Shown piece after piece: positions 1 through 64,000 of a stretch of 64,000 nt of DNA. A program made the translations under genes and the position numbers. Location: the NCBI GenBank assembly GCA_023666665.1, contig JAMPBN010000001.1, positions 705,284 through 769,283 on the forward strand. Reading direction: 5' to 3'. The DNA is from Prevotella sp. (GTDB lineage: Bacteria > Bacteroidota > Bacteroidia > Bacteroidales > Muribaculaceae). The notes under the pieces were generated by a model, which saw only the letters and a program-made list of their open reading frames with translations, was not told where the DNA came from and did not search any database. The first letter of the stretch is position 1; every line of letters starts with the position of its first letter.

Positions 1-1
1 C

Positions 2-682
2 CCCGCGCTGCCCGCCGACCCGGTCTTCGCCTTTATCCGCCCGGCCGAACTCAGCGCCGACTCGCGCCTTGAGCTGCGCAGCCAACTGAGCCGCCTGCTC
101 AGCTCCGACCCCGCCGAATGGTATGCCATGCAGCTGCGCCCCCACGTCAGCTATCAGGCTCTGACAGAGCGCGTCAGCGCCTCCGGCATCACGCTGAGTG
201 CCACCTATTACCCCACCGAAGAAATTTATCGGCGCACGCGCAAGCGCCTCGTGGCCTGCACGCGCCCCGTAGTTGCCGGGCTGCTTTTTTTCCAAGCCCG
301 CGCCGCGCAACTCACCGACCTCTTTGCCGCCGTTGGCGACCTGGCCTGGGGCTACCGCCAGACGCGCTCGCCCCGCAGTCCCTACGCCCGCATTCCCGCC
401 GCGCAGATTGACTGCTATCGGCGCACCATCGGCTCTTTCACCCCCGATATGGACATCCTCCCCGCCGGAGCCACCCCCCTGCGCCCCGGCGACCGAGTGG
501 AAATCATCGGCGGCGAATTCATGGGCCACACGGCCACAGTAGCCCGCCAACTCTCGCGCACCATCTATCGCCTCAAGCTCCTCGGTTCCAACGCCATAGA
601 GTGGGTAGTAGACCTCCCCACCCCACTGATCACCCCGGCTGCAGACTCCACTGCCCAACCCCGAATCAACCAAAATGTCTGA
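2..682 (+). CDS. UpxY/NusG-like capsule transcription antiterminator (5' end outside window)
   Basis: The protein resembles the UpxY branch of NusG, which in Bacteroides binds RNA polymerase early in capsule operons and prevents premature termination. A NusG-type N-terminus begins at EWYAMQLRPH. The C-terminus has a KOW-like segment, RPGDRVEIIGGEFMGHTATV. The frame is open to the left edge. There is an ATG at 128, but it lies inside the conserved WYAM motif, and no ATG, GTG or TTG occurs in frame between 2 and 127, so the true start lies upstream of the window. It overlaps the next gene by 8 bp and would be the first gene of the capsule operon. The promoter, and any invertible segment that controls it, is therefore not visible. 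The NusG family is clear; the UpxY role rests on context. Confidence 0.8.
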   Translation, partial: PALPADPVFAFIRPAELSADSRLELRSQLSRLLSSDPAEWYAMQLRPHVSYQALTERVSASGITLSATYYPTEEIYRRTRKRLVACTRPVVAGLLFFQARAAQLTDLFAAVGDLAWGYRQTRSPRSPYARIPAAQIDCYRRTIGSFTPDMDILPAGATPLRPGDRVEIIGGEFMGHTATVARQLSRTIYRLKLLGSNAIEWVVDLPTPLITPAADSTAQPRINQNV

Positions 683-1685
683 ACAAATATCATCAATAAC
701 CCGCGGTCCGCGGCAATCAAACTTCGAGCTGTTGCGCATCGTTGCAATGTTTATGGTTCTGGCTCTCCACGCCAACTACATTTCATTCGGCCAGCCCGGC
801 AAAGCGGACATTTTGGCAGCCCCGGCAGCCGAAATCGGCCGCATCGCCCTGGAAGCAATGTGCATCTGCGCGGTCAACGTGTTTGTGATGATTTCCGGCT
901 GGTTTGGCATCAAGGCGAGCCTCAAGGGATTCTGCTCATTCATATTCCAAGTGGTATATTTCTACGCCTTAACGTTTCTGATAATGTACTTTCTTGGATA
1001 TGTAGAGTTTACTTCCTCGGCAATCCTTAAAATTTTTCTGCTGCGAAACAGCGGTTGGTTTGTGGTTTCATACGCCATAATGTACGTTCTCTCACCTATT
1101 TTAAATACCTTCCTCGACCATACCGACAAACGCACCATCGCCATAGTTCTGTTATCATTCTTCGCCGTGGAACTATATTGGGGATTCATTGATAAACGCC
1201 CGGACTTTAACGAAGGCTACTCAGCGTTGTCATTCTGTGGCCTCTACCTGCTATCCGGCTATATAAGGCGCTACAAATCAGCGGTTTGCAAATGGGGGGG
1301 GGTGATTTTCCTCGTTTCAGTTGCGCTGATAACGTTTTTTATGACAATTCAAATCGCCTGGAAATTCCCCTTTAATTGGATTGCATATGATGCCCCCCTG
1401 GCAATCACTGCCGCAGCCGGACTACTGATGTTTTTCAGCCGTTTGAAAATCAAACCCAACAAATTCATAAATTTCGTGGCAGCCTCCGCATTCGGAGTAT
1501 ATCTGCTCCACTGTAGCCCATTTGTGATTTCTACGGTATTTATGCCATTAGTAAAAACAGCTTATTACGATTATGGCCAAGTAGCAATACTTGGAGTATT
1601 AATCTTAATTTTTGCAGTTGCAGTGATAATAGACCAATTCAGGAAGGTCATTTGGCATACGCTTTCAAAAACGGTATTGAACTGA
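675..1685 (+). CDS. Membrane acyltransferase, acyltransferase-3 family
   Basis: This is a 336-residue polytopic membrane protein with about ten hydrophobic segments. The N-terminal block NFELLRIVAMFMVLALHAN is the acyltransferase-3 (OatA/WecH/OafA) signature, whose His acts in acyl transfer. It probably adds an acetyl or similar group to a capsule sugar or lipid-linked repeat unit at the inner membrane. The ATG overlaps the antiterminator by 8 bp and the stop overlaps the flippase start (TGATG). A run of nine G at 1294-1302 lies in codons 207-210. Loss of one G gives an immediate stop, and gain of one gives a stop about 25 codons later. The acyl donor and acceptor cannot be read from the sequence. 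Confidence 0.85.
   Translation: MSEQISSITRGPRQSNFELLRIVAMFMVLALHANYISFGQPGKADILAAPAAEIGRIALEAMCICAVNVFVMISGWFGIKASLKGFCSFIFQVVYFYALTFLIMYFLGYVEFTSSAILKIFLLRNSGWFVVSYAIMYVLSPILNTFLDHTDKRTIAIVLLSFFAVELYWGFIDKRPDFNEGYSALSFCGLYLLSGYIRRYKSAVCKWGGVIFLVSVALITFFMTIQIAWKFPFNWIAYDAPLAITAAAGLLMFFSRLKIKPNKFINFVAASAFGVYLLHCSPFVISTVFMPLVKTAYYDYGQVAILGVLILIFAVAVIIDQFRKVIWHTLSKTVLN
1294..1302. repeat. G9 homopolymer in acyltransferase gene
   Basis: Nine consecutive G lie within the coding frame (TGG GGG GGG GTG). A one-base contraction gives TGG GGG GGG TGA. It is one of only three runs of nine G or C that I could find in the window, all within the capsule locus. Such tracts are classic slipped-strand phase-variation sites. 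Confidence 0.9.
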
Positions 1686-3211
1686 TGGATGCAGTTAATA
1701 ATAAACGAATACTAAACAATACTCTTATGCTTTACTTCCGGATGGGAGTAACGATGATTGTGTCGCTATACACCTCACGACTTAATCTCAAATATCTTGG
1801 CATAGACAACTTTGGCATTTGGAGTGTTGTTGGTAACGTTATAGTTATGGTTTCGTTTATAAATGGCCCATTAGCTTCTGCAACTCAACGGTTCATAAAT
1901 GTTGCCATTGGAAAAAGAAACAATAACAGTATAAAAAAGATTTTCAATGAGAGCCTGATAATCAACGCAATTATTGGTATAGGATTACTAATTATTTTAG
2001 AAAGTTTGGGTGTATGGTTTTTAAACTCTCAACTTACAATCCCTATTGATAAAATAGATGCTGCCAACGTCGTTTATCAAATAGTACTCATATCTTTTCT
2101 GCTTGGAATTATAAGAACACCCTTTGATGCCATAATCATTGCCTATGAGCGATTTAATTTTTATGCACTAATGGGAATTTTGGAGGTTGTAATGAAATTG
2201 GCAATCGTTTGGTTGTTACCATATGCGCCTTACGGTGAAACATTGATTTTCTTTGCGATTCTTAACTTATCTACTGTTATTATCTCAACAGTCGTTTATG
2301 TATGGTATTGTCGTAAACATTATACTATTGCAAGGTTTCAGTGGATTTGGGAGAAACCCCTATTAAAAGAGTTATTATCCTTTTCCGGTTGGAGTACTTT
2401 TGGCTCTTTCGCAACCGTTATGAGCAGTCAGGGTCTATCTGTTTTGTTTAATATATTTTTCGGTCTTGCTGTTAATGCGGCCATTGGTATTACTAATCAA
2501 GTGGTAAACGCAATCAACATGTTTATAAGTAATTTTCAAACGGCTTTCAGGCCGCAAATAGTAAAAACTTATGCAGCAAATGAACGCCAATCCACTTTCA
2601 AACTTATGTGTTTGAGTAGCAAGGTGTCCTGCTATCTTATCTTTTTATTAGGATTTCCCATAGCTCTAAATATTGACTATATTCTTTCTATTTGGCTTAC
2701 TGAGATACCACCATTCACGGGTGTTTTTTGTCAATTGGCGATATTTGCTGCAATATTTGAGGCAATTGGTGCGCCCCTCTGGATGATTGTTCAGGCCGAT
2801 GGACACATTAAAAGCTACCAAATCGTCATAAGTTCTACCTATCTGCTGATTGTTTGCGTCAGTTATATGTTATTTAAGTTTGGGTTTGAGCCATATTGGG
2901 CATTCATTGTCAAGTGTTTAATGGCCGTTTCAGCCCTACTAATTCGAATATTCTACGTTAAGTATCTTTCTAATTATAGCATACGAGCTATGATTAACTA
3001 TATGTATTTGCCTGAATTTATAGTACTTGGTTTATCTCCAATTTTAGCATTCCTTGTTTGGAAAATGATAGACACGTCTTCCTTACTTCAATTTATAGCT
3101 TCAACCATAGTGTTCATAATAACATACATACCAATCGTTTGGTATTTAGGAATCACACGGAGGCAACGTAGTCTTATAAAATCAAAAGTAAAATTAAAAC
3201 TTGCACGTTAA
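1685..3211 (+). CDS. wzx: Wzx-type polysaccharide flippase (MOP superfamily)
   Basis: The 508-residue protein has about twelve to fourteen hydrophobic segments and an N-terminus typical of polysaccharide flippases (NNTLMLYFRMGVTMIVSLYT, then GIDNFGIWSVVG). It should flip the undecaprenyl-linked repeat unit across the inner membrane. I chose ATG 1685 because it forms a TGATG overlap with the acyltransferase stop; the frame also has a start at 1652 that would overlap by 34 bp. The gene is clearly more AT-rich than the first gene and the fnl genes, which suggests separate acquisition. Export partners such as Wza or Wzc are not in the window. Confidence 0.9.
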   Translation: MDAVNNKRILNNTLMLYFRMGVTMIVSLYTSRLNLKYLGIDNFGIWSVVGNVIVMVSFINGPLASATQRFINVAIGKRNNNSIKKIFNESLIINAIIGIGLLIILESLGVWFLNSQLTIPIDKIDAANVVYQIVLISFLLGIIRTPFDAIIIAYERFNFYALMGILEVVMKLAIVWLLPYAPYGETLIFFAILNLSTVIISTVVYVWYCRKHYTIARFQWIWEKPLLKELLSFSGWSTFGSFATVMSSQGLSVLFNIFFGLAVNAAIGITNQVVNAINMFISNFQTAFRPQIVKTYAANERQSTFKLMCLSSKVSCYLIFLLGFPIALNIDYILSIWLTEIPPFTGVFCQLAIFAAIFEAIGAPLWMIVQADGHIKSYQIVISSTYLLIVCVSYMLFKFGFEPYWAFIVKCLMAVSALLIRIFYVKYLSNYSIRAMINYMYLPEFIVLGLSPILAFLVWKMIDTSSLLQFIASTIVFIITYIPIVWYLGITRRQRSLIKSKVKLKLAR

Positions 3212-3212
3212 T

Positions 3213-4976
3213 ATGGTTATTTTACAGTCACATATTTCACAGTTTGTTAAGCAGTTTGAGTTTGAAGCTATGCCCGTTGAAGACCGGTTTGAGCATTTTG
3301 TAAACTTCAGTCTGCTATCTAATCATCTGAAGAACATTACCATAACCAACGACCTCTTAGATGAGATCAAAGTTGGTGCGGGCGGTGACTGGGGCCTTGA
3401 TGGCATTATTATTTTAATTAACGGCAAACCGATAACACGGCTTGAACAAGCGCAAAACATTTTATCCGAATTCTCGGAATTTAAGGTCAAAATAATTTTA
3501 ACACAGGCAAAAACGCAAACTACGGCCGACACCGGAGACTTGGCCAAAACCCTTAATGGAGCGGAGAATTTGCTGCGTTTTGCGTTGGAAGTTGACTGCA
3601 CGTTGCCGCCTTGCAATGAAAGCGTAAAAGAGTATGCCGAAATTATTCGCGAGATATATCGCAACAGTGCGAACTTTGCCAACGGCACATTCCCCGAAAT
3701 GCACATCTATTTTTCATATCAGGGAGACTATCATAACAATCAAGACTTCAATTCCCTCATTGAGCTGCATGACCATAGAATAAAAAACTATCAATGTCTC
3801 AGCGCTCTTAGTTGCACAATCCTTGACAAGCGCACAATAGTAGACCGTTACCGGGCAGGGCAGGAGAAAAGCAACGTTAAAATCTCATTTGAGCATAAAA
3901 TTCCGCTGCCGGTGGTGCCTGAAATTGATTCAAGCTATTTGTGTTTAATTCCTATGTCGGAATTCAGAAAGCTAATAATTGATGATTCGAGCAACTTCAG
4001 GGAAGAAGTGTTTTATGATAACGTCAGAGCTTTTCAGGGCAACAACTCCGTAAATTCGGCAATTGACGCTACCATAAAGAACGGCGACATCAGCCTCTTT
4101 ACATCAATGAACAATGGCATCACCATCATTGCCAAAGAGGTCAGCACCGTAATGAAAGATATGAGTATCCACGATTATCAGATAGTGAACGGATGTCAGA
4201 CCTGCCACGTTATTTTTAACAATATTGACAAAGAGGGAATTGATAATCTGCAGTTGTGCGTAAAAATAATCGCGTCGAAAAACAAAGATATACGCGACCG
4301 CATCATAGTGGCCAACAACAGCCAGACCGCAGTAGTTCGCGAGCAATTGCTGTCGCTGCTCGAAGAACAGCGCCGCATTGAAGATTACTACAACGCCCAG
4401 CAAAAATATCAGAGACTATATTACGAACGGCGTTCCAAACAATATCATCAGGACAAAAATATCAAGTCGTCACAAATCGTTAGTATCGGGATGCAGATAA
4501 CGTCGTTTATCTCGATGATTCTTGGCAAGCCGAGCAAAATCCGCGGTTATTACGGACAGGTGCTTGAAAACTTTTCGCAAGACGGCATCAGAGTTTTTGA
4601 CCCAAACAACAATCCGGCGCTATATTACCTCAGCGCCTTTGCCTACGTGAGAATGTCGCAGCTGTTTGTCAACGGCACTTTGCCCAAGAGTTATAAGAAG
4701 ATAAAATTCCACGTGCTCTACACGTTCCGGTTGCTTTCGCAGAAATTCCCTCTGAAAAACTACTCTGACAAAAAAGTAGATGAATTTTGCGACCATATTT
4801 GCGCAATACTTAATAGCCCTGACAAGTGCAAGGAGGCCTTTTTAGGGTCTATAGCGCTGATTCACGATCAGGTTTTACATCGCGACCCTATTGACAGCGA
4901 CCGCAACAGCGCCGCCCTAACTCGCGATATTAAGCAGGTAGTAGCTCAACTCGTTCAAATAAATAAAACCAAATAA
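3213..4976 (+). CDS. AIPR-family abortive-infection protein inside the capsule operon
   Basis: This 587-residue protein matches the AIPR (abortive infection phage resistance) family. The central domain has MNNGITIIAKE followed by the hallmark-like YQIVNGCQT (about residues 320-330) and VANNSQTAV. The N-terminal part has GGDWGLDGIIILING (D63) followed by TQAKT (Q98, K100), resembling the D...QxK active site of PD-(D/E)XK-type nucleases. I therefore infer a nuclease domain fused to the AIPR domain. ATG 3213 starts 1 bp after the flippase stop; an in-frame TTG at 3201 is also possible. The next capsule gene starts 4 bp downstream, so it is transcribed with the capsule genes. A role in phage defence is inferred from family and not shown by the sequence. 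Confidence 0.8.
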   Translation: MVILQSHISQFVKQFEFEAMPVEDRFEHFVNFSLLSNHLKNITITNDLLDEIKVGAGGDWGLDGIIILINGKPITRLEQAQNILSEFSEFKVKIILTQAKTQTTADTGDLAKTLNGAENLLRFALEVDCTLPPCNESVKEYAEIIREIYRNSANFANGTFPEMHIYFSYQGDYHNNQDFNSLIELHDHRIKNYQCLSALSCTILDKRTIVDRYRAGQEKSNVKISFEHKIPLPVVPEIDSSYLCLIPMSEFRKLIIDDSSNFREEVFYDNVRAFQGNNSVNSAIDATIKNGDISLFTSMNNGITIIAKEVSTVMKDMSIHDYQIVNGCQTCHVIFNNIDKEGIDNLQLCVKIIASKNKDIRDRIIVANNSQTAVVREQLLSLLEEQRRIEDYYNAQQKYQRLYYERRSKQYHQDKNIKSSQIVSIGMQITSFISMILGKPSKIRGYYGQVLENFSQDGIRVFDPNNNPALYYLSAFAYVRMSQLFVNGTLPKSYKKIKFHVLYTFRLLSQKFPLKNYSDKKVDEFCDHICAILNSPDKCKEAFLGSIALIHDQVLHRDPIDSDRNSAALTRDIKQVVAQLVQINKTK

Positions 4977-4980
4977 TGTT

Positions 4981-5964
4981 ATGACTTGCAAAGAGAAAGT
5001 GGCTCAACTGGCAGCTGAATGCCGTCAGGCAGTTATTCCACTGATAGATAGAGACTATTACCTGCTCGGCTTGCCCTATCACAACAACATTGGCGACATC
5101 TTGATTTGGGAGGGTGAGCGCAATCTCTTGAAGTCGCTGCCGTATAAATGTTTAGGCGTTTGCGGCTGGGCTTCGTACCCCAAGAAGCCTCTCAAAAACA
5201 AAGATGTCGCAATCTTAATTCACGGTGGCGGATATTTGGGCGACATATGGCGTAACGGATGGGAATATGCCATAAACTGCATCAGACTGAATCCGGAGAA
5301 CCGAATCATAGTGATGCCCAACACGTTGCACTATGACGACAAGGCGCTGATTGCCGTCGACCGGGCAGTTATGGAGCAATGCCGCGACCTGACGCTCTGT
5401 ATGCGCGACAGTCGCTCGCTGGCGCTGGCCCGCGAATACTTTCCGCGCACCCGGTCTATCCTTGTACCCGACATGGCCTTCTGCATTAATCCTGATTATC
5501 TAAATAAGTGGACCCGCAAGCCATCCGAAGGCAGCCTCCTGCTCAAGCGCAAAGACAAAGAACTCGCCTCAACTCCCATCCCCGCATCAATCCTCGCCAC
5601 CAACCCCGCCATCCGCGACTGGCCCCCGATGGAGGCAATGGCAGATAACGGCCAGTTTATGTTTTCGGAGCGAGTATTCAACTTCGTTGCCGACAAAGCC
5701 ATCAGACTCTCGCGCCGCAATCTACTAAGCCACAAAGCAGTTGACAGTCTTTACAGCCTCTGGTACCGGCCAATGATGACGCGCATCGGGGTTAAATTCG
5801 TGAGCTCCTACCGGCGAATATACACCACCCGGCTGCACGTTATGATTCTCTCGGTATTGTTAGGCAGAGAATGTTGGCTGATTGACAATTCTTATGGGAA
5901 ACTGTCGTCGTTTTACAACACATGGCTCAGCGATTGCGACTGCGTGAATTACCTCAAACTATGA
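4981..5964 (+). CDS. Polysaccharide pyruvyl transferase family protein (first copy)
   Basis: The 327-residue protein matches the polysaccharide pyruvyl transferase family (CsaB/WcaK/EpsO type), which uses phosphoenolpyruvate to make pyruvate ketals on surface sugars. Typical features are the N-terminal LPYHNNIGDILIWEGE, the middle block ILIHGGGYLGDIW, PNTLHYDD, and a C-terminal TTRLHVMILSVLLGRECW where the histidine is conserved in the family. It starts 4 bp after the AIPR gene, and its stop overlaps the next glycosyltransferase start (ATGA). The locus encodes a second, quite different member at 7923-9029. The sugar acceptor is unknown. Confidence 0.85.
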   Translation: MTCKEKVAQLAAECRQAVIPLIDRDYYLLGLPYHNNIGDILIWEGERNLLKSLPYKCLGVCGWASYPKKPLKNKDVAILIHGGGYLGDIWRNGWEYAINCIRLNPENRIIVMPNTLHYDDKALIAVDRAVMEQCRDLTLCMRDSRSLALAREYFPRTRSILVPDMAFCINPDYLNKWTRKPSEGSLLLKRKDKELASTPIPASILATNPAIRDWPPMEAMADNGQFMFSERVFNFVADKAIRLSRRNLLSHKAVDSLYSLWYRPMMTRIGVKFVSSYRRIYTTRLHVMILSVLLGRECWLIDNSYGKLSSFYNTWLSDCDCVNYLKL

Positions 5965-6959
5965 AAGTTTCTGTAATCATTCCCGTATATGGCGTGGAGC
6001 CATATATTGAAGACTGCCTGCGCAGCGTTGCCGAGCAGCAGTTTGGCGGCCAAATTGAATGCCTGATAGTTGACGACTGCGGACCGGACCGGAGCATGGA
6101 CGTTGCCCGACGATTCATCAATAAGTACAACGGGCCGGTTGACTTTCGCATCATTGCCCGCGCAGCCAACGGCGGCCTCTCCGAAGCCCGCAATTCCGGC
6201 CTCGATGCCGCAACCGGCGACTATATCTACTTTCTCGACAGCGACGACGAGCTTCTGCCCCGGGCCATCAGCCGGTTGGCGGAAGCAATAGAGCGGCATC
6301 GCTGCGACATGGTTATTGGCGACTATATGGTTACCGGGGGCAAACACGTTTTTCCCCGCCTGTATCTGACCGACGGCGCCCGAATCTCGGGTCAGGAGAC
6401 TGCCAACAGTTACTGCCGCAACGAATGGTATATGATGGCAGTGAATAAGTTATACTCCGCAAAATTCCTCAAGGAAAACGGCCTCAGATTCTATCCCGGC
6501 CTGATTCACGAAGATGAGCTCTGGAGCTTTCAATGCGCACTCAGAGCCGGCAGCATTGCCGCCATAAGCGCAAACACGTATAACTACAAGGTGCGCCCCG
6601 GCAGCATAATGTCAGCCCAAAACGCCCGCCGCCGAGCCCTCGGCTTCAAAACGATTCTCACGGAGATTTTAAAAGAGATTAACCGCGCAGACAAGAAGTA
6701 TAGCGCTGACGTTCACCGCTTTGTCCGCCACAAACTCTTTCAACTCGTTTCCTTCTTCGCTGAAATACCACAGGGCGAGCTGCTCGAAGTCTACAAAACC
6801 TACCGCCGCCAACTGCCGCTGAATCGCCGCCAAATTCTTAAACTCAACGGCCTGAATCCGAGTCAGCTGCTACGCGACTCCCATCTCTTTCTCCCCGCAT
6901 CGGTCGGCTTCAGGCTGCTGACCAACCATTTTAAACCCAAACAATCCGCGATTGAGTAA
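5961..6959 (+). CDS. Family 2 glycosyltransferase
   Basis: This 332-residue GT-A glycosyltransferase starts with VSVIIPVYGVEPYIEDCLRS and carries LIVDDCGPD for nucleotide binding and YFLDSDDEL as the metal-binding DxD. It should transfer a sugar from a nucleotide donor to the lipid-linked repeat unit on the cytoplasmic side. ATG 5961 was chosen because it gives an ATGA overlap with the preceding stop and places the SVIIP motif at the usual distance from the N-terminus. A start at 5922 is also open but adds unconserved residues. Donor and acceptor are unknown. Confidence 0.9.
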   Translation: MKVSVIIPVYGVEPYIEDCLRSVAEQQFGGQIECLIVDDCGPDRSMDVARRFINKYNGPVDFRIIARAANGGLSEARNSGLDAATGDYIYFLDSDDELLPRAISRLAEAIERHRCDMVIGDYMVTGGKHVFPRLYLTDGARISGQETANSYCRNEWYMMAVNKLYSAKFLKENGLRFYPGLIHEDELWSFQCALRAGSIAAISANTYNYKVRPGSIMSAQNARRRALGFKTILTEILKEINRADKKYSADVHRFVRHKLFQLVSFFAEIPQGELLEVYKTYRRQLPLNRRQILKLNGLNPSQLLRDSHLFLPASVGFRLLTNHFKPKQSAIE

Positions 6960-6961
6960 GT

Positions 6962-7915
6962 ATGGCTGAAGTTTCTGTTATTATTGCTACGTATAAGGCC
7001 GAGCCGTATATCGAGAGGTGCGCGCGGTCGCTCTTTGGCCAGACGCTGGCCGACATGGAGTTTATCTTCGTTGACGACTGTTCGCCCGACCGCTCCATCC
7101 AGGTGATGCAGCGCGTGTTGCAGGATTATCCCGAGCGCCGTGAGCAGGTCAAGGTTATTCGCCACTCCCGCAACCAAGGCGTCAGCCGCACGCGCCAAGA
7201 CGGCGTGGATGCCGCCACCGGCCGCTACCTGATCCACTGCGACCCCGACGACTGGGTAGACCCGGACATGTATGAAACACTCTACGCCGCCGCCCTGACC
7301 CACGGACTGGACTTCGTGATGTTCGATGACTATCGCGAGAAGAACTACGCCAAGAGCGGGCTCCACATTATGCCGCAGATTGAGATTCTGCGCGACCTGA
7401 CCGGTTTCTCGGGCAAGATGGAGTTTGCGGGACTATGTCGAATCCTGGTCAAAAAAGAGATTGCCAAAGCAGCCAGGCTCCCCGAGGGGGTAAGTAACGG
7501 CGAAGACGCCTCGACGGTCTACAGCATGCTCAAGCACCCGCTGAAATGCGCCCACCTCCACCGCCAGCTCTACCACTACGAAGCCCATCCCGGCAGCCTT
7601 ACCTCGCAGAAGACTCGCTCCGATATGGACATGGATTACCGCAACATACTATTCCAAGAAGCGCTTAAAGAGGGAAGTTCCAAGGACTACACCGAGTGTA
7701 TCGACGCATCAATTTTCAGCATAATATTAATTCGCGCGTTTACGGCCGGAATATATTCAAGTAGGGAATTCAGGCAGCGCTTTGGCCGATTCAAACATAC
7801 TTGCAGATATTACCGCCGTGGCTCTATGGCATCTAAAATTATGGTCTATTTTAGTATGTTGGGATTTTATCGACCAACTTTCAAACTATATAAGATTCTC
7901 AAAGGAATTAGATAA
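6962..7915 (+). CDS. Family 2 glycosyltransferase
   Basis: This 317-residue GT-A enzyme begins with AEVSVIIATYKAEPYIERC and contains IFVDDCSPDRS and HCDPDDWVDPDMY (DxD). It resembles the preceding glycosyltransferase in its N-terminal half (both have the DDC-PDRS pattern), so the two may be diverged duplicates. It begins 2 bp after the preceding stop. The last 60 or so codons are visibly more AT-rich than the start, consistent with a recombination boundary near 7650 leading into the AT-richer genes that follow. Specificity is unknown. Confidence 0.9.
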   Translation: MAEVSVIIATYKAEPYIERCARSLFGQTLADMEFIFVDDCSPDRSIQVMQRVLQDYPERREQVKVIRHSRNQGVSRTRQDGVDAATGRYLIHCDPDDWVDPDMYETLYAAALTHGLDFVMFDDYREKNYAKSGLHIMPQIEILRDLTGFSGKMEFAGLCRILVKKEIAKAARLPEGVSNGEDASTVYSMLKHPLKCAHLHRQLYHYEAHPGSLTSQKTRSDMDMDYRNILFQEALKEGSSKDYTECIDASIFSIILIRAFTAGIYSSREFRQRFGRFKHTCRYYRRGSMASKIMVYFSMLGFYRPTFKLYKILKGIR

Positions 7916-7922
7916 GAGCGCT

Positions 7923-9029
7923 ATGAGTTCACAACGCAATATTGGCATTATCACATACTCGCGGGCTTATAACTATGGTTCTTCACTGCAAAGCTACGCC
8001 CTCAACAAATATTTGCGTACGCAAGGCTTTAATGTACGGACCATTGATTATTCAAATGAAGCACAAGTCCGCATGTATGAAATTTTTGAACCGTGGTCAG
8101 GGATAATGTCGGTTGCCCGCAACGTTCATTCGTTCCTTAACTTCCGCAAACTGAAGTCGCATATCTCAAATTTTGAATCTTTCCTCAAGTCGCATGTACC
8201 GATGACACATCCGATGTGTAAACCGGAAGCATTAACAGCTCTGAATCCTGATTTTGATTACTTCATATGCGGCAGCGACCAGATTTGGAACGTAGAGTGT
8301 GATGATTTTGACAACAGTTACATGCTGGCATTTGTCAACGACAAAAATAAGTGCATTGCCTATGCACCATCTCTGGGCAAGGGCTCACTCAATCCCAAGA
8401 CCTCAGACGCCATACGAAAATATGCAACTGAATTTCGGTCGCTATCAAGCCGCGAAGCAGACAGCGCGCCAATTATTGCAGCAGCTACAAACAGTGAGGT
8501 AACAACTGTTTGTGACCCGGTGTTTCTTCTTTCTGCCAATGAGTGGGCTGATATAGCTTCGTCGATTAAATTACCGAAAGAATATATCTTGGGCTATTTC
8601 ATTGGCGACGTTGCCGGAATGCGCGACTTTGCAGCCAAGCTGGGAAAAAGCACAAAATTACCGGTCATCGTTATATGCAAAAATTTGCGTGATCTTAAGT
8701 ATCGTTTTAAGAATCGTTATGATAGCGGCCCGGCGGAATTTGTCAGCCTTATAAAAAACGCTTCGGGCATTGTCACCAACTCATTTCACGCCATATCGTT
8801 TTCATTAATATTCAAAAAACAATTCTGGGGTTTTATTCCGCAGTCGGCAGACAGTCGCATTTCCGGGCTACTAAATATGATGACCCTTAACGACCGCCTG
8901 CTCACGTCGCAGAGCGCTTCGGGCATAGACCATCTTGGAGGGATTGACTATTCAACAGTTGATTTTTCAAAACTAAACTCCTTGATAGCTAATTCAAAAC
9001 TATATCTTCAAAACGCATGCCACATTTAG
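7923..9029 (+). CDS. Polysaccharide pyruvyl transferase family protein (second copy)
   Basis: The 368-residue protein has NIGIITYSRAYNYGSSLQSY at the N-terminus, DYFICGSDQIWNV in the middle and IVTNSFHAISFSLIF near the C-terminus, all typical of the pyruvyl transferase subfamily found beside F420-hydrogenase-beta-like proteins. I chose ATG 7923, 7 bp after the preceding stop; an earlier in-frame start (7782) lies inside the glycosyltransferase and encodes unconserved residues. It overlaps the next gene by 13 bp. The pairing with an iron-sulfur partner distinguishes it from the copy at 4981. Confidence 0.85.
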   Translation: MSSQRNIGIITYSRAYNYGSSLQSYALNKYLRTQGFNVRTIDYSNEAQVRMYEIFEPWSGIMSVARNVHSFLNFRKLKSHISNFESFLKSHVPMTHPMCKPEALTALNPDFDYFICGSDQIWNVECDDFDNSYMLAFVNDKNKCIAYAPSLGKGSLNPKTSDAIRKYATEFRSLSSREADSAPIIAAATNSEVTTVCDPVFLLSANEWADIASSIKLPKEYILGYFIGDVAGMRDFAAKLGKSTKLPVIVICKNLRDLKYRFKNRYDSGPAEFVSLIKNASGIVTNSFHAISFSLIFKKQFWGFIPQSADSRISGLLNMMTLNDRLLTSQSASGIDHLGGIDYSTVDFSKLNSLIANSKLYLQNACHI

Positions 9030-10171
9030 CAAAACTACAACATTGCACTTCATGTATGGCATGTCATAACGCATGCCCATTTGGTGCCATAACAGTTGGC
9101 CAAAGTGATTTATCAGCAAAAATTCCGATTATAGACGCTGAAAAGTGTCGGGAATGCGGACTATGCGAGAAATCGTGTCCAATCATTATGGAGCCAAAAT
9201 TCGAGTATCCATCGGCAGCATATGCTCTGTACACAAAAGATCTTAACGACCGCGAAACCTGCACCTCCGGAGGAGCAGCAACGATGTTCGCACGTGAGGT
9301 GATTGATAGAGGAGGCATAGTTTACGGAGCTACGGCTTTCGGCGGTTATCCTCATTTTGTACGCATTAACAACGCTAAAGGTATTGAGTCGCTAAAAGGC
9401 AGTAAATACGTTTATTGCGACCCGGAAGCAATTTATAAAGAAATTGTTGAGGACCTCAAACAGGGGCATCCCTGTTTATTTATCGGACTTCCGTGTAACG
9501 TTGGCGGCTTGAAAAAATTCTTGCGTAAAGATTATTCTAATTTGATAACTGTTGATTTGGTTTGTCATGGCACTCCGCCGTTTGAATATCTTTTACAACA
9601 CGCAAAATCCAAAATACCTTCGGGATCGTCAATTGGAAATCTAATTTTCCGTGGAAAATTAGATTTCCACACACAAGTGTGTGGTAATCTAATTGATCCG
9701 ATATACATAAAATCGCAGTATGAAGATGAGTATCTTCTTGGTTTTATGCGAGGTTGGATATATCGTATGTCCTGTTATTCTTGTAAATTTGCCCGGCCCG
9801 AAAGGTGTTCAGACATCACTATTGGCGACTTTTGGGGTCTGAGCTCTGACGCAATGGGGGGATATAAAGGAAAAAAGTCACTTGCGCTTATAAATACGCC
9901 ACAGGGCCGTGCATTTTTTGACGCTGTAAGCTCCCGGGCTGTATTTGAGCAGCGCAGCGTGGAGGAGGCCGTTAAGGGCAATCCGCAACTTCGTCATCCT
10001 ACCCATTACACGGAATCTGCCCGCATTTTTCACAACGTTTATTCTCAGACGCAATCGTTTAAGATAGCGGCAAAAGCATGCGGCATTAATAAGGCCATCA
10101 GATTTAACATTGCCAGGCGTATGGTTCTGGCTTTCCCGAAGTGGATTCGCAGTCTGATTTCAAAACACTGA
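9017..10171 (+). CDS. F420-hydrogenase/dehydrogenase beta-subunit-like iron-sulfur protein
   Basis: The 384-residue protein starts with two ferredoxin-type cysteine motifs, CTSCMACHNACP and CRECGLCEKSCP, which should bind two [4Fe-4S] clusters. Next come TCTSGGAATMFA, GLPCNVGGLKKFL, DLVCHGTPP and further cysteines at SCYSCKFARPERCSDI, the layout of the coenzyme F420 hydrogenase beta-subunit family. Bacteroidales are not known to make F420, so the electron carrier is probably different. It overlaps the pyruvyl transferase gene by 13 bp, and the two families recur together in capsule loci; the joint chemistry is not established. Two perfect inverted repeats lie inside its coding sequence at 9634-9684. 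Confidence 0.85.
   Translation: MPHLAKLQHCTSCMACHNACPFGAITVGQSDLSAKIPIIDAEKCRECGLCEKSCPIIMEPKFEYPSAAYALYTKDLNDRETCTSGGAATMFAREVIDRGGIVYGATAFGGYPHFVRINNAKGIESLKGSKYVYCDPEAIYKEIVEDLKQGHPCLFIGLPCNVGGLKKFLRKDYSNLITVDLVCHGTPPFEYLLQHAKSKIPSGSSIGNLIFRGKLDFHTQVCGNLIDPIYIKSQYEDEYLLGFMRGWIYRMSCYSCKFARPERCSDITIGDFWGLSSDAMGGYKGKKSLALINTPQGRAFFDAVSSRAVFEQRSVEEAVKGNPQLRHPTHYTESARIFHNVYSQTQSFKIAAKACGINKAIRFNIARRMVLAFPKWIRSLISKH
9634..9684. repeat. Two adjacent perfect inverted repeats within a coding sequence
   Basis: GGAAATCTAATTTTCC (9635-9650) is separated by GT from its exact reverse complement (9653-9668). One more T-A pair at 9634/9669 makes 17 bp. Directly after it, CCACACAC (9667-9674), AA and GTGTGTGG (9677-9684) form an 8-bp stem. 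Flanking GGATC(gtc)AATT and AATTGATCC could pair around both. The reading frame stays open throughout. Confidence 0.9.
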
Positions 10172-10175
10172 GCAT

Positions 10176-11369
10176 ATGAATAAGACATTGGTAATATTAG
10201 CGAGAATGCCATATAATATTTATGACAGGCAATTCTCTGTCGGTGGTATTCAGACGTATATCAACTTATTATCGGCAACGGCCCACGCTGATGATTTCAA
10301 GGTGATAATCTGCGAGTACAATAGAGATTCAAAAGAGGAAGGGGTCATAGAAACAGAAAAATTTACTGTTTATTATCGACCATATCCGGTTAAGCGCAAT
10401 GGTGCGTTGGATTTTCAGAAGGCTTATGACTATTGGGTAAATAAGTTTAATGCTCCCGGAGTAGTTTTTGTTGTTGAGTCAGACCAGCAAACGTTTAAAA
10501 GCAATCTGCCGAACGTAATTCAGATTCAACACGGCGTGGCTTTTGACTTTCCCAACGAAAGTATTGACGGTTTTTGGGGCAAATCAGTTCTTCTAAAAAA
10601 ACTCCGTAAATATTTGAGCTGCCTGCGCAACGAAAAGCGCTTGCATCAGGTTCGCAACACCGTTTGCGTAGACTATAATTTCTATAACTGGTTCCGCTGC
10701 ATCGGCTCGATTAAAGAAGATGAAAAGGTCAGTGTGATACCTAACTTTACAGTAGGGAAAATCAGCGAGGATGAATTAGCACAAAAATGGCAAGAGATTT
10801 CAGAAAAGAAATGCCTGAATGTGGTTTTTGCCCGCAGATTTGTGGAGCACCGAGGTGCCATATTGTTTGCCAACGTTGCCAAGCGGCTGTTAGACGAAAA
10901 CGAGCTGATTAACGTAACATTTGCCGGCGAGGGCCCCAGTTTGGGCGCTATGAAAGAAATTCTACGTAAATATTTGGACAGCAAGGTGAAGTTTACCTCC
11001 TACAAGGCATCTGAAAGCATCAGCTTTCATAAAGATTACGCCATAACGGTAGTGCCGACAATATATTCCGAGGGTACATCGCTGTCACTGGCTGAAGCAA
11101 TGTCGGCGGGTTGCATTCCTGTTTGCACACACGTTGGAGGTATGACCAATATGGTAATTGACTCCTACAATGGTTTTTTGTGCAGCCCGAACGAAGACTC
11201 TGTTTACCAAGCCATTAAATCCGCCATACATCTGCCAACGAAAAAGCTGCAAGCAATAGCCTTAAACGCATATAAAACATCAACCGATGCCTTTAATCTG
11301 GAACTGTGGAAATCGCGTTGGATTAAAGTTCTTAATTCCGTTTTAAATGACACAACCCAAAAGAGTTGA
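10176..11369 (+). CDS. Family 4 glycosyltransferase (GT-B)
   Basis: This 397-residue GT-B enzyme has the C-terminal family-4 pattern VPTIYSEGTSLSLAEAMSAG (the E-x7-E motif is EGTSLSLAE) and a FAGEGPSLGAMKE loop. The N-terminal domain includes VGGIQTYINLL, the usual acceptor-domain glycine loop. It should be a retaining transferase acting on the lipid-linked unit. It starts 4 bp after the iron-sulfur gene and overlaps the next acyltransferase by 23 bp. Composition is AT-rich, like its neighbours from 7700 to 14700. Specificity is unknown. Confidence 0.88.
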   Translation: MNKTLVILARMPYNIYDRQFSVGGIQTYINLLSATAHADDFKVIICEYNRDSKEEGVIETEKFTVYYRPYPVKRNGALDFQKAYDYWVNKFNAPGVVFVVESDQQTFKSNLPNVIQIQHGVAFDFPNESIDGFWGKSVLLKKLRKYLSCLRNEKRLHQVRNTVCVDYNFYNWFRCIGSIKEDEKVSVIPNFTVGKISEDELAQKWQEISEKKCLNVVFARRFVEHRGAILFANVAKRLLDENELINVTFAGEGPSLGAMKEILRKYLDSKVKFTSYKASESISFHKDYAITVVPTIYSEGTSLSLAEAMSAGCIPVCTHVGGMTNMVIDSYNGFLCSPNEDSVYQAIKSAIHLPTKKLQAIALNAYKTSTDAFNLELWKSRWIKVLNSVLNDTTQKS

Positions 11370-12378
11370 ATGGGTCGATGTCCTTAAAGGACTCGCCATT
11401 ATATTTGTAGTTCTTGGCCATCTTCCGGGCGATCCTTATATTAAACAGTGGATTTATTCGTTCCATATGCCTCTTTTTTTTATGGCATCGGGAATTTTCA
11501 TCAGTTCGGCTCTAAAATATCAATTTACTGAATTTGCCTGCAAACGCTTCAACCGGTTGATGATTCCATATTACTTTTATGGATTCTTGCTTTGCATACC
11601 ATTTTATATCTTCATAGACTATTTACGTGTGCATTTGGAAGGAGAAGTTGCGACTTATGATATTTTAGGACACATTATAGGCCAACTTTTTGCGATTCGT
11701 CAGCTCATAGTAGGCGATACGTACATAACATGTCATATTTGGTTTCTCCCATGTCTTTTCTCGGCGTTAATCATTATTTGTAGATGTCTTAAATTTACCA
11801 ATTATAAAAAGATTCTACTTATATGTGTGTTAACATTGATTGGGGTAGGTATGAACTTTTGGGGAGTCGGTATGGCAATCCCATTCTGCATAGATATGGC
11901 ATTAATCGCTTTACCTTTCATATTATTGGGAACTTTATGCCTTAAACACAGCGATAAAATCACAGCACTACTGGCAATAGCATTTCTAATAGTTGGTTCT
12001 GCAATCGGCATATGCAATGGCACTACAGATATGTATGCCGGACAATTGGGACACTCCGTAATTGCATTTTTCATTTCCGCTATCACATTGTCGGTATTTT
12101 TTATTTGGCTATCTATAAAGTTAACAGCGTTCAAAAGCACAAAACCCATAAAATTTCTGGAAAAATGCGGCCGTAATTCCCTGCTTATATATATTCTGCA
12201 TCTGCCTCTAATCTACCCTTATGGTTATCTTATTGCGCATATGCCTGGAGCCACGATAACCGGAGTTAGCAATCTCTACAGTATCCTGGCCGCCATTATA
12301 ACATTAGCCATAATTTTTCCGCTATCCACTTTTATTGAAAAATTTATGCCCTGGTCTATTGGCAATATAAAACGATAA
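11347..12378 (+). CDS. Membrane acyltransferase, acyltransferase-3 family (second copy)
   Basis: This 343-residue polytopic protein starts with RVEWVDVLKGLAIIFVVLGH, the acyltransferase-3 signature with its catalytic-type His, and continues with YSFHMPLFFMASG. It probably acylates a capsule sugar, using a different substrate from the copy at 675. It overlaps the preceding gene by 23 bp, and its stop shares a base with the next start (TAATG). A T8 run at 11474-11481 falls within FHMPLFF and is a weaker slippage candidate than the G/C runs elsewhere in the locus. Confidence 0.87.
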   Translation: MTQPKRVEWVDVLKGLAIIFVVLGHLPGDPYIKQWIYSFHMPLFFMASGIFISSALKYQFTEFACKRFNRLMIPYYFYGFLLCIPFYIFIDYLRVHLEGEVATYDILGHIIGQLFAIRQLIVGDTYITCHIWFLPCLFSALIIICRCLKFTNYKKILLICVLTLIGVGMNFWGVGMAIPFCIDMALIALPFILLGTLCLKHSDKITALLAIAFLIVGSAIGICNGTTDMYAGQLGHSVIAFFISAITLSVFFIWLSIKLTAFKSTKPIKFLEKCGRNSLLIYILHLPLIYPYGYLIAHMPGATITGVSNLYSILAAIITLAIIFPLSTFIEKFMPWSIGNIKR

Positions 12379-13307
12379 TGCTTTCCGTAATTATTCCAAC
12401 TTATAATCGTGCAGAATCATTGGAGCGGACTTTAACCGTGTTGCTCCAAAGCGATGAGCTTCCGGATGAAGTTTTGATTATTGACCAAACCACTGAGCCG
12501 CAGATTGCCACACGCATTGCTGATCTCGCCGCTCAGTCGCCTGTAATAAAACTGCTTCATAACGATATTCCGTCATTAACAATGGCTCGAAATCGTGGCA
12601 TAGATGAAGCAAAGGGCGACGTGCTTGTGTTTATGGACGACGATGTAGACGTAAGTCCTGACACATTCAGAACCTTACGACACCACTTTTCTGAGAATGA
12701 AAACCTGGCAATGATTGCCGGGCTAAACGAAGGAGAAGAATTTATTAACAGAAACTCGACCTTAGGTTTGCTTTTCGGCCGATCATCGTGGCGACGCAGA
12801 TATAAGGGACACGTTACCAAAGCCGTGTATGGTCGATTTCCTATCAAAATGACCTCGCCGGTTGAAACAGAGTGGGCTATGGGCTTTTTCTTCGCAGTCA
12901 GACGAAGTTTGATTGACCGGTATTCATTACGTTTCGACGAAAAACTGCAACGTTATGCCTATGCCGAGGATCTTGATTTCACATATCGCTACTTCAAGGC
13001 AGCGCAGTCAGAGGGCTTGACGTGCCGAATGGTTCCGGAAATCATCGTCAAGCACAATGTTTCCACCGAATATCGCATACCGTCGCGTCTGGCCGTTTTT
13101 CAAGTTGTTTGCCATCGGCGTTATCTGAGCCACAAGCTGTTTGGTACCGCATCAAGCCGCTTTGCTTGCCTTTGGAGCGACTTTGGAGCACTGTTAACGG
13201 CAATACTTCATCGGGAAAATTGGCGCGACTATTTGGATGCGATTAAGCATGCCTCACATAATAAGAATGAAATAAATCTCAGTAATTTTCACTTTGAAAA
13301 CATCTGA
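12378..13307 (+). CDS. Family 2 glycosyltransferase
   Basis: This 309-residue GT-A enzyme begins LSVIIPTYNRAESLERTL and has VFMDDDVDVSPDTF as the metal-binding region and EWAMGFFFAVRR downstream, then AEDLDFTYRYF, resembling rhamnosyl- or galactosyltransferase-like family-2 enzymes. It uses an overlapping TAATG start with the acyltransferase and ends 2 bp before the polymerase gene. Donor and acceptor cannot be assigned. Confidence 0.88.
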   Translation: MLSVIIPTYNRAESLERTLTVLLQSDELPDEVLIIDQTTEPQIATRIADLAAQSPVIKLLHNDIPSLTMARNRGIDEAKGDVLVFMDDDVDVSPDTFRTLRHHFSENENLAMIAGLNEGEEFINRNSTLGLLFGRSSWRRRYKGHVTKAVYGRFPIKMTSPVETEWAMGFFFAVRRSLIDRYSLRFDEKLQRYAYAEDLDFTYRYFKAAQSEGLTCRMVPEIIVKHNVSTEYRIPSRLAVFQVVCHRRYLSHKLFGTASSRFACLWSDFGALLTAILHRENWRDYLDAIKHASHNKNEINLSNFHFENI

Positions 13308-13309
13308 TA

Positions 13310-14698
13310 ATGATAAAATACCCTCCAATAACTTTTGATACAGAACAAATCACGCGGCTTGATATGAAGCTGTATTGTCTGTACTTGTTTATGATGCCCT
13401 TAGGACGACTCATACCGAGGCCGGATGGTTTGCCAACAACCTTAAAAACGATTCAGTTCAGCACTATTATTATGCTTATTGGAGTAGTGCTGTTGTTGAG
13501 AAAGCGCAAATTTTCTATGCCGCAACGCATGTATCCATTATTGCTGCTTTACGCTTTTATGGTTATATATTCGTTAATAGCAGCACTGGTTATTTCTACG
13601 CAAATACCAATATTTCACGGGAAGCTGACGTTAATGGCTCCAATGGAGAATATTGTAAATTATTTTATCACTTTTCTTTCTCTTTACTATAATTACATCT
13701 GCTTATCGTCGGTAAAAGATTTCAAATCTCTTGGAAGAGTTTTTGATGCCGTTATATATGTATTGCTATTTGTTGGTTACATCCAATTTGGTATGATTAA
13801 CGGAATTCCGGGATGTAGACAAATATATTCATTATTAGGGACTTTCTTATTATTGTATAATCCGGACACTATGATCAATTCAGAGCGTGGAGTCACTCTT
13901 TTCGGCGCTGAACCATCTTCTATGTCCAATATGTTTTTTGTCATAATACCCTATCTATGCACGGCAGTACTCTATAAATGGCCAAAAAGAAGAACTCACA
14001 TTGTGATGTTGGCATTGTTTTTCGTCATATTTTGGACTTCTGATAGCTCGTCAGTAACTATAATGCTGATTTTAGCTATTATTTGCTACATATTATGTGC
14101 AGCAAAGCCATCATTACTCAAGATAGCGTCTGTCGCCGCTTTTTGTGGAGGGTTATTTATTGCCATATTATATTCTACGGCTGAATTTTCAAGTCAATCT
14201 ATGGATACCAAGTCATTAGAATATCGTATGTATGGCAAAGTAGTGGATAAAAACAATTATTCTACAATGATGCGTTCATCAACTATCGCTGTGGATATGA
14301 AGATTTTTGCCGAACATCCCCTAACCGGCGTTGGTCTCGGAATGCAGGGTTTATGGTATGAAGAACTTACCCCCCGATGGACACGAGCTTCAATGGAGGT
14401 TCAAAGTCTTTTCAAACGAAATGCGCCAATTGCAAATGGTGGTGGTTGCTTCTTTCCTGTATGGGTCTCTGCCTTCGGCTTTATCGGCGTGGTTGTTTTA
14501 ATTATATTTTTAGCAAAATATTTACCATACGTAAAAAAATTAAACAAAGATCGGGCTTTATATTCATTTTATATGATTGGGATGATTGGGATAATTCTTT
14601 CAATGTGGTATGTCATATCTCCCAAATTAAATGAGAATATTTGCTTTATGCTTGTGTTCCCATTGGCGTATCATTCGCATAAAGTGCTGAGAAGTTGA
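13310..14698 (+). CDS. wzy: Wzy-like O-antigen/capsule polymerase
   Basis: The 462-residue protein has about eleven hydrophobic segments and a large loop in the second half (about residues 290-375), the layout of Wzy polymerases and O-antigen ligases. The loop has EHPLTGVGLGMQGLWYEE, similar to the H-P-x-x-G-x-G pattern common in this superfamily. It should polymerise repeat units at the periplasmic face of the inner membrane after Wzx flipping. It is among the most AT-rich genes in the window, as polymerases often are. It overlaps the next gene start by TGATG. Confidence 0.8.
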   Translation: MIKYPPITFDTEQITRLDMKLYCLYLFMMPLGRLIPRPDGLPTTLKTIQFSTIIMLIGVVLLLRKRKFSMPQRMYPLLLLYAFMVIYSLIAALVISTQIPIFHGKLTLMAPMENIVNYFITFLSLYYNYICLSSVKDFKSLGRVFDAVIYVLLFVGYIQFGMINGIPGCRQIYSLLGTFLLLYNPDTMINSERGVTLFGAEPSSMSNMFFVIIPYLCTAVLYKWPKRRTHIVMLALFFVIFWTSDSSSVTIMLILAIICYILCAAKPSLLKIASVAAFCGGLFIAILYSTAEFSSQSMDTKSLEYRMYGKVVDKNNYSTMMRSSTIAVDMKIFAEHPLTGVGLGMQGLWYEELTPRWTRASMEVQSLFKRNAPIANGGGCFFPVWVSAFGFIGVVVLIIFLAKYLPYVKKLNKDRALYSFYMIGMIGIILSMWYVISPKLNENICFMLVFPLAYHSHKVLRS

Positions 14699-15864
14699 TG
14701 AGGTTTGTTTTTTTGTCAAATTTTTTAAATCCACATCAGTATCCGCTGGCGTGCGAGCTTTATCGCCTGACCGAGGGGAAATTCCGTTTTGTGGAAACAA
14801 TGAAGATGCCTGACGTGATGCATAAAAGCGGTTACCCTGACTATGACAATCTCCCCTGGCTGATCAGAGCCTGGGAATCGCCTGAAGCCAACGACGAGGC
14901 TATGCGACTTGCAGCGGAAGCCCAAACCATGATGTATGGCGCGGTTGATATACCTCATATTTTGGATATGCGCACGCGAGCTAAACGCCTCACGTTTGTA
15001 TACGCCGAGCGTTCGCTCAAACGCGGATGGATTAATGCGTTATCGCCCAACGTTTTGAACTCAACAATGGAATATTGGCGATATTCGCATAATACTCCTG
15101 TGTATTTTCTCGGCGCCAGTGCTTTTGCAGCCGCCGATAACTGGAAGCGCGGCATGTTTCGCAACCGTTGCTTCCGTTGGGGCTATTTCCCAACTACGGC
15201 AGGGGCAGAGAATGAGGAATATAACTTTTCATGCTTCAAGGATACAGAAAGGTTCCGCTTGATGAGTGTTTGCCGTATGCTTGACTGGAAACAACCCGTA
15301 ATGTATGTGCGAGCCGCCAAAGCACTGAAGGAGGCGAAGATTCCTTTCGTACTTGATATGTTTGGCACCGGTTATATGCTCACGGATGTTAAAAAGGAAA
15401 TTGAGAGATTGGGATTGGAGAAAGAAGTCATTGTTCACGGAAGCACTCCAAACGAACGGATTCACCGCGAAATGCAGGGACATCACTGCCTACTCTTTGC
15501 CTCAAACAAGCGTGAGGGCTGGGGAGCGGTGGTCAACGAAGCTATGGGCAACGGTTGTGTGGTCATTGGCAGCTCAAAGATTGGGTCTGTTCCATATCTG
15601 ATTGAACACGGTGTTACCGGGCTTATTTTTCGAGACAGCGACCAAAGTGACCTCAACAATAAAGTGATTGATCTGGGTCGAAACCTTGCAAGGGCTGAGC
15701 GAATCGCACGCACAGCACGCCGCCAGATGCAGTCAACGTGGAGCCCCGAGGAAGCGGCACATCGCCTCTTGGAACTCGCTGACGCTCTCTCTATGGGAAA
15801 GCCCACTCCATTTGCTTTCGGACCCTGTTCTCGCGCCCCTTATCTCAACGACAACTGGATTTGA
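14698..15864 (+). CDS. Family 4 glycosyltransferase (GT-B)
   Basis: This 388-residue protein carries the GT-4 C-terminal block LLFASNKREGWGAVVNEAMG, with the E-x7-E spacing, and GTGYMLTDVKKEIERLG. The N-terminal half is unusual, lacking the common glycine loop, and opens with RFVFLSNFLNPHQYPLACEL. I chose ATG 14698, which overlaps the polymerase stop as TGATG; a TTG one codon earlier is less likely. The stop overlaps the next start in the same way, suggesting translational coupling. Specificity is unknown. Confidence 0.87.
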   Translation: MRFVFLSNFLNPHQYPLACELYRLTEGKFRFVETMKMPDVMHKSGYPDYDNLPWLIRAWESPEANDEAMRLAAEAQTMMYGAVDIPHILDMRTRAKRLTFVYAERSLKRGWINALSPNVLNSTMEYWRYSHNTPVYFLGASAFAAADNWKRGMFRNRCFRWGYFPTTAGAENEEYNFSCFKDTERFRLMSVCRMLDWKQPVMYVRAAKALKEAKIPFVLDMFGTGYMLTDVKKEIERLGLEKEVIVHGSTPNERIHREMQGHHCLLFASNKREGWGAVVNEAMGNGCVVIGSSKIGSVPYLIEHGVTGLIFRDSDQSDLNNKVIDLGRNLARAERIARTARRQMQSTWSPEEAAHRLLELADALSMGKPTPFAFGPCSRAPYLNDNWI

Positions 15865-17009
15865 TGAAACGACTGCTGTTTTATTTGACTCGATACCCCG
15901 GAGTCGGGGGCATTGAGCGTGTTACTTCACTAATTGTCTCCGGTCTCTCAGCTGACTATGATTGCACTGTGGTTTCCCATCTGTCGGACTTCACGTTGGG
16001 AAAGGTCCCCGAGGGAATACGACACATTCAACTTCCGGAGGCTGCTTATGACTCGCCAACAAATCGTGAGTTTCTCAATCAATTGCTGGGCAACAATCAA
16101 TTTGATCTGGTTATTTATCAAGACAGTTATGCCCCATCGGAGCGAATGCTGACTGATTGTTGCCGACTCGCCGGGGTGCCGCTGGTAGTCTGCGAGCATA
16201 ATTCCCCTCTTTTTGTTGAAAACAAGCGTTTTCTGGAGCCATGGTATGCCTCGCCGCGCAGTGTTATGCGCCGTGTTCTCCACCCCTGGCTGATGAATCG
16301 CGAGCGTAAGCGTAAACGCTTGTTATTGGATTCGTGCAGCAAATACGTATTGCTTTCAGAGCGTTTTATTCCTGACTTCGCGCGGATTGCCGGTATAGAG
16401 CCCAAACACCACAAGCTCACTGCAATCAACAATCCCATTTTACCCCCCCCCATTTCAAATCGCTCATTATCAGAATATTGCAAAAGGAAAGAGATTCTTT
16501 ATGTTGGCCGCCTCGTCAGCGAAAAGCGCGTCAACCTCATTCTAAATATTTGGCAACGCATCTGCAATGTTCTGCCCGATTGGCAGCTCACCATTGTTGG
16601 CGATGGGCCTGAGCGGCAACGGTTGGAGCAACAAGCAGCTACAATACCCCGAGTGGCATTTGAGGGCTTTCAGAAACCGGATGAATATTATCGCCGTGCC
16701 TGTATGATGTTGATGACATCCAAATTTGAGGGCTGGGGCATGACACTGGTCGAGGCCATGCAGCATGGGTGCGTACCCATAGCCATAAATACTTTTTCAT
16801 CGCTTGCCGACATAATTGACCCCGGAATAAACGGTTTGATAATCTCTCCACGCGAAAATTTGGATAGCGTTGCCGACCGCGTGCAAGCGCTTGCCCGCAA
16901 TCCCGAGCGCATTGCCGTTATGTCAGAAGCCGCTCGCCTCAAGTCCAAACAGTTTGAACTAAATAATATCATTAAAGACTGGAAGTCGCTAATTGAAGCG
17001 AATTGTTGA
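15864..17009 (+). CDS. Family 4 glycosyltransferase (GT-B) with C9 tract
   Basis: This 381-residue GT-B enzyme has the N-terminal loop YPGVGGIERVTSLIVSGL, IVGDGPERQRLEQ in the donor domain, and SKFEGWGMTLVEAMQHG (E-x7-E). It starts at an ATG overlapping the preceding stop (TGATG). A run of nine C at 16443-16451 encodes P194-P196 in the linker between the two Rossmann domains. Contraction or expansion by one base shifts frame there and removes the donor domain. It is therefore a good candidate for on/off phase variation. Specificity is unknown. Confidence 0.88.
   Translation: MKRLLFYLTRYPGVGGIERVTSLIVSGLSADYDCTVVSHLSDFTLGKVPEGIRHIQLPEAAYDSPTNREFLNQLLGNNQFDLVIYQDSYAPSERMLTDCCRLAGVPLVVCEHNSPLFVENKRFLEPWYASPRSVMRRVLHPWLMNRERKRKRLLLDSCSKYVLLSERFIPDFARIAGIEPKHHKLTAINNPILPPPISNRSLSEYCKRKEILYVGRLVSEKRVNLILNIWQRICNVLPDWQLTIVGDGPERQRLEQQAATIPRVAFEGFQKPDEYYRRACMMLMTSKFEGWGMTLVEAMQHGCVPIAINTFSSLADIIDPGINGLIISPRENLDSVADRVQALARNPERIAVMSEAARLKSKQFELNNIIKDWKSLIEANC
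16443..16451. repeat. C9 homopolymer in glycosyltransferase gene
   Basis: Nine consecutive C form codons CCC CCC CCC, which are residues 194-196. With C8 I read a stop about 35 codons later, and with C10 about 55-60 codons later, in both cases before the donor-binding domain is complete. Confidence 0.9.
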
Positions 17010-18705
17010 AATCAACGTGTCGGCCAATGTGGGGTCGACGGGGAGAATAGCCGAGGAAATCGGGCGGCTGGCAGCCGACAATGGTTGGGAGCCGTGGTTG
17101 GTTTATGGGCGTACGTGTCGAAACTCGCAGCTGCAGACGCTGCGCGTCGGGTCGGATTGGGAAGTTAGGCTCCACGGCCTCGAAAGCCGTCTGCTCGACA
17201 ATCACGGTCTCGGTTCGCGAGGTGCCACCCGCCGCCTCATTTCCAGCCTGGATGAGCTGAAGCCCGACCTGGTGCATCTGCATAACATCCACGGCTACTA
17301 CCTCAACTATCCGCAGCTATTCCGCTGGCTGCGCCGCTGGGGCGGCCCGGTGGTGTGGACTCTCCATGATATTTGGCCTATCACCGGCCATTGCGCCTAT
17401 TTCGGCGTTGATGAATGCCCAAAGTGGCGTACCGGCTGCGGCCACTGCCCGCGACTTCGCACCTATCCGGCCTCTATGCTTGCCGACCGCTCCGCCGCCA
17501 ACTGGCAACTCAAACGCGAACTCTTCACCTCTCTACCGAATCTGACTCTCGTGCCTGTCTCCAACTGGCTCGCCGGATTGCTCGCTGAAAGTTTTCTGAA
17601 AGACGTTCCCCGCCAAGTTATACATAATGGCGTTGACTGCAATATTTTCACTTCCAATATGGATGGATGGGGTTTAAGACGTCCCACACTGCCGCAATAT
17701 ATTCTTGGCATTGCCAACGTTTGGGAGGAACGCAAGGGGTTGCCCGACTTTTTCAAACTCCGCACCATACTCCCTGCCGACATCTTCATCAAACTCGTTG
17801 GTCTGACGCCGGAGAAAATCAAGTCTCTGCCCAAAGGAATCGAAGGAATAACTCGCACGAACTCAACAGCCGAACTTGCCGAGCTCTATGCGGGAGCACT
17901 CGCTTTGGTTAACCCAACGTATGAAGATAACTTCCCTACGATCAATATCGAGGCTCTCGCGTGCAGCACTCCGGTCATTACCTACCGCACCGGCGGATCG
18001 CCGGAGGCAGTCGACGAGAAAACCGGCATCGTCGTTGACCGGGGCGATGTCCAAGCGCTCGCCGATGCGATTATAAAGCTCTATAGTCAAAACCTCGCCG
18101 AGATGAAACGACAATGTCGTGAAAGAGCCATTAAACTATTCGACAAAAATGAGCGCTATCGCGAATATATTGACCTCTATAAAATGTTAACAACTTTTAA
18201 CGGGGGGGGGTATTTGATAGCCGCAGCAAACGTCTGGACTCAGGAAAAAGGATTTGATGACATTATTCAGCTCCGCAATTTGCTTCCACGGGAGCAACTT
18301 ATCGTTATGGTTGGATTAACACGGCAACAAATCGCTGCACTACCGAAAGGAATCATCGGATTGGAGCGCACCGGCTCGCCGCATGAACTCGCAGAACTTT
18401 ACGCCGGGGCCGATGCGCTGATTAACCCCACCTGGGGCGATAACTTCCCGACGGTCAATATTGAGGCACTCGCGTGCGGAACTCCGGTCATTACCTACCG
18501 AACCGGAGGCTCTCCGGAGGCAGTCGACGAAAGAACCGGTATCATCGTTGACCGGGGTGATGTCCAAGCGCTCGCCGAAGGCATCAAGCGCGTCCGCGCG
18601 CTCAACCCCACCGATTGTCGTGCCCGCGCAGTAGCTCTTTTCAACGCCTCCAACCAATACCGCGAATACCTCAACCTCTACAACCTCCTATCACCTAAAA
18701 CCTGA
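16993..18705 (+). CDS. Family 4 glycosyltransferase with tandemly duplicated donor domain
   Basis: The protein is 570 residues, against about 400 for the family. The N-terminus (IVEINVSANVGSTGRIAEEI) and LHNIHGYYLNYP are typical of a Bacteroides GT-4 subgroup. The C-terminal Rossmann domain occurs twice, at about residues 236-395 and 407-567. Shared blocks are NFPT(I/V)NIEALAC, TPVITYRTGGSPEAVDE and DRGDVQALA. A G9 run at 18202-18210 lies exactly at the junction; G8 or G10 would give a 407- or 421-residue protein with one complete donor domain. The start is TTG 16993: the codon before it is TAA and no ATG is nearby. It overlaps the preceding gene by 17 bp. Confidence 0.85.
   Translation: MKRIVEINVSANVGSTGRIAEEIGRLAADNGWEPWLVYGRTCRNSQLQTLRVGSDWEVRLHGLESRLLDNHGLGSRGATRRLISSLDELKPDLVHLHNIHGYYLNYPQLFRWLRRWGGPVVWTLHDIWPITGHCAYFGVDECPKWRTGCGHCPRLRTYPASMLADRSAANWQLKRELFTSLPNLTLVPVSNWLAGLLAESFLKDVPRQVIHNGVDCNIFTSNMDGWGLRRPTLPQYILGIANVWEERKGLPDFFKLRTILPADIFIKLVGLTPEKIKSLPKGIEGITRTNSTAELAELYAGALALVNPTYEDNFPTINIEALACSTPVITYRTGGSPEAVDEKTGIVVDRGDVQALADAIIKLYSQNLAEMKRQCRERAIKLFDKNERYREYIDLYKMLTTFNGGGYLIAAANVWTQEKGFDDIIQLRNLLPREQLIVMVGLTRQQIAALPKGIIGLERTGSPHELAELYAGADALINPTWGDNFPTVNIEALACGTPVITYRTGGSPEAVDERTGIIVDRGDVQALAEGIKRVRALNPTDCRARAVALFNASNQYREYLNLYNLLSPKT
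17890..18600. repeat. Tandem intragenic duplication of a donor-domain segment
   Basis: DNA at about 17890-18100 closely resembles DNA at about 18390-18600. Identical stretches cover TCCGGTCATTACCTACCG and GATGTCCAAGCGCTCGCCGA. The spacing is about 500 bp. The protein similarity extends further, over about 160 residues per copy, so the duplication unit is a whole domain. Confidence 0.9.
18202..18210. repeat. G9 homopolymer at domain junction
   Basis: Nine consecutive G encode GGG between the two donor-domain copies. G8 reads GGG GGG GGT ATT TGA, and G10 reaches a TGA about 15 codons after the tract. Both leave the first, complete glycosyltransferase intact. Confidence 0.9.
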
Positions 18706-18750
18706 AACCTAAAACCTACCACCTCTTACCTAAAACCTACCACCTAAAAA
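18692..18750. repeat. CCTAAA-type short repeats at gene end and intergenic gap
   Basis: ACCTAAAACCTACCACCT occurs exactly at 18707-18724 and again at 18728-18745, with further partial CCTAAAA units from 18692. The array covers the stop codon of the glycosyltransferase and almost all of the 48-bp gap before fnlA. It holds no recognisable terminator or promoter. Confidence 0.9.
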
Positions 18751-18753
18751 TTT

Positions 18754-19827
18754 ATGTCTATATTTAAAGATAAGGTGCTTCTGATTACGGGAGGCACCGG
18801 AAGTTTCGGCAATGCCGTGTTGCGCCGTTTCCTGGATTCGGATATTAAGGAAATCCGCATCCTGTCGCGCGACGAGAAGAAGCAAGATGATATGCGCCAC
18901 CGTCTGCAAAACCCTAAGGTTAAGTATTTTATCGGCGACGTGCGCAATAAGCAATCGGTCGACGTTGCAATGCGCGGCGTTGATTACGTGTTTTCGGCTG
19001 CGGCGCTGAAGCAGGTGCCCAGCTGTGAGTTCTTCCCTATAGAGGCAACGATGACCAACGTTATCGGCACGAACAACGTGCTCCTCTCCGCCATTGAACA
19101 CGGCGTGCGCAACGTCGTGGTTCTCTCGACCGACAAAGCCGCGTATCCCATCAACGCTATGGGCATCTCCAAGGCGATGATGGAGAAGGTGGCCATCGCC
19201 AAGGGTCGCGAACTGGGCGAGGGCGCGCCGACTACCATCTGTTGCACGCGCTATGGCAACGTCATGGCCTCACGCGGCTCGGTAATTCCGCTGTGGGTCG
19301 AGCAAATCATGGAGGGGAAACGCATCACCATAACCGATCCGGAGATGACGCGCTTTATGATGACGCTCGACGATGCGGTAGACTTGGTAATCTACGCGTT
19401 CACCCACGGACATAACGGCGACCTCTTTGTGCAGAAAGCCCCGGCAGCTACGCTCTCTACCCTGGCTGAGGCTCTGAAGCAAGTATACTCAAAAGTTAAG
19501 CCTGAGTATGGCAACACGGAGGTGAAAGTTATCGGCACACGTCACGGCGAGAAGCTCTACGAGACTCTGGTGACCCGCGAGGAGATGGCCAAGGCCATTG
19601 ATATGGGCAACTATTACCGCATTCCCTGCGATACGCGCGACTTGAATTACGACAAGTTTTTCACCGAAGGTTCGGAGGAGATCAGCAAAATCGAGGATTA
19701 TCACAGCCACAACACGCGCCGCCTCGACGTTGAGGGTATGAAGGAGCAACTGATGCGTCTGCGCTTCATCCAGGCCGACCTCGGGCTCTCAGACGCTGAA
19801 ACCAAACGCGAAATCCGCTCGGAGTAA
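18754..19827 (+). CDS. fnlA: UDP-N-acetylglucosamine 4,6-dehydratase/5-epimerase (FnlA/WbjB/CapE type)
   Basis: This 357-residue extended short-chain dehydrogenase performs the first step to UDP-N-acetyl-L-fucosamine: 4,6-dehydration of UDP-GlcNAc with epimerisation, using bound NADP. The Rossmann loop is LLITGGTGSFGNAVLRR, followed by ALKQVPSCEFFP and VVLSTDKAAYPINAMGISK; this family has Met-x3-Lys in place of the usual Tyr-x3-Lys. The later block TRYGNVMASRGSVIPLW is also characteristic. fnlB follows 2 bp downstream and fnlC after that, which supports the pathway assignment strongly. Confidence 0.92.
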   Translation: MSIFKDKVLLITGGTGSFGNAVLRRFLDSDIKEIRILSRDEKKQDDMRHRLQNPKVKYFIGDVRNKQSVDVAMRGVDYVFSAAALKQVPSCEFFPIEATMTNVIGTNNVLLSAIEHGVRNVVVLSTDKAAYPINAMGISKAMMEKVAIAKGRELGEGAPTTICCTRYGNVMASRGSVIPLWVEQIMEGKRITITDPEMTRFMMTLDDAVDLVIYAFTHGHNGDLFVQKAPAATLSTLAEALKQVYSKVKPEYGNTEVKVIGTRHGEKLYETLVTREEMAKAIDMGNYYRIPCDTRDLNYDKFFTEGSEEISKIEDYHSHNTRRLDVEGMKEQLMRLRFIQADLGLSDAETKREIRSE

Positions 19828-19829
19828 TT

Positions 19830-20990
19830 ATGAAATTATTAATTACAGGGGCGAAGGGTTTTGTCGGCCGCAACCTTTGCGCCCAGCTTAACGCCATAAA
19901 GGAGGGCAAAGACCGCCGCTTTCCCGACCTCCATATCGCCGAGGTGATGGAATACGACCTCGACTCCACCCCCGAACAGCTCGACGACTACTGCTCGAAG
20001 GCCGACTTCGTGTTCAACCTCGCGGGGGTGAATCGCCCGCAAGACCCCAAAGAGTTTATGGAGGGGAACTTCGGTTTTGCCTCTACTCTGCTCAACACGC
20101 TGAAAAAGCACAAAAACACCTGCCCGGTGATGATTTCGTCGTCAACTCAGGCCGCGCTCGACAATCCCTATGGAGAGTCGAAACGCGCCGGCGAGCAGCT
20201 GATGCGCGACTATGCCGCCGAAACCGGCACCAAAGTGCTGATTTACCGCTTCCCGAACCTCTTCGGCAAGTGGTGTCGCCCGAACTACAACTCTGCCGTA
20301 GCAACGTTTTGCAACAACAAGGCCAACGACCTGCCCATCACCGTCAACAACCCCGCCACGGAGCTGACGCTCGTCTACATTGATGACCTCGTCGACGAGA
20401 TGATTGCCGCATTGCAGGGCCATGAACACAGCAACGGAGTCCTCTGCTACGTGCCGACGGAACACAAAGCCACGCTCGGCGAAATTGTTGACCTGCTTGA
20501 CACGTTTAAGGCTCAGCCTCAAACGCTTGTTATGCCCGAGATGCCCGCAGGGTCGTTTGCCAAGAAGCTATATGCCACCTATCTAAGCTACCTGCCCAAG
20601 GAGAAAGCCGCTTTTGCGCTGAAAATGAACGTTGACCCCCGTGGCTCCTTCACCGAGCTGGTCAAGAGCGCCAACGTCGGCCAGGTGAGCGTCAACATCT
20701 CCAAGCCCGGCATAACCAAGGGCGAACACTGGCACAACACCAAGTGGGAGCAGTTCATCGTCGTTGCGGGCCACGGCCTCATTCAGCAGCGCAAGCTCGG
20801 CACTGACGAAATTCTGGAGTGGGAGGTCAGCGGCGACAAAATCGAGGTCGTGCATATGCTCCCCGGCTACACCCACAATATCATTAACCTGTCGGACACC
20901 GACGACCTCGTCACCGTCATATACTGCAACGAGCCGTTCAATCCCTCCCGCCCCGACACTTTTTTTGAGACAGTAGTCTCAAAAAAATGA
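19830..20990 (+). CDS. fnlB: UDP-sugar reductase/epimerase with C-terminal cupin (FnlB/WbjC/CapF type)
   Basis: The 386-residue bifunctional enzyme catalyses the second step to UDP-L-FucNAc: C3 epimerisation by the cupin and C4 reduction by the dehydrogenase. The N-terminus, KLLITGAKGFVGRNL, is the NAD(P)-binding loop, and NPYGESKRAGEQL holds the Tyr/Lys pair. The cupin starts near residue 265 and has GEHWHNTKWEQF, with metal-binding His and Glu, then HMLPGYTHNI. Length and order match CapF. It ends 17 bp before fnlC. Confidence 0.93.
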   Translation: MKLLITGAKGFVGRNLCAQLNAIKEGKDRRFPDLHIAEVMEYDLDSTPEQLDDYCSKADFVFNLAGVNRPQDPKEFMEGNFGFASTLLNTLKKHKNTCPVMISSSTQAALDNPYGESKRAGEQLMRDYAAETGTKVLIYRFPNLFGKWCRPNYNSAVATFCNNKANDLPITVNNPATELTLVYIDDLVDEMIAALQGHEHSNGVLCYVPTEHKATLGEIVDLLDTFKAQPQTLVMPEMPAGSFAKKLYATYLSYLPKEKAAFALKMNVDPRGSFTELVKSANVGQVSVNISKPGITKGEHWHNTKWEQFIVVAGHGLIQQRKLGTDEILEWEVSGDKIEVVHMLPGYTHNIINLSDTDDLVTVIYCNEPFNPSRPDTFFETVVSKK

Positions 20991-21007
20991 AAAATTAAGA
21001 AGTAAAA

Positions 21008-22174
21008 ATGAATAATACATCATTCAAAAACGATGGGCGGCTGAAGCTGCTGATTATCGTAGGTACGCGGCCGGAAATTATCCGTTTGGCAGCAGTTATC
21101 AACCGCTGCCGCGAATACTTCGACGTAATCCTCGCCCACACCGGTCAGAACTACGACTACAACCTCAACGGCGTCTTCTTCAAAGACCTCAAACTCGCCG
21201 ACCCGGAGGTTTATATGAATGCCGTAGGCAAAGACCTCGGCGAAACTATGGGCAACATCATCGCCGCCTCCTACCGGCTGATGGTCGAAACACAGCCCGA
21301 TGCCGTGCTCGTACTCGGCGATACCAACTCGTGTCTGAGCGTAATCGGCGCCAAGCGTCTCCACATCCCCATCTTCCATATGGAGGCCGGCAACCGCTGT
21401 TTCGACGAATGCCTGCCCGAGGAGACCAACCGCCGCATCGTTGACATCATCTCCGACGTCAACATCTGCTACTCAGAACACGCTCGCCGCTATCTCAATG
21501 CTTCCGGAGTGGCTCCGCAGCGCACCTACGTCAGCGGATCGCCGATGGCAGAAGTTCTCCACAACAACCTCGCCGACATTGAGGCTTCCGACATTCTGAC
21601 GCGTCTGGGACTCGAAAAAGGCAGATACATCTTGTTGAGCGCCCACCGCGAGGAAAATATCGACACGGAGAAGAACTTCCTCTCCCTGTTTAACGCAATC
21701 AACGCAATGGCCGAGAAATACGATATGCCGATTCTCTACAGCTGCCATCCCCGCTCACGCAAGCGACTGGAGCAAAGCGGCTTCAAGCTCGACAGACGCG
21801 TTATAGCCCACGAACCCCTCGGCTTCCACGACTACAACAACCTGCAGATGAACTCCTTTGCCGTAGTAAGCGACTCGGGTACGCTCCCCGAGGAGTCGAG
21901 CTTCTTCCTCAGCATAGGCAAGCCGATTGCCGCCGTCTGCATCCGCACGTCGACCGAACGACCCGAAGCCCTCGACAAGGGCGACTTCATCCTTGCGGGT
22001 ATCGACGAGGCCTCTCTACTTCAGGCCTTTGACGTTGCCGTAGAGATGAATCGCAGCGGCCACCTCGGCCTCCCCGTGCCCAACTATGTGGACACCAATG
22101 TCTCCACCAAGATCGTCAAACTCATACAAAGCTACACCGGAGTTGTCAACAAAATGGTCTGGCGCAAAGAATGA
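21008..22174 (+). CDS. fnlC: UDP-N-acetyl-L-fucosamine synthase (FnlC/WbjD/CapG type 2-epimerase)
   Basis: The 388-residue protein belongs to the UDP-GlcNAc 2-epimerase fold, with LLIIVGTRPEIIRLAAVI, HTGQNYDYNLNGVFF, HMEAGNRCFDECLPEETNR and LSAHREENID. The CFDECLPEE variant of the epimerase signature and the position after fnlA-fnlB indicate the last step, C2 epimerisation to UDP-L-FucNAc, rather than UDP-ManNAc synthesis. The stop overlaps the next start as ATGA. Confidence 0.93.
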   Translation: MNNTSFKNDGRLKLLIIVGTRPEIIRLAAVINRCREYFDVILAHTGQNYDYNLNGVFFKDLKLADPEVYMNAVGKDLGETMGNIIAASYRLMVETQPDAVLVLGDTNSCLSVIGAKRLHIPIFHMEAGNRCFDECLPEETNRRIVDIISDVNICYSEHARRYLNASGVAPQRTYVSGSPMAEVLHNNLADIEASDILTRLGLEKGRYILLSAHREENIDTEKNFLSLFNAINAMAEKYDMPILYSCHPRSRKRLEQSGFKLDRRVIAHEPLGFHDYNNLQMNSFAVVSDSGTLPEESSFFLSIGKPIAAVCIRTSTERPEALDKGDFILAGIDEASLLQAFDVAVEMNRSGHLGLPVPNYVDTNVSTKIVKLIQSYTGVVNKMVWRKE

Positions 22175-23358
22175 GAATTCTGCTCGTTACCTCCCACTTC
22201 TACCCCGAGAACTTCAAGGCCAACGATATGGCCTTTGAGCTGCAACGGCGCGGCCACCAGGTCACCGTCCTCGCCCCCATTCCCGACTATCCGCGAGGGC
22301 ATTACTTCGAGGGCTACGGCGTGTTCCGGCGCAGGGTCGAGACGATAAACGGCGTCCGGGTGGTGCGCTCGCTCATCATTCCGCGCCACGACGGCTCCGC
22401 CAAATGGCTCGCCCTCAACTACCTGAGTCACACGGCCTCATCAACCATCTGCGGCCTGTGGCTCGGCCTGCGCCATCGCTACGATGCCGTACTCGTCCAC
22501 GAAACCTCCCCCGTCATGGTCGGCATCCCCGCCGTGCTGGTCAAGAAGATGCAGCGCATTCCCATGCACTTCTGGGTGCTCGACCTCTGGCCCGAAAGCC
22601 TCGAAGCCGCCGGAGGAATACACAACCGCCACGTTCTCGGAGTGTTCCGCTCGCTGACGCGCTGGATCTACCGCAACTCCGACCGCATACTCATCAGCTC
22701 CAAGGGCTTCCGCAAGTCAATCAACGCCTTGGGCGACTTTGACTCGCGCATCGAGTTCTTCCCCAACTGGGTCGACGACGCCCTCAGCGCCCCGGCCGAC
22801 GTTGCCACTCCCCGGCTCCCCGAGGGCTTCAACGTAATGTTTGCCGGCAACATCGGCGATGCCCAAGACATGCCCCACATTCTCGACGCAGCCGAACTCC
22901 TCCGCGACACCAACATCAACTTCATCCTCGTGGGCGACGGTCGCCGCAAAGAATGGGCCGAACAAGAAAAAGAGCGCCGCAAGCTCGGCAACGTCTACCT
23001 CCTCGGCCGCTTCCCCCTCGAAGCTATGCCCGCCATCTTCGCCAAAGCCGACGTCCTCTTCCTCGCCCTCAAAAACGACCCCATCTTCGCCCTCACCGTC
23101 CCCGCCAAGCTCCAGGCATACATGTCCGCCGGCAAACCCATCGTTGCCATGATCAACGGCGAAGGCGCCGCCACCATTGCCGACGCCGACTGCGGCTGGT
23201 CCGTCCCCGCCGAATCCCCCGCCCCCCTCGCCGCCCTCCTCCGCCGCCTCTCTCAAAACGAATCATCAATGGAGCTTATTTCCAAGGGTGCAAAGGGTGC
23301 TAAATATGCTGATGAGCATTACAATTTTAGCAGATGTATTGATAATCTGTTGAAGTAA
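22171..23358 (+). CDS. wbuB: WbuB-like N-acetyl-L-fucosamine glycosyltransferase
   Basis: This 395-residue GT-4 enzyme has the WbuB opening RILLVTSHFYPENFKANDMA and VLAPIPDYPRGHYFEGYG, then VHETSPVMVGIPA, FWVLDLWPES and VPAKLQAYMSAGKPIVAM. In E. coli and relatives the homologue directly follows fnlABC and transfers L-FucNAc; the same order here supports the assignment. It is GC-rich, unlike the central capsule genes. The initiating transferase that often follows wbuB elsewhere is absent; this is the last gene of the locus. Confidence 0.88.
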   Translation: MRILLVTSHFYPENFKANDMAFELQRRGHQVTVLAPIPDYPRGHYFEGYGVFRRRVETINGVRVVRSLIIPRHDGSAKWLALNYLSHTASSTICGLWLGLRHRYDAVLVHETSPVMVGIPAVLVKKMQRIPMHFWVLDLWPESLEAAGGIHNRHVLGVFRSLTRWIYRNSDRILISSKGFRKSINALGDFDSRIEFFPNWVDDALSAPADVATPRLPEGFNVMFAGNIGDAQDMPHILDAAELLRDTNINFILVGDGRRKEWAEQEKERRKLGNVYLLGRFPLEAMPAIFAKADVLFLALKNDPIFALTVPAKLQAYMSAGKPIVAMINGEGAATIADADCGWSVPAESPAPLAALLRRLSQNESSMELISKGAKGAKYADEHYNFSRCIDNLLK

Positions 23359-23381
23359 AATTCGGGTAAAAATATGTTATG

Positions 23382-23415
23382 CGGCAGTTTTCTTGGATTT
23401 CCGGGAAAACTGCCG
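23382..23415 (+). terminator. Hairpin at the end of the capsule locus
   Basis: An 11-bp perfect stem pairs CGGCAGTTTTC (23382-23392) with GAAAACTGCCG (23405-23415) across a 12-base loop. It lies 24 bp after the wbuB stop and before the glycogen operon. Only a weak T-rich tail follows, so termination efficiency is uncertain. Confidence 0.6.
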
Positions 23416-23469
23416 TAATTTCGTGCGTTAATACCGAAATTCGATAATCTCTAATTATTTGTCTACTAT

Positions 23470-25422
23470 ATGAGTTACCTAAAATTTGATAGGAACCAGA
23501 TGATGAATTTGGACCACGCTCTCTCCAAGGAGATACTCCGAACCAATCAGACGGGCGCCTATCATTGCACTACGGTAGTTGACTGCAACACACGCAAGCA
23601 GCACGGTCTTTTGGTGATTCCTATCCCCGAATTAGACCCCGGCAGCAGTTACGTCATGCTATCTTCTTTGGATGAAACCGTGATTCAACACGGCGCGCCA
23701 TTTAACCTGGGACTTCACCGCTACAGCGGCGGGGTATATTCGCCCAAGGGTCATAAGTATATCCGCGAGTTTGACTGCGAAGAGGTGCCGCGCACCACGT
23801 ATCGCGTAGGCGGCGTAGTCCTTACCAAGGAGAAAATCTTCATTTCCGACGAGAACCGCATCTTGATTCGCTACACGTTGGTAGAGGCTCATAGCGCCAC
23901 AACGCTGCGTTTCAGTCCGTTCCTTGCGTTCCGCGAAGTCAACGCACTGGTTCAGGAAAACGGCGCGATAAACACGGAATGCACCCCGGTGAACAACGGC
24001 GTGAGTTGCTGCCTGTATCCCGGCTACCCCACCCTGTTCATGCAGTTCTCGCGCAAGCCTCAGTGGGTTTACGAGCCCAACTGGTATAAAGGGATTGAAT
24101 ACGTAAAAGACCTTGAGCGCGGAGTTCCTTACACAGAAGACCAGTGGGTGCCCGGCTACTTCGAAGTACCCATCAAAAAGGGCGAGAGCATCATCTTCTC
24201 AGCCGGCGTTACGGAAGTTAATCCCCGCTCGCTGACCAAGATGTATGAAAAGGAAATAGCCATACGCACGCCGCGCAGCTCGTTCTACAACTGCCTGAAA
24301 AACTCCGCCAAGCAATTTTATATGCGCATAGAGGGCGGCGAATATATGCTCTCAGGCTATCCCTGGGGCAAAGTGTTGGCACGCAATACTTATATGTCGC
24401 TACCCGGCAACACCCTTGCGATTGACCACGTTGACGACTTTGAGAAAATCACCGCTACGGCAAACCGCGCCCTGCTCCGCTACTTCCAAAAAGGGGAGCT
24501 CGACAAGATTATTCAGGGCATTGACCAGCCCGACATCCCGATGTGGGCGCTCTGGTGTATCCAGCAGTATGCCAAGGCCGTAAGCATTGAGCGCGCCCGC
24601 GAGCTCTACACCGACTTTACCACGACGATTCTCGACTATATCCTCGACGACAAGCATCCCAACATCTTCGTTGACAAACTGACCGGCCTCATCTCCTCAA
24701 ACGGCGAACATCAGGCCGCCAGCTGGATGTATTCGCAGTTTAACGGGCGTATGATGGTGCCCCGCTCGGGCTATCTTGTTGAAAACAACGCGCTGATGTA
24801 TAATGCGTTGATGTTTGGTGTCAGTCTCCTTGAAGGCAATGCCGACCTCGCCGCCACACGTGAGCGTTGGGCTGCTCAGGCCGAAAAGATGAAGCAGCCA
24901 TACGTTGACACATTCCTCAACGACTATGGCTACCTCTTTGACTACGTCAACGGCCAATATACAGACCCGAGTGTGCGCCCGAATATGGCAATAGCAATCG
25001 GTATGGACTACTCGCCGCTCGACCGCCGTCAGCGTAAAGGAGTACTCGACGTAGTTACCCGCGAACTGCTCACCCCCAAGGGGCTGCGCACCCTCTCGCC
25101 TAAGAGCTATGGCTACCGTCCTTTCTACGTCGGCTCGCCCGAAGAGCGCGAACAAGCTATGCACAACGGCCCCGCCCGCCCATGGCTTATCAGCTTCTAT
25201 GCCGACGCATATATTAAGGTGTTCGGCCTGAGCGGAGTGAGCTACATTGACCGTATGCTCATCGGCTTTGAAGACGAAATGAGTCAGGGTTGCATCGGCT
25301 CTCTGAGCCAAATGTATGACGGCAACCCGCCATATCAGGGTCGCGGCACCATTTCTCACGCCACAAATATCGCCGGAGTGCTCCGCACCCTGCGAATGCT
25401 CAAAAAACTAAATCCGTTCTAA
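23470..25422 (+). CDS. Glycogen debranching enzyme (amylo-alpha-1,6-glucosidase type)
   Basis: The 650-residue protein has the bacterial/archaeal debranching N-terminal domain (RTNQTGAYHCTTVVDCNTRK, LLVIPIPELD, LHRYSGGVYSPKGHKYI) and a C-terminal alpha/alpha-toroid with ASWMYSQFNGRMMVPRSGYL, ALMYNALMFG and NMAIAIGMDYSPLD. It should hydrolyse alpha-1,6 branch points of glycogen in the cytoplasm; I see no signal peptide. A glycosyltransferase and a GH57 enzyme follow with 13- and 2-bp gaps, the conserved Bacteroidales glycogen operon. The start at ATG 23470 fits the family N-terminus. Confidence 0.9.
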   Translation: MSYLKFDRNQMMNLDHALSKEILRTNQTGAYHCTTVVDCNTRKQHGLLVIPIPELDPGSSYVMLSSLDETVIQHGAPFNLGLHRYSGGVYSPKGHKYIREFDCEEVPRTTYRVGGVVLTKEKIFISDENRILIRYTLVEAHSATTLRFSPFLAFREVNALVQENGAINTECTPVNNGVSCCLYPGYPTLFMQFSRKPQWVYEPNWYKGIEYVKDLERGVPYTEDQWVPGYFEVPIKKGESIIFSAGVTEVNPRSLTKMYEKEIAIRTPRSSFYNCLKNSAKQFYMRIEGGEYMLSGYPWGKVLARNTYMSLPGNTLAIDHVDDFEKITATANRALLRYFQKGELDKIIQGIDQPDIPMWALWCIQQYAKAVSIERARELYTDFTTTILDYILDDKHPNIFVDKLTGLISSNGEHQAASWMYSQFNGRMMVPRSGYLVENNALMYNALMFGVSLLEGNADLAATRERWAAQAEKMKQPYVDTFLNDYGYLFDYVNGQYTDPSVRPNMAIAIGMDYSPLDRRQRKGVLDVVTRELLTPKGLRTLSPKSYGYRPFYVGSPEEREQAMHNGPARPWLISFYADAYIKVFGLSGVSYIDRMLIGFEDEMSQGCIGSLSQMYDGNPPYQGRGTISHATNIAGVLRTLRMLKKLNPF

Positions 25423-25435
25423 TATTCAGCAACAT

Positions 25436-26695
25436 ATGAAAGCATTAATGTTCGGATGGGAGTTCCCTCCCCACATCTTGGGCGGATTAGGCACCGCCAG
25501 CTACGGTCTGACCCAGGGCATGTGGCAGTGTGGCGACATGGACATCACATTCGTTATTCCCAAGCCCTTTGGCGACGAAGACCGCCACTTCGCCAACATT
25601 ATCGGAGCCTCGCAAGTGCCGGTGGCCTGGCGCGACGTTTCACGCGAATACGTTGAGCAGCGCATCGGCAACCTGATGAACCCCGACCTCTATTTTGCCC
25701 TGCGCGACCATATCTATGCCGACTTCAACTATATGCGCACCAACGACCTTGGCTGCATAGAGTTCTCCGGTAAATATCCCGACAACCTGCTCGAGGAAAT
25801 CAACAACTATTCGATTATGGCCGGGGTAGTGGCCCGCACCATTGACTGCGACATCATCCACTCCCACGACTGGCTCACCTACCCCGCCGGCATCCACGCC
25901 AAGCAGGTAACCGGCAAGCCCCTGGTAATCCACGTACACGCCACCGACTTCGACCGCTCTCGCGGCAACGTTAACCCCACGGTGTTCAACATCGAACTCG
26001 ACGGTATGCACAACGCCGACCATATCATCACGGTCAGCGACCTGACACGCCGCACTGTGATTGAAAAATACGGCATCGACCCCTCGAAGGTTACCACGGT
26101 TCACAACGCCGTGACTCCGCTGTCGCCCGAGCTGCTCAACGTGCAGGTAACCAAGCCGAAAGAAAAGATTGTCACCTTCCTGGGCCGAATCACGATGCAG
26201 AAAGGGCCGGAATATTTTGTTGAGGCAGCAGCCAAGGTGCTCAAGCTCGACAAAAACGTGCGCTTCGTGATGGCCGGTAGCGGCGATATGATGAACAAGA
26301 TGATAGACCTTGCTGCCGAACGCGGCATTTCTGACCGCTTCCACTTCCCCGGATTCCAAAAGGGCAAGCAGGTGTATGAAATGCTCAAGGCCAGCGACGT
26401 CTACATAATGCCCTCCGTATCAGAGCCGTTCGGCATCTCGCCGCTCGAAGCGATGCAGATGGGAGTGCCGTCGATCATCTCCAAGCAGAGCGGCTGCGCC
26501 GAAATCCTCACCAACGTAATCAAAACCGATTACTGGGACATTGACGCAATGGCCGATGCCATATATTCCATCATAACCTATCCGGCAATGCACGCCCAGC
26601 TCAAAGAGGAAGGCCTCGCCGAGGTCAACCGCATTACCTGGGACAAAGCCGGGCAAAAAGTCATCAACATATACAAACAAGTCTTAAACCGTTAA
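25436..26695 (+). CDS. Glycogen-synthase-like glycosyltransferase
   Basis: The 419-residue GT-B protein opens with KALMFGWEFPPHILGGLGTA, the acceptor/ADP-sugar loop seen in glycogen and starch synthase relatives. It has IHSHDWLTYPAGIHAK and the C-terminal MPSVSEPFGISPLEAMQMG (E-x7-E). It probably elongates alpha-1,4-glucan from a nucleotide-glucose donor; whether ADP- or UDP-glucose is used cannot be read. It lies between debranching and GH57 genes with 13- and 2-bp gaps. Confidence 0.85.
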   Translation: MKALMFGWEFPPHILGGLGTASYGLTQGMWQCGDMDITFVIPKPFGDEDRHFANIIGASQVPVAWRDVSREYVEQRIGNLMNPDLYFALRDHIYADFNYMRTNDLGCIEFSGKYPDNLLEEINNYSIMAGVVARTIDCDIIHSHDWLTYPAGIHAKQVTGKPLVIHVHATDFDRSRGNVNPTVFNIELDGMHNADHIITVSDLTRRTVIEKYGIDPSKVTTVHNAVTPLSPELLNVQVTKPKEKIVTFLGRITMQKGPEYFVEAAAKVLKLDKNVRFVMAGSGDMMNKMIDLAAERGISDRFHFPGFQKGKQVYEMLKASDVYIMPSVSEPFGISPLEAMQMGVPSIISKQSGCAEILTNVIKTDYWDIDAMADAIYSIITYPAMHAQLKEEGLAEVNRITWDKAGQKVINIYKQVLNR

Positions 26696-26697
26696 TT

Positions 26698-28191
26698 ATG
26701 AAAGCCATTAATTTTATATTCCAGATTCATCAGCCGTTCCGCCTGAAAAGATACCGCTTCTTCGACATCGGTAATGACCACTATTATTATGATGACTTTG
26801 CCAACGAAGAAATTCTGACCCGCATAGCCCAGCGGTCATACATCCCCGCATGCGAAACCTTGCTCCGCATGATTCAAGATACCAAGGGGAAATTCCGCTG
26901 CGCATTCTCAATCTCCGGCGACGTGATGGATCAATTCGAGCAACACGCCCCCGAAGTCATTGATATACTCAAGAAACTTGCCGACACCGGCAAGGTTGAA
27001 TTCCTCGGCGGTCCCTTTGCCAACTCCCTGGCATCGCTGGCCGAACCCGAAGAATTTGCCGACCAGGTCAAGCTCCACAGCGAAAAGATTCAGCGCCTCT
27101 TTGGCCAGAAGCCCAAAGTAATGCGCAACACAGAGTTGATTTACTGCGACGAAATGGCTCCGCAGATTCTCGAACTCGGCTTCAAGGGCGTAATCACCGA
27201 GGGAGCCAAGCACATTCTCGGCTGGAAATCTCCCGACTACGTCTACTCCGCAGCCTCGGCTCCCAAACTGAAACTGCTGCTCAACAACTCGAAATTGTCT
27301 GACGACATCAGTCGCCGCTTCTCCGACACCAACTGGGACTCCTACCCCCTGACGGCCGACAAGTATATGGACTGGATTGCCGCCACTCCCGCCGAAGAGC
27401 AGATTATAAACCTCTGCATGAACATTGAAACCTTTGGCGAACTGCATCCCGCCTCCACAGGCATATTCCAGTTCCTTGAGGCGCTGCCCCGCTTTGCCGC
27501 AGAACGCAGCATTGACTTTTGGACTCCCTCAGAAGCCATCAGCAAGCTCAAAGCTGTCGACACTCTGGCCATTGGCCACCCTGTCAGCGCCGTCGACGAA
27601 GGCCGTGACACCTCCGCATGGCTCGGCAACCGCTTGCAAAACGAAGCATTCTCGAAGCTCTATTCCGTTACGGAGCGCGTGCGCCTTTGCGATGACCGCC
27701 GGCTCAAAATGGACTGGCTCTACCTGCAGGGTGCCGACAATTTCTATTACATGTCGACCAAGATGTTTGGCGACGGCGCAGCAGCCGCCAACTTCTCGCC
27801 CTACTCATCGCCCTACGAAGCCTTCACCAACTATATGAACGTGCTGGCCGACTTCATTGTGCGCGTTGAAGAGCAATACCCCATGAGCATTGAAAACGAG
27901 GAACTCAACTCGCTGCTCACCACCATCCGCAACCAGGCCACCGAGCTCGAGACCCTCACCAAGGAAAACGACTCGCTGCGCCGCTCGCTTGAGCAATTCA
28001 ACGTTGAACACAATCTCCGCACCGGAGCCGCCCTTCCCGAAAAGAAAGCCGCTCCCGTCCCTGCGCCCGGGAAAGCAGAGGCAAAAAAGGCAGAACCTAA
28101 AAAGCCAGCAGTAACCAAGAAAGAGGAGCCTAAAAAGCCGGCCTCCAAGGCAGAAAAAATAGCCAAAGCAGAAAAGAACCTCAAAAAATAA
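26698..28191 (+). CDS. Glycoside hydrolase family 57 alpha-glucan enzyme
   Basis: This 497-residue GH57 protein has the N-terminal motif FIFQIHQPFRLKRYRFFDIG (the HQP signature), FLGGPFANSLASL and MNIETFGELHP, where the Glu near this position is the usual nucleophile. GH57 enzymes are alpha-amylases, 4-alpha-glucanotransferases or branching enzymes; the exact activity is open. After about residue 435 a Lys/Ala/Pro/Glu-rich low-complexity tail with repeated KKPA and KKAEP units follows, absent from the catalytic core. It is the last gene of the glycogen operon and is followed by a strong hairpin. Confidence 0.88.
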   Translation: MKAINFIFQIHQPFRLKRYRFFDIGNDHYYYDDFANEEILTRIAQRSYIPACETLLRMIQDTKGKFRCAFSISGDVMDQFEQHAPEVIDILKKLADTGKVEFLGGPFANSLASLAEPEEFADQVKLHSEKIQRLFGQKPKVMRNTELIYCDEMAPQILELGFKGVITEGAKHILGWKSPDYVYSAASAPKLKLLLNNSKLSDDISRRFSDTNWDSYPLTADKYMDWIAATPAEEQIINLCMNIETFGELHPASTGIFQFLEALPRFAAERSIDFWTPSEAISKLKAVDTLAIGHPVSAVDEGRDTSAWLGNRLQNEAFSKLYSVTERVRLCDDRRLKMDWLYLQGADNFYYMSTKMFGDGAAAANFSPYSSPYEAFTNYMNVLADFIVRVEEQYPMSIENEELNSLLTTIRNQATELETLTKENDSLRRSLEQFNVEHNLRTGAALPEKKAAPVPAPGKAEAKKAEPKKPAVTKKEEPKKPASKAEKIAKAEKNLKK

Positions 28192-28206
28192 TAGACACAA
28201 AATCAA

Positions 28207-28242
28207 CAAAGAGGCGGCGGGCATTTGTCCGCCGCCTCTTTG
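28207..28242 (+). terminator. Strong terminator hairpin after the glycogen operon
   Basis: CAAAGAGGCGGCGG (28207-28220) pairs perfectly with CCGCCGCCTCTTTG (28229-28242) across an 8-base loop, starting 15 bp after the GH57 stop. The A-rich 5' side and T-run inside the stem suggest it may act in both directions. Confidence 0.85.
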
Positions 28243-28342
28243 TCGCATTACGTGGAGCGAGGAGTACCACCGGCTTAGACCAAAGCGGGCTATGGTGAGG
28301 TCGCGGTGTGGTGGTTGGGTAGCCACCACCATATATATGAAA

Positions 28343-28368
28343 GAGGCGCGACCTGATGGCCGCGCCTC
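28343..28368 (-). terminator. Terminator for the minus-strand secreted-protein gene
   Basis: GAGGCGCG (28343-28350) pairs with CGCGCCTC (28361-28368). On the minus strand the stem is followed by TTTCATATAT. It lies 23 bp beyond the stop of the gene at 28392-30629. The region 28192-28391 otherwise holds no gene, only a weak GTGGTGG/CCACCAC pairing near 28311-28328. Confidence 0.7.
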
Positions 28369-28391
28369 GGTTATGCATTATGCATTATGAC

Positions 28392-30629
28392 TTATTTTAC
28401 GAGGGTCTTCACACCGTTGATGATGTAGAGACCTTTGCTTGCTTTGGCAACCTTGCGGCCCTGGAGGTCATAGATACCTGCATTGTAGGGTTTTTCGGCT
28501 GCTGCTACTTCGCTGATACCACCCATTTCAACCGGGATGATCTGGAAAGTGTTGGAACCTGCGAGCCATGAGTTGGGGACGGGGGCAAAGTTACATACAC
28601 GGTAGTCGGTATTAGCGTTTGCTACGTGGATGTACTCGTTCTTAGTATCGTAGGTATAAGGACCGGTTTTCTTTTCGTAGGTGCAATAGAGCTGAACCTT
28701 ATTGGTGAGGTTGAACTGATAGTCTCCGGGAATTGCCATCAGATATTCGGATTCTTCTTCTGCTGAAACGCCGCGGGGGTCTTCGTCAGTCGGGCAACCG
28801 AGAAGGCTGAAGGGTGCAGCATATGTGATATCGTCGGTAGTAGCCCATGAAATCTGGTCTTCATTGAGGGTATTCAGGTCAGCGTCAATTCCATCGGCAA
28901 TACTTTCCAGCATCATGCTATGCATCATAATGTATTCCCCGTTGTGAACGCTCTTAAGGTAGAATTTACCGGCACCGGCGTTAACGAGTTCCCATTCACA
29001 AGCTTTGTATTCCGAGTCTTCGAGATCTGCTTCGCAGGTGATACCATGGCCTCTCAAAGCAGCAACGGGTTTGGCGCTGTTTTCGTGGTAGGTAACATTT
29101 TTGCCTGCGGTAAGGCAACCTCTGTCGCTTACGCCATAGTCTTCGTCAATGTAGCCATTGTTGAAATTCGAGTGCAAATCGAAGCGGAGCATATTCATGA
29201 ACTTAACTTTGCAACCACTGCCTGCGAGAGCGGCACCGGCAGAAAGTTTAGCGTCGGCAAGAGCCTTCACTTGTTTGATGAAAGCTGCGCGGCTGTCAAG
29301 GTCTTTTACCATATCGGGGTCAGCGTCTTCACCGTTCCAGTTTTCGCAATATGTAGCAAGAGCGTTGAGTTCGCTTATGCTTTCTTCACCAAAGACGGCG
29401 GGAAGTTTGGTCCAACCTTTGATGATTTGAGCGGCATTCATCATTTCGCCCTTGGCTGATTCTACAGCGCCCTTTTTGAACTCAGCGGCAATCTGGTCAG
29501 CATATTGTTCGATGGCCTCTATAGCCTTGCTTTGGTCAGCTTCTTTAAAGAAGAAGAGAGTACCGTTGTTAATCCAGTGGTTGGAGTTGGAGGTGGTGGT
29601 GAGGGGGGTCCAGGTGCGGTCAACGCCGGCAAAACCGTATCCGTAGTACTGGGGAGTGGTGTTTTCGCCGGCTTCATTTTTATTAAAAACGGTGTCGCCT
29701 TTTTCGTCACGCTTAACGCCACGATACTTGTAGTTTACGTAGTTGTTCATGTCGAGACACTGCTGGTCACCGGCCTTGATTTCGCTGGTGCGGCAGAAAG
29801 CGTAAGCGTGGTCCAATTGGTCTTGGGTCAGAGAAGCACCTTGTGTTACTACTTTTTCACCTTCTGCATTTTCTTCAGAACGACCGTTGAGAACGATGTC
29901 AACCCAGTCTTCGCTGATAGTGCCTTCGGCATATGCTTTTTCCCAAGCGGCTTTAACGGGAAGGAGGTAGTAGCGGTGTTGGGCTTTTTTCTGGGTTGTG
30001 TTGGTGTCGTCGGTACCCTTGAAGTCCATATTGGCGCGGTTGTAGCCGGCGAGGTCTTTTACGTGGCCGGAAGTACCGGAAACCATACCGCCCATAACTG
30101 CGTTGTGAATCCACAGAGACTTGTCGTAGGTGTTGTCGCCTTCAACGCTGGCATCTTCAAACCACCAGTATTCGGTGCGTTCGTCTTTAATTTCAGGCTG
30201 AGCAGAGAAAGAGAGCCACCAGTTGCCGCCGAGAGCGGAAAGACCCATATAAGCGTGTTCGTTTTCGCCCTTGTCGTTCAGATCTGAGGTTTTGGGCGTA
30301 ACGAGTTGCACGCCCTGGGAATTCCGTACGGCCTTGCCGGCGTTTTCTTCGGTGTAACCTTCCATGCCCTCGAAGTAGTAGAGCACGGAGTCAAGTGCGA
30401 TAACGGCATTGTCTTTGCCGATGGTGTCGCCCTTTGCGTCGAAGACGTGCTTATTGGCGTAGTCCAGACGCATAGCGCGCATGTTTTGAATCTTGTAGTA
30501 GGTACGTGTTTTTTCAGCGCCTTCTGAGGGGTCACTGGTTTTGAGCCCGTAAATGTCTTTCTCCACGAAATCAGCAGATGCCGAGCCGAAAGCCATAGCA
30601 GCGAGCGCAAGAAGAGTAAATTTCTTCAT
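28392..30629 (-). CDS. Secreted protein of unknown function with T9SS-like C-terminal tail
   Basis: This 745-residue protein has a clear signal peptide (MKKFTLLALAAMAFGSASA). Two regions resemble lectin-like repeat segments: YYKIQNMRAMRLDYANKHVF near the N-terminus and KFYLKSVHNGEYIMMHSMM near residue 600. The C-terminus NAGIYDLQGRKVAKASKGLY, ending IINGVKTLVK, matches the short beta-sandwich tails of type 9 secretion substrates and their relatives. I do not recognise an enzymatic domain. It has its own Bacteroidota-type promoter at 30712-30742 and its own terminator. Function is not assignable. Confidence 0.85.
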   Translation of the reverse strand: MKKFTLLALAAMAFGSASADFVEKDIYGLKTSDPSEGAEKTRTYYKIQNMRAMRLDYANKHVFDAKGDTIGKDNAVIALDSVLYYFEGMEGYTEENAGKAVRNSQGVQLVTPKTSDLNDKGENEHAYMGLSALGGNWWLSFSAQPEIKDERTEYWWFEDASVEGDNTYDKSLWIHNAVMGGMVSGTSGHVKDLAGYNRANMDFKGTDDTNTTQKKAQHRYYLLPVKAAWEKAYAEGTISEDWVDIVLNGRSEENAEGEKVVTQGASLTQDQLDHAYAFCRTSEIKAGDQQCLDMNNYVNYKYRGVKRDEKGDTVFNKNEAGENTTPQYYGYGFAGVDRTWTPLTTTSNSNHWINNGTLFFFKEADQSKAIEAIEQYADQIAAEFKKGAVESAKGEMMNAAQIIKGWTKLPAVFGEESISELNALATYCENWNGEDADPDMVKDLDSRAAFIKQVKALADAKLSAGAALAGSGCKVKFMNMLRFDLHSNFNNGYIDEDYGVSDRGCLTAGKNVTYHENSAKPVAALRGHGITCEADLEDSEYKACEWELVNAGAGKFYLKSVHNGEYIMMHSMMLESIADGIDADLNTLNEDQISWATTDDITYAAPFSLLGCPTDEDPRGVSAEEESEYLMAIPGDYQFNLTNKVQLYCTYEKKTGPYTYDTKNEYIHVANANTDYRVCNFAPVPNSWLAGSNTFQIIPVEMGGISEVAAAEKPYNAGIYDLQGRKVAKASKGLYIINGVKTLVK

Positions 30630-30711
30630 GATTTGATAAATGATTGATTAGTAAATGATTAGAATTTTAAGATTAATATGGAGAGTGGTTTTTTCATGGA
30701 TATAACCGATG

Positions 30712-30742
30712 CAAATTTACAAATTTTTTTGGATGATGCAAA
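30712..30742 (-). promoter_or_regulatory. Bacteroidota promoter for the gene at 28392-30629
   Basis: On the minus strand TTTG (30739-30742) is followed after 19 bp by TAAATTTG (30712-30719), an exact match to TTTG-N19-TAnnTTTG. The start codon is about 80 bp downstream, leaving a normal leader. Confidence 0.8.
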
Positions 30743-30758
30743 TTTTTTAAGAGAATAT

Positions 30759-32693
30759 TTATCTGAGGGCGGTTAATTTAACAACTTTAGCATTAAAAGC
30801 CGCGGATTTTAACATTTTCTCCAAAGTAATGTGCATGCGATAGCGCCAGTAGTGGTTTGGCATGGCGGGAATGTTGATTTGCTCCTCGGCGGCAATGGGG
30901 CGGCGGAGTTTGCCGTCGATGGCGAGCCAGTCTTGCAGCGGCAGAATGGTGAGCATGGCGGGCGAGGCGGTGTGTTGCTCCACGAATGCCGCGCAGGCTT
31001 CGGGGGCGGAGTCGCTACCCGACTGCTCCAGCCAGAGGCGCAGCGGCGGCATGTCGTGGGTGGAGGTAGTGGCCACGTTGAGCCACGAATATTCTGCCGG
31101 ATTGGCAATGCTGACGCCATATTGCTTGGGCATGCGCTGCACTTCGAGGGCAAGAATCTGCAGCCCATCAAGGACTTCGGGCACACATGCAGGTATCATG
31201 CCGAGGTCTTCGGCGCAGGCAAGCATCGGGGTGGCATCGACCAGCGCAGGGAGCTTTTTGAGCGCGGATTCGGCCCAGAAGTCGTTGTGGCGGCGGTAGA
31301 AGAAGTCCTCATAAAGAGCGCGATAGGCTGCCTGCTGATCGGAGCTGAGCTGCCGGAACGCCTCGGTTTCGTAGCCAAGAATGCGGGGATGGTAATAGCC
31401 GGGGTTGCGCGGGTCTTCAATGAAAAGTTCTGAATTGTCGGACAAGTCTGACAGGTCGGACAGGTCGGACTTACTCAAAGGTAGGGCTGGGGAAAAGTGG
31501 CCGAGGAGGCCGGAGCTGACACCGGCGGGAATCTCCCAAATGCGGAAGAAGCCGAGAATATGGTCAATGCGAAAGGCATCGAAGTATTGCGACATATGTT
31601 GCAGCCGCTTGCGCCACCAGGCGTAGCCGTCTTGAGCCATTCGCTCCCAGTTGTAGGTGGGGAATCCCCAGTTTTGGCCGTCTTTGGCAAAAGCATCTGG
31701 AGGCGCGCCGGCCGACATGTCGAGATTGAACAGCTCGGGGTGTTGCCAGGCATCCACGCCGTTGGCCGACACGCCGATGGGAATGTCGCCCTTGATGGCA
31801 ACGCCGAGGGAGCGGGCATAGTCGCAGGCCGACTTCAGCTGCAGGTGGAGCTGATATTGCAGCCAGGCGTAGAAAAAGGCGTCGGCGGCAGTAGGGCTCT
31901 TAGGGTTTTTAAGGTTATTTAGGGTTCTAAAAAAGCAGTAGGGAAGGAGCCAGTCGGAGTTGGCGGCAAGCCAAGAGCTGAACTCGGGGCTGAGGATGGT
32001 TTCGCTGCCGCACTCCTTATATATATGGTGTGCGTATTCTTCTTTTGCGGCGATGACGGCGGGGTAGTCAACGGTGTCGACGGCGTTGAGCATCTTTTGC
32101 AGTTTTTTGAACTCTTCGGGATCTTTGGGCTCTCCGAGCAACTGCGGGCGCAGGTAAAGTGGGTGTAAGGCAAAAGAGGAGATTGCGCTGTAGGGGTAGG
32201 AGTCGGCGGCGGTGCCGGTCAGGGTAGTGTCATTGACCGGCAGAACCTGAATGACCTGCATACCGGTTTCGGCAGCCCAGTCGGCCAGGAGTTTGAGGTC
32301 TTCAAAATCGCCGCAGCCAAAGTCATCCTCGCTGCGCAGCGAGAACACCGGAACGGCCACGCCCGAGGCTTTCCACTTTGGCAGTCCTCGGAAGTTGAGG
32401 GGGGTAGAGTGGCACAGTGGCACAGTGGAGGAGTGGGCAATAGTTAGATGCCGGTTAGGGCCATCTTCCCAGGTGACTTGTTCGCCGTCGATGATGATGA
32501 ATTTGTATTCGGCATCACTTTCTACATCTACGTAAGCGCTCCAGAGCGGGATGCCGCCGCAGTGCATTTCTACGGCTTTGGCGAGATTCCAATTGCCCAG
32601 AGCGGGAATGTTGCCTGTCACGGCAACGCGCTGCCCTTCGGCGAGCCTCGGGGTCAGCACTTTAAAGAGGTGTCGCATGGCCGCTATCCGCAT
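30759..32693 (-). CDS. malQ: 4-alpha-glucanotransferase with N-terminal starch-binding domain
   Basis: This 644-residue amylomaltase (GH77) has an N-terminal CBM20-like domain (LFKVLTPRLAEGQRVAVTGN, GNWNLAKAV), then VFSLRSEDDFGCGDFEDL, KGDIPIGVSANGVDAW, FDAFRIDHILGFFRIWEIP (nucleophile Asp), ACAEDLGMIP (acid/base Glu) and TSTHDMPPLR (third Asp). It transfers alpha-1,4-glucan segments in cytoplasmic maltodextrin/glycogen metabolism. Bacteroides homologues are usually longer with more N-terminal domain; here one binding domain is present. Three low-complexity insertions sit in loops. ATG 32693 overlaps the nrdJ stop by 10 bp; ATG 32678 is also possible. Confidence 0.9.
   Translation of the reverse strand: MRIAAMRHLFKVLTPRLAEGQRVAVTGNIPALGNWNLAKAVEMHCGGIPLWSAYVDVESDAEYKFIIIDGEQVTWEDGPNRHLTIAHSSTVPLCHSTPLNFRGLPKWKASGVAVPVFSLRSEDDFGCGDFEDLKLLADWAAETGMQVIQVLPVNDTTLTGTAADSYPYSAISSFALHPLYLRPQLLGEPKDPEEFKKLQKMLNAVDTVDYPAVIAAKEEYAHHIYKECGSETILSPEFSSWLAANSDWLLPYCFFRTLNNLKNPKSPTAADAFFYAWLQYQLHLQLKSACDYARSLGVAIKGDIPIGVSANGVDAWQHPELFNLDMSAGAPPDAFAKDGQNWGFPTYNWERMAQDGYAWWRKRLQHMSQYFDAFRIDHILGFFRIWEIPAGVSSGLLGHFSPALPLSKSDLSDLSDLSDNSELFIEDPRNPGYYHPRILGYETEAFRQLSSDQQAAYRALYEDFFYRRHNDFWAESALKKLPALVDATPMLACAEDLGMIPACVPEVLDGLQILALEVQRMPKQYGVSIANPAEYSWLNVATTSTHDMPPLRLWLEQSGSDSAPEACAAFVEQHTASPAMLTILPLQDWLAIDGKLRRPIAAEEQINIPAMPNHYWRYRMHITLEKMLKSAAFNAKVVKLTALR
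31436..31471. repeat. 9-bp tandem repeats inside malQ
   Basis: GACAGGTCG-type units recur about three to four times and encode the low-complexity segment SDLSDLSDLSDNSE. The reading frame is preserved because the unit is a multiple of three. Confidence 0.8.
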
Positions 32694-35233
32694 TTACTCG
32701 TGCCGCATGAGGTGCAAACCAGGCAACCTTCTTGATAAACAAGGGTTTCCTGTCCGCAATTAGGACATTTATGACCGGATGCGGAGGTGCCGCTCGGCAC
32801 GTACTTTTTCAGTGCGCGTTCAACGCCGGCTTTCCACGTATTAATGTTTTCGGAGTCGAGTTGCAGGCCGTCGACCATCTTGATAACCTGATCGATAGGC
32901 ATACGGTAGCGGAGCACTCCGGAGATGAGCTTTGCGTAGTTCCAAAACTCGGGGTTGAACTTGTCGCTGAGGCCCTCGATGGTGGTTTTGTGTCCGCGCT
33001 TGTTGACGAACTGGAAGTCGTAGCGCTTGTTGCCATCTTCGTCGATGGTCTTGATTATATAACCTCGGGTCACGGACTTGGGGAGGAACAGGCCGTCTTC
33101 GTCGTCGTTCAGTCCGGTGAAGATTTCGTAAGGCTTGCCGTCGACCAGTCCGACAAAGGCAATCCATTTCTCCTTATTGTTTTGGAAGCGCACCACGTCG
33201 GCTTCGAGCGATGTCGGGCGCTTGGCAAGCAGCGGGCCGGCTTCGGGAAGCAGTTTTTTCTCTTCTTTTTTGGGCGTGATAGCGGTAAGTACGCCGGAGC
33301 GGCAGCCGTCGCGATAAACGGTGCAACCCTTGCAGCCGGCTTTCCAGGCGCGGATATAGAGTTCATTGACAGTCTCCTCGGAAATGGTCGAGGGGAGGTT
33401 GATGGTCACGGAGATGGAGTGGTCGACCCACTTCTGCACGGCACCCTGCATATTGACTTTTTCGAGCCAGTCAATTTCGTTGGCAGAAGCACCGGCGTAG
33501 GGTGAGCGACCCACGAGCTCGGCAATTTCTTCGGCAGAGAGCTTGGCGCTGACTTCGATGCCCTGAGTTTTCATCCAGTCGAGGAACTTGGGGTGGTAGA
33601 CAATGTATTCCTCAAAGGCGTCGCCCGACTCGTCGACGTAGTCAACGTGGACATCTTTGTCGTTGGGGTTGACTTTGCGGCGGCGCTGATACACGGGCAT
33701 GAACACCGGCTCGATGCCCGAGGAGGTGCGGGTCATCAGCGACACAGTGCCGGTCGGGGCTATCGTCAGGCAGGCGATGTTGCGGCGGCCGTGTTGGAGC
33801 ATGCGATCTTTCAGCGCGGGGTCGGCATCAAACAGGCGGTTGATGAATGAATTATTCTTTTCACGCTCGGAGTCGTAGACCTCAAACTTGCCGCGTTCGG
33901 CGGCCATGGTTACGGAGGAATTAAACGCCGCCAAGGCTATGGTGCGGTGCACGTCGACGCTTTGCGCCGTGGCTTCGGCGGTGCCGTATTTCAGGCCAAG
34001 AGCGGCAATCATATCGCCCTCGGCAGTGGTGCCTAAGCCGGTGCGACGCCCCATAAGAGTGCGTGTGCGGATTTTCTCCCAAAGGTGGCGCTCGGTGTGC
34101 TTCACGTCGGAGTCTTCGGGGTCGGCATCGATTTTGGCGAGTATGGCGTCGATTTTTTCGATTTCGAGGTCAATGAGGTCGTCCATAAGGCGCTGAGCCT
34201 TGGCGGCGTGGTCTGCCAGGCGCTCGTAGTTGAACTTAGCTTCGGAGGTGAAGGGGTTGTCAACGTAGCTATAGAGGTTGATAGCCAGCAGGCGGCAGGA
34301 GTCGTAGGGGCAGAGGGGGATTTCGCCGCAGGGGTTGGTGGAGATGGTGCGGAAGCCGAGGTCGGCGTAGCAGTCGGGCAGCGACTCGCGGGTTATGGTG
34401 TCCCAGAAGAGCACTCCGGGCTCGGCCGACTTCCAGGCGTTGTGGGTGATTTTTGCCCACAGTCGCTTTGCGTCAACATCCTTGGTCACAGAGGGTTCGG
34501 CGGAGTCTATGGGGAACTTCTGAGTGAACGGTTCGCCGGACTCGGCGCAGCGCATAAACTCGTCGGTGATGCGCACGCTGACGTTGGCACCGGTGATTTT
34601 GCCCTCGGTGAGCTTGGCATCGATAAACGCCTCGGAGTCGGGGTGGACTATCGAGGTGGTGAGCATCAAGGCTCCGCGTCGGCCGTCTTGGGCCACCTCG
34701 CGAGTGGTGTTGCTGTAACGCTCCATAAAGGGTACCAGGCCGGTGGAGGTCAGCGCCGAGTTCTTGACGGGCATACCCTTGGGGCGGAGCTGGCTGAGGT
34801 CGTGGCCCACGCCGCCGCGGCGCTTCATCAGCTGCACTTGCTCCTCGTCGAGCTTGAGAATGGCGCCGTAGCTGTCGGCGGGGTCTTCAAGGCCGATAAC
34901 GAAGCAGTTGCTAAGCGACACTACCTGAAACGGGTTGCCGATACCGCTCATGGGCGAACCTTGGGGCACGAGGTAGCGGAAGTCTTTAAGCAGGTCAAAG
35001 ATTTCCTGTTCGCTCAGAGGGTTGGGATACTTGGCTTCCATGCGTGCGAACTCGCGGGCCAGGCGATGGTGCATATCGTCGGGGGTGAGTTCGTAGAGGT
35101 TGCCGAAACTGTCTTTCAGGGCATATTTTGAGGCCCAGACACGGGCAGCAAGTTCATCGCCGTCGAAATACTTGAGGGTCGCGGCGTGAACTTCTTCCGG
35201 ATTTAGCGGGGTAAGATTAGATTGAGGTTCCAT
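32684..35233 (-). CDS. nrdJ: Adenosylcobalamin-dependent ribonucleotide reductase (class II)
   Basis: This 849-residue enzyme reduces ribonucleotides to deoxyribonucleotides using coenzyme B12. Visible features are SGIGNPFQVVSLSNCFVIG (first redox Cys), SNTTREVAQDGRRGALMLT, the radical-loop NPCGEIPLCPYDSCRL, and TIAPTGTVSLMTRTSSGIEP. A C-terminal zinc-ribbon/redox tail has KCPNCGQETLVYQEGC then CTSCGTSKCG. No class I small subunit is nearby. The promoter places transcription start almost at the ATG, and I see no cobalamin riboswitch in the short upstream gap. It is divergent from higBA and overlaps malQ by 10 bp, so the two may be co-transcribed. Confidence 0.93.
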   Translation of the reverse strand: MEPQSNLTPLNPEEVHAATLKYFDGDELAARVWASKYALKDSFGNLYELTPDDMHHRLAREFARMEAKYPNPLSEQEIFDLLKDFRYLVPQGSPMSGIGNPFQVVSLSNCFVIGLEDPADSYGAILKLDEEQVQLMKRRGGVGHDLSQLRPKGMPVKNSALTSTGLVPFMERYSNTTREVAQDGRRGALMLTTSIVHPDSEAFIDAKLTEGKITGANVSVRITDEFMRCAESGEPFTQKFPIDSAEPSVTKDVDAKRLWAKITHNAWKSAEPGVLFWDTITRESLPDCYADLGFRTISTNPCGEIPLCPYDSCRLLAINLYSYVDNPFTSEAKFNYERLADHAAKAQRLMDDLIDLEIEKIDAILAKIDADPEDSDVKHTERHLWEKIRTRTLMGRRTGLGTTAEGDMIAALGLKYGTAEATAQSVDVHRTIALAAFNSSVTMAAERGKFEVYDSEREKNNSFINRLFDADPALKDRMLQHGRRNIACLTIAPTGTVSLMTRTSSGIEPVFMPVYQRRRKVNPNDKDVHVDYVDESGDAFEEYIVYHPKFLDWMKTQGIEVSAKLSAEEIAELVGRSPYAGASANEIDWLEKVNMQGAVQKWVDHSISVTINLPSTISEETVNELYIRAWKAGCKGCTVYRDGCRSGVLTAITPKKEEKKLLPEAGPLLAKRPTSLEADVVRFQNNKEKWIAFVGLVDGKPYEIFTGLNDDEDGLFLPKSVTRGYIIKTIDEDGNKRYDFQFVNKRGHKTTIEGLSDKFNPEFWNYAKLISGVLRYRMPIDQVIKMVDGLQLDSENINTWKAGVERALKKYVPSGTSASGHKCPNCGQETLVYQEGCLVCTSCGTSKCG

Positions 35234-35240
35234 TTGCCCG

Positions 35241-35271
35241 CAAAGTTACAAAAAAGATGTGATACTACAAA
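35241..35271 (-). promoter_or_regulatory. nrdJ promoter, leaderless-type
   Basis: On the minus strand TTTG (35268-35271), 19 bp, TAACTTTG (35241-35248). Only 7 bp separate the -7 element from ATG 35233, so the mRNA would begin at or within a few bases of the start codon. Confidence 0.8.
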
Positions 35272-35290
35272 CAAACCATAAAAGCTAATT

Positions 35291-35320
35291 TTCAAAATTT
35301 TTAGGGCTAAAAATTTTGAA
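35291..35320. promoter_or_regulatory. Perfect palindrome overlapping the higBA promoter; candidate HigA operator
   Basis: TTCAAAATTTTTAG (35291-35304) and CTAAAAATTTTGAA (35307-35320) form a 14-bp perfect inverted repeat with a 2-bp spacer. The right arm contains the -33 TTTG of the higB promoter. HigA antitoxins are helix-turn-helix autorepressors that bind such palindromes; binding here is inferred. Confidence 0.7.
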
Positions 35321-35345
35321 ATACGAAATTTTGTTGATAACTTTG
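35315..35345 (+). promoter_or_regulatory. higBA promoter, leaderless-type
   Basis: TTTG (35315-35318), 19 bp, TAACTTTG (35338-35345), an exact match to the Bacteroidota consensus. ATG 35353 begins 7 bp after the -7 element. Confidence 0.8.
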
Positions 35346-35352
35346 CGGCGTT

Positions 35353-35652
35353 ATGAGAATTATATCACACAAGAAAATCAAGGATTTTTTTGAAACTCCG
35401 GGTTGTGAAGACTCCCGCGTAGCTTTGGAACGGTGGTATCACGCAGCGCTGAATGCAACCTGGCATAACCTTGCCGATATACGACGGGATTTTCCGGCTA
35501 CCGATTATGTGGGGAATCAACGTTATGTTTTCAATATCCGCGGAAACCGCTATCGTTTGGTCGTAGTGATACAATTCACACACGAGCGGATTTATATCCG
35601 CTTTGTTGGAACACATTCAGAATATGATAAAATAGATTGTTCAACTATTTAA
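35353..35652 (+). CDS. higB: HigB-type mRNA interferase toxin
   Basis: This 99-residue protein matches the HigB toxin family (RelE-like fold), with RWYHAALNATWHNLADIRRD, the core VGNQRYVFNIRGNRYRLVVV and the C-terminal IRFVGTHSEYDKID containing the conserved His. It would cleave mRNA on the ribosome when free of antitoxin. The gene precedes its antitoxin by 10 bp, the reversed order typical of higBA. The promoter and palindrome upstream suggest autoregulation. Confidence 0.9.
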   Translation: MRIISHKKIKDFFETPGCEDSRVALERWYHAALNATWHNLADIRRDFPATDYVGNQRYVFNIRGNRYRLVVVIQFTHERIYIRFVGTHSEYDKIDCSTI

Positions 35653-35662
35653 GTAATGTACT

Positions 35663-36022
35663 ATGGAAATAACTAAAGAACAATATAATTACGCCCTTCA
35701 TAAGATAGAGGAGCTGCTTCCGTTGGTGACCGACGCTACGCCCTATGACGATAAGAATGCTCTTGAGTTGGCAATAGTTTCTGACGTGGTGGAGGAATAC
35801 GAAAAGACACATTACCCGATTGAGAAACCGACAATCGGCGAACTTATAAGCCTGGCTCTTGAGGAACACGGATATACCCAAAAAGAACTCGCAAATAAAA
35901 TCGGAGTAAGTTCCTCTCGAATAAACGATTATATAATGGGGCGCTCGGAGCCGACCCTGCGTATAGCTCGAGCGCTATGCTTGACCCTCGGCATTGCTCC
36001 GGCTGCTATGCTGGGGCTGTAA
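35663..36022 (+). CDS. higA: HigA-type helix-turn-helix antitoxin
   Basis: This 119-residue protein has a C-terminal XRE-type helix-turn-helix: GELISLALEEHGYTQKELAN, KIGVSSSRINDYIMGRSEPT. The N-terminal segment (EELLPLVTDATPYDDKNALE) is typical of HigA proteins paired with HigB of this type. It should neutralise HigB and repress the operon. Its last 48 bp overlap the 3' end of nth on the opposite strand, so both genes share coding sequence there. The start at ATG 35663 follows the toxin by 10 bp. Confidence 0.9.
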   Translation: MEITKEQYNYALHKIEELLPLVTDATPYDDKNALELAIVSDVVEEYEKTHYPIEKPTIGELISLALEEHGYTQKELANKIGVSSSRINDYIMGRSEPTLRIARALCLTLGIAPAAMLGL

Positions 36023-36646
36023 GTAGTAGCGGCAGAGGTCGGTAAGGGGGCAGTTGAGGCAGTCGGGACGGCGAGCCTTGCAGACGTAGCGACCGTGGAG
36101 AATCAGCCAGTGGTGGGCGCGGCCGAGCTGCTCGGCGGGAATGTTGGCAACAAGTTCGCGCTCGGTTTGCAGGGGGGTCTTACTGTTGGTGGTCAAGCCG
36201 ATTCGCTCGCTGACGCGAAACACGTGGGTGTCCACGGCCATAGCGGCTTTGCCGAATACCACGGCGAGAATCACGTTGGCGGTTTTGCGCCCAACGCCGG
36301 GGAGGTCGAGCAGTGCGTCCATGTCGGAGGGCACTTCGCCGCCGTATTTGTCAACGAGCGTGCGGGCCATGCCTAAGAGCAGCTTTGTTTTGTTGTTGGG
36401 GTAGCTTACCGACTTGACGTAGGGGTAGACTTGCTCTGCCGTGGCGGCAGCTAAGGCCGAGGGCGTGGGGAAAGCGTCGAAAAGCGCCGGAGTCACGATG
36501 TTGACGCGCTTGTCGGTACACTGCGCCGAGAGTATCACGGCGCAGAGCAGAGTGAACGGGTCGCGGTAGTTGAGTTCTGTCTTTGGGTCGGGCATCACCT
36601 CTGCAAAGCGCTCGCAAACGCGGCGGTAGCGTTCCTTCTTGGTCAT
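35975..36646 (-). CDS. nth: Endonuclease III (DNA glycosylase/AP lyase)
   Basis: This 223-residue HhH-GPD enzyme removes oxidised pyrimidines. It has LLDLPGVGRKTANVILAV (helix-hairpin-helix with catalytic Lys), AVDTHVFRVSERIGL (catalytic Asp) and the iron-sulfur motif CKARRPDCLNCPLTDLC (C-x6-C-x2-C-x5-C). The ATG directly abuts the pheS stop codon, making a pheS-nth unit. The 3' end overlaps higA by 48 bp in convergent orientation, and its C-terminal tail (QPQHSSRSNAEGQA) looks unconserved. Confidence 0.93.
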   Translation of the reverse strand: MTKKERYRRVCERFAEVMPDPKTELNYRDPFTLLCAVILSAQCTDKRVNIVTPALFDAFPTPSALAAATAEQVYPYVKSVSYPNNKTKLLLGMARTLVDKYGGEVPSDMDALLDLPGVGRKTANVILAVVFGKAAMAVDTHVFRVSERIGLTTNSKTPLQTERELVANIPAEQLGRAHHWLILHGRYVCKARRPDCLNCPLTDLCRYYLQPQHSSRSNAEGQA

Positions 36647-37675
36647 TTAGCGAGCGCTGACAAACTCCGAGAGGAAGCGGACGTCGTTTTCAGAGAAGAG
36701 TCGCAGGTCGTTGACGCGATATTTCAGGTTGGTAATGCGCTCGATACCCATGCCGAGGGCATAGCCGCTATATACCTTGGAGTCGATGCCACACGACTCG
36801 AGCACGGCGGGGTCGACCATGCCGCAGCCGAGGATTTCAACCCAGCCGGTGTGCTTGCAGAAGCCGCATCCCTTGCCGCCGCAGATGTTGCACGAAATAT
36901 CCATTTCGGCGCTCGGCTCGGTAAAGGGGAAGTAGCTGGGGCGCAGGCGAATCTGCGTTTCGGGGCCGAACATTTCGCGTGCAAAATAGAGCAGCGCCTG
37001 CTTGAGGTCAGCAAAGCTGACGTTTTTGTCGACGTAGAGCGCCTCAACCTGGTGGAAGAAGCAGTGAGCGCGCGCGGAGATGGCCTCGTTGCGGTAAACT
37101 CGTCCGGGGCAGATGATGCGAATGGGGGGCTGAGCGTGCTCCATAACGCGGGTTTGCACCGAGGAGGTGTGGGTGCGGAGCAGCACGTCGGCGGGCTCGC
37201 GGGAGATGAAGAAGGTGTCCTGCATATCGCGGGCGGGGTGGTCGGCGGCGAAGTTCAGGGCCGAGAACACGTGCCAGTCGTCTTCGATCTCCGGACCTTC
37301 GGCAATCGAGAAGCCGAGGCGCGAAAAGATGTCGACAATCTCCTCGCGGACAATATTGAGCGGGTGGCGCGACCCCATAGGCACGGGCGCGGGAGTGCGC
37401 GTCAGGTCTATGGCGGCAGCTTCGGCGTAAGCCTGCTGGCCGGCGGCTTCGGCGCGAAGGGCGTTGATGCGCTCCGTTGCGAGGTTTTTTAGCTCATTGA
37501 GCTTGGCACCGAATTCGCGCTTCTGCTCGACGGGGACAGTGCGGAAGTCGTTCATCAGCTGAGAGATGGCTCCCTTTTTGCTGAGATATTTTATGCGCAG
37601 CTCTTCAACTTGAGCTTCGGTAGCTGCGGCCAGGGAGGCAATTTCTGCCTTGAGAGATTCTATTTTCTGGAGCAT
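36647..37675 (-). CDS. pheS: Phenylalanyl-tRNA synthetase alpha subunit
   Basis: This 342-residue class II synthetase subunit charges tRNA-Phe with the beta subunit, which is not in the window. The N-terminal coiled coil is followed by GSRHPLNIVREEIVDIFSRL, GPEIEDDWHVFSALNF, FHQVEALYVDKNVSFADLK and GCGMVDPAVLESCGID, with the class II motif 3 in YALGMGIERITNLKY. I chose ATG 37675, since the in-frame TTG at 37696 adds unconserved residues. A likely -7 element lies at 37694-37701 and a TAATTAC array sits where the -33 element would be. Confidence 0.93.
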   Translation of the reverse strand: MLQKIESLKAEIASLAAATEAQVEELRIKYLSKKGAISQLMNDFRTVPVEQKREFGAKLNELKNLATERINALRAEAAGQQAYAEAAAIDLTRTPAPVPMGSRHPLNIVREEIVDIFSRLGFSIAEGPEIEDDWHVFSALNFAADHPARDMQDTFFISREPADVLLRTHTSSVQTRVMEHAQPPIRIICPGRVYRNEAISARAHCFFHQVEALYVDKNVSFADLKQALLYFAREMFGPETQIRLRPSYFPFTEPSAEMDISCNICGGKGCGFCKHTGWVEILGCGMVDPAVLESCGIDSKVYSGYALGMGIERITNLKYRVNDLRLFSENDVRFLSEFVSAR

Positions 37676-37693
37676 ATCGTTCAAATTTTGCTG

Positions 37694-37701
37694 CAAAATT
37701 A
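37694..37701 (-). promoter_or_regulatory. Probable pheS -7 element
   Basis: On the minus strand this reads TAATTTTG, matching TAnnTTTG, 18 bp before ATG 37675. No TTTG is found at the expected -33 distance, which falls inside the TAATTAC array. Confidence 0.5.
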
Positions 37702-37706
37702 CAAAA

Positions 37707-37734
37707 TAATTACTAATTACTAATTACTAATTAC
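37707..37734. repeat. Four tandem copies of TAATTAC upstream of pheS
   Basis: TAATTAC repeats four times exactly with no interruption (37707-37734), ending in TGA. The unit is the same 7-mer, in rotated reverse complement, as the AATTAGT array at 55220-55252. Confidence 0.95.
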
Positions 37735-37741
37735 TGATTTT

Positions 37742-38641
37742 TTAAAGAACAATTGTTGGTTTGGGGGTAGTAATGCAGCCAATGGAGTCCTTGAAGTCGC
37801 AGAGTCCGGGGGAGGGTATTCCCTCTGAGCTCGACGGCCCGATGTCGAGAATCTTATAGCCTCGCGAAGCGTAATGCCCTGCAACCTCGCGGGCAAGTAA
37901 ATTCATACTGTGACGGCATTCGGGGCAAGGAACATCTCCCCAATATATGACCTGAGCTATTTGAGGAGATACGTGATAAACCACGGCGGCTGCGGCATTG
38001 ATAACGCCGTTGGTCAGCACAAAGAAGTCGGCGCTGACCGGGCCGTCTGCGCCGGTTGTGGCTTTTACCTGCTCCAAGGTCATTGCCAGGGGGTAGCCGT
38101 GATTTTGTCGGTTTTGGCGGATTATATCATATGCGCGGGTTGCCTCGCATAATTCAAGGTGAAAGTCAGAGCGCTCGGCGCGGCGTAATTTCTTAGCAGC
38201 GGTGGAGTCAAGACGCTCGATAAATGGGCTTGTGAGGTCAAGATGGAAGTTCCAGTCAATGAATTTGGGTAGAATGCCTATGGCGAATAACGAAAGTTGC
38301 GTTTTGGCATTCATTGATGGTGCATAGAAAGGGGGCGGAAGCGTTAATAATGCTCCGCGGGAGTGTTCGTGCAGAGCGGCTGCGGCTGCTTGCATAGGCT
38401 CGGTTCGGACTTCGCGGTTGAAGTCGAAGCAGGCAAACGGCGCGGAAAAGGGTGCTCTAAGTTGGCCGTCGCGTTCGCCGAATGTCAGGCCAAGCAGCGG
38501 CTTGTCGCCATATATAACAATGCGACGAACAACGTCGACTTTCGCGGCATTGAGCTCCGTGAAAGCTACCGAATTATATACCACCGCCGGGCGGGGAAAT
38601 GCAAGCTGATACTCCCGGGCGGAGACCTCAAGAATTTTCAT
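37742..38641 (-). CDS. Putative GNAT/FemAB-fold acyltransferase, function unknown
   Basis: This 299-residue cytoplasmic protein has the general look of a GNAT- or FemAB-type transferase. KKLRRAERSDFHLELCEA and AAAVVYHVSPQIAQVIYWGD recall the second GNAT half of such proteins, and RGYKILDIGPSSSEGIPSPG is the conserved C-terminal patch of the group. I do not recognise a substrate. ATG 38641 is preferred because a TAATTTTG element ends 5 bp upstream; an in-frame upstream TTG at 38698 lies beyond that element. It is divergent from the gene at 38750. Confidence 0.7.
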   Translation of the reverse strand: MKILEVSAREYQLAFPRPAVVYNSVAFTELNAAKVDVVRRIVIYGDKPLLGLTFGERDGQLRAPFSAPFACFDFNREVRTEPMQAAAAALHEHSRGALLTLPPPFYAPSMNAKTQLSLFAIGILPKFIDWNFHLDLTSPFIERLDSTAAKKLRRAERSDFHLELCEATRAYDIIRQNRQNHGYPLAMTLEQVKATTGADGPVSADFFVLTNGVINAAAAVVYHVSPQIAQVIYWGDVPCPECRHSMNLLAREVAGHYASRGYKILDIGPSSSEGIPSPGLCDFKDSIGCITTPKPTIVL

Positions 38642-38646
38642 GCGGG

Positions 38647-38654
38647 CAAAATTA
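38647..38654 (-). promoter_or_regulatory. Probable -7 element, leaderless-type, for the gene at 37742-38641
   Basis: On the minus strand this reads TAATTTTG, followed by 5 bp and ATG. No good -33 TTTG is seen at the usual spacing, so confidence is moderate. Confidence 0.5.
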
Positions 38655-38662
38655 GTGATTTT

Positions 38663-38694
38663 TTTGCAAGGACGGAAATTTATCTGTAACTTTG
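38663..38694 (+). promoter_or_regulatory. Promoter for 38750-40008
   Basis: TTTG (38663-38666), 20 bp, TAACTTTG (38687-38694). ATG 38750 is 55 bp downstream. The element faces away from the minus-strand gene that starts at 38641. Confidence 0.65.
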
Positions 38695-38749
38695 CCACTG
38701 AACTATACGCCTCATAACCACGTTAGAGTAATAAACAACAGCATTCATT

Positions 38750-39019
38750 ATGACTAACGAAGAAAAACATGACGACCCGATTGAGGTACGTCGCCCCGAC
38801 CATCGTGGTAACCACCCGACCACTCCACAACTGATGCGCAACGTTTTCGGCATCTTTATGATTATTGTGTACATCGGCATGGGTGTGTTGCTGTTTATCA
38901 ACTTCTTCCGGTGGGATTCAAGTTTCACGTGGGTGCGCTATGTAGGCGGAGTATTGTTCACCCTCTATGGTATCTGGCGCGGTTATCGCCAGTTTAAAGG
39001 TATAGACTCGAATATATGA
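38750..39019 (+). CDS. Small membrane protein of unknown function
   Basis: This 89-residue protein has a charged N-terminal region (residues 1-28) and two hydrophobic segments (NVFGIFMIIVYIGMGVLLFI and YVGGVLFTLYGIW). I do not recognise a family with a known function. Its stop overlaps the following PstS-like gene start (ATGA), so the two are translationally coupled and may act together in the envelope. Confidence 0.8.
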   Translation: MTNEEKHDDPIEVRRPDHRGNHPTTPQLMRNVFGIFMIIVYIGMGVLLFINFFRWDSSFTWVRYVGGVLFTLYGIWRGYRQFKGIDSNI

Positions 39020-40008
39020 AGTTTAATTATATAATGACGGCAACCGCGATTGCCGCCCTGGCGCTCTGCTCGTGCGGCAAACAGAAAGCCGTCAAGGTAG
39101 AGCAGAAAGTCGAGCATATGCAGCTGGCCTGTGATGCCTCGTTTGAGAACATTATGGACCAGGAGATTGACGTGTTTGAATACTACTATAATAACACTCG
39201 CCGTCAGGCGCTGGTGGTACCTTATTATGTGTCGCAGAGCGCGGCCTTTGACTCGCTGATGAACCCCGACAATACGATTCGCACCATAGTGGCCGCCCGC
39301 AGACTCACCGAGGCCGAAAAGACCCGCTTGCGCAACCAAAAGCGCAGACCCCGCGAGCAGCGCATAGCCGTAGATGCCGTGGCGCTCATTGTCAACCCCA
39401 AGAATCCCATCGAGGCGCTGACTATGAAAGAGCTGCGCGAGGTGCTTTCGGGCGACGTGCGCACCTGGAAAGAGCTTTGGCCCACGAAGTTGGACTCCAT
39501 ACGCATAGTCTTTGACCAAAACGGCAGCTCGCTGGTGCAGTTCATGCGCGACAGCATTAACGGTGGCCGCGACTTCGGCCCCAACGTCTACGCCGAGGGT
39601 TCATCGCGCGAGGTGTTTAAGGCCGTCAGCGAGCGCCCCAATGCTTTGGGTATTATCGGCGTAAGCTGGGTAAGCACCGATATGAACGGCACCACGCTGA
39701 GCAAGGAGGAGGTTCGCGCCCGCTCCGAAGCAAGCGACACCACCAATCTCAGCTTTTCGTCGGCTATCAAGGTATTGGCCGTCAGCAGTGAAGACTCCCC
39801 CACGGCATATAAGCCCTATCAGGCATATATTTTTGACGGACGCTATCCGCTCTATCGCTCCATATATATGATAACGACCAGCGTTGGCGGCACGCTCAAC
39901 AGTGCTTTTTACGCATTCGTTACCGGTATGCAGGGACAAAAGGTGATTCAGCTCACCGGCGTGCTGCCCGCCACGGTTCAGCCGCGAATGGTGCAGCTTA
40001 GTGAATAG
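39016..40008 (+). CDS. PstS-like substrate-binding lipoprotein
   Basis: This 330-residue protein has a lipoprotein signal ending in ALALCSCG (acylated Cys near residue 20). It resembles periplasmic phosphate-binding proteins of the PBP-like superfamily: AVDAVALIVNPKNPIEALTM, GDVRTWKELW, RIVFDQNGSSLVQFMRDSI and NALGIIGVSWVS. No pstC, pstA or pstB gene is present here, so it may not serve a phosphate ABC transporter. It overlaps the preceding small membrane protein gene by 4 bp. Ligand is unknown. Confidence 0.8.
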   Translation: MKFNYIMTATAIAALALCSCGKQKAVKVEQKVEHMQLACDASFENIMDQEIDVFEYYYNNTRRQALVVPYYVSQSAAFDSLMNPDNTIRTIVAARRLTEAEKTRLRNQKRRPREQRIAVDAVALIVNPKNPIEALTMKELREVLSGDVRTWKELWPTKLDSIRIVFDQNGSSLVQFMRDSINGGRDFGPNVYAEGSSREVFKAVSERPNALGIIGVSWVSTDMNGTTLSKEEVRARSEASDTTNLSFSSAIKVLAVSSEDSPTAYKPYQAYIFDGRYPLYRSIYMITTSVGGTLNSAFYAFVTGMQGQKVIQLTGVLPATVQPRMVQLSE

Positions 40009-40027
40009 TGGGCAGTGGGCAGTGAAT

Positions 40028-40077
40028 ACTAAACCTCCTAAACCGGGCGCAACGCGCCCACTAAACCTTTAAACTTT
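40028..40077. repeat. CCTAAA-like low-complexity gap
   Basis: The 124-bp gap between the PstS-like and TPR genes starts with two AGTGGGC-type units (40007-40024) and continues with CTAAACC-type units on both sides of a GGGCGC/GCGCCC hairpin. No promoter consensus is visible. Confidence 0.6.
40045..40059 (+). terminator. Short GC hairpin after the PstS-like gene
   Basis: GGGCGC (40045-40050), AAC, GCGCCC (40054-40059). It lies 36 bp after the stop and is followed by a mixed A/T tail rather than a clean T run. Confidence 0.45.
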
Positions 40078-40132
40078 TAAACAAGAATTCAATCTAAAAT
40101 AATAAAATCAACCGTATAAACAATAGAAGAAG

Positions 40133-41842
40133 ATGAAAATCAAATCTCTAATGCTTGCAATGGCCGCCGCAACTGCGGTGTTTGCCTCCGCACAACATCA
40201 GGGCTACAAGGATGGCATTGACTACTACAAGGCCGACCAGCTCGAAAACGCAAAAGAAATCCTCACCAAAACCATCGACGCTCCCGAAACCGACCGCGCC
40301 GAAGCTCTCTACTACCTCGGAGCCATCGAACTCCGCGAAGGCAACGTGGACAAAGCCAAACAACTCTTCACCGAGGGCACCGAGCTTGACCCCAAAAACG
40401 GTTACAACTTCGTTGGCCTCGGAGCCATCTGCCTGAAAAACGGCGATACCAAAGCTGCCGATGAAGAGTTCAAAAAAGCTGTCAAGGCCGAGAAAAAGGC
40501 GTATATCTACACCGCAATTGCCCGCGCATATTATGATGCCGACAAGGTTGCCTACGCTAAGGATTATCAGAAATATCTTGAATCCGCACGCGGCCGCGAC
40601 AAAAAAGACCCCTCAATCTACGTTCTGCAAGGCGACATATATCGCGACGAAGCCCTCGCTGCCGGAATGGACGACGGTGCCGCTATCGGCAAAGCCGCTT
40701 CGGAATACGAGCAGGCCATTCACTTCAGCCCCAACTCCCCCGAGGCATACGTTAAATACGCGCGCGTATATAAAGGTATCAACCCGGAATACGCCATCCA
40801 GCGTCTGAAAGACCTCAACGAGATTGCTCCCAACTCGGCTCTTGCCCAGCGCGAACTTGCCAACACTTACTTCGACACCGGCCGTTGGGCTCTCGCCGCA
40901 AAGGAATATGCCACCTACCTCGAGAACCCCAACCACTTTGTTGAAGATGAAGCTCACTACACCGTGCTTCTCTATAACGATGGCCGCTATGACGAGAGTG
41001 TAGCCCTCGCCCATAAGATTCTCGCCAAGGAGCCCAACAACGTTCAGGCTCAGCGCATTCTGTTCTGGGACTTGGAAAAAATGGGTGACTTTGATGGTGC
41101 CCGCAAGGCCGCTGAAGACTTCATCAACACTCCCGGCGCTCCGCTCAATGCAACCGACTACTCAACCTATGCCAATATCCTTGCTGAGGTTGGCGACTAC
41201 GACGCAGAAATCGAAGCCCGCAAGAAAGCCATCGAAGTTAACCCCGACAAAAAAGACCTGCTCAAAGACCTCTCCCTGGCATATCAGCACGCCGGCAGCC
41301 GCGCCAACAAAGCCGAAGACGTTGAGGGCGCACACGCCAACTACATCAAGTCAGCCGAAACGCTCGAGCAACTCATCGAAACCGGCGAATACAACAAGGA
41401 TTACAAGGTTCAGGACGTTGTTGACCTCGGCAACCGCTACTACAACGTAGTGTTGACCTCTCCTGCCGACTCCACCTCGACCGACCGTGCGTTTTATGCC
41501 GACAAAGGTATCGCTGCCCTTGATCGCGTTATTGAACTCGTTCCCGACCACGTGGTTCCTTACCGCAACCGTGCCCGCCTTTTCCTCGCCAAGAATGGCA
41601 ACAAGTCTGACCAACCTACCGTCGATGCCTATACCCTGTTTCTTGAAAAGCTCGATGCCGACCCCTCCAACAAGGAGAAGCGTCTGGAAGAATATAATGA
41701 GGCATATGTTCGCATCGCCAGCTACTACATAGCTCAGAAAGACTATGACAACGCAAAGGCTTGGTACACCAAGATGCTGGAACTCGACCCCGAGAACCAG
41801 GCACTCAAAGATTACATTGACGGTCTCGGCAAGAAAAAGTGA
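40133..41842 (+). CDS. Secreted tetratricopeptide-repeat protein
   Basis: This 569-residue protein has a signal peptide (LMLAMAAATAVFASAQ) and at least eight TPR-like helical repeats, for example AEALYYLGAIELREGNVDKA, GYNFVGLGAICLKNGDTKAA and NSALAQRELANTYFDTGRWA. It is probably periplasmic and a scaffold for protein interaction. Its stop TGA overlaps the GTG start of the next gene. Conserved partners are unknown. Confidence 0.85.
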   Translation: MKIKSLMLAMAAATAVFASAQHQGYKDGIDYYKADQLENAKEILTKTIDAPETDRAEALYYLGAIELREGNVDKAKQLFTEGTELDPKNGYNFVGLGAICLKNGDTKAADEEFKKAVKAEKKAYIYTAIARAYYDADKVAYAKDYQKYLESARGRDKKDPSIYVLQGDIYRDEALAAGMDDGAAIGKAASEYEQAIHFSPNSPEAYVKYARVYKGINPEYAIQRLKDLNEIAPNSALAQRELANTYFDTGRWALAAKEYATYLENPNHFVEDEAHYTVLLYNDGRYDESVALAHKILAKEPNNVQAQRILFWDLEKMGDFDGARKAAEDFINTPGAPLNATDYSTYANILAEVGDYDAEIEARKKAIEVNPDKKDLLKDLSLAYQHAGSRANKAEDVEGAHANYIKSAETLEQLIETGEYNKDYKVQDVVDLGNRYYNVVLTSPADSTSTDRAFYADKGIAALDRVIELVPDHVVPYRNRARLFLAKNGNKSDQPTVDAYTLFLEKLDADPSNKEKRLEEYNEAYVRIASYYIAQKDYDNAKAWYTKMLELDPENQALKDYIDGLGKKK

Positions 41843-42168
41843 TACAAGTAACCCCCGACGAACGTCTGCAAGTAGAGTCGAAGGCCGTGGAGCTTCTGCG
41901 CACGGTCTTCGACCCTGAAATTCCCGTCGATGTCTACTCTCTCGGCCTGATTTACCGCATAGAGTTCACCGACGAGCGGGTGCTTCAGGTGGATATGACC
42001 CTGACGGCACCATCCTGTCCGGCGGCAGATTTCCTCGTTGACGATGCCCGCCTCAAACTCGAAACCATTCCGGGAGTGGCCTCCGTAGAAATCAACATCG
42101 TCTTTGAACCCGAGTGGACCCAAGATATGATGAGCGAAGAAGCCAAGCTCGAACTCGGATTCCTATGA
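41839..42168 (+). CDS. MIP18/SufT-like iron-sulfur maturation protein (DUF59)
   Basis: This 109-residue protein has the DUF59 pattern VFDPEIPVDVYSLGLIYRI and TLTAPSCPAAD, where the Cys is the conserved residue implicated in iron-sulfur cluster assembly. It starts with GTG 41839, overlapping the TPR stop (GTGA), and its stop overlaps the lpxH ATG (ATGA). The family role is in cluster transfer to target enzymes; the target here is unknown. Confidence 0.87.
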   Translation: MIQVTPDERLQVESKAVELLRTVFDPEIPVDVYSLGLIYRIEFTDERVLQVDMTLTAPSCPAADFLVDDARLKLETIPGVASVEINIVFEPEWTQDMMSEEAKLELGFL

Positions 42169-42914
42169 CGTATTTCATTTCAGACTTACACTTAGGCGCT
42201 CACTACTTCCTTGACCCCAAGGAGCAGGAGCGCCTTGTTTGTCAATGGCTCCGCTCCATAGCCCCTACCGCCGAGCGCATCTACCTGGTTGGCGACGTGC
42301 TGGACTACTGGTTTGAGTACCGCCACGTGGTGCCGCGCGGCTACGTGCGCTTCTTCGGCACCCTTGCCGACCTCGCCGACTCAGGCATTCAAATCACCTG
42401 GCTCATCGGCAACCACGACATATGGATTTTCGACTATCTGCCCAAGGAACTGGGTATCCGGGTGGTCGACGGAATCCTCGAAGAAGAAATCGACGGCAAG
42501 AAATTCTGCATAGCCCACGGCGACGGCCTCGGTCCGGTACCGTTTAGCGAACGGCTGATGCGCTGGACTTTCCGCAACCGCTTCCTGCAGAAATGTTTCG
42601 CCGGCATACATCCGCGCTGGACAGTGGGCTTCGCCTACTGGTGGAGCGGCAAAAACCGTATGCGCCACCATACCGGCCCGGATGTGGAGCCGGTAAGACC
42701 TGATGCGCTCTATCAATGGGTGCGCGAACGCAATGCCGCTCTGCCAGCCTCCGAGCGTCCCGACTACTACGTTTTCGGGCATTACCATACTCTTGCCCTC
42801 AGCCAGATTGCCGGCTCCAAAGTAGTCATTCTCGGCGACTGGATCACTAACATGAGCTACGCAACCTTCGACGGCTCCACCCTCAATCTGGAAAAATATG
42901 GCCAAGGAGATTGA
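42165..42914 (+). CDS. lpxH: UDP-2,3-diacylglucosamine diphosphatase
   Basis: This 249-residue calcineurin-like phosphoesterase catalyses the fourth step of lipid A synthesis, giving lipid X and UMP. The metal-site motifs are FISDLHLGAHYF, VGDVLDYWFEYR, IGNHDIWIFD, AHGDGLGP and FGHYHTLALS. ATG 42165 overlaps the DUF59 stop and puts DLHLG near residue 7, as expected; an upstream in-frame ATG at 42114 lies inside the preceding gene. It overlaps the CYTH gene by 17 bp. Confidence 0.9.
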   Translation: MTYFISDLHLGAHYFLDPKEQERLVCQWLRSIAPTAERIYLVGDVLDYWFEYRHVVPRGYVRFFGTLADLADSGIQITWLIGNHDIWIFDYLPKELGIRVVDGILEEEIDGKKFCIAHGDGLGPVPFSERLMRWTFRNRFLQKCFAGIHPRWTVGFAYWWSGKNRMRHHTGPDVEPVRPDALYQWVRERNAALPASERPDYYVFGHYHTLALSQIAGSKVVILGDWITNMSYATFDGSTLNLEKYGQGD

Positions 42915-43371
42915 GAGGAAGTTTTTGGTTGACGACTTGGAGGCGGCAGTTGCGGCGGCGGTCAAGTCAAGCCATATCATGCAGGGATACCTCAGCGCTG
43001 AGCCGGAAGCCACCGTTCGCGTGCGCGTGCGCGATGATAAAGGCTTCCTGACCGTAAAATCCAAAAATCAAGGCGCCGAACGCGGCGAATGGGAATACGA
43101 AATTCCTCTGACCGACGCCCAAGAACTCCTCGCCCTGAGCCAAACCACCATAATCGACAAAACCCGCTACATTGTGCCATACGATGGACACAACTGGGAA
43201 GTTGACGTCTTTGCCTCGCCAAGAAAAATAGTAGTTGCCGAGGTGGAACTCGAGGCCGCCGACGATGCGCTGCCCCTGCCAGCCTGGATTGGCCGCGAGG
43301 TTACGGGGCTTACCGAATACTATAATTCAACTATTGCCGCAGGTGTTGGAAATGCCGAAAAGTTTTCGTAA
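42898..43371 (+). CDS. CYTH-domain protein (triphosphate-binding)
   Basis: This 157-residue protein starts with AKEIERKFLV, the ExExK signature of CYTH/triphosphate tunnel metalloenzymes, and has TVRVRVRDDKGFLTVKSK and WEYEIPLTDAQELL contributing tunnel residues. Bacterial members of this short class are often inorganic triphosphatases. It overlaps lpxH by 17 bp, and its stop codon TAA is part of the next gene's -7 promoter element. The substrate is not certain. Confidence 0.87.
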   Translation: MAKEIERKFLVDDLEAAVAAAVKSSHIMQGYLSAEPEATVRVRVRDDKGFLTVKSKNQGAERGEWEYEIPLTDAQELLALSQTTIIDKTRYIVPYDGHNWEVDVFASPRKIVVAEVELEAADDALPLPAWIGREVTGLTEYYNSTIAAGVGNAEKFS

Positions 43372-43376
43372 CTTTG
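43345..43376 (+). promoter_or_regulatory. Promoter of the CotH/PCMD envelope locus
   Basis: GTTG (43345-43348, one mismatch to TTTG), 20 bp, TAACTTTG (43369-43376). It overlaps the end of the CYTH gene and lies 27 bp before ATG 43404. Confidence 0.6.
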
Positions 43377-43403
43377 GCGCGCAATAAACCGAAAATCATT
43401 CAC

Positions 43404-43901
43404 ATGAAAAAACTTTTACGGAGAGTATGCTGTACTCTCGCTGCGCCTATAGCCTTAGCGGCATCTGCCGCCTCGCCGCAGTTCAATGTGTTGAGCATTG
43501 AAAGAACTGACGGCGTAATTGAGCATTTACAGCTCGACCCGGCTATGAAAGTCAAGTTTGCCCCCGAGGCAATATTTATTTTCCACCCGCAAGTCACTGT
43601 GGAATACGCTCTTGACGAAATTGCCGATTTTAAATACGAAAACATTGACGGCACCGGCCTCTACGACGGCGACCATAAGTCGGCAATAGATGAGCTCGTT
43701 GCCGACGTGTCCCACATCAGCATATCGGCTGAAGATATCACGGTGAACGGCAGCGATGACCTGGTGGTCTACGACCTCAAGGGCGTGGAGCAGACCCGCG
43801 CCGTTTCCAACGGCACCCGCGCATCCGTAGCCGTTTCACAGCTGCCCAAAGGCGTTTACATTCTCCGCGCCGGGAACACGGTGCTTAAAATCCGCATCTG
43901 A
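43404..43901 (+). CDS. Small secreted protein with T9SS-like tail, unknown function
   Basis: This 165-residue protein has a signal peptide (LLRRVCCTLAAPIALAASAA) and ends with LPKGVYILRAGNTVLKIRI, a pattern like the final beta strands of type 9 secretion tails. The middle (MKVKFAPEAIFIF, ALDEIADFKYENID) resembles segments at the start of the CotH-like proteins downstream, where a similar strand pair follows the signal peptide. I chose ATG 43404 since it starts the signal peptide; an upstream frame start adds unlikely residues. It precedes the first CotH gene by 5 bp. Confidence 0.75.
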   Translation: MKKLLRRVCCTLAAPIALAASAASPQFNVLSIERTDGVIEHLQLDPAMKVKFAPEAIFIFHPQVTVEYALDEIADFKYENIDGTGLYDGDHKSAIDELVADVSHISISAEDITVNGSDDLVVYDLKGVEQTRAVSNGTRASVAVSQLPKGVYILRAGNTVLKIRI

Positions 43902-43906
43902 CCGCT

Positions 43907-45685
43907 ATGAAGAAACAGCTTTCCATACTCGCATTGTCGGCAATCTCGCTATGCGCGGTAGCCCAAAATCCGTGGCTTCACATTTATCGTAGCGACAAGG
44001 GTACCAAAACCACTACCAATCAAATTGGTTATGACCAATATGGCCCGATTTATGAAACCCTGACATACGGCAAGTTTATAACCATGCCTTACTCCGAGGT
44101 CGACAGCATAACATACCAGACTCTCAGCTCCGGAAGCCAATATATGAATCTACACGCCGGCGGCGATCCTGAGGGCGAACGCATCAGCTTGAAAAACATC
44201 AAGCATTGGAGCATTGGTGTCGGAGTACCCACCTTCCGCATCACCACCATTGGAGATCCGGTCTACAAAGAGGTTCCCGACAAGGAAACTTATCTCGATG
44301 CCATTCTTACGATTGACGGTGCAGGGCTCTATGAAGATTTCAGCGGCGACGTGAAGATTCGCGGCCGCGGCAACTCAACGTGGAATAAAGACAAAAAGCC
44401 ATATCGCCTCAAACTGCCTGAAAAGACCAAGCTCCTTGGCTACCGAAAGGCCAAGAACTACGTGCTGCTGGCCAACCGCATAGATATGTCGTTTATGCGC
44501 AATGAAGTGGCCTGCCTTGCCTCGCAATATTCCGGCGCGGATTTTCCCACCCACGCAACCCCGGTCAACGTATATTTCAACAACATATTCAAAGGTTCAT
44601 ATATGCTGATTGAAAAAATTGGCATCAACAACGGCTCGGTGAATATGCCCAAAGACCAGGAAGCCATTACATGCATGTTCCAACTCGACTCCGGCTTCGA
44701 TGAGGAGTTTAAGGTGAAAACCGAAACATTCAACCTCCCGCTGATGCACAAAGACCCCGACCTGCCCGAAGACCCCATTGCGGCAAAAGAGTGGTTCAAC
44801 AAGTGGGTGGCCGATTTCGCGCAGATGGAAAAAGCCGTTGCTGCCGGAACCAACGTTGGCAACTATCTTGACTACACTTCGCTGGCCAAATATGTGTTTC
44901 TCTATAACCTGGCCTGCAATCAGGAAATCAACCACCCCAAGAGCACCTATATGTATAAAACCGAGGGAGGCAAATGGCTCTTTGGTCCGGCTTGGGACTT
45001 TGACTGGGCTTTTGGCTATGGTCCTACTTATCGTGCGGAAGCTCCCGGCGAAGTGAGCCGCGAGGAGCTCGATCGTATGCACGACGAAGCAGTAGCCCTG
45101 GCCAAGAAACTTTATGGCGATGGGACTGATAACTGGGGCTTTTTTACATATAATGATGTAGAGCTGCTATGGACGGGGTACAATGTGGTTTGCCTGAGCA
45201 ACGGAGACAACAACTGGCCCTATATGTCGAATGCGGTCAACTATGAGCCGAGCTACAAAAACTTCCTTCTCGGAACAGGAAAGAATAACTCCACTGCCAT
45301 CAACGGCGACTACCAGTTGGGCAACGGCGGCGAGTTCTTCCTCTCCATAATTATGGACAACAAGGAATTTATGGCCGAATACGAAAAAGTCTGGCAGGAA
45401 TTCCAGTCTCACATTGATGAATTCTGGGCCGACTTTGAAGCTTATGCCAAGGCCCTCGAGCCCAGCGCAGCCAACGATGCCACAATCTGGTACATTAACC
45501 AGGCGTGGACAGGGTCGGTTGACAGCGAATTTGACAAGGTGGTAGATGACAGCTATGTCGGCGCAATAAACCAGCTCCGCGCATGGCTCGAAAAACGCCT
45601 TGAATTTATCGGCGATAAATCTAAAAACTACGGTCTTTATGACCCTGAAACTACATACAAACGCGGAACTCTTCCCTTTAAATGA
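43907..45685 (+). CDS. CotH-like kinase-family surface protein (first copy)
   Basis: This 592-residue protein has a signal peptide (KKQLSILALSAISLCAVAQ), then NPWLHIYRSDKGTK and the CotH domain from about residue 125: VKIRGRGNSTWNKDKKPYRL, VYFNNIFKGSYMLIEKIG, NLACNQEINHPKSTYMYK and FGPAWDFDWAFGYG. CotH proteins are atypical protein kinases in spore coats; the targets of these Bacteroidales versions are unknown. A long insert lies between the WDFDWAFGY block and the C-terminus. It overlaps the next gene start by 4 bp. Confidence 0.85.
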   Translation: MKKQLSILALSAISLCAVAQNPWLHIYRSDKGTKTTTNQIGYDQYGPIYETLTYGKFITMPYSEVDSITYQTLSSGSQYMNLHAGGDPEGERISLKNIKHWSIGVGVPTFRITTIGDPVYKEVPDKETYLDAILTIDGAGLYEDFSGDVKIRGRGNSTWNKDKKPYRLKLPEKTKLLGYRKAKNYVLLANRIDMSFMRNEVACLASQYSGADFPTHATPVNVYFNNIFKGSYMLIEKIGINNGSVNMPKDQEAITCMFQLDSGFDEEFKVKTETFNLPLMHKDPDLPEDPIAAKEWFNKWVADFAQMEKAVAAGTNVGNYLDYTSLAKYVFLYNLACNQEINHPKSTYMYKTEGGKWLFGPAWDFDWAFGYGPTYRAEAPGEVSREELDRMHDEAVALAKKLYGDGTDNWGFFTYNDVELLWTGYNVVCLSNGDNNWPYMSNAVNYEPSYKNFLLGTGKNNSTAINGDYQLGNGGEFFLSIIMDNKEFMAEYEKVWQEFQSHIDEFWADFEAYAKALEPSAANDATIWYINQAWTGSVDSEFDKVVDDSYVGAINQLRAWLEKRLEFIGDKSKNYGLYDPETTYKRGTLPFK

Positions 45686-47070
45686 TAATGAAGAAATATC
45701 TCATCATAGCTGCCGCAGTGGCAGCCACTTCGCTGACTTCCGGAGCTTATAATCTGACTCGCGACAGTTGGACCTGGATGTCGTCGTCAATATGCTCGCC
45801 CGGTTCCGGTAATAATGCCGACATTGTTGGCCTTGAAGGCATCCACGACAATAACCCGGCAACCTGCTGGCACTCCAACTACCTCGCCCAAAGCGGTACC
45901 CCCGAGCGCTCAAACCCCCACTGGGTGCAGATTGACCGTGGCAGCGACCGCACTCCCTTTACCGGGCTGGCATACCTGCCGCGCCAGAGTTCAAGCAACA
46001 CCTCGTGTACTGCTTACTACGTATATCTGAGCGACACGGATATGAGCGACACCCCGGCAACTTCCGCCTCCGACATTATTGCCAAACTGGGCTACCCATC
46101 GTTTATGGGCAACTGGAGCGCCGATTCATCAGAGAAGTACGTTGATTTTGATGAGGCAAAATACTCGCGCTACATTCTGTTTGTCAACGTGTCATCGGCG
46201 AGCTCATCGTCGGCTGCATGTGCAGAAATGAACCTCTATTACGGCTCAACCTCGGGCGACGATAAACCCGACGACCAGACTTACAACGCCATATCAATCA
46301 CCCCGTTTGGTTCAAACGCCACGCCTCACCGCATTGCCATTCGCGGCGACAAGCTCAGCGCCTCGGTAGTTAACGGCTTCGTAAGGCTCGGCAACGAGTA
46401 TATCACCGTTGAATATGATATGAACGAGGTTGCCCGCTTCGCCTTTGAGCAATATGACTTTGATGAAGGTCAGGTATATGTAGGCGATAAAAAAGACATT
46501 GACTATGCGCGCTACAATGTGACGGTGCAACCCGCTGCCGGACAGGTTAAGAATCTTGATGAGATCTTAATCCGCGTGAACAAGTCGCGCAAGCTGCGCC
46601 TGAATCCCGATGTTGACGAGCCTATAACCCTGATGCGCGGCGCTGAAACCATGATGTTGATCGACAAGGTCTCGCTTGCCGACTTCGCGTGTGAAACCGG
46701 TTATGCTTTTTCCAATCTCGGCATTGTAGACCCCGGAACATACACGTTCAATATCCCCGACAAGATGTTTATAACCGGCGACGGTGCCCGCTCCTCTGAA
46801 ATGAACCGTGAGTGGGTGATTCCCGCTAAAGACGGCATCAACGGCATTAATGCCGCCGACCGCACGCTGACGTTTGATCGTCGCGGCACCACTCTCATAG
46901 TTGGCGGCGTGTACGGCAACGGCGTTGTTGAACTCTATAATGTCGGCGGTCAGTGCGTGGCCTCCGCCCTAGCCAATTCGCTTGGCGAGGCAGAACTCGC
47001 CGTCGGTTCTCTCGGCAAGGGCGTTTACTTCCTTACCGCTAATGGTTTAACCCTGAAAATCATACACTAA
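45682..47070 (+). CDS. Secreted discoidin-like (F5/8 type C) protein with T9SS-like tail
   Basis: This 462-residue protein has a signal peptide (KKYLIIAAAVAATSLTSGA). Residues about 20-175 resemble an F5/8 type C carbohydrate-binding domain: GIHDNNPATCWHSNY, NPHWVQIDRGSD and FTGLAYLPRQSS. The middle region is of unknown fold and the end, GVVELYNVGGQCVASALANS then GKGVYFLTANGLTLKIIH, is a type 9-like tail. It lies between two CotH genes with 1-4 bp overlaps, so it is likely part of the same surface system. Start may be ATG 45682 or 45688. Confidence 0.8.
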   Translation: MIMKKYLIIAAAVAATSLTSGAYNLTRDSWTWMSSSICSPGSGNNADIVGLEGIHDNNPATCWHSNYLAQSGTPERSNPHWVQIDRGSDRTPFTGLAYLPRQSSSNTSCTAYYVYLSDTDMSDTPATSASDIIAKLGYPSFMGNWSADSSEKYVDFDEAKYSRYILFVNVSSASSSSAACAEMNLYYGSTSGDDKPDDQTYNAISITPFGSNATPHRIAIRGDKLSASVVNGFVRLGNEYITVEYDMNEVARFAFEQYDFDEGQVYVGDKKDIDYARYNVTVQPAAGQVKNLDEILIRVNKSRKLRLNPDVDEPITLMRGAETMMLIDKVSLADFACETGYAFSNLGIVDPGTYTFNIPDKMFITGDGARSSEMNREWVIPAKDGINGINAADRTLTFDRRGTTLIVGGVYGNGVVELYNVGGQCVASALANSLGEAELAVGSLGKGVYFLTANGLTLKIIH

Positions 47071-48614
47071 TGAAGCAGTTTATAGCAGCGCTTCTTTTTG
47101 CCGCATCGCTGACGGCTACGGCACAAGACCCCTGGCTCCATATATACTACCCCAAAGGCAACGACTATCGCACCTATGATATGTCAACGGTGGTCGAAGT
47201 GACCTTCGACGAAACCGACGGCTCGATGATAGTTACTGACGAGGAAGGCGAGACCCAAAAATTCTACGGAAGCTACATTGACTTTTTCCGTTTCGGTCCC
47301 AATGTGCCTGCCATTCACATTGACATTCCCGACCAACCGTATCTCGACGACGTGAAGTCAAAAACCGATTATCTCGACGGCATTTTGACTTTCGAGGGTC
47401 GCGGTCATCAAGACGATTACGAAATGGATGTCAAGGTGCGCGGACGCGGCAACTCCACCTGGGGCTACAGCAAGAAGCCTTACCGCCTGAAGTTCGTTGA
47501 GAAACAGCGCCTCATGCTCCCCAAGAAAGCCAAAAACTTTGTGTTGCTCGCCAACTATATCGACGGCGCGATGATGCGAAATTTTGCGGCGTTCAAGTTC
47601 GGCGAATCCATTGAAATGCCGTGGATTAACCACACCGAGCCGGTCGATGTCTACTTTAACGGCAACTACAAGGGCTCATATATGCTGACCGAGAAGGTCG
47701 GGTTCAACAACGGCTCCGTCAATATCAAGGCGGCCGATGAACCCAACTCCGCCCTGCTCGAACTCGACAACTGCAACGTTTCGAAACGCAGTGCGGGCGA
47801 TGGCTACTATGATTCCGACAAGGGTCAGTGGGTCACTTTTTATCGCGACACCATTATCGGCCCGAGCGACGAGGTGTTCTTTGTCAGCGCTCCATTCCGC
47901 GACCCCTCCGACGGCGAAGAATTCGTATTCCCGGTCAACATAAAAGACCCCGATGCTCCCGAAGATCCCGCCGAGCAGGCCGCGTGGGTCAAGGAGTGGA
48001 AAGCCGACTTCGACCGGCTGATGACCGCTGTGCGCCAAGGTGATACGCAGCAGATTTTTGAACTCTGCGACCTTGAAAGCCTTGTGCGCTATATGATGGT
48101 GTTTGACTTTGCCTGCAATCAGGAAATTGACCATCCCAAAAGCGTGTATATGTATAAAACCAAGGGGGGCAAGTGGATCTTCGGCCCTTGCTGGGACTTT
48201 GACTGGGCGTTCGGCTACAACCCGACATATAGTATTTCCGGAGCTAAAGATGTTTATACGAATCCGCTCCTCGGCGTGAATTATTGGTACTCAACAACGA
48301 GCCTCGACGGATATGCCGGATATTTCTTCAAAACTCTCTGCGACAACAAGCAGTTTAAAGACCGCTTTGAGCAGGTATGGACCGACTTCGTTGAAAACCG
48401 TCAGGAGCAATTCTGGGCCGACTTTGATGCCTATGCCGAAAAGCTGCGTCCTTCAGCTAATAATCAGGGACTCGCGCGCAGTTCCTACAAGGCTTTCGAC
48501 TACAATGTCGAGGCTCTGCGCACCTGGATAAAGGGACGCATACAGTTCATTACCGAGGACGAAAACCACGGCCTTTGGGACGACGCCAGCTTCTCCGGCT
48601 ACTACTACAAGTAA
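47070..48614 (+). CDS. CotH-like kinase-family surface protein (second copy)
   Basis: This 514-residue paralogue of the protein at 43907 has a signal peptide (KQFIAALLFAASLTATAQ), the shared DPWLHIYYPKGND start, VKVRGRGNSTWGYSKKPYRL, VYFNGNYKGSYMLTEKVGFN, DFACNQEIDHPKSVYMYK and FGPCWDFDWAFGYN. It starts on the last base of the discoidin-like gene's stop (TAATG). Residues needed for CotH kinase activity cannot be confirmed by eye, and both copies could be active or one a pseudokinase. Confidence 0.85.
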   Translation: MKQFIAALLFAASLTATAQDPWLHIYYPKGNDYRTYDMSTVVEVTFDETDGSMIVTDEEGETQKFYGSYIDFFRFGPNVPAIHIDIPDQPYLDDVKSKTDYLDGILTFEGRGHQDDYEMDVKVRGRGNSTWGYSKKPYRLKFVEKQRLMLPKKAKNFVLLANYIDGAMMRNFAAFKFGESIEMPWINHTEPVDVYFNGNYKGSYMLTEKVGFNNGSVNIKAADEPNSALLELDNCNVSKRSAGDGYYDSDKGQWVTFYRDTIIGPSDEVFFVSAPFRDPSDGEEFVFPVNIKDPDAPEDPAEQAAWVKEWKADFDRLMTAVRQGDTQQIFELCDLESLVRYMMVFDFACNQEIDHPKSVYMYKTKGGKWIFGPCWDFDWAFGYNPTYSISGAKDVYTNPLLGVNYWYSTTSLDGYAGYFFKTLCDNKQFKDRFEQVWTDFVENRQEQFWADFDAYAEKLRPSANNQGLARSSYKAFDYNVEALRTWIKGRIQFITEDENHGLWDDASFSGYYYK

Positions 48615-48631
48615 AAAACAGCGGCTGCCCG

Positions 48632-48663
48632 GTTGCATATTTCAGCAAAAATGTGTAACTTTG
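48632..48663 (+). promoter_or_regulatory. Internal promoter, leaderless-type, within the envelope locus
   Basis: GTTG (48632-48635), 20 bp, TAACTTTG (48656-48663). ATG 48672 begins 8 bp after the element, so the last three genes of the locus may be transcribed independently. Confidence 0.55.
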
Positions 48664-48671
48664 CCCTCGAA

Positions 48672-49424
48672 ATGCTCTCATACCAAAACATCCGCAGGGT
48701 TCTCACGTCCCTGACTGTTACGATATTGACTGTGGTATCTGCCTGTGCGCAGGTGCCGTTCAACCGTGGTATGCAGGAAAAAACCACTTTCGTGCCCAAG
48801 GGAGAGTGGATTGCCGGTATAAGCGTGAGCTATTCGGCTGAAAAATACGATAATTACAAATTTCTGGTCTTTGAAGACCTCACCGGTCGCGGCTACTCTT
48901 TCAAGGTTAGCCCGATGTGTATGTTTGCGTTCGCCAACGACCTTGCCGCCGGCGGACGCTTCTCCTATTCCCGCTCGCTGGTCAAGCTCAACGAGGCTAA
49001 CATCACGCTGAGTTCCGATATGGGGTTCGGCCTTGACCATCTTTACTCGCTGAGCCACAGCTACGGCGGCACGTTGCTCTTCCGTAACTATATCGCCCTG
49101 GGCAACTCGACTCGCTTCGGCATCTTCAATGAAATCCAGCTCCAGGTCAGCGGCGGACAAAGCAAGCTCGCCACCGGCACCGGACAGTCGCTCAGCGGCA
49201 CATACTCCCGCAATCTCAATCTCAACGTCGGCGTAACCCCCGGCCTGATAATGTTCTTGAGCAACTATTCAGCCCTTGAGGTGAATATCGGCGTGCTTGG
49301 TTTCAACTACCACGACACCAAGATGACCACCGACCAAATCTACATTGCCAATATGAAGCGCAAATCCGCGAACTTCAAAATCAATCTCTTCTCAATCACG
49401 TTCGGCACAGTATTCTACATCTGA
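48672..49424 (+). CDS. Predicted outer-membrane beta-barrel protein
   Basis: This 250-residue protein has an N-terminal signal (VLTSLTVTILTVVSACA) and alternating hydrophobic strands ending in an aromatic-rich C-terminus, INLFSITFGTVFYI, as in outer-membrane barrels. It includes KGEWIAGISVSYSAEKYDN and LLFRNYIALGNSTRFGIFNE, shared with the next gene. I chose ATG 48672 because a -7 element lies 8 bp upstream; an in-frame ATG at 48633 precedes that element. Function is unknown. Confidence 0.75.
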   Translation: MLSYQNIRRVLTSLTVTILTVVSACAQVPFNRGMQEKTTFVPKGEWIAGISVSYSAEKYDNYKFLVFEDLTGRGYSFKVSPMCMFAFANDLAAGGRFSYSRSLVKLNEANITLSSDMGFGLDHLYSLSHSYGGTLLFRNYIALGNSTRFGIFNEIQLQVSGGQSKLATGTGQSLSGTYSRNLNLNVGVTPGLIMFLSNYSALEVNIGVLGFNYHDTKMTTDQIYIANMKRKSANFKINLFSITFGTVFYI

Positions 49425-50302
49425 TGAAACGACTGACGCGACATATCCTGGCCTCGGCACTGCTCTGCCTCACGGCAATGGCCGCCCGGGCATACGACAA
49501 GGTCTATGACCCGGCCATAGAGTTTGCGCGTCATCAGCTCGAGGGAATACCGGTTCCCGGAGGTCTGAACGAAGACCTTGTGATTGTTCACGGCGACACA
49601 ATCAACGTCATCCTGCCCGAACGCAATTTTTCGCGCTTCCACCGTGGGCTGTTCAACTACCTTGTGGTGCCTCGCGGGCAGTGGAACTTCGGCCTCACCG
49701 CAAGCTATGGTGAACTCAACACCGACGATATTCAGCTGCTCGGTATGCTCACCGACGTTTCGCTCAAGGGCAAAACGTATGCCGTAAAACCGTCCGTTCA
49801 CTACTTCTTCCGCCATAACCAGAGCATCGGTCTGAAAGTAGTATATACCCACGCCGAGGGTGGCATCAACTCTCTCGGACTCGACATTGACGACGATATG
49901 AGCTTCCACCTAAGCGACGTGGAATATCTGTCGACAACATATTCCGGCGCGGTGACTTACCGCAATTACGTCGGCCTCAACCGCTCAAAGCGTTTCGCCG
50001 TGTTTAACGAGGTTGACCTGTCGTTCACCTCCGGCACCAGCGACTTTACGCGCCTCTACAACTCCGAACCCAAGCGCACCCATACGCGCATCAACGAAAT
50101 AGCCCTGAACTTCAGCCCCGGAGTCAGCGTTTTCATAATGGAAAACGTGAGCTTCAACCTCTCGTTTGGCGTTTTCGGTGTCAAGTACCGCAAGGAACAT
50201 CAGTTTACCAACGGAATAGACGAGGGTACTCGCATCAGTTCGGGCGCGAACTTCCGCTTCAACATCTTTAATATCAACTTTGGCTTAGGTGTACACATTT
50301 AA
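49424..50302 (+). CDS. Predicted outer-membrane beta-barrel protein, paralogue of preceding gene
   Basis: This 292-residue protein has a signal peptide (ILASALLCLTAMAARA). It shares with the preceding protein the blocks RGQWNFGLTASYGE, VTYRNYVGLNRSKRFAVFNE and the C-terminal FRFNIFNINFGLGVHI. It is also predicted to form a beta barrel. It starts on the last base of the preceding stop (TGATG), indicating coupling. Tandem duplication followed by divergence is the simplest origin. Confidence 0.75.
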   Translation: MKRLTRHILASALLCLTAMAARAYDKVYDPAIEFARHQLEGIPVPGGLNEDLVIVHGDTINVILPERNFSRFHRGLFNYLVVPRGQWNFGLTASYGELNTDDIQLLGMLTDVSLKGKTYAVKPSVHYFFRHNQSIGLKVVYTHAEGGINSLGLDIDDDMSFHLSDVEYLSTTYSGAVTYRNYVGLNRSKRFAVFNEVDLSFTSGTSDFTRLYNSEPKRTHTRINEIALNFSPGVSVFIMENVSFNLSFGVFGVKYRKEHQFTNGIDEGTRISSGANFRFNIFNINFGLGVHI

Positions 50303-51866
50303 AAACATAATCCGGATGGCACTCCTGAGCGGAGCTGCTTTGCTTGCAGGCGGTTGCATAAAAAACGACCTCCCCTATCCTCGCATCCAGGCCAATATCA
50401 CCGCAATTATGGTGGAGGGAGAGGAACTCCCCGCCGTGATTGATCCGCAGAAGCGCACCGTGACGCTCTATATGGGCGAAGAGGCCGACCTGCAAAACGT
50501 TGAGCTGCTGAGCTATAAGCTCGAGCCCGAAGGAGCATACACCAACGATCTGCCCGAGGAGCTGAATCTGATACGCCCATATTATGCCGTGGTGTCGCTC
50601 TATCAAGATTACGTGTGGACCATCTCTGCGCAGCAAACCATTGAGCGCTATATCACATCCGAGCCGCAAATGGGCGCACCGGTTATCGACGCTCCGGCCC
50701 GCCGCGTGATTCTCTACGTGCCCAAAGGCACTGACCCCCAAAATATTACCATAACCTCGCTGAAACTCGGCTCAACCGCTTCGACCATGACCCCCGACCC
50801 GGTGGGGCAGAAGGTTGACCTCTCCAAGCCGCTGCATATTGTGGTGTCTGACTATGGCCGTGAAAGCGAATGGACAATATATCTGGAGCAGATTGATGCC
50901 TCCGTGACTCTGACCCGGATTGATGCCTGGACCCGCGTGGCCTGGTTCTACGCCAATGCCGCCGAGGGTAAAGACAACGGTTTTGAATACCGTCAGCCGG
51001 GTCAAACCGACTGGATTAAGATGGATGCCGCCGACATAAAGTCAAACAGCGGGCAGCTGAGCGGTTGCTTGAAACACCTCTCGCCCGCAACCACCTATGA
51101 GGTACGCGCATATTGCGGCGACGACGTTACGGCAACGCAAACGTTCACCACCGGCACTGAGGCACAGCTACCCAACTCCGGATTTGAGGAATGGTGGCTA
51201 AACGGCAAGATTTGGAACCCCTGGGCCGAGGGCGGCACCCCATTCTGGGACACCGGCAACACCGGCGCTGCAACCCTTGGCGAATCAAACTCGCAACCTA
51301 CTACCGACACCCCCACCGGCACCGGCTATGCCGCGCAGTTGCGCAGTGAGTTTAAGGGTATCGGCTCCATCGGCAAACTTGCTGCCGGCAATATCTTCAC
51401 CGGCGTTTACGTGCGCACCGACGGCACCAACGGCATTCTCAACTTTGGCCGCGAATTTACCCAGCGCCCCACGCGCCTCAGCGCAGTTATCCGCTATAAG
51501 AACGCGCCGATAAACTACGTCGGCTCCGACTCACGCTTCGCCGACTGGAAGGGTCGACCCGACACGTTTCAGATTTACGTTGCCCTGGCCGACTGGTCGG
51601 CACCTTATGAAATACGCACCAATCCCAAGAATCAGCAACTCTTTGACCCCAACGACCCCCACGTGATTGCCTACGGCACGCTCAGTTATGGCGAGGATAT
51701 TCCCAACTGGACTCAGGTTGCCGTGGAACTCAGCTATCGCTCAACCTCGAGGGTTCCGAAGTATATTCTCGTAGTGTGCTCAACGTCGAAATACGGTGAC
51801 TACTTTGTTGGCGGCGCAGGTTCTGAACTTGATGTTGATGACCTTGTTCTTGAATATGACTACTAA
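50289..51866 (+). CDS. PCMD-domain lipoprotein
   Basis: This 525-residue protein has a lipoprotein signal (MALLSGAALLAGGCIKND, acylated Cys). Two related N-terminal Ig-like segments (VTLYMGEEADLQNVELLSYK and VILYVPKGTDPQNITITSLK) precede a fibronectin-like part (LSPATTYEVRAYCGDD). The C-terminal PCMD domain (putative carbohydrate metabolism domain) begins at PNSGFEEWWLNGKIWNPWAE and ends GGAGSELDVDDLVLEYDY. The domain likely binds glycans at the surface. The start is GTG 50289, overlapping the preceding gene by 14 bp; ATG 50316 would give a very short n-region. Confidence 0.85.
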   Translation: MYTFKNIIRMALLSGAALLAGGCIKNDLPYPRIQANITAIMVEGEELPAVIDPQKRTVTLYMGEEADLQNVELLSYKLEPEGAYTNDLPEELNLIRPYYAVVSLYQDYVWTISAQQTIERYITSEPQMGAPVIDAPARRVILYVPKGTDPQNITITSLKLGSTASTMTPDPVGQKVDLSKPLHIVVSDYGRESEWTIYLEQIDASVTLTRIDAWTRVAWFYANAAEGKDNGFEYRQPGQTDWIKMDAADIKSNSGQLSGCLKHLSPATTYEVRAYCGDDVTATQTFTTGTEAQLPNSGFEEWWLNGKIWNPWAEGGTPFWDTGNTGAATLGESNSQPTTDTPTGTGYAAQLRSEFKGIGSIGKLAAGNIFTGVYVRTDGTNGILNFGREFTQRPTRLSAVIRYKNAPINYVGSDSRFADWKGRPDTFQIYVALADWSAPYEIRTNPKNQQLFDPNDPHVIAYGTLSYGEDIPNWTQVAVELSYRSTSRVPKYILVVCSTSKYGDYFVGGAGSELDVDDLVLEYDY

Positions 51867-52398
51867 CGAACAGTTTGATGCGGCAATGGAGCGCTGCAGA
51901 GCGCTTTTTGCCAAAAAGCTCCACGATTATAAGCCGGCGTGGCGCGTGTTGCGCCCCTCGTCGCTGACAGACCAGATTTATATCAAGGCCAAACGCATCC
52001 GCGAACTTCAGGAACTTGGCGGCGACAACGCCTCAGCGGTCGGCGAGGGTATATTGCCCGAATTTGTCGGCATAATCAACTATGGCATCATCGGACTGAT
52101 TCAGCTCGAACTTGGCCCCACGTGTTCAACCGACATTACCGAAGAGCAGGCTCTGAAGCTCTACGATGCCAACGTTGACAAGATTCGCCGCCTGCTTATG
52201 GCCAAGAACCACGACTACGGCGAAGCATGGCGCGACATGCGCATCAGCAGCTACGTTGACCTCATCCTTATGAAGATATTGCGCACCAAGCAGATTGAAG
52301 ACCTCGGCGGCTCAACGCTCGTGAGCGAGGGCATTGATGCCAACTATATGGATATGGTTAACTACTCCGTGTTTGCCATTATCAAGCTCACGGAATGA
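51856..52398 (+). CDS. Tandem DUF1599 (Nmad1) protein
   Basis: This 180-residue protein contains two copies of a roughly 60-residue domain: first KLHDYKPAWRVLRPSSLTDQ with GILPEFVGIINYG, and second KNHDYGEAWRDMRISSYVDL with GIDANYMDMVNYS. The family (DUF1599, also called nucleotide modification associated domain 1) occurs in phages and Bacteroidota; its role is not established. ATG 51856 overlaps the PCMD stop by 11 bp. It precedes a DoxX/MauE-like gene, a pairing known in Bacteroidales, but the triosephosphate isomerase gene that often follows is absent. Confidence 0.85.
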   Translation: MTTNEQFDAAMERCRALFAKKLHDYKPAWRVLRPSSLTDQIYIKAKRIRELQELGGDNASAVGEGILPEFVGIINYGIIGLIQLELGPTCSTDITEEQALKLYDANVDKIRRLLMAKNHDYGEAWRDMRISSYVDLILMKILRTKQIEDLGGSTLVSEGIDANYMDMVNYSVFAIIKLTE

Positions 52399-53606
52399 AA
52401 ATTGCTGTATGGGTTGCCCGCCTGATTTTGGGCGGCACTTTTTTGCTTAGCGGAGTCACCAAGATGGTTGACCCCTACGGCTCGTTGGCAAAGATTGACG
52501 CCTATTTGGGCGCATGGGGCTTGATGCAGACTATTCCCCCCGGCCTTGTTCTTGTGGGCGGTTGTGCGCTGGCTCTCGTTGAGTTTATTGTAGGGCTATT
52601 GCTCGCCACCGGCTCTTTGCGGCGCACTGCGGCATGGAGCGTTACAGCAATTATGGCGTTTATGCTGCCGCTGACCGTGTATATAGCGATTGTCAACCCG
52701 GTTGACGATTGCGGCTGTTTCGGCGACTTCCTGATACTATCTAATGTGGCCACGATGCTGAAAAACGTGGTACTGATGGCGCTGGCAATCTTTCTGTGTC
52801 GCTACAACCGTCGGGCGCGGTGGCTTTTTGCGCCGTGGATTCAATGGGTGGAGATTGCTGCCGGAGTTGCATATATGCTCCTGCTGGCAATTATCGGCTA
52901 CCACGAGCAGCCGCTGCTCGACTTCCGCGCATATCCAGTTGGCGAGCCGCTGGTAGAGGAAGGCGAGGAAGCCGTCTACGTTTATCAGCGCGGCGGCGAG
53001 GTGCGCGTGTTTACTGAAGATGAACTCCCCGACGACGATTCAGGTTGGGAATTTGTGAGAGCCGACGTGGTACCTTCGCCCAAGGCGTTGGCGCTGTTTG
53101 ACCGCACAACCGGCCGTGACGTTACCGAGGAGGTTTTGGGTGTTACCCCCGGGCAGATGCTGCTGCTGTTTCCTTACCCCTCAGATGCATCGGCTGCCGG
53201 GAGTTATACCGCCAACGAACTGCAGCAAGCCATGGAGTCACGATTCGGGCGCGGAGCGTTTGTCGGCGTAACCGCCGGCGACTCCACAGCGGTAGCCCAC
53301 GCCCTTGATCTGATGATGGCAACCTACCCTGTGTATTATGCCGATGCCAAGGCAATCAGCGCTGTGGCTCGCGGACATATGGCAGTTATCTATCTTAAAG
53401 ACGGCGTGGTTGCCTGGAAGCGCACGCTCACTTCAATCAATCTTGACCGGATAACCCCGGATAGCGACCTATCGCAGACTTTTGCCGTGAATGGCCCGCG
53501 AATTTTCGGTCGAATCACGTTGCTCTACGTGTTCATCAATCTTGGCATATTCCTGTTAGGACTTTTCCCCGCGCTGTTCCGGCTTAGGAAAAAGAAGAAC
53601 GGGTGA
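52395..53606 (+). CDS. DoxX/MauE-like membrane protein with C-terminal domain
   Basis: This 403-residue protein has four N-terminal membrane segments in MauE/DoxX style (GTFLLSGVTKMVDPYGSLAK, NPVDDCGCFGDFL with the conserved CGC), then a soluble domain of about 200 residues, and a final membrane segment (LLYVFINLGIFLLGLFPALF) with a lysine-rich tail. MauE-type proteins are linked to disulfide or redox handling in the envelope. It overlaps the DUF1599 gene by 4 bp and ends the operon. Confidence 0.8.
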   Translation: MKIAVWVARLILGGTFLLSGVTKMVDPYGSLAKIDAYLGAWGLMQTIPPGLVLVGGCALALVEFIVGLLLATGSLRRTAAWSVTAIMAFMLPLTVYIAIVNPVDDCGCFGDFLILSNVATMLKNVVLMALAIFLCRYNRRARWLFAPWIQWVEIAAGVAYMLLLAIIGYHEQPLLDFRAYPVGEPLVEEGEEAVYVYQRGGEVRVFTEDELPDDDSGWEFVRADVVPSPKALALFDRTTGRDVTEEVLGVTPGQMLLLFPYPSDASAAGSYTANELQQAMESRFGRGAFVGVTAGDSTAVAHALDLMMATYPVYYADAKAISAVARGHMAVIYLKDGVVAWKRTLTSINLDRITPDSDLSQTFAVNGPRIFGRITLLYVFINLGIFLLGLFPALFRLRKKKNG

Positions 53607-53626
53607 ACTTTCACAAGGTCACCCGT
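53599..53626 (+). terminator. Weak hairpin at the end of the DoxX-like gene
   Basis: ACGGGTGA (53599-53606) includes the stop codon and pairs with TCACCCGT (53619-53626). No T run follows, so it may not terminate alone. Confidence 0.35.
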
Positions 53627-53707
53627 CGAATGTTTCCAAATAGGTACAATATTTAAGGTAAAAAAGATTGAATGATTTTTCTGTATGCAAAAGTGAGAAA
53701 ATAACTT

Positions 53708-53760
53708 CAGCGGTGCAAATATTTTAATATGTTGCTAAACATACTTTTTATAACCGCCTG
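53708..53760. terminator. Hairpin between convergent DoxX-like and nhaA genes
   Basis: TATGTT (53728-53733), GCTA, AACATA (53738-53743) followed by a TTTTTAT tail, enclosed by an imperfect CAGCGGT/ACCGCCTG pairing. The rest of 53607-53779 holds no gene or clear promoter. Confidence 0.4.
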
Positions 53761-53779
53761 AAACTACGCTATTTGCAAT

Positions 53780-55213
53780 TCAGTCTTCTTCATCGTTTTC
53801 AATCTCGGAGGCCTTTGGCAAGGCAAAATGCAGCCATATGTAGCCCACTATGCCCGAAACTATCGAGCCGACAACAATGCCCAGTTTGGCGTGGTTGAGC
53901 AGGTCGAGAATGTGGGGGGCGTTGCCCGGGAAACTGAGCGTGGCAATGAAAATTGACACCGTGAAACCGATGCCGCCGAGCATACTCACGGCAGCAAAAC
54001 TGTTCCATGTGGCCCGGCGAGGCATCGGGGCGAACTTGAGCTTGATGCAGAGCCAGCTAAACGTGAAAATGCCGATAAACTTGCCGAAGAACAGGCCGCA
54101 GATAATTGCCAGCGAAACGCCCTCGAAGATTGACATCGGATCCATACCCAGCAGGAAGATTCCGGCGTTGGCAAACGCAAAGAGCGGAATAATAAAGAAG
54201 TTGACCACTGAATGGAGCGAGTCTTCAAGCTCCTGGAGCGGGGAAATTACCTTGTCGGAGGCCGATTCCACTTCTTTAAGCCAGTTCATCTGCTCGTTTG
54301 AGAGTATGGTCTTCTCGTTGAGTTCCTCATCATCTTCGCAGCGGAAGTGGCCAATGGCGTTGCGGATTTTCTGTATGTACTTGACCGGGGCGTAGACCGG
54401 TTTGGCCGGAACGCAGAATGCTACCAATACGCCCGCAATTGTCGGGTGAATGCCGGAGTTCAAAAACAGGAACCACACCGCGATTCCAAGCAGCGCATAG
54501 AACCATTTGCTCTGAATCTGGAAGAAGCCGCCCAAATAAAGCACTGCCAGAAGCACTGCGGCGTAGGCCAGGAGCTGTAGGTGGAGGTCGGTAGAGTAGC
54601 ACGTGGCAATCACCACGATGCCACCGATGTCGTCGACCACGGCCAAGGTGGTCAGGAACACTTTCAGTCCGATGGGCACTCGGTTGCCGAGCATGGCAAG
54701 AACGCCAAGGGAGAACGCAATGTCGGTGGCCATAGGGATTGCTGCGCCACCAACGTAGTCAGTGCCTTTTGCCAGCGCAAAGAAAATAACCACTGGAACT
54801 ATCATACCGCCGCATGCACCCACTATGGGGAGCAGCGCTTGGCGAAATGATGATAGCTCGCCAACCAGCACCTCGCGCTTGATTTCCAGGCCGATGCTGA
54901 AAAAGAATATTGCCATCAAGGCGTCGTTGATAAACGCCAGCAGGCTCATGGGGTGACCGGCGTGGCTGAAGAGGTTGAATGAGCCGATTTGCAAGCGCAC
55001 CTCCTGGGTCCAAAACTCCTCATAGAGGGTGTTGACCCCGGGAATGTTGGCAATTATCAGCGCCAGAACTGTGGCGAGGATAAGGATGTTGCCGCCGGTG
55101 GCGTGGCCGGCTATGGCCTGCCGGGCAGCGAAAAACACGCGGTGAGGCATATTGTTGATTTCCGGCCCCTTGGGGGCTTGCGGCTTTTCGTCGCAGTCAA
55201 TTTTTTCTGACAC
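53780..55213 (-). CDS. nhaA: Na+/H+ antiporter NhaA
   Basis: This 477-residue inner-membrane antiporter has about twelve hydrophobic segments. It carries LLAFINDALMAIFFFSIGLE, IKREVLVGEL, AIPMATDIAFSLGVLAMLG and LKVFLTTLAVVDDIGGIVVI, the last with the two aspartates needed for ion exchange. A hydrophilic loop (about residues 285-325) is longer than in E. coli NhaA. An AATTAGT array lies directly upstream. It is convergent with the DoxX-like gene and follows lepA on the same strand with a 89-bp gap. Confidence 0.93.
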   Translation of the reverse strand: MSEKIDCDEKPQAPKGPEINNMPHRVFFAARQAIAGHATGGNILILATVLALIIANIPGVNTLYEEFWTQEVRLQIGSFNLFSHAGHPMSLLAFINDALMAIFFFSIGLEIKREVLVGELSSFRQALLPIVGACGGMIVPVVIFFALAKGTDYVGGAAIPMATDIAFSLGVLAMLGNRVPIGLKVFLTTLAVVDDIGGIVVIATCYSTDLHLQLLAYAAVLLAVLYLGGFFQIQSKWFYALLGIAVWFLFLNSGIHPTIAGVLVAFCVPAKPVYAPVKYIQKIRNAIGHFRCEDDEELNEKTILSNEQMNWLKEVESASDKVISPLQELEDSLHSVVNFFIIPLFAFANAGIFLLGMDPMSIFEGVSLAIICGLFFGKFIGIFTFSWLCIKLKFAPMPRRATWNSFAAVSMLGGIGFTVSIFIATLSFPGNAPHILDLLNHAKLGIVVGSIVSGIVGYIWLHFALPKASEIENDEED

Positions 55214-55219
55214 TTTTTT

Positions 55220-55252
55220 AATTAGTAATTAGAAATTAGTAATTAGTAATTT
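55220..55252. repeat. AATTAGT array upstream of nhaA
   Basis: Three exact AATTAGT units and one AATTAGA variant, followed by AATT. The unit is the reverse complement of the TAATTAC (rotated) array upstream of pheS. Degenerate CCTAAAGCC-type repeats continue at 55266-55305 up to the lepA stop. Confidence 0.85.
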
Positions 55253-55302
55253 TCATTTTCCAATAACCTAAAGCCCAAATCCTAAAGCCTAAGGCCCAAC
55301 GC

Positions 55303-57090
55303 CTAATCGAGTTTGAGCACGGCGAGGAATGCTTTTTGCGGCACCTCAACAGAGCCGATTTGTTTCATACGCTTTTTGCCTTTTTTCTGCTTTTCAAGGA
55401 GTTTGCGTTTTCGCGAAATGTCGCCGCCGTAGCACTTAGCAGTAACGTCTTTGCGCACCGCTTTGATTGTTTCGCGGGCAATAATTTTTGCACCTATGGC
55501 GGCCTGAATGGCGATGTCGAACTGCTGGCGGGGAATCAACTCCTTGAGCTTCTCACACATACGCCGGCCAAAGGTCACGCTGTTGTCAATATGCGTGAGG
55601 GTTGACAGCGCGTCGACGCTCTCGCCGTTGAGCAGGATGTCGAGTTTCACGAGTTTGCTCTCGCGGAAGTCGTGGAGGTGGTAATCAAACGATGCGTAGC
55701 CCTTGGAGATGCTTTTCAGCTTGTCGTAGAAGTCGATGACGATTTCGCCCAGGGGCATATCGAAAATCATCTCCATGCGGTTGCCGGAAATATATTCCTG
55801 CTTGACGAGTTCGCCGCGCTTGCCCAGGCAGAGGGTCATAATCGGACCGATAAACTCGGCGGTGGTGATAACCGATGCGCGGATATACGGCTCCTCGATG
55901 TGGTCAATCAGAGTGGGGTCAGGCAGGCCGGCGGGGTTGTGTACCTCGGTCATATTGCCTTTCTTGTCGTAGACGCGATAGCTTACGTTGGGCACCGTAG
56001 TGATTACGTTCATATCGAACTCACGGTCGAGTCGCTCTTGAACAATCTCCATATGCAGTAGCCCCAAGAATCCGCAGCGGAATCCGAAGCCGAGGGCTAC
56101 GGAACTTTCGGGCTGGAAAGTCAGCGATGCATCGTTGAGCTGCAGTTTCTCGAGCGAAGAACGCAGATTTTCAAAGTCTTCGGTCTCAATGGGATATACG
56201 CCGGCAAACACCATGGGCTTGACTTCCTCAAAGCCGTCAATGGCCTCGGCGCAGGGACGGTCAACGTGGGTAATGGTGTCGCCCACCTTAACCTCCTTGC
56301 TCGTCTTGATGCCTGAGATGATGTAGCCGACGTTGCCGGCGGAGATTTCGCGGCGCGGCTCCATATCGAGGCGCAAAATGCCGATTTCGTCGGCGTGATA
56401 TTCCTTACCGGTGCTCACGAACTTCACGAAGTCGTTGGTACGCAGCGTACCGTTGACAACCTTAAAGTAGGCAATGATGCCGCGGAAAGGGTTGAACACC
56501 GAGTCGAAAATCAGCGCCTGGAGCGGAGCCTCGGGGTCTCCCTCCGGAGCGGGAATGCGCTCAATGATAGCGCGGAGAATCTCCGGAACGCCCATGCCGG
56601 TTTTGCCGCTGGCGCGGATAATCTCCTCGCGCTTGCAACCCAACAGCTCCACCACCTGGTCTTCCACCTCCTCGGGGTTGGCCGAATCGAGGTCACACTT
56701 GTTAAGCACCGGAATGATTTCCAGGTCATTGTCTATTGCCATATAGAGGTTGGAAATCGTCTGTGCCTGAATGCCCTGCGAGGCATCAACGATGAGCAGT
56801 GCTCCCTCGCAGGCGGCAATGGAGCGGCTCACTTCGTAGCTGAAGTCAACGTGTCCGGGAGTGTCAATGAGGTTGAGCACGTATTTTTGGCCGTCGAGCT
56901 CATAATCCATCTGAATAGCGTGGCTCTTGATGGTGATTCCGCGCTCGCGCTCAAGGTCCATATCGTCGAGAACCTGAGCCTCCATATCTTTTTGGCTCAC
57001 GGTGTTGGTGTACTCAAGCAGGCGGTCGGCAAGCGTACTCTTGCCGTGGTCAATATGCGCTATGATGCAAAAATTGCGGATATTCTTCAT
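55303..57090 (-). CDS. lepA: Elongation factor 4 (back-translocating GTPase LepA)
   Basis: This 595-residue translational GTPase acts on ribosomes during stress. It has the P-loop [17 protein letters not shown], the switch region [29 protein letters not shown], and [13 protein letters not shown] (G4), then the LepA-specific C-terminus with [21 protein letters not shown] chose ATG 57090, which gives an N-terminus starting at [16 protein letters not shown] as in other LepA proteins; an in-frame TTG at 57111 is less likely. A TAACTTTG element lies 8 bp upstream. Confidence 0.95.
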
Positions 57091-57347
57091 ACTGCCCGCA
57101 AAGTTATACAAAATTCCTCAAAATCCAATGGATATACTTCCATTATACTCAAATATTCCACCGGCTGTGAGCTGATGTCCTTGAGTTCTATACCCAACAA
57201 TGAACCGCTGAGGATGTAATGGTATCGGACATCGTCTACAAGAAATTTAATTGCAGTTATCAGATTGTCGCAGCGCTGCACCTCATCTAAGAATATAAGA
57301 GTTTCGCCTTTCACAAGTGGCGTTGTTGTTATTGCCGACAGCCGCAA
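57087..57347 (-). pseudogene. Remnant of an AAA_14-type ATPase gene
   Basis: The frame encodes 86 residues with GETLIFLDEVQRCDN (Walker B), YHYILSGSLLGIELKD and [10 protein letters not shown], matching the middle of AAA_14/DUF4143 ATPases, which are about 400 residues. The Walker A segment and the C-terminal domain are missing. It runs into the lepA promoter at its 3' end and overlaps the opposite-strand lipoprotein gene at its 5' end, so it is an internal fragment left after deletion. Confidence 0.75.
57099..57129 (-). promoter_or_regulatory. lepA promoter, leaderless-type
   Basis: On the minus strand ATTG (57126-57129), 19 bp, TAACTTTG (57099-57106). ATG 57090 begins 8 bp after the element, and the GCGGGCA after it matches that of nrdJ. 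Confidence 0.65.
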
Positions 57348-57727
57348 TAATATATCATTCGCCGAAGTTTGTTGCGTTGCTCTTCGGCGGCATTAGCTTG
57401 TCATCTTGCGGTGACGATGAACCGGAAACTTCTTTTATACCGGCTCTTTCCCTATCTGCCGAAACGATGTCAGAGTTTTTGATGGAACGCTACTTCCCCT
57501 TTAAGTCCGGCGGCAGCGATTTTTATTTCTTTTCGCCTAATCAGAACACATTGGTTTTACTTAGTGTTACAATTCTTAACCGTGAAGTGGTTTACTTCAT
57601 CACATACGGTAGTGGCAGTTCATCTCGTTCGGTGAATGAATTCAACTTCGAGGGCTTCGATTTTGATAATGTTGAAAGCAAGGAAGTAAAAGCTGTTGCC
57701 TCCATCATTAATGAGTTGTTTAAATAA
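57317..57727 (+). CDS. Putative small lipoprotein, start uncertain
   Basis: The frame encodes 136 residues with a lipoprotein-like start, KFVALLFGGISLSSCGDDEP (lipobox LSSC). The remainder (about 100 residues) is not recognised. No ATG lies near the expected position; the earliest start is GTG 57317, which overlaps the decayed ATPase fragment on the other strand. The native start was probably lost when the region was rearranged, so it may be a damaged gene. Confidence 0.5.
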   Translation: MALLLLPTAAIIYHSPKFVALLFGGISLSSCGDDEPETSFIPALSLSAETMSEFLMERYFPFKSGGSDFYFFSPNQNTLVLLSVTILNREVVYFITYGSGSSSRSVNEFNFEGFDFDNVESKEVKAVASIINELFK

Positions 57728-57743
57728 TTGCGTTAACACAAAA

Positions 57744-57782
57744 AAATTAATCGCGTTTCCGGCCTGGGAACGCGATTAATTT
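57744..57782 (-). terminator. pgk terminator
   Basis: AAATTAATCGCGTT(T)CC pairs with GGAACGCGATTAATTT (57767-57782), with one bulged T. On the minus strand the stem is followed by TTTTTTTGTG, a good T run. On the plus strand it is followed by TAGCTTTAGG, so it may also stop transcription from the lipoprotein. Confidence 0.85.
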
Positions 57783-57837
57783 AGCTTTAGGTTTATGTTT
57801 TTGCGTCTAAAAAAAGATTGCAGCAACAATCTGCCGA

Positions 57838-59085
57838 TTAGGGTTTAACGGCTGCAATACCGGGGAGGATTTTGCCCTCAATGGCTTCGAGCAGAGCACC
57901 GCCGCCGGTGGATACGTAGCTGACTTCGTCAGCGAGGCCGAATTTGTTGACGCAGGCTACGGAGTCGCCGCCGCCAACGAGCGAGAATGCGCCGTTTTTG
58001 GTAGCTTTAACAATGGCGTCGGCAATTGCGCGTGAGCCGGTAGTGAATTTCTCGAACTCAAATACGCCGGCAGGGCCGTTCCAAAGAATTGTCTTGGCAG
58101 GGAGGATTACGGCTTCAAATGCCTTGCAGCTTTCAGGGCCGGCATCCATACCTTCCCAGCCTTCGGGAACGTTCATTACGGAGCACACCTGAGTGTTGGC
58201 GTCGTTTGAGAATTGGTCGCCGGCTACGCAGTCGGTGCCGAGAACAAGGTTAACGCCTTTCTCTTTGGCCTTCTTCATAATGTCGAGGGCGAGGTCAAGC
58301 TTGTCTTCTTCGCAGATGCTTTGGCCGATATTTCCGCCCATAGCTTTGGCGAAGGTGTAGGTCATACCGCCGCAGAGAATCAGGTTGTCGACCTTGTCCA
58401 TAAGGTTTTCGATGATGCCGATTTTGGTGGAAACCTTAGAGCCGCCCATAATGGCGGTGAAGGGGCGCTTGATGTCGCTGAGAATGTTGTCAACGGCTTG
58501 CACCTCTTTCTCCATCAGGTAGCCGAGCATCTTGTCTTCGGGTTTGAAGTAGTCGGCAATAACGGCTGTGGAGGCGTGTTTGCGGTGAGCTGTGCCGAAA
58601 GCGTCGTTAACGTAAACGTCGGCGTAGCTTGCAAGGGTTTTGGCAAATTCTTTCTGAGCAACCTTCATTGCTTTCTTTGCTTCGTCGTAGGCGGGGTCGG
58701 CTTTGTCGATACCAACGGGCTTGCCCTCTTCTTCGGGATAGAAGCGGAGGTTTTCGAGCAGCAGAACCTGGCCGGGCTTGAGGGTTGCGGCTTGGTCGGC
58801 GGCTTTAGCACAGTCGGGGGCGAACTCTACGTCTGTGCCGAGAGCTTTGGCTACCACGTCTTTAATTTGGCCGAGTGAGAGCTTGGGGTTAACTTTGCCT
58901 TTGGGTTTGCCCATATGGCTCATTATGATGAGTGAGCCGCCGTCGGCGAGGATTTTTTTGAGGGTGGGGAGAGCGCCGCGAATACGTGTGTCGTCAGTAA
59001 CGTGGCCGTTCTCGTCAAGGGGTACGTTGAAGTCAACGCGAACAATTGCCTTTTTGCCGGCGAAATTGTAATTGTCGATTTTCAT
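57838..59085 (-). CDS. pgk: Phosphoglycerate kinase
   Basis: This 415-residue glycolytic enzyme transfers phosphate between 1,3-bisphosphoglycerate and ADP. It has the substrate-binding N-terminus [60 protein letters not shown] and the nucleotide-binding end [34 protein letters not shown]. It starts 32 bp downstream of the GH95 gene on the same strand, and I see no terminator between them. A clear terminator follows. Confidence 0.95.
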
Positions 59086-59117
59086 AATTTCACTTAAATA
59101 TTTTGGAAATTTGGTTA

Positions 59118-62100
59118 TTAAAGGATTATCTTGGAGGTTTGGACATCGCCGTTTTGAGCGGTGACTTTAACAAGCATCACGCCCTTTGCGCCGACTTTCA
59201 CTGCCGGAGCTTTTGCGGCAGCAAGGGTGCGACCGGCAAGGTCAAACACCTCGAGCGCTGCCACCTCAACACCAGAAACGCTTATCTCGCCATTACTGAC
59301 CGAGACACGTGCGCCGGGGAGCGCAACTTCGCTCAGCGAGTCTTGTTCGGGTTCTTTCTGGTTTTCGTCAACTACGTCGGGGTGCTTGCCGTCGGCAGTG
59401 TTGGGCTGGGTGTATTCGGGGTCGTATTCTGCTACGATAACGTCGCCTTTTTCGCAGGGAATAGTGGCGGTGTAGTTACCGGTGTATACGATGGGTTCAA
59501 CGGTTTGGCCGTTGACGGTGATGCGGGTGTTGAGCAGGTCGTTGGCGCGGAGGTTGAGTTTTGCTCCGGCGTTGGAAGTAATGGTGGCTTTTTTGAGCTT
59601 ACCGTCAGCCCAGTCGAGATCAACCGTGAAGTTGCCGCGTGCTTTGAGGCCGTAGACGTGGCCATTCTTCCATGCTGAAGGGAGGGCGGGCAGCAGATAG
59701 AGGCCTCTGTGGCTTTGGAGGAGGGCTTCGGTTATACCGGAGGTTGCACCGAAGTTACCGTCAATCTGGAACGGCGGATGTGCGTCGTAGAGATTGGCGT
59801 AAAGTTTGCCGCTAATCATATTTTTGAGAATCTGGTGCATATGGTCGCCATCGAGTGCGCGTGCCCAGAGGTTGATTTTCCAACCCATAGACCATCCGGT
59901 TGCATCGTCGCCGCGTTGACGCAGGGAGTTTACGGCCGGAGTGAAATATTTGGAGTCGGGAGTGATTTGTCCGAAGGGGTAGAGTGCCATAAGGTGAGAG
60001 AGGTGGCGATGGCCGTTATTTCCGGCGGTGTAAGCGCTGTATTTCCATTCGCGGAGAAGGAGGTCGCCTTTATTAAGGCCGTTGGCAGTCCATCCCTGTG
60101 CAGCGGTGAACTCTTCGGTGGCGAGGCCCTTGTCTATCTTCTTATATGTGTCGCGAAGTATTGCAATGTCGGCAGCCTTGATGCCGCAGTTGTCTTCGCC
60201 AAGGATGTCGATGGCTTCAATTACGCCGGCAAGGAGTTCGGTAACAATCTGCTGAGAGTGGGCGGTGGCGTTTTCTGAACCGGGACCTTGTTCGGGAGAA
60301 GATTCGTTGGGACATTCGTATGTGCCGTCGCCGGCAATGCGCAGACGTTCGAGCCAAAATTCGCAGGCACCCCAAAGGGTGGGCATAGCGCGTTTCAGGA
60401 ATTCAACGTCTTGGGTGAAGCGGTAGTGTTCAAGAATATGAGAGCAGTACCAGGCGTTGCCAACCACATAGTTGTTGCCCCAGCCGGAGCCTGCGCCGAA
60501 AATGTTGTTTTCGTTGAAGATTGACCATCCTCGTGTTGATGCGGGGTTGCTTACATATTTGGCTGGGTTGTCGCGCCATTGGGGTTGAACCGTGGCCTGA
60601 TTGATGATGTAGTTGGTGAAACATTCGTGCATATCCGAGAGGTTGGTGGGCTCGGTGGGCCAGTAGTTCATCTCGATGTTGATGTTGGCGTGGATGTCGG
60701 CATTCCAGGGCTGAGTATTGGAATTGGAGTAACGGCGGCTGGCGTTGTAGCCGGTCCAAATGCCTTGGAGGTTATTGGGGAGGTCAAGTCCGCGGTTGGA
60801 GCAGATTGCCAAATAACGGCCGTATTGGAAGAGCAGTTGCTCGATTTGGCGCGTGTATTTTGCCGGGCCGTTACCGCTGTTGTATTGATTTTTGAGTTGG
60901 AGGGTGGGGATGTCGTTGACGGCACCGTCGAAGCTCAGCTCTACGCGGTTGAATATCGGCTGATAATCGGCTACGTGGGCAGAGTAGATTGCTTGCCATC
61001 CTTTGGCGGCGGCATTATCGGCCTGAGTCTTGATGTTGTCAATCAGGGTGGCGGTGCCTGAGGTGTAAGTCGAGGCAATGGGGTCATAGTCGGTATTGCC
61101 GGCGAGAATCACGAGGATTTCATCAGCGCCGGTAACGGTGATGCCATTGTCGGATGCGGTCATTGTGCCGCCGACAGGCACGACTTTGAGGGTTGAGGCG
61201 AAGCTGACGGTTTGGAACTTGCCGTTGAAAGAGGCGTAGCCGTCGTTGCTGTAAGTTACTGTGGGAATTTTTTCGGTGGCGGGTTCAAGCATTCCGGGGT
61301 CAATGCGGAACGTCAGGTTAAGTTTGCCGGCAACAGACGATGTGAGGTGTCCGGCAATAACGCCGTCGGGGTATGAAGCGACAAACTCACGATTGAACTC
61401 CGTTCCGTCGGCTGACTTGAAGTGGGTGGCGGCGAGGCCGGTGGTGAGGTCGAGCGAACGGTAATAGTCGTTGACGGCCTTGTCGGCACCCCATCCGAAG
61501 TTTTGGTCATCGAGCGGGATGGTAATCATAAGGTTTCCGAAAGCCTGAAATGAACCGTAGCCGGTTTCATTTGATGAGCTGTTATATCTTTCGGTTGAAC
61601 CGGTCCAAAGGGTCTTTTCGGTATATGAAATTTCCTCCTCGTAAACGCCGCCAAGCAATTGGGCGCCGAAGCGGCCGTTGCCGATAGGCAGACCCTGCTG
61701 CTCCCAGCCGGTGCCGGGGGCTTTATACCAAAGGGTCATATTGTTGTCGGGAGTCCAAGTTGTGGTGCCGTTGATGGTATATTCGCCGAAAGTCATATCT
61801 TTTTCGGCTACGAAATTCATAGCGTTGCCTGAGTCGCCGGCATCCCAGCAAGCGTACTGCTGACCAACGTTTGCGCCTTGGAAGAGGTTTATGTTCTTGT
61901 CTTGTCCGTTGGGTTGAATTTCAAAATTTTGGAAGTCGGCGGTGCTGACGAGCTTGAAGCCGGGAGCGTAAGGTTCGGATGAAAGTTTGATGCTCCCTTT
62001 TGTGGTTGCATCGCCCACAAGAGCCAAGTAACCGCCATCTTTATTGATAATTTGGCAGTTGTCGCGTGTGCCGGTGAGCTTCCATTGGAAAGCGTTTGTG

Positions 62101-62726
62101 GGGTTGGCTTTAGCCTGAAGCACCGGGTTGCCAATGCCGTTGGCTTTCATAACGATGCTTTGGGTTTTCCAGCGCATATAGTAGTATACTTCTTCGTTGT
62201 CGTTGCTGAAAATGGGTAGTACGGAGAAGTCGATGTTTACTACTGTGCCGTCGGTGGTGTATATTTTCAGGGGGTTGTTCGTGTCGTTGGCGGTATATTC
62301 GTGAATTTCGCGACCGGTACCATAACCCTGGTGTTGGTTCATATGGTCGGACTGGCCTACGCGACCGATTTCGTATGCACCGGCATGGTCAGAGTTGGTA
62401 GTGGAGGTAATATAGAGTGCCACACCTTCGGCAGCAGTGCGAAATGCTGCGTCGGAGTAAGATACTTCGTTGCCGAGTTTTGAGCGCAATATAAAGCTGT
62501 CTTTATTGCCGATGAATTGCCAAAGTTGAGCGTCGGCTGTGGGCGCGGATGCCGCTGTTTTCAGCGGGTTGCCGGCGCCTTGGTCGGCGATGGCTGCATC
62601 GCCTCGACTGAAGCGTACCTGATACCACACCGGGGAGTCGGTAGTAGAAAATTGCACTTGAGCGTTGGCAATGCCCGCGAGGGTCATCACTGCAGCAGCA
62701 AGTGTTGCTTTAAGATTGAAGTTCAT
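59118..62726 (-). CDS. GH95 alpha-L-fucosidase with N-terminal lectin-like domains
   Basis: This 1202-residue secreted protein has a signal peptide ([16 protein letters not shown]). Residues about 25-310 hold two lectin-like repeats ([39 protein letters not shown]). The GH95 catalytic region follows: [47 protein letters not shown] (catalytic Asn pair), [12 protein letters not shown] (Glu) and [19 protein letters not shown] (Asp). Typical GH95 enzymes are about 800 residues. It should release alpha-1,2-linked fucose from host glycans. The end ([20 protein letters not shown]) is a T9SS-like tail. No SusC/SusD pair is nearby. Confidence 0.88.
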
Positions 62727-62757
62727 AATATTTAGTGAGATTGGTTTAATTTTGGGG

Positions 62758-62789
62758 CAAATATAGTTAAAAATGACGAAATGAGCAAA
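62758..62789 (-). promoter_or_regulatory. Promoter of the GH95 gene
   Basis: On the minus strand TTTG (62786-62789), 20 bp, TATATTTG (62758-62765), matching TAnnTTTG. ATG 62726 is 31 bp downstream. Confidence 0.7.
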
Positions 62790-62843
62790 ACTTTTGCTTC
62801 CTCGGCTTGTTATAACGATGAAATTAATCTTAAAACAACTGCT

Positions 62844-63419
62844 ATGAAATACGTTCAGCCCGAATTACCATACGACACCGCCGCCCTTGCTCCCGCAATC
62901 TCCGAAGAAACCGTGAAGTTTCATTATGGCAAGCATGAAAAGGCGTATATCGACAATCTTAACGCAATGATTAAAGATACACGCTTTGAGGATATGAGCC
63001 TCGAGGAGATTATCACCGAGAGCGACGGCGCTCTTTTCAATAACGCTTCTCAGGCTTGGAACCACATTTTTTACTTCTTTGGCCTCAACCCCGAGGGAGG
63101 CGGCGAACCGGGCGGCGACCTACGCAAGGCCATTGACCGCGATTTCGGCTCGTTCGACCAGTTTAAGGATGAGTTTGTCAAGGCCGGTGCGGGGCTGTTT
63201 GGCAGCGGCTGGGTGTGGTTGTCGTCAGATTCCGACGGCAAGCTCTTTATTCAGGCACTGTCGAATGCCGGCAATCCGATGACCCACGGGCTTACGCCGC
63301 TGATGACATTCGACGTTTGGGAACACGCATACTACCTCGACTACCAGAACCGTCGCGCCGACGCTCTCAAAACGCTTTGGGACTTTGTCGACTGGGATGT
63401 GGTCGAGTCAAGATATTAA
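62844..63419 (+). CDS. sodB: Iron/manganese superoxide dismutase
   Basis: This 191-residue enzyme dismutates superoxide in the cytoplasm. Metal ligands are His27 in [11 protein letters not shown], His74 in AWNHIFYFF, and the Asp and His of [29 protein letters not shown] and [10 protein letters not shown] are of the iron or cambialistic type; the Gln seen in MnSOD is absent. I chose ATG 62844 since upstream in-frame Met codons (62781) extend beyond the conserved [11 protein letters not shown]. The gene is divergent from GH95. Confidence 0.93.
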
Positions 63420-63441
63420 GCATAATGTGATGAATGGAGAG

Positions 63442-63475
63442 AGAGGCACGCGTGAGCGCCCCTCTTTTTCTCTTT
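63442..63475 (+). terminator. sodB terminator
   Basis: AGAGAGGC pairs with GCCCCTCT with one mismatch, followed by TTTTTCTCTTTTT. It lies about 20 bp after the sodB stop. Confidence 0.7.
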
Positions 63476-63578
63476 TTATGAACTTTTTTTGCGGTGAGGT
63501 TGTTATAATAGCAAAGACAACAAAAGCTTTTTCTATTGTGTGAAAGAAATGTGATAATGATTGGTTTATTATTTGACG

Positions 63579-63602
63579 AGGAGTGACTGTGAAGCCACTC
63601 CT
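63579..63602. other. Short inverted repeat before the kinase promoter
   Basis: AGGAGTG (63579-63585) pairs with CACTCCT (63596-63602). It lies directly upstream of the -33 element at 63610. It could be part of a terminator or an operator; no T run follows. Confidence 0.35.
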
Positions 63603-63609
63603 TGCTGAT

Positions 63610-63640
63610 TTTGGTAATTGATTAAATTTTCTTAAATTTG
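63610..63640 (+). promoter_or_regulatory. Promoter of the BadF-type kinase, leaderless-type
   Basis: TTTG (63610-63613), 19 bp, TAAATTTG (63633-63640), an exact consensus match. ATG 63646 begins only 5 bp after the element. Confidence 0.8.
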
Positions 63641-63645
63641 CGCTT

Positions 63646-64000
63646 ATGATTATAATTGCAGACGCAGGAAGCACGAAAGTGGAGTGGTGCGCGGCCAATT
63701 CGGCTGCGGACTGCCGCACGTTTGTGACTCCGGGAATTAATGCCACGCAGATGAGCGAGGAAGAGCTGCGCCGGCGCTTCGTCGAAGCGCTGGGCGGCTT
63801 GACACCCGATGCCATATACTATTATGGAGCGGGATGCGCAACTCCCGAAATCTGCACCAAGGTTGTCGGCGCAATGCCCTCTGGTGCGGCCGTGGAGGTG
63901 GCCTCCGATATGCTCGGGGCGGCACGTGCGCTCTATGGCCGCGAGTCCGGCCTTGCGCTGATTCTCGGCACCGGAAGCAACTCCGCGCTCTACGACGGCC
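63646..64000 (+). CDS. BadF-type (N-acetylglucosamine kinase-like) ATPase, 3' end outside window
   Basis: The visible 118 residues start with IIIADAGSTKVEWCAANSA, the first phosphate-binding motif of the ASKHA fold, then AIYYYGAGCATPE, ASDMLGAARALYG (catalytic Asp region) and ALILGTGSNSALYDG. These match BadF/BadG and N-acetylglucosamine kinase relatives, which phosphorylate amino sugars in the cytoplasm. The frame is open to the right edge. The ATG is close behind a consensus promoter. Confidence 0.87.
   Translation, partial: MIIIADAGSTKVEWCAANSAADCRTFVTPGINATQMSEEELRRRFVEALGGLTPDAIYYYGAGCATPEICTKVVGAMPSGAAVEVASDMLGAARALYGRESGLALILGTGSNSALYDG

Follow-up and report, generated by a model that had tools for sequence, protein, structure and literature searches.

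The stretch of DNA analyzed here, which we call the window, is 64 kb long and is part of a 1.27 Mb contig in a genome of 2.16 Mb. It includes a polysaccharide locus of approximately 25 kb that encodes an acyltransferase, a GT2 glycosyltransferase, a Wzy-like protein, three GT4 glycosyltransferases, a Polysacc_synt_2 protein, an epimerase, and a UDP-GlcNAc 2-epimerase. One of the GT4 genes, at 16993-18705, thus has the surface-glycan neighbors expected of a contingency locus. It is organized as follows:

16993-18705, + strand: GT4 glycosyltransferase ORF, 570 codons open from a TTG start, 570 aa in the G9 state
16993-17676, + strand: N (acceptor-side) domain, residues 1-228, with PF13439 at residues 16-216, delimited in the AlphaFold2 model
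17677-18201, + strand: first C (donor) domain, CA, residues 229-403, delimited by Pfam, homolog alignment, and AlphaFold2
18202-18210, + strand: G9 tract, read GGG GGG GGG (Gly404-406), the putative frame switch
18211-18702, + strand: second C (donor) domain, CB, residues 407-570, without an N domain of its own; stop codon at 18703-18705

The start codon is TTG, and the homologs align at MKRIVEIN. Pfam assigns the product to the GT4/GT-B glycosyltransferases (E values 6.7e-39 and 1.1e-12), with a single N domain (PF13439) and two C-domain matches, PF13692 and PF00534, each of which covers two stretches. In an AlphaFold2 model built from 26 sequences (mean pLDDT 84.7, pTM 0.72), residues 407-566 form another complete beta/alpha domain, predicted with moderate confidence despite an alignment that is shallow over CB; the linker at residues 403-405 has a pLDDT below 50. 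When the model was searched with Foldseek, the best PDB matches were GT4 enzymes, BshA (3mbo) being the top one. Enzymes of the BshA/PglA/MshA type (PDB 3mbo, 8dqd, 3c48) resemble the N domain and each of the C domains in fold and motifs, but the known members have one C domain, whereas the G9-state protein has two. An earlier note on this DNA had claimed that two donor domains are joined at the G9 tract; the ORF check, Pfam, and the AlphaFold2 model all confirm this, and the joint is exactly there.

We recomputed the product for each tract length and found that G8 gives 407 aa (ending GGGI), G9 gives 570 aa, and G10 gives 421 aa. The G8 and G10 products match the approximately 400 aa size of all relatives found and, unlike the 570-aa G9 form, have a single donor domain at that size; the claim that either change yields a normal-sized enzyme ending just past the first domain was therefore correct. 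The end of CA coincides with the natural C terminus of the homologs. Because these stop within a few residues of position 403, the G9 tract lies where a complete enzyme naturally ends. Right after the tract, CB begins at the first strand of the C domain, and it continues for 164 open codons to terminate at the end point of the homologs. The junction stretch that would be diagnostic of the fused G9-state protein is GGGYLIAAANVW.

We then compared CA and CB with each other. They are 59% identical over 165 aa and are sisters in a tree of 74 C domains (support 99/94). Between residues 296 and 310 of CA, CB shares 12 of 15 residues, yet only 1 of these 12 uses the same codon; at residues 311-355, 40 of 45 match, 30 of them with the same codon. 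The features concerned are:

17923-18057, + strand: conversion-like patch in CA (residues 311-355), 82-91% identical to CB at the nucleotide level, falling to 49-62% in the flanks
18436-18570, + strand: counterpart patch in CB, paired with 17923-18057
17965-17967, + strand: codon AGC for Ser325 in CA, alignment column 112, in the ACGTP motif

The patch probably reflects a short gene conversion that came later than the split between the paralogs, and it may itself cause the grouping of CA and CB as sisters in the tree. Outside of it, synonymous sites between CA and CB are saturated, so that a recent local duplication of the C domain, which had been implied earlier, is rejected, and CB is derived instead from an older paralog. 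The acidic motif DNFPTxNIE (D-x7-E) and the lysine of the KG motif are found in CA and CB alike, and we take them to be the EX7E and donor-binding positions of GT4 enzymes. The position of Ser325 in CA is occupied by glycine in 72 of the 72 other C domains compared, CB included.

The two patches raise the alternative that CB is a silent cassette, donating sequence to CA by gene conversion and so varying the donor domain over evolutionary time. The sharp bounds of the patch, next to a block with one identical codon in 12, would be expected of such a cassette. A single patch, however, represents one event, no comparable patch is present in the three pairs of TupA halves described below, and a cassette would need neither the in-frame position of CB nor a G-tract joint. 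We consider this reading improbable, and it is compatible with a translational switch at the tract.

Is the two-C-domain form found in other organisms? Among 60 relatives, 397 family genomes, and 44 loci from GTDB genomes, we found no two-C-domain GT4 in any relative. The glycosyltransferase family itself is common among the relatives examined, each with one C domain, and the idea of a conserved two-C-domain family was rejected on that basis. The 75 ORFs extracted included three partial ones, shorter than 200 aa, and a 636-aa ORF in which the two-C signature did not show. No G tract was found at the same place in the homologs. Two patterns for GT4 genes in which a C domain follows a G tract, searched in 225 and 397 genomes (the latter pattern being G8 and T followed by the C-domain start of this GT4 family), returned this locus and two apparent chance matches. 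The genus mate G007 has a glycosyltransferase identical to that of Muribaculaceae bacterium IMSAGC_006 (rows L006 and L119), and on this ground we assign the window's genome to Muribaculaceae.

The layout, as opposed to the gene, does recur. We compared the protein segments flanking 132 tracts, a set that is not a random sample, with each other, and found that genes of TupA-like ATP-grasp proteins (PF14305) share the layout of the GT4 gene. Three TupA genes have in common a complete enzyme, a G8-9 tract at its 3' end, and the C-terminal half of a paralog. In the first (G007:C34, L271), a G9 links a complete TupA of approximately 294 aa, in frame, to the C-terminal half of another TupA, and the two together make a frame of 446 codons. 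In the second (G018:C32, L274), the complete TupA meets a stop 2 codons past the G9 (HTLRGGVFS), and the C-terminal half, of 137 codons, lies in the other frame. In the third (G135:C49, L277), the complete TupA is followed by G8 and a stop, again with the C-terminal half in another frame. A TupA pattern search of 397 genomes matched these three genes only, and the reversed control matched none. The three loci are spread over three genera of Muribaculaceae, one fused and two out of frame; both frame states are seen across genera at these analogous loci, though not at the GT4 locus itself. The paired TupA halves are only 34-50% identical, and each spare half therefore came from a paralog. In both the GT4 and the TupA cases, the spare half is presumably the nucleotide-binding side of the fold. 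The self-comparison also picked out tandem paralogs and repeat proteins (L057, L183, and L248), and we set these aside as natural neighbors or internal repeats.

These loci bear on the account that we rank next after a translational switch, namely an accidental fusion, in which two tandem paralogous glycosyltransferase genes lost everything from the end of the first to the middle of the second, perhaps by recombination at G tracts. The tract would then be a scar, and CB an orphan C domain that is in frame by chance. Several observations would fit: the two-C form is unique to one genome, CA and CB are old paralogs, as expected of the remnant of a neighboring gene, tandem TupA genes are present in the G007 locus, and it is hard to see what an unpaired C domain would contribute to catalysis in a GT-B enzyme. 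Against this stand the precision of the layout in four loci and two enzyme families, and the fact that the C-terminal halves are intact even when out of frame. On balance we find an accident unlikely. With the layout also present, in both frame states, in an unrelated capsule enzyme of related bacteria, a switch of protein architecture that has arisen repeatedly seems a better reading than a single chance event.

Other genes in Muribaculaceae show further frame states. In one genus mate, an acyltransferase is split by G9 (L268, G009:C24) and a hexapeptide acetyltransferase by G11 (L164, G009:C7); both are apparently off states. In a type I S subunit (G018:C18, L241/L275), an in-frame G9 separates the two recognition domains, and a second G9 lies further upstream. 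These frame states point to slippage as the likely working principle, as read from differences between species and not from switching within one clone. We also observed that T is the next base after all 19 exact G9 runs in G017 and all 14 in G018, which is far from neutral.

Long runs of G or C are in excess in the genome of the window. Across the whole genome there are 29 runs of at least 8 and 16 of at least 9, the exact counts being 20 of 7, 13 of 8, and 13 of 9. In a 180 kb sample of the same genome there are 155 runs of 5, 21 of 6, 2 of 7, and none longer; the decay extrapolated from this sample predicts approximately 0.7 runs of at least 9 genome-wide, versus the 16 observed. The window has no runs of 7 or 8 and three of 9, all in polysaccharide genes, and 3 of the genome's 16 runs of at least 9 fall in the 25 kb locus (post hoc binomial 8e-4). 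Besides the tract in the GT4 gene, these are:

16443-16451, + strand: C9 tract, in frame, at the boundary between the N and C domains of the preceding GT4 gene (15861-17009)
1294-1302, + strand: G9 tract, in frame, within the ORF of a membrane protein (675-1685) that is acyltransferase-like by eye and gave no match in NCBIfam

In a dinucleotide shuffle of the window, runs of G7 or longer were not unusual (9 matches vs 6.7 expected), but this null is outweighed by the genome's own run-length spectrum. The tract in the GT4 gene is longer than the genome background predicts, and a one-base change in it alters the product. Elsewhere in the window's genome, an acyltransferase gene (L037) has a G9 in frame, whereas the acyltransferase of G009 (L268) is split by its G9. 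At another locus (L071, G000:C28), an out-of-frame G10 at locus position 1758 lies between an OmpA-like domain and an ORF that, as we read it, resembles a lipoprotein signal sequence.

Homopolymers are the usual site of indel errors, and the true allele could in principle be G8 or G10, in which case the fused protein would not exist. The other long tracts in the locus, at 1294 and 16443, are however also in frame at nine, and even an error of sequencing or assembly at the G9 would leave the orphan CB behind a G tract in place, as well as the TupA parallels. We regard such an error as extremely unlikely.

The immediate surroundings of the tract raise the possibility of a different role for it:

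18187-18201, + strand: TTAAC-N5-TTAAC abutting the G run, the sole copy in the 64-kb window on either strand

Among the 132 tracts of the non-random set, many G8-G10 runs of the family fall between genes and have fixed sequence contexts. In 14 of the 132, TTAAC-N5-TTAAC precedes the run at a distance of 0-6 bp. Promoter-like TAnnTTTG boxes are most frequent 18-20 bp past the run, and these arrangements lie upstream of ORFs for secreted proteins. The recurrent element reads TTAAC-N5-TTAAC, 2-6 bp, G8-10, TAAT, and TAnnTTTG at 18-20 bp, with instances at L046, L063, L166, L174, L216, L222, L223, L228, L233, L235, L238, L243, and others; it is possibly a class of phase-variable promoters. A second context consists of G8-11, seven bases starting with TA, and a small inverted repeat like YTGA-NNN-TCAR at +7; its core, YTG(A/T)-N4-CAR exactly 7 bp after the run, was found at 10 tracts (instances include L044, L052, L152, L154, L155, L179, L180, L252, and L277). 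Such fixed contexts suggest that some G runs in the family, at the least, serve a purpose other than slippage.

Because a TTAAC pair is present at the junction, the G9 may derive from, or still act as, a DNA element of this sort, such as a promoter or protein-binding site, and the reading frame through it would then be incidental. At the GT4 junction, however, the pair abuts the G9, with a spacer of 0 instead of 2-6, and the -7-like TAnnTTTG box is absent from the right place; the TupA junctions, moreover, are without the TTAAC pair. A DNA element that happens to be translated thus seems to us quite improbable.

We also asked how the locus relates to known systems. Poly-G/C contingency loci are classical in surface-glycan genes of Campylobacter, Helicobacter, and Neisseria. 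The tract type and the gene class are the same here, but those loci switch on and off, whereas here, going by the sequence, each frame would apparently encode an intact enzyme. The GT4 gene, with its tract near the 3' end and the enzyme complete before it, is closer to the C-terminal phase variation of H. canadensis, in which a poly-G near the 3' end changes the frame so as to alter or extend the C terminus and can merge coding regions, as at HCAN_0660/HCAN_0661 (Snyder et al. 2010, PMC2823697). In H. canadensis, however, the merged ORFs are hypothetical and the 82 aa appended are of unknown nature, whereas the GT4 gene would append a complete paralogous donor domain; its host belongs to a different phylum. 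In the HsdS subunit of NgoAV in N. gonorrhoeae, a G homopolymer determines whether the protein is truncated or full-length, and both forms are functional, with different specificity (PMC6789123). Like the GT4 product, HsdS is a modular protein with an internal G homopolymer, but it is a DNA-specificity subunit and not a glycan enzyme; the S subunit in G018 (L241) is the closer sequence-level parallel to NgoAV within Muribaculaceae. A 2025 review describes phase variation in gut Bacteroidales as DNA inversions (PMC11868660). Our literature search found nothing on poly-G phase variation in Muribaculaceae or poly-G slippage in gut Bacteroidales, and a spare paralogous donor domain on a Bacteroidales glycan enzyme was absent from the literature searched. 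The switching logic is known from H. canadensis and NgoAV, and the variant with a paralogous donor domain appears to be new.

The best single account, toward which we lean slightly, is that the G9 acts as a translational switch of C-terminal architecture; it ranks first because the independent TupA cases show both frame states. Under this model, the G9 would be a contingency tract that is prone to slippage, located at the 3' end of a capsule or exopolysaccharide GT4 gene that is already complete at that point. A length shift of one base would bring a stop a few codons on and give an ordinary N-CA enzyme of 407 or 421 aa, while at G9, or at other lengths of the same frame, the ribosome would continue into CB and give N-CA-CB. 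Cells within one clone would carry either form. The CB tail would most likely compete with CA for the N domain, or hinder the N domain, and so weaken or alter a single glycan step. We infer natural slippage of the tract, selection for retaining CB, and an effect of the tail on the working of the enzyme; that the donor sugar changes between the forms is a guess.

The position of the tract at the natural C terminus, the intact CB, the excess of G runs of at least 9, the TupA loci, the genus-level off states, and the published precedents in H. canadensis and NgoAV support the switch. Against it, nine Gs is rather short for a tract to slip rapidly, and the two-C-domain GT4 is found in one genome only, with one genome per species compared. 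The proposal of an architecture switch made in the earlier note is thus upheld in part: the frames do give a standard or a two-C enzyme, and the layout recurs in TupA genes, but slippage at the locus itself, and the difference in activity or donor choice that the note proposed, are putative. Slippage could also take place during expression, with the polymerase or the ribosome slipping on the G9 and both proteins being made in every cell, whatever the genomic length. Long G runs can induce such slippage, and recoding at contingency loci has reportedly been seen in Neisseria, but nothing specific to it was found at the GT4 locus. We hold this to be very improbable as the explanation, and it is compatible with the switch model.

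A wider and more tentative proposal, possible in our view but doubtful, is that Muribaculaceae generally switch the architecture of capsule enzymes by poly-G tracts at domain junctions, with a spare, nucleotide-binding C-terminal half from a paralog attached by slippage, and so vary substrate choice or activity between cells. The GT4 locus and the three TupA loci are ready test objects. If the switch model is true, slippage would alter the domain make-up of an enzyme rather than switch the enzyme off. If the tracts slip, dominant gut commensals could diversify their capsules by a second and much simpler route, which would bear on phage escape and immune recognition.
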